Assembly: GCA_001311545.1 (NCBI GenBank)
Contig: BBBL01000017.1
Span: 1 to 11,986 of the forward strand
DNA length: 11,986 bases
From: Thermus kawarayensis JCM 12314
GTDB taxonomy: Bacteria; Deinococcota; Deinococci; Deinococcales; Thermaceae
Reading direction: 5' to 3'
The notes beneath the pieces are model-generated. The model was not told the DNA's origin, searched no databases, and saw nothing but the letters and a program-made list of their open reading frames with translations. The position numbers and the translations under genes were made by a program. Positions 1 to 11,986 of this stretch are shown in pieces (the first letter of the stretch is position 1; each line of letters begins with the position of its first letter).

Positions 1-580
1 CGGGGGGCTCGCCCTGACCGCCGTCGCCATCCACAACGGTTTCAATCCTCTACGAGGCTAACGAGCTTTGCAACGGGAGCTTTCCCCCGAGGGCCTCCTC
101 CGCCTTCTTCTCGTTTCAATCCTCTACGAGGCTAACGAGCTTTGCAACTTCAGGCGGTTGATCACGTGCCAGTAGTAGCGCTCCTCGGTTTCAATCCTCT
201 ACGAGGCTAACGAGCTTTGCAACCGGAGATCTGGGCCACCTTTTCCCCAGGAGGAGGTTTCAATCCTCTACGAGGCTAACGAGCTTTGCAACCGAGCGCC
301 ACTCCACCCCCACAGCAACCTCCACAGGTTTCAATCCTCTACGAGGCTAACGAGCTTTGCAACTTCTCCCCCCGGTCCCTCTCGGGCGCCTTCTCCACCT
401 CGTTTCAATCCTCTACGAGGCTAACGAGCTTTGCAACTTTCTTGCCTCCGGTTGGGGTAGAACTTCGCCCTGGAGTTTCAATCCTCTACGAGGCTAACGA
501 GCTTTGCAACCCACATGGCGGCCAACGGCCCGGCTAGCCAGGAGGTTTCAATCCTCTACGAGGCTAACGAGCTTTGCAAC
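1..580 (-). CRISPR. CRISPR array 1 (8 repeats in window, continues past left edge)
   Basis: Eight identical 36-nt repeats lie at 39-74, 113-148, 188-223, 257-292, 328-363, 402-437, 475-510 and 545-580. The seven complete spacers are 33-39 nt, and bases 1-38 are a further, possibly complete, spacer. Read on the minus strand the repeat begins GTTGCAAAGCTC, contains the hairpin CCTC-GTA-GAGG and ends ATTGAAAC. In Thermus repeats of this family Cas6 cuts 3' of that hairpin, leaving ATTGAAAC as the 5' handle of the crRNA. This orientation, and the leader at 581-822, mean the array is transcribed leftwards, so the newest spacer is 511-544. Repeat position 12 is C in every unit here but T in every unit of array 2. 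Confidence 0.98.
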
Positions 581-623
581 GGCCCCCTCCAGAAAGCGGC
601 TCCAGGCGGGGGATCTTGGGGTC

Positions 624-653
624 ATTTTCGCACGCGGGAGGATTATGCGTCAA
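624..653 (-). promoter_or_regulatory. Candidate pre-crRNA promoter, array 1
   Basis: On the minus strand a -35-like TTGACG (653-648) is followed after 18 nt by a -10-like GAAAAT (629-624). Both hexamers and nearly everything between are identical in the second leader. Transcription would begin roughly 40 nt before the first repeat. The -10 match is imperfect, so this rests mainly on conservation and position. Confidence 0.5.
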
Positions 654-767
654 GCTGGGGGAGGAGCCGTGCGACTAAAGTGGGACTTTTCTTCTCCAGG
701 ACGAATGCGCACGCGAACGAGGGAAGAGGGCGAGTATGCAATTCAAAAGAGCAGCCTTCTGTATAGC

Positions 768-793
768 AAAAACCCCCGATATGGCACCGAGGG
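768..793 (-). terminator. Terminator-like hairpin after cas6
   Basis: On the minus strand CCCTCGG (793-787) can pair with TCGGGGG (779-773), with two G-U pairs, around an 8-9 nt loop, and a run of five T follows (772-768). It starts about 27 nt after the cas6 stop. The matching position of the other leader forms a similar hairpin, and all base differences between the stems keep pairing. It probably ends the effector operon transcript before the array promoter. Confidence 0.55.
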
Positions 794-819
794 TTTACAT
801 AAGGTGGCCTTCGCACTCG

Positions 820-1613
820 CTAGAGGGGGACTACCAGGCCCATGCCGTAGGGGGTCTTAGCCCCCACGCCGCTGAAGAAGGCTAGGGCGTGGAGGCGCCC
901 CAGGGCCTCCCGGGCCTCGAGGCTCTGGCTCCAAAGCCTTAGGGTCATCTCACCCGTGAAACCCGGGAAAAAGCCCTTCCCCGCCTGTACCCGGTGGAAG
1001 CGCAGGTTGCGGAAACCCCCCACCTCGAGGTCCAACTCAAAAAGCTCCCGCAAGGCGGCCTCTTCCTTTGGGTTGTAAGCAAAGGGGCTGTGAGCCTGCC
1101 ACTTGTCCAGGAGGGAGCCTGCGATAAGGCGGGGGTCGGGCAAAGGAGTGTAGCGGGTGCGCCCGCCCGGCTTAGAAGTGGCGAAGACCGTGGGGGTGAG
1201 GAAACGAAAGGCGGCCTTTTCCCGCTTGGGAGCCTCCTTGAGCTCCTCCCAGGAGGTGGCCCCGGCCAGGGGGTGCCCCTCGCGGGTAGCCAGGACCCGC
1301 GCCAGCCGGTAGGGATGATCCCCCAGGAGAAGCCCCTCCGTGGCCGCTTCCAGGAGGACCCGGAGAAAGGGGGCAAAAAGACCATCGTCCAGGGCGGTAA
1401 GGCGGAGCCTCAGGGTCCCCTTCAAGGTAGCCCCTTCGGAGCCAACCCTGGGAAGCGGCGCCAGGGTAAAGGGCTTGCGCGGAGCCTCGTGGAGCTTCCG
1501 GGCTAGCTCCGGGCTCACCCGGGAAAGCAGGGCAAAGAAGAGGCCGTGGGCATAGCGGGCGGGGTAAAGGGGGATTTTTCCCCCACGAGCTCGAGGACCA
1601 CGGCCTGAGGCAT
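820..1613 (-). CDS. cas6: Cas6 crRNA-processing endoribonuclease (one apparent frameshift)
   Basis: Cas6 cuts pre-crRNA within each repeat 3' of the hairpin and makes the crRNA guides. The C-terminus carries the family's glycine-rich loop, SGVGAKTPYGMG, ending at the TAG at 820. The reading frame open to 1722 gives an unconvincing Arg/Gly/Pro-rich N-terminus. A better start is ATG 1613 (MPQAVVLELVG), preceded by AGGGGG and overlapping the cas3 stop as TGATG. This requires one extra A in the A5 run at 1575-1579, after which the text reads MPQAVVLELVGEKIPLYPAR and continues to a normal 264-residue Cas6. His23 of the corrected protein is a candidate catalytic histidine. The neighbouring arrays carry exactly the hairpin repeats this enzyme family processes. 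The family assignment is firm; the frameshift is probably a sequence error. Confidence 0.88.
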
Positions 1614-4061
1614 CAGTCCCCCTCTTCTTCCTCTTCCTCGGTTTCTTCGGCCGCCTCCCCCCTCTGGGCGGGCTCCGCCCAGGCCGACTCTCCCAGATAC
1701 CAGAGAACCCGCTTTTCCCCACTCGTTACCTGATCGGTGTCCATAACGCCTTCCGGCGCATGGCCCGCATCCTTTTCCGGGGCGTAGAGAAGCTGGACCG
1801 TTGGGGGTCGGGATGGCGAAGGCGCTGAAACACCTTGGGCAACTCCACGAAGCCCAGCTCTGCGTCGTATGGGTAGGGGTAGTCCAACACCAGCTCCCGC
1901 CCGTAAAGCTCCCCAGAGCGCAAGGGAACCTCTTCCCAGCGCCGGTTGCCCTCTTCTCCATCGGTCAAAAACCGCTCCACAACCCGGACGGGAGTAAGCT
2001 CCTCTTTCCGGCCAACAAGCCGGTCTATGGGAACCTCCACCTCGTCCTCCCCCTTGCGCAGGCGAACGCTGGGCGTCCAGCTTCGGGTAGCCACAAAGCC
2101 CTTGCGGTGGAGGGGCTCTTGGGTAAGGTCCAACCCGTAGACGTAATCCTGCAAAGCTTCAAAGAGGGTTTCCGCCCGAGGGTCCAGGTACCGGGGGTAG
2201 CGGATGGCCTGCCGAAGAGCCTCCTCCCCCCCTTGGGCCAGGTCTTGCCCGTGCAGTTTCTTCAGGAGTTCCAAGTAGCCCTCCGGTAGGCTCCCCAGGT
2301 AGTCGGGGTAGGTTTCCCCAACCACGTAGGCTTCCCCCTGGCCCCTTCCCCTCCGGTTCACCCTTCCCAGGCGCTGCAAGAGGTTTTCCGGCGGGCAGGG
2401 GGTCGTGATAAGGACCTCCGCGTCCAGGTCCACGCCCACTTCAATGGCGGGGGTGGTAATCAAGGTGTAGGGTTCCTTGACCTCGTCCCGGCGCTTGACC
2501 TCCCCAAAGACCCTTCTCCTTTGGCACTCCGCCAGGCGGCCATGGTAGAGGAAGACCCCCTCCCCTTTGAGCCCCTTGTAAAGCTCCGCCGCCTCCTTGA
2601 CCTCCTCCAGAACTACCAGAACCCGCTTGCCCAGGTTGATTCGGATGATTTCCATGAGGTTGCCCGGGGCATGTAGTGGAGTACCCGGCTCGGCCGCTTT
2701 TCCAGAGGGTGCTCCAGGGTGCCCTCGAGGAGCAGCTCCTCCCGGTACGTCCTGGGCATGGTGGCGCTCATCACCAGAAAGCGCACGCCCGCCTTGTACA
2801 AGGAGGCGATCAGGTGACGGAAGTTCACCCAGGCGGTGGCCTCGTAAAGGTGCACCTCGTCAAAGACGAAAAGCGTCCTCCGGTCGTGGATCCGCCGGGG
2901 GAAGGTGTAAGATTTGGCCCCCTCGGCGTAGCCGAAGTAGCGGTAGAGGAGCTTGTCCAAGGTGGTGAGGATGACATCGGCGTGGTAAAGGTGCCGCTCC
3001 TTGGTGGCCTCCTCCTGGCCATCTGGCTAAAGCGAAAGCGCGCCTGGCGGTGGCCGGTATCCACCACCAAGACCTTGGGCCGCCCCTCCCCCTGGGCCAG
3101 GTTTTGAGGTAGCGGCGAAAGCGCCCCTCCAAGTCGTCCACCAGGCTCCGCGTGGGCAGGGCGAGGACGAGCCGCTCCCCCCGGGCCAGGGCGGGGAAGG
3201 CTACGGCCTCGGTCTTCCCCGTTCCCGTGGGGGCGAGGAGGAGGTGGGCCGGACGGCCTTGGGCCACCTCGAAAACCTCCCGCTGAAAGGGAGTGGGCTT
3301 TAGGCCAAACCGGGTGTAGAAGGCCTCGGGGTCGTCCGTTTTCCTCGCCCCGCCCGCCCAGGGCCTGAGGCGCACCCGGCGCCTTTCCTCTTGGAAGGCC
3401 TCGGGCACCTTCCCCTCTTCCAAAGCTCCTACCAGGGCCCGCCCCCATCCCTCCACCACCTTGGCCTCCTCGCCCGGTAGGGGTGGAAGTAGACCAGGAA
3501 GTCCAGGGCGACCTCGTCCACCTGGAAGGGCCAGGGGTCCAAGAGGAACTCGCCTTCGCCGTCAGGTAACAGGTCAAACTCCACGAAGGGCCGGACCTCC
3601 CCTGCCCGCCCCTCCCATAACCGCACCGCAAGCTCCGCCTCCAACTGGTCGGCCATCATGAGGAGGAAGAGGTCCTCGGGGAAGCGGTGGCCCAAGCCCT
3701 CCTCGAGGAAGTCCGCGGCCAGGTTCACCACCTCGCGGGTGGAGTAGTCATGATGGCCTCGGATAAGGGCCTGGGCGTAGGGGTCTCGGACGGCCTGGGC
3801 TACCCGGAAGCGGTGCCCGCGGAAGCTATAGATGAGCCCGCCCTTCCCGTCGGGAACGATGCGGAAGGTGAAGCGCTTTCCGTCATCGTGGTACTGCGCC
3901 GCAAGGAGGAGGCGCTCCTTGGTCTTTGGAGAAAGCGCTAAGGGCTCATCCCCTTCCCGCCACGACGTCAGGAGCTTGACCACAAGCCCCTGGTGGTTGG
4001 AAAGGGGCTGGAAGCCCACCTTGTCCTCTAGAAAGAAGACCCTCCCGATGCCCTCGCCCAT
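1613..4061 (-). CDS. cas3: Cas3 HD nuclease-helicase (five apparent frameshifts)
   Basis: Cas3 is recruited to the target-bound complex, unwinds the DNA and cuts the displaced strand. The corrected protein is about 817 residues. The HD domain shows H23, H58-D59 (QYHDDGK), H83, H103-H104 and D138. The SF2 helicase has Walker A APTGTGKT (near 284), DEVH (402-405), the SAT motif in VMSATMP, and QRLGRVNRRGRG. The frame breaks near 3473-3477, 3102-3105, 3015-3020, 2663-2669 and 1803-1807. At each, one added base rejoins the conserved text, and the total becomes a multiple of three. The start chosen is ATG 4061, with GGAG five bases before it, overlapping the end of cas5 by 34 nt; an upstream ATG at 4082 is less likely. 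The very acidic tail (EAAEETEEEEEEGD) ends in a TGATG overlap with cas6. As written the gene is broken; all motifs survive, which favours sequence error over decay. Confidence 0.9.
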
Positions 4062-4857
4062 AGGAACTCCACCAGATCCCAAGCGAAAAACCGCCCTTCC
4101 AAGGAAAAACCTTTGGCCGAGCCCCGCCCGTGGGGGAGGACAAAATAGGCCCCCTCGTACCCTATGACCGGACTGGGGTCAGGGCTTGCGGGGTCCGGGT
4201 CTTTGGCTTCCCCAAAGCGGAAGCGGTAGAGGGGGTAAGCCCCCTGGATGGCCCCGCCCCAGGTTTCCGCCCGCACGGGGGTGAAGGGCCCATCCCCCTC
4301 CTCGGGGCGGACCTCCAGGGGCTCGCCCACGGCCTCGAGGTAGGCGAAGCCCTCCTTGCCCAGCTTAGCCCCGTAGCCCACCAGGCCCTTGAGGCGCCGG
4401 AGGTCCTCCTCCTTCTCCGCCAAAACCGCCCCCAAAAACTCCTCGGCCAGCAGGTACTCCCAAGTGTGCAGCTGAAGGTCCCCTCCCTTAGGGGGCTTGC
4501 CTTCCCGGCGCAGGCGGGAAAACTCGCTGTGGGTGAAGGCCCTTGGCCCATGCCGATGGGTGCGGTGGACCCTCCACTCCCCCACGGGGTACGCCCCCAG
4601 GGGAAGGTACCGCCGTGGGAGGACGTAGAAGCGGGGAGTGTTCCCCTCCCTCTGGTCCGGGGGAAGGAGGCCCCTTTGAGCCAGAAGAGCCGCCTTAGCC
4701 ACCCCGAAAGGGTGGTGGGCGGGACAAAGGGGTAGGTGGCGATGTCCAGGATGGAGCCGGGAAGCACCCGGAAGGTGAGGGCCGAGGTGGGCTGGATCCT
4801 GAGGGCGATGGCGTACATGTCAGGAAGCGGAAGCCAGGGCCGGAAGGTCTTCCTCAC
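4028..4857 (-). CDS. cas5: Cas5 subunit of the surveillance complex (one apparent frameshift)
   Basis: Cas5 caps the 5' handle of the crRNA and contacts the large subunit. The N-terminal part looks like the Cas5 RAMP fold: a first beta strand (YAIALRIQPTSALTFR), then a loop with TYPFVPPTTLSGWLRRLF, the typical Cas5 'P-PTTL-G' region. The start taken is GTG 4857, overlapping the cas7 stop as GTGA; ATG 4818 is an alternative with no visible ribosome binding site. The frame breaks in the G5 run (plus strand) at 4659-4663; one extra base joins ...WLKGASFP to PDQREGNTPRFYVLP and gives 276 residues, ending at 4028 inside the start of cas3. The subfamily (Cas5t, Cas5h, Csc1-like) cannot be settled by eye; the characteristic Csc1 text is not apparent. 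Confidence 0.82.
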
Positions 4858-5699
4858 AAAAGCTTGGCCAGCTTCTGAAGCGCCTCCAAGGCCGCCCTCC
4901 CCCGGTGGCGCTGGAAAAGGGCTTCTCCTTGGGGAGCATCCTCCGCCCGGCGCCGGAACTCCGCCAGGGCCTCCCCGGGGTCCTTAAGGGTGGGTGGGAG
5001 GACCACCCGCCGCCCCAGGGGGGCCTTGTAGCGGTCCAGGACCAGGTAGGGGCCGAAGGCCTCGTCCTCGTAGAGGTCCAGCCCCTTGGGGTTCCCCGCC
5101 CCGAGCCGGGGAAGGCTTTCCAGGAAGGCGTAGGCCACCGCCCGGAACTCCCTTTCGCTCGCGGCAAGGACGTGGTTGTACACGGGGAAGAGGAGGCCCG
5201 GAGCTCCGTACTGCCGCCTGAAGGGCTGGGGCTCCTCCCCCGACTCCCGCCTGAGGTCCGAGGGATGCATGGCCCGCTGCTTCTCCAAGGGCTCCAGGGC
5301 GGGTATGGCCACACCACCCCCATGGGTCAGCCGACCGATAAAGGTAGTGCGTTCCACGTTTCCACGCTTCTCGGTAACCAAGGCTCCATAGACCCGGCAG
5401 ACGGGGCAGGTTTCCCGGCCACAGGTGTTGGGGATGCCGCAGTCCAGGAGGTCGGTGAGGTAAAGGTGCTGTCCATTCCGCTCCACGGGGGCGTAAAGGA
5501 GGGCCCGCCGCTCCACCCCGCGGCGCTTGGTGGGGGAAAGGTAAACCCGCTCGCTGCCGTCGGGGAGGCTTACGGTCTCAATGAGGTTCACGTTCACCTG
5601 GGTCTCGTGGCCGAAGTAGACCTCCTGGGGGGCGTAGAGCAGGGCGTAGATGTCCCAGTGGTAAAGGGCCTCGCCTTTGGGGGTGATTCCGCTCGCCAT
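4854..5699 (-). CDS. cas7: Cas7 backbone subunit with a four-cysteine cluster
   Basis: Cas7 forms the helical filament that holds the crRNA spacer. The reading frame is intact, 281 residues, from ATG 5699. GGAGG lies seven bases before the start, and the stop of the large-subunit gene lies 1 nt upstream, so the two genes are translationally linked. Residues 87-101 contain CGIPNTCGRETCPVC followed by RVYGAL, giving Cys87, Cys93, Cys98 and Cys101, probably a zinc site. Cys-Pro-x-Cys followed by a Tyr/Phe-Gly is a feature of Csc2 (type I-D Cas7) and Csm3-like proteins. A preceding basic stretch (KRRGVERRALL) also resembles Csc2 from memory. A glycine run (THGGG) lies in the middle. Role as the main RAMP backbone is inferred from order, size and these motifs. 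Confidence 0.8.
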   Translation of the reverse strand: MASGITPKGEALYHWDIYALLYAPQEVYFGHETQVNVNLIETVSLPDGSERVYLSPTKRRGVERRALLYAPVERNGQHLYLTDLLDCGIPNTCGRETCPVCRVYGALVTEKRGNVERTTFIGRLTHGGGVAIPALEPLEKQRAMHPSDLRRESGEEPQPFRRQYGAPGLLFPVYNHVLAASEREFRAVAYAFLESLPRLGAGNPKGLDLYEDEAFGPYLVLDRYKAPLGRRVVLPPTLKDPGEALAEFRRRAEDAPQGEALFQRHRGRAALEALQKLAKLL

Positions 5700-5700
5700 C

Positions 5701-6162
5701 CTAACCCTCCTTCTCCATCCGGATGTACTGGGGGAACCTCGAGGCCAAGCTCAGGCGGACCTCGTAGATAAACCCTTCCCAGGCCTTGCCCGGATAGCGC
5801 GCCGCCAGGTGCGTGTAAACCTGGTGGAGGTCGTCCTGGGAGACGGCCAGGAAGCGGCCCGAGCCTTCCTCCGCCTCCTGCACCCTGGCCCCCGCCTCCT
5901 GGAGGAGCCGCTTGGCCTCCTTGTAGAAGAAAGCCCCGCCCACCTCGTAAAGCCGGGCCTGGGTGCTGTCCAGGTGGTAGGCGGCCACGTACAGGAAGTC
6001 CCCGGGGCGCTCTAGGTTGTCCAGAAGCTTCACCACCGCCCGTTTGGCTTCCTGGGTGTTCCGGCCCACCTGGCCCTCCACGTACCCCACCCAGGCGCTG
6101 AGAAGCCCGGTGAGGCCGGCCACGTCCCGGAAGCGTTGGGAAAGCTCCACGTTTTCCTTCAT
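5701..6162 (-). CDS. cas11: Internal small subunit, Cas11-like (in frame with the 3' end of the large-subunit gene)
   Basis: Several type I systems (I-B, I-C, I-D) make their small subunit from an internal start in the large-subunit gene. Here an in-frame ATG at 6162 is preceded by AAGGAGGTG, a full match to the anti-Shine-Dalgarno, with five bases between GGAGG and ATG. The resulting protein has 153 residues, begins MKENVELSQRFRDVAG, looks largely helical, and shares the stop at 5701-5703 with the large subunit. Size and helical character fit Cas11, which lines the belly of the complex and contacts the displaced DNA strand. The reading frame from 6162 to 5701 has no frameshift. No other gene in the locus could supply a small subunit. 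Function is inferred from context. Confidence 0.68.
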   Translation of the reverse strand: MKENVELSQRFRDVAGLTGLLSAWVGYVEGQVGRNTQEAKRAVVKLLDNLERPGDFLYVAAYHLDSTQARLYEVGGAFFYKEAKRLLQEAGARVQEAEEGSGRFLAVSQDDLHQVYTHLAARYPGKAWEGFIYEVRLSLASRFPQYIRMEKEG

Positions 6163-7983
6163 GCCCACCTCCTTTTCCAAAAGGCCCGCATACCGCATCA
6201 GGCCATCCTCCAGCGAAAACCGATCGGCCACCCGGCCATAGCGCCGCGCCAAGGTGTACAGGGCGTGCCAGGGAAGGTCGCTCAGGGCGTAGCGCAGGGC
6301 TTCCCCCAGGGGGCGGTTGACCTTACCGCCCTCATCCGGCCGGGAGCAAAGGCCCTTTGCAGGACGTGGGAAAGCCAGAGCGCTCTAGGGGGAAGGGGGA
6401 TTTCTTGCGCGCCCTCCACAAGGTAGAAGGGAAAGCGCTCCAGGACCTTAGGGTTTGCCTCTTGCCCCAAGGCCTGGAGGGCGTAGACCACGCGGCCCAA
6501 GGCTTGGGCCAAGGGCTTTCCCCCCACCTGTGGGCTATTCAGGAGCAGGTAGCGCCCAGCCGCCACGTGCAGGGTCCCCGTAACCAGGAGGCGGGCGAAG
6601 TGCTTGGCCGCCTCCGGAGCCCCATAGCTTCCCACCCGCACCAAGACGCTCCCCTCCCCGGGTTTGATGGGGGAAAGGAGAGCAAGGGCGGCGCAGGAAG
6701 GGCAGACCCAGGGCTCTTCCTGGACGCTTCCGCTTTGCAGGCGCTGGCTCGGGCGGGCGAACACCAGCTTGCTGGCCTTGAGCTTGCCCTTATCCAGGGG
6801 GCGCCCGCACCCGTAACAGACATCGGCTTTATCCCCCGGCTCCCTTAGGTCCAAGGTAAAGGGGGTTTCGGAAACCGGAGGCGGCACCTCCACATCAGGG
6901 GACGAAAGGCTGAGGAGGCGGAGGAGCTCCTCGAGGATTTTGGTAAACTTGTCGCCCGCGGGGGTGTTGAGCTGCCCTTTGGCCAAAGGCCGAAGCGCCC
7001 CAGGTACGGCTTAAGCCTCTGGATCGCCCCGGGAGCCTCAGGGCTTTCCGGGTCCAGCCACGTCCAAAGCCGCCCGGGGTCCTCCTTGGCCTGTTCCAGA
7101 CCCTCCAGGGCCCACTGGGCGAGGGGAGGCTCGAGGGCCCGGAGCTCGTTCTCAAGGCGGGGCCTGTCCTTGGGCTTGGCCCTTTGCAACCGTTCCTCCA
7201 GCTTACGCCGCTTTTCGGCCCTTTCCTTCTCCTCTTGGACGATTTTTTTTCCACTTCTTCCGAAGCGCCTCCCCGTATTTCCCAAGCTCCTTCTCCTGTT
7301 TCCGCCGCTGCTTTTCCAGCTCCCGGAGCTTCCTGGACCTCTCCGCACCCTCAGGAAGGCGGGAAACCTCCTCCTCTAGGCGGCGTATCTCCTGATCCCG
7401 CCAGGCTAGGCGCTCTTTGACGGAAAGCAGGTTGGCGAGGTACCAGGCGGCGAGGAAATCCCGGGCTTCCAGGGTGGGTACGGGCACCTTGGGGGCGCTG
7501 ATGCCCTGCCCGGCTAGCCGCACGGAGTTCAGGAGGGGAAGAAGCCTGGCCGAAAGCCCTTCCAGGCTAAAGGCTGCCTCTATGTAGGCCTTCCAGGACC
7601 CCTCGAGGTCCAAGGGCGGGGCCTTAGGGCTGACGTACACCTTCACCCAGCCTGTACCCCGCTCCACCACGGGGTAACCCTGGGCCTCCAGGTGGTCCAG
7701 GAAGCCCTCGAGGGCCACCTCGTAGGCCGCCCGCATCTGGCGCTCACCGGGCAAGGGATGGAGGTACAGGAGCAGGTCCTTGCCCTTGGGAGAGAGGGCT
7801 TGCGAATCCCCAGGCGCCACACGCAGGTAGCGTATAAGCCGGGGCTCTATCCGCTCCAGGAAGGCCCCAAACTCCGGGTCGGCAAGCACCTCTTTATAGG
7901 CCAAAAGGCTTCCCTAAAAGCCTCGCCGAAACGCACATCGGCCACAAGCCGCTTGGCCCTAGCACGGTAGAAGCTTGCACCAT
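5701..7983 (-). CDS. Large subunit, Cas8-like (five apparent frameshifts)
   Basis: This gene sits where the large subunit of a type I complex is expected, 29 nt after the WYL gene and directly before cas7. Assembled across frame breaks near 7977-7983, 7903-7906, 7243-7250, 6985-6987 and 6319-6324 it encodes about 761 residues. Four sites lack one base; the A8 run at 7243-7250 has one too many. In order it has an alpha/beta N-terminal half, a Lys/Glu-rich probable coiled coil (about 215-280), a zinc-finger pair CYGC (390-393) and CPSC (428-431), and a helical C-terminus. I see no HD site and no GGDD, so it is not a canonical Cas10 or Cas10d. The start is uncertain: ATG 7983 follows GGAG but needs one added G; ATG 7995 is the alternative. 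The large-subunit role is inferred; the Cas8 subfamily is not recognised. Confidence 0.72.
6166..6174 (-). promoter_or_regulatory. Strong internal ribosome binding site
   Basis: Minus-strand AAGGAGGTG is followed by GGC and then ATG (6162-6160). It lies well inside the large-subunit coding sequence (reading EKEVG), where such a site has no role in translating the large subunit. It is the most complete Shine-Dalgarno sequence I noticed in the window. Confidence 0.75.
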
Positions 7984-8012
7984 TACCCGCTCCATCCTAA
8001 CCCCAGGCCAGG

Positions 8013-8996
8013 TTAACCCAGCCCCGTCACCCCTTCCGGTGACAAAACGCCCTCGTTTGCCGCCACCGCCCCCTTCGCCCACGCCACCACCCGCCGCCTC
8101 AGCTCCTCGGGCTCCAGCACGGTGGCGTGGGGGCCGTAGCCCGCGATGAGGTGCACCAGGTCCTCGGAGAGGGGCACCTCCACCTGCCAGACCACGCTCC
8201 CGTCGGGGAGGTCCTCCACCACCTGGGTGGGGTGGCGGCGGGTCCGGCGGATGAAGCCCGCCTTCTCGGGACTAAAGCGCACCCGGACCCGCACGGGAGG
8301 GCCTTCCCCGGCAAAGGCCCGGAAGCGGCTTTGCGCATAGGCCCTCACGTCAAAGCGGGGCTTCCTAAAACGCTCGCGAGTAAGCCGGAGGTCCAGAATC
8401 TGGTCCAGCCTAAGGTCCTTCACGGGGTCGTGCCCCGCCCGCCGGGAGTTGTGGTTGGCCCCCACCAGGTAGAGGTGGGGGTCCCGGGCGATGAGGGCGT
8501 AGGGGTCAAAGCGGTAGGTCTTGACCTCCCCCTTGGCGTTCTTGTAAGTGACCTGGCAGGTCCGCCGCTCCCTGATGGCCCGCACCGCCCGCTCAAAAAG
8601 CCACTCAGGGTACTCGTCCACGAGCGGGGTGTAGACCACGGGTTCCTGCCACCCTTTCCCCGTGGAGGGGAGAGCTTTGAGGGCCAAGTGCTCCAAAGCC
8701 CTACTGGCCAAGGGGGTAAGGTGCGCCACCCGCTCCACCGCGGCCCTTAAGGCCTCGGCCTCCTCGAGGGTAAGGCGGAGGGTCACTTCCAAGGGAGCCT
8801 CGAGGCGCATCCACCCCGGGGGGACCTCGGGGTTTTCTCCATGGGTTTCCACCCACACCCCGAGGCTTTGGGCCTTGTCCCTCAAGCGGTAAACGCTCTG
8901 CCGCCTCACTCTGAGCCGGGCAGCGATCTCCCGCACGGGAAGCCCTTTGGAGTTTTCCCTAAGCAGGCGAAGGAAATCCGGTAGGCGGCTTTCCAT
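8013..8996 (-). CDS. WYL-domain transcriptional regulator
   Basis: The protein is 327 residues from ATG 8996; a GTG at 9017 would add seven residues but overlaps the predicted -10 box. The N-terminus is a winged helix-turn-helix (LPVREIAARLRVRRQSVYRL). The middle and C-terminal parts read as a WYL domain with its C-terminal extension: DPYALIARDPHLYLVGANH contains the strand that names the family, followed by RLDQI and a C-terminal region (VRVRVRFSP...VVWQVEVPL). WYL proteins commonly sense nucleotide ligands and control phage defence genes, often as repressors. It heads the effector operon and is followed after about 29 nt by the large-subunit gene. No frame break is seen. The regulatory targets are inferred from palindromes upstream of cas8 and cas4. 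Confidence 0.88.
   Translation of the reverse strand: MESRLPDFLRLLRENSKGLPVREIAARLRVRRQSVYRLRDKAQSLGVWVETHGENPEVPPGWMRLEAPLEVTLRLTLEEAEALRAAVERVAHLTPLASRALEHLALKALPSTGKGWQEPVVYTPLVDEYPEWLFERAVRAIRERRTCQVTYKNAKGEVKTYRFDPYALIARDPHLYLVGANHNSRRAGHDPVKDLRLDQILDLRLTRERFRKPRFDVRAYAQSRFRAFAGEGPPVRVRVRFSPEKAGFIRRTRRHPTQVVEDLPDGSVVWQVEVPLSEDLVHLIAGYGPHATVLEPEELRRRVVAWAKGAVAANEGVLSPEGVTGLG
8026..8043. promoter_or_regulatory. Palindrome GTCACC-N6-GGTGAC upstream of cas8-like gene
   Basis: A perfect 6+6 inverted repeat with a 6-nt centre lies in the last codons of the WYL gene, about 43-60 nt before the large-subunit start. In the direction of cas8 it reads TTTT then GTCACC-N6-GGTGAC. The same arrangement stands before cas4. 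No T-run follows it, so it is not a terminator. A likely operator, perhaps for the WYL protein; an RNA hairpin is possible. Confidence 0.5.
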
Positions 8997-9007
8997 AGGT
9001 TGGCCCC

Positions 9008-9036
9008 ATTCTACCACAAACCCCTTCTTCCCTCAA
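9008..9036 (-). promoter_or_regulatory. Promoter of the WYL gene / effector operon
   Basis: On the minus strand TTGAGG (9036-9031) and TAGAAT (9013-9008) are separated by 17 nt, a good sigma-70/SigA-type promoter. The expected start site falls only a few bases before ATG 8996, giving a very short or leaderless message, common in Thermus. A GGTGAC half-site (9044-9039) lies two bases upstream of the -35 box, well placed for autoregulation. Confidence 0.6.
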
Positions 9037-9044
9037 AGGTCACC

Positions 9045-9455
9045 CGGCTTACCGCCCTTCCCCCAGAAGCGCCGCCATCTTTTAGACCAAGGGGCCCTTC
9101 CCATAGGAAAAGCCCGAGCTCTGAACGCGGGCCCGAGAGAGGGAAGCAGCCGTTAGGGGCATCCACGCGCCAGCTGGCCTCCTGGCTCGAGCGGGTACCC
9201 CGGACTTCCCCCACGTACACCCACCCAACGTCTAAAGAGGGCGTAGTGGGAACCGGAAAGAACTCCGCCCTGGTCGTGGAGGATAAAGCGCGTGGTCATA
9301 GCGTCATAGGGATAGTTCCGGTTCGTGGCCACACCTTCCAGGTGCCGCTGGCGTTGTACCTACACCGTTGCGGGCGGCCAGTCCCAAAACAAGAAGGGTC
9401 AAAGTGCACCGTAAGCGCAAGGCTCACCTCCAAAGCGCCAACCTAGAGGCTTTTG
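9045..9455. other. Intergenic region between the two divergent operons; possible transposase relic
   Basis: No convincing gene is present. A plus-strand open frame covers 9000-9446, but its N-terminal half is low-quality Pro/Ser/Arg-rich text. Only a short part, about 9250-9385 (ALVVEDKARGHSVIGIVPV and RGHTFQVPLALYLHR), looks protein-like and faintly recalls the first catalytic-Asp region and following strands of IS4/IS701-type transposases. No terminal inverted repeats or target duplication were found. The cas4 promoter presumably lies towards the right end, but I could not pick convincing -35 and -10 boxes. Confidence 0.3.
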
Positions 9456-9500
9456 GTCACCCCTCTCGGTGACAGGCCGGCGTCACCTAAGGGCGTGACG
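9456..9500. promoter_or_regulatory. Cluster of GTCACC/GGTGAC half-sites upstream of cas4
   Basis: Four half-sites alternate in orientation: GTCACC 9456-9461, GGTGAC 9468-9473, GTCACC 9482-9487 and GTGACG 9495-9500. The first two form the same GTCACC-N6-GGTGAC palindrome seen before the large-subunit gene, again preceded by TTTT; the last two form CGTCAC-N8-GTGACG. The cluster ends 39 nt before the cas4 start. It is a likely operator region for coordinated control of adaptation and effector operons. Confidence 0.55.
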
Positions 9501-9539
9501 CCCCTGGGGTAGGTCTAAGGCATGGGCCATGGGGAAGCC

Positions 9540-10106
9540 ATGGAATACCTACCCCTCTCCAAGGTGAACACGGTGGTCTACTGCCCCCGGCGCTTCTATC
9601 TGGAGTACGTCCTGGGAGAGGTGCACACCAACCACCACCTGATCGAGGGCCACTACCTCCACACAAGGGCCTACACCGAGCCGGGGGAGGAGAGCGGGCT
9701 TTGGGTGTGGTCGGACCGGCTTGGGCTTCTTGGGGTGGTGGATCGGCTGGAGTGGCGGCGGGGGGAGGCCTGTCCCGTGGAGTACAAGCTGGGCCGGGCC
9801 AAGGAAGAGGCCTACCTCTCCGATGCCGTGCAGCTTGCCGCCCAGGCCCTTTGTCTCCGAGAATCCAGGGGTATTGAGGCCCAGAGGGGGTTCGTCTACT
9901 ACCACAAAAGCCACACCCGCCGGGAAGTGGTTTTCACCCCGGAGCTCTTTCACGCCGTGGAGGCGGCTGTAGCCCGAATGCGGGCCCTTCTCCAAAGCCC
10001 TCGCCTCCCAAGGGTAGACGTTCCCCCCTCCAAGTGCGAGGGGTGTAGCGTGCGGGGCGCCTGCCAGCCCGAGCTGTGGCGGAAGGGAGGGGTGGGATGG
10101 GCGTAG
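9540..10106 (+). CDS. cas4: Cas4 4Fe-4S nuclease of the adaptation module
   Basis: Cas4 trims prespacers and helps select those next to a proper PAM, working with Cas1-Cas2. From ATG 9540 the protein has 188 residues (MEYLPLSKVN); an in-frame ATG at 9522 adds six residues and is less typical. Iron-sulphur ligands are Cys15 (YCPRRFYLEYV) and Cys166, Cys169, Cys175 (CEGCSVRGAC). The RecB-like nuclease site is visible as His41, Asp68 (GVVDRLEW), Glu81-Tyr-Lys83 (PVEYKLG) and Gln98 (DAVQLAAQ). It is the first gene of the plus-strand operon and overlaps cas1 by 10 nt. The frame is intact and all catalytic positions are present. Confidence 0.95.
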   Translation: MEYLPLSKVNTVVYCPRRFYLEYVLGEVHTNHHLIEGHYLHTRAYTEPGEESGLWVWSDRLGLLGVVDRLEWRRGEACPVEYKLGRAKEEAYLSDAVQLAAQALCLRESRGIEAQRGFVYYHKSHTRREVVFTPELFHAVEAAVARMRALLQSPRLPRVDVPPSKCEGCSVRGACQPELWRKGGVGWA

Positions 10107-11074
10107 TCTACATCCTGGAAAATGAAGCCTACCTTTCCAAGGAGGGGGGAACCCTCAAGGTGTCCCGGCGGGCTGGGCGGGAGGTGCTCCTGCAAAAACC
10201 CCTCATCACGGTGGAGGAGATCGTGATCCTGGGCAACGCGGTGGTAACCCCAGCCCTCCTCAAGCACTGCGCCCAAGAGGGCGTCGGTATCCACTACCTC
10301 TCCCCCACCGGGACCTACTACGCGGGCCTCACCCGTACCCTGTCCAAGAACGCTCCTGCTCGGGTAGCCCAGTTCAAAGCCCACCTGGAGCCTACGTGGA
10401 AGCTCACCCTGGCCCAGCGCTTCGTTTTGGGGAAGATCCGAAATGGCCTCGTCTTCCTAAGGCGCAATGGGGCCGAGGGCTGGGAAAGGCTCAAGGAAAC
10501 TCTTCTAGAAGCCGAGCGCGCCCAAGATGAGGAGGCGCTAAGGGGCGCTGAGGGCCGGGCTGCCGACCTCTACTTCCGGGCCTTTGCGGAACTTTTGCCG
10601 GAGGGGTTCGCCTTTGGGGAGCGGAGCCGCCGCCCACCCCGGGACCCGGCCAACAGCCTTCTCTCCCTGGCCTACACCCTCCTCGCCAAGGAGTGTGAAA
10701 GCGCCCTCCTCGTGGCCGGGCTTGACCCTTATGTGGGCTACCTCCACGAGGTGCGCTACGGCCGCCCCTCGTTGGCGTTGGACCTGATGGAGGAGTTCCG
10801 GAGCGTCCTCGCGGACTCGGTGGTTCTAAGCCTTCTCAACAACCGCCGGGTGACCCTCGAGGACTTTGACGACAGCGAAGGTTTCCCCCGTCTACGGAAA
10901 GAGGCGTGGCCCAAGTTCTTGAGGGCTTGGGAAGAGCGACTAAACGAGCGGGTACAGCACCCCCTTCTGAGAAAGCGCCTGGCCTATCGCGAAATCCTCT
11001 TAGCCCAAGTCCGGATCCTGGTCAAGCACCTTTTAGGGGAGCTTCCCCGCTACGAGCCCTTTGCGGTGCGATGA
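10097..11074 (+). CDS. cas1: Cas1 integrase
   Basis: Cas1, with Cas2, inserts new spacers at the leader end of the array. The start chosen is ATG 10097 (MGVVYILENEAYLSKEGG), which follows a GGAAGGGAGGGG tract and overlaps the cas4 end; a GTG at 10076 is in frame but gives an atypical N-terminus. The 325-residue protein is intact. Metal-binding candidates are Glu152 (GAEGRAADLYF), His217 (YVGYLHEVRYG) and Asp229/Glu232 (LALDLMEEFR). AGLDPYVGYLH with SLALDLMEEF is the classic Cas1 core. The stop overlaps the cas2 start as ATGA. This adaptation module probably serves both arrays, since both leaders share the near-array block. Confidence 0.97.
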   Translation: MGVVYILENEAYLSKEGGTLKVSRRAGREVLLQKPLITVEEIVILGNAVVTPALLKHCAQEGVGIHYLSPTGTYYAGLTRTLSKNAPARVAQFKAHLEPTWKLTLAQRFVLGKIRNGLVFLRRNGAEGWERLKETLLEAERAQDEEALRGAEGRAADLYFRAFAELLPEGFAFGERSRRPPRDPANSLLSLAYTLLAKECESALLVAGLDPYVGYLHEVRYGRPSLALDLMEEFRSVLADSVVLSLLNNRRVTLEDFDDSEGFPRLRKEAWPKFLRAWEERLNERVQHPLLRKRLAYREILLAQVRILVKHLLGELPRYEPFAVR

Positions 11075-11354
11075 GGGAACTGTACCTGGTCATCGCCTAC
11101 GATACTCCTGACGACCGTCGCCGGGCGCGGCTTGCTAAGCTGCTAAAAGGCTTTGGTGAAAGGCGGCAGTACTCCGTGTTTGAAGCCCGATTGACCCGGG
11201 AGCAGTGGGCCCACCTCAAGGGCAAGCTGGAAGCCCTGGTCAACCAGGAGGAGGACGTTTTGGCGGTGTACTTCTTGCCCCCAGAGGCGGTGGGACGCAC
11301 CTGGCGCATCGGCCACGAGGGGTTGAAGCGCTTGAGGATCCCGACTTCGTCTAG
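11071..11354 (+). CDS. cas2: Cas2 adaptation protein (one apparent frameshift near the C-terminus)
   Basis: Cas2 dimerises and bridges two Cas1 dimers in the integrase complex. The start MRELYLVIAYDTPDDRRR has the ferredoxin-like first strand with the conserved Asp after Tyr (Asp11), and RQYSVFEARL is the usual second strand. As written the frame runs on through the leader and into the array region to 11610, which is too long for the family. Adding one base near 11326-11332 joins ...IGHEGLK to LEDPDFV and a TAG at 11352-11354, giving a standard 94-residue Cas2. The total then becomes a multiple of three, and the stop falls exactly where the leader homology begins. Confidence 0.92.
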
Positions 11355-11380
11355 CGAGCGCGAAGGCCACCTTATGCAAA

Positions 11381-11404
11381 CTCCTGGTGTCAAACCGGGG
11401 GTTT
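11381..11404 (+). terminator. Terminator-like hairpin after cas2
   Basis: CTCCTGG (11381-11387) can pair with CCGGGGG (11395-11401) around a 7-nt loop, followed by TTT. It lies 26 nt after the cas2 stop, the same place as the hairpin after cas6, and stem differences between the two are all pairing-compatible. Two G-U pairs and a short T-run make it a weak terminator by rule. Confidence 0.5.
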
Positions 11405-11520
11405 CCGCTATCTGGAAGGTCTTTTCTTGGATGCGCATACCCACCTCCTCTCCCTCGTCGCGCTCGCACCGCTCTAGGACGGGGAAAACACCCTTTTCCC
11501 TCAAGCCTTCCTCCTACACG

Positions 11521-11550
11521 TTGACGCATAATCCTCCCGCGTGCGAAAAT
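11521..11550 (+). promoter_or_regulatory. Candidate pre-crRNA promoter, array 2
   Basis: TTGACG (11521-11526) and GAAAAT (11545-11550) are spaced by 18 nt, as in leader 1. Transcription would start about 36-40 nt before the first repeat and run rightwards through the array. Confidence 0.5.
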
Positions 11551-11593
11551 GGCCTCAAGATCCCCCGCCTGGAGCCGCTTTCTGGAGGGGGCC

Positions 11594-11986
11594 GTTGCAA
11601 AGCTTGTTAGCCTCGTAGAGGATTGAAACCGCCCATCATCCGCCCTCCCCCCATGCCTGAAGGCGGTTGCAAAGCTTGTTAGCCTCGTAGAGGATTGAAA
11701 CATAACGCCTCCCGCAACGCGCCGAGGGCGCGGTAAAGGGGTTGCAAAGCTTGTTAGCCTCGTAGAGGATTGAAACAATCCCACCGACCGCACCTCGCAT
11801 CATCTGGGTGACGTTGCAAAGCTTGTTAGCCTCGTAGAGGATTGAAACCGGAGGAGCGGTATGACCTGCTCGGCGCTAAAGCCGGTTGCAAAGCTTGTTA
11901 GCCTCGTAGAGGATTGAAACGCGGTGCGGGCCGCCCGGGAGCTCGGCCTCCTGGGGATGTTGCAAAGCTTGTTAGCCTCGTAGAGG
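11594..11986 (+). CRISPR. CRISPR array 2 (5 full repeats plus a cut one, continues past right edge)
   Basis: Repeats lie at 11594-11629, 11666-11701, 11741-11776, 11813-11848 and 11885-11920, and a sixth (11959-11986) is cut by the window end after 28 of 36 nt. Spacers are 36, 39, 36, 36 and 38 nt. The repeat starts GTTGCAAAGCTT, has the hairpin CCTC-GTA-GAGG and ends ATTGAAAC, so transcription is rightwards and the newest spacer is 11630-11665. It differs from the array 1 repeat only at position 12 (T instead of C), consistently in every unit. No spacer visibly matches the rest of the window. Confidence 0.98.

Follow-up and report, generated by a model that had tools for sequence, protein, structure and literature searches.

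The cas8b gene of a type I-B CRISPR-Cas locus from Thermus kawarayensis JCM 12314 very probably encodes two proteins, the large subunit of the Cascade complex and, from an internal start codon, a predicted small subunit Cas11b of 153 aa with the N-terminus MKEN. The locus lies in the window, i.e. the whole stretch of 11,986 nucleotides that was analysed (contig BBBL01000017.1). Production of Cas11 by internal initiation within the large-subunit gene had been proposed in the first-pass annotation of this DNA; it is supported here by translation signals, by their conservation in relatives, by a predicted domain boundary and by the lack of any other small-subunit gene in the locus.

The internal translation of Cas11 is already known, and the Thermus case adds a further example. 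Its occurrence in types I-B, I-C and I-D, which the first-pass annotation had stated, is confirmed by the literature, where its reported share is about 23% of all CRISPR-Cas systems (PMC9123187).

The type I-B locus and the state of its genes

The window carries the following features:

39..580, minus strand: CRISPR array, 8 repeats
820..1613, minus strand: cas6, one frameshift at ~1574, start placed by comparison with HB8
1613..4061, minus strand: cas3 (HD and helicase), five single-base losses, ends placed by comparison with HB8
4028..4818, minus strand: cas5b, one frameshift at ~4682, start placed by comparison with HB8
4854..5699, minus strand: cas7b, open frame as listed, two frameshifts near the 3' end
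5701..7995, minus strand: cas8b (large subunit), frame broken relative to HB8, start codon placed by alignment with HB8
8013..9017, minus strand: WYL-domain regulator, listed open frame, upstream of the operon
9522..10106, plus strand: cas4, listed open frame
10097..11074, plus strand: cas1
11071..11352, plus strand: cas2, end approximate, single-base loss at ~11333
11594..11986, plus strand: second CRISPR array, five complete repeats plus a sixth truncated where the window ends

The order on the minus strand is WYL regulator, cas8b, cas7b, cas5b, cas3, cas6; cas4, cas1 and cas2 are on the plus strand, divergent from this effector operon, and CRISPR arrays are found at both ends (repeats of 36 nt, with a single-base difference between the two arrays). 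PADLOC assigns the type I-B models of Cas8b (1.6e-61 to 4.4e-94, on gene pieces), Cas7b (8e-138) and Cas5b (4e-103), and Cas3 and Cas6 were also identified by profiles. By these profile matches, the locus is of type I-B and the gene that hosts the internal frame, taken for a large-subunit gene in the first-pass annotation, is cas8b. No Pfam or NCBIfam family matches this Cas8b or its pieces at cut-off. The intact Cas3 of HB8 has the DEAD and Cas3 C-terminal domains, with a sub-threshold HD match. The best scores of Cas1 and Cas4 are with I-D, I-C and I-G models, none of them above the NCBIfam subtype cut-off. CRISPR subtypes exchange adaptation genes among themselves. A filing as type I-D, considered for the I-D-like Cas1, Cas4 and WYL gene, was dropped because the effector proteins are I-B according to PADLOC. 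A WYL regulator flanks the Synechocystis I-D locus as well as that of the window.

The locus is ~93% identical to plasmid pTT27 of T. thermophilus. Matches to the cas8b region occur in 15 plasmid records of this species, and in 12 of these they span the full gene, at 92.5–93.3% identity. The viral contigs searched yielded no relative. Strain HB8 carries the same genes intact (cas8b is TTH_RS11135). The 162-base stretch 9146–9307, between the WYL gene and cas4, is missing from HB8. In HB27, cas3 (locus L002, 9439–11888) is annotated as two CDS of 1803 and 660 bases, against a single CDS in HB8.

A free-standing small-subunit gene was considered and rejected, as none occurs among the genes of the window locus or of the fetched HB8 and HB27 loci; the first-pass annotation had said as much for the window, and its open reading frames and the annotated relatives bear this out. 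When 111 Deinococcota genomes were queried with Cas11, matches were obtained only inside the cas8b frames of four genomes, so that no copy was found outside cas8b in this set; these four are also the only ones with a Cas8b of the window type, and the same four have its Cas7b. Two database proteins of 160 residues (P0028, located on a 99 kb contig, and P0029) begin at the Cas11 start and show 62–64% identity, but their C-termini diverge (that of P0028 reads KDVRVWALRRLTEL); they are possibly free-standing or decayed forms of Cas11. The predicted product is absent from standard annotation, as the first-pass annotation had expected: T. thermophilus records label cas8b, cas7b and cas5b 'hypothetical protein', and of the 15 loci found in this species, the ten that were fetched have no annotated small subunit (the PLSDB gene table declares itself incomplete).

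In the window, cas8b differs from that of HB8 by five indels of one base each and by a loss of three bases, and is split into several frames upstream of ~6346, a break on which the first-pass annotation was silent. The 153-codon cas11b stretch has no indel relative to HB8. Fourteen single-base indels affect the interference genes (cas8b 5, cas7b 2 near its end, cas5b 1, cas3 5, cas6 1), as against none in cas4 and cas1 and a single one in cas2, close to its end. Indels in 820–7995 look unevenly distributed between interference and adaptation genes, and it could be held that the interference operon is decaying, the intact C-terminal frame being a leftover and not a working Cas11b. This is unlikely, as 14 of the 15 indels are one-base losses and ~11 of the 15 lie in short G or C homopolymers, the pattern expected of sequencing errors, while nucleotide identity to HB8 is even across the interference genes (92.5–95.1%) and both cas8b and cas3 are annotated as intact in HB8. 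The frameshifts of the window are therefore probably sequencing errors. A genuine decay would in any case leave untouched the conservation of the internal signal in intact relatives.

The internal ribosome-binding site and start codon

Three features lie at the 3' end of cas8b:

6166..6175, minus strand: Shine-Dalgarno (SD) sequence AAAGGAGGTG inside cas8b, containing the AAGGAGGTG of the first-pass annotation (6166–6174), energy -16.9 kcal/mol
6160..6162, minus strand: internal ATG start codon, equivalent to Met614 of the intact HB8 Cas8b
5701..6162, minus strand: predicted cas11b, 153 aa, 17.4 kDa, shared TAG stop included

The minus strand reads 5'-GCCTTTTGGAAAAGGAGGTGGGCATGAAGGAAAAC-3' from 6185 to 6151, spanning both SD and internal ATG. 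The motif AAGGAGGTG (6174–6166) is the sole exact copy in the window, both strands considered, and the pattern AAGGAGGTGNNNATG has one exact occurrence. As the first-pass annotation had stated, the spacing is ideal: the GGAGG core is followed by five bases (TGGGC) and by ATG 6162, which is in the cas8b frame. The TAG at 5703–5701 ends both the cas8b frame and the 153-codon internal frame, and the internal product (MKENVELS...MEKEG, 17.36 kDa) has the size and the shared stop predicted for it. The -16.9 kcal/mol is the energy of the SD duplex with the presumed sequence of the 16S tail. In HB8, the equivalent site has the same energy, against -6.8 kcal/mol for the cas8b start. It ranks first of 189 among in-frame ATG, GTG and TTG codons within the nine genes of the HB8 I-B locus, and again first when all 154 ATGs of this 13.3 kb locus are compared, whatever their frame or strand; it therefore stands out by its position. 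It exceeds eight of the nine annotated starts there, only that of cas1 being stronger.

SD rank alone is nevertheless a poor judge, because in Synechocystis Cas10d, used as control, codon 830, the Cas11d start in the solved complex, comes 14th among 47 by SD, the best internal ATG being codon 786. Moreover, the SD and ATG might merely follow from the GC-rich codons of a charged linker (EKEVGM), as a by-product. Cas8b would then be made in its full-length form only, its C-terminal domain acting as a fused small subunit. Small subunits fused to the large one are described for types I-F and I-G. Synonymous recoding of SLLEKEVG in HB8 yields an equally strong SD in 27% or 29% of draws (two runs) and therefore cannot part the SD from the protein sequence; over five sequences, P values of 0.29, 0.42, 0.04, 0.36 and 0.17 combine to 0.09. 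The SD is thus no stronger than peptide and codon bias predict. Nor is there any synonymous depletion at the site: between window and HB8, one of 11 codons is changed and 305 of 699 windows are as low, and no codon is changed in SG0.5 and JL-18, yet 444 and 449 of 755 windows are as low. The site is not unusually unpaired either at 37 or at 68 °C (ranks 55 and 74 of 129 for RNA accessibility). Against a by-product stand the rank of the site within the gene, the start codon kept within a linker otherwise free to vary, the predicted domain boundary with the autonomous fold of the C-terminal piece, and the precedent of I-B, I-C and I-D systems that lack a separate cas11. Taken together, these make the by-product very unlikely.

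The conservation of the start was examined at the DNA level in 16 loci, namely ten of T. thermophilus type (window included), one of Calidithermus roseus, three of other Deinococcota and two from Picosynechococcus plasmids, the homologous ATG being chosen by eye in each, from the alignment or the sequence. They derive from the plasmid loci fetched (10 of 15 for T. thermophilus, 2 of 2 for cyanobacteria) and from the 111 Deinococcota genomes, four of which have the gene; a scan of genome contigs for the gene gave one locus. An eleventh T. thermophilus locus (L010), outside this comparison, has the same site. A homologous in-frame ATG is present in all 16 loci, and a ribosome-binding site (RBS) at -10.9 or stronger, up to -17.0, precedes it in 14, all from Deinococcota; the loss of either signal in close orthologues, named in the first-pass annotation as evidence that would speak against an internal start, was thus not encountered. 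In the 14 Deinococcota loci, this ATG has the best RBS among the in-frame ATGs (in SNM6-6, it is the sole ATG). The site is weak in the two cyanobacterial loci (-4.2), where it comes fifth among 15 and among 12 ATGs, respectively. The five distinct Deinococcota sequences place the homologous ATG first of 5, 7, 2, 5 and 3 in-frame ATGs, and 1/50, 3/41, 1/48, 3/42 and 1/33 among all ATG, GTG and TTG codons, the third ranks being those of C. roseus and genome G030. The codon positions with an equally strong upstream site number 2/746, 29/729, 2/721, 43/745 and 7/740; a Fisher test on the rarity of so strong a site gives 2e-6 for the five, a value that overstates the evidence because the sequences are related. 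In G030 and G040, the peptide differs (SLMEVLM and SLLEVLM), with GGAGGT and ATG still present. The SD and ATG are thus kept across Thermus loci. The check at synonymous positions, proposed in the first-pass annotation, gave no support, its tests being uninformative.

At the protein level, 21 long homologues (526–826 aa) from a protein search were aligned. Met occupies the start column in 17 of them; two others have Val there, and the remaining two have Arg (with Met three columns on). This is the sole internal column with Met in more than 50% of the rows. P0001 and P0006, left out of this alignment, both have Met at the start; in a first alignment of 23 rows, Met was found in 18 because P0013 was out of register. 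Conservation reaches 0.81 at the start column, against means of 0.40 over the 20 columns before it and 0.23 over the 8 after it. Some database gene models, namely P0024 and P0031 (the latter identical to the end of P0016), begin precisely at this Met.

Internal initiation might instead favour a different codon. A candidate is ATG 6198 (MRYAGLLEKEVGM...), located 12 codons upstream, which has a site of its own (-10.0) and at which gene model P0025 starts. A start there was rejected, as this codon varies among relatives (TTG in HC11, ATA in SNM6-6, AGG in C. roseus) where ATG 6162 is present in each of the 16 loci; a main start other than 6162 is highly improbable.

The predicted C-terminal domain and the modularity of Cas8b

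In the model of the intact Cas8b, an isolated low-confidence (flexible) stretch at residues 613–617 falls at Met614. The 153-aa product modelled alone has a mean AF2 pLDDT of 86.8 and a pTM of 0.84. The internal start thus coincides with the predicted point at which an autonomous C-terminal domain begins; its 17.4 kDa compare with the ~14–17 kDa expected for a Cas11 of this kind. The first-pass annotation described the product as helical-looking; this is right as regards the seven helices of the model and incomplete in that three strands are also present.

Sequence searches of the PDB found no solved relative of this family: no CRISPR chain was returned for the piece from the window, for the Cas8b of HB8 or of a cyanobacterium, or for the profile of the family, in a copy from which the entry of Synechocystis sp. 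PCC 6714 may be absent. With whole Thermus-type Cas8b, the first Foldseek row is Cas10d of the type I-D Cascade of Synechocystis 6803 (7sba_I, probability 1.00, E 2e-3), no match reaching E 0.001 or better; in a second structural look, unrelated coiled-coil chains outrank the CRISPR chains. The alignment of the Cas8b family with Cas10d by hhalign revealed no sequence similarity. Fold searches with the 153-aa model gave neither a Cas11 nor a convincing PDB match among the best 50 listed by either program; this comparison with solved Cas11, proposed in the first-pass annotation, gave no support, although the missing match carries no weight either way.

The cas8b of TTHNAR1 (L016) is, on sequence comparison, a natural chimera: 268 of its last 270 residues are those of HB8, and the preceding ~410 residues are only ~35–52% identical. 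The gene of SNM6-6 (L017) looks similar. In these two records, only a CDS of 263 or 265 residues is annotated out of an open frame of 683 or 685 residues. In SNM1-7 (L015, 1247–3052), a CRISPR array replaces the 5' part of cas8b, translated repeats being visible, and residues 324 to the end, Cas11b included, are 99.5% identical to HB8.

It is conceivable, although rather doubtful, that this Cas8b family carries a distinct, partly beta Cas11 as a movable unit, Cas11b being the core that stays constant and Cas8b the partner that varies. If so, the PAM-reading N-terminal part of Cas8b would have been swapped (TTHNAR1, SNM6-6) or lost to a CRISPR array (SNM1-7), and the Cas11 module with its internal start and RBS would have stayed intact throughout.

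Related systems and a model for the expression of cas8b

Three of the closest parallels are of type I-B. In Synechocystis sp. PCC 6714, the 3' end of cas8b contains an internal RBS from which the small subunit is made, as proposed here; Cas11b is identical to the C-terminal domain of Cas8b and is present in three copies per Cascade (Cas8b1-Cas7b7-Cas5b1-Cas6b1-Cas11b3, i.e. a Cas11b:Cas8b ratio of 3:1), the proteins differing in size from those of Thermus (Cas8b, formerly Cmx8, 70 kDa; Cas11b <15 kDa) (PMC11096372). Haloferax volcanii uses an internal Met (M545) of cas8b, and its Cas11b, a peptide of which was seen by mass spectrometry, is needed for efficient interference; this system differs in being archaeal and in its potential SD, GGATG, against ten bases in the Thermus window (PMC11899642). 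Thermotoga maritima is, like Thermus, a thermophile with an internal site in cas8b1. There, Cascade assembly in Escherichia coli required Cas11 as a gene of its own and Cas8b1 did not co-purify without Cas11; the T. maritima site is silent in E. coli, whereas that of the window is strong on paper (PMC13199841). Two parallels belong to other subtypes. Cas11c of Desulfovibrio vulgaris, of type I-C, is made from an internal RBS in cas8c (PMC7684278). In the I-D system of Synechocystis 6803 (PMC9123187), the last 146 residues of the large subunit also form a chain of their own, Cas11d (7sba_J); this system differs from the Thermus case by the HD nuclease domain in its large subunit, by its weak SD and by the blank hhalign comparison.

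Combined with these precedents, the signals described above allow the following model to be drawn. Some ribosomes would start at the cas8b ATG and synthesize the large subunit. Others would bind the internal SD and start at ATG 6162, giving the free C-terminal domain, Cas11b, probably in excess over Cas8b; the energies of -16.9 and -6.8 kcal/mol for the internal site and the HB8 cas8b start fit the need for more Cas11b than Cas8b. By analogy with the solved I-B, I-C and I-D complexes, several copies of Cas11b would stack beside the identical C-terminal domain of Cas8b to form the belly of Cascade and would hold the displaced DNA strand upon R-loop formation. The common stop ends one base before the ATG of cas7b, and the extra ribosome traffic may, more speculatively, feed cas7b. 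Initiation at 6162, assembly of Cas11b into Cascade and its function there are what we infer from this comparison.

The Thermus case thus adds to the known ones natural chimeras, a very strong SD inside the gene and a Cas8b family for which sequence searches found no solved relative. The I-B system of T. thermophilus HB27 is active in vivo and interferes, according to PMC10989782, and that of T. thermophilus has been used for host genome editing. The fetched records and the main text of the editing paper are silent on a small subunit ('Cas11', 'small subunit' and 'cas8' do not occur in the main text of PMC10989782), and a literature search of open-licence PMC returned no paper on a Cas11 from the I-B system of Thermus; where the papers inspected treat Thermus, they deal with type III systems, give a reference or leave I-B unmentioned. 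To rebuild this thermostable Cascade in another host, one would, as in the case of T. maritima, have to supply Cas11b or keep the internal start. The very strong SD would also make cas8b a clean test case for the relation between start-site strength and subunit ratios.
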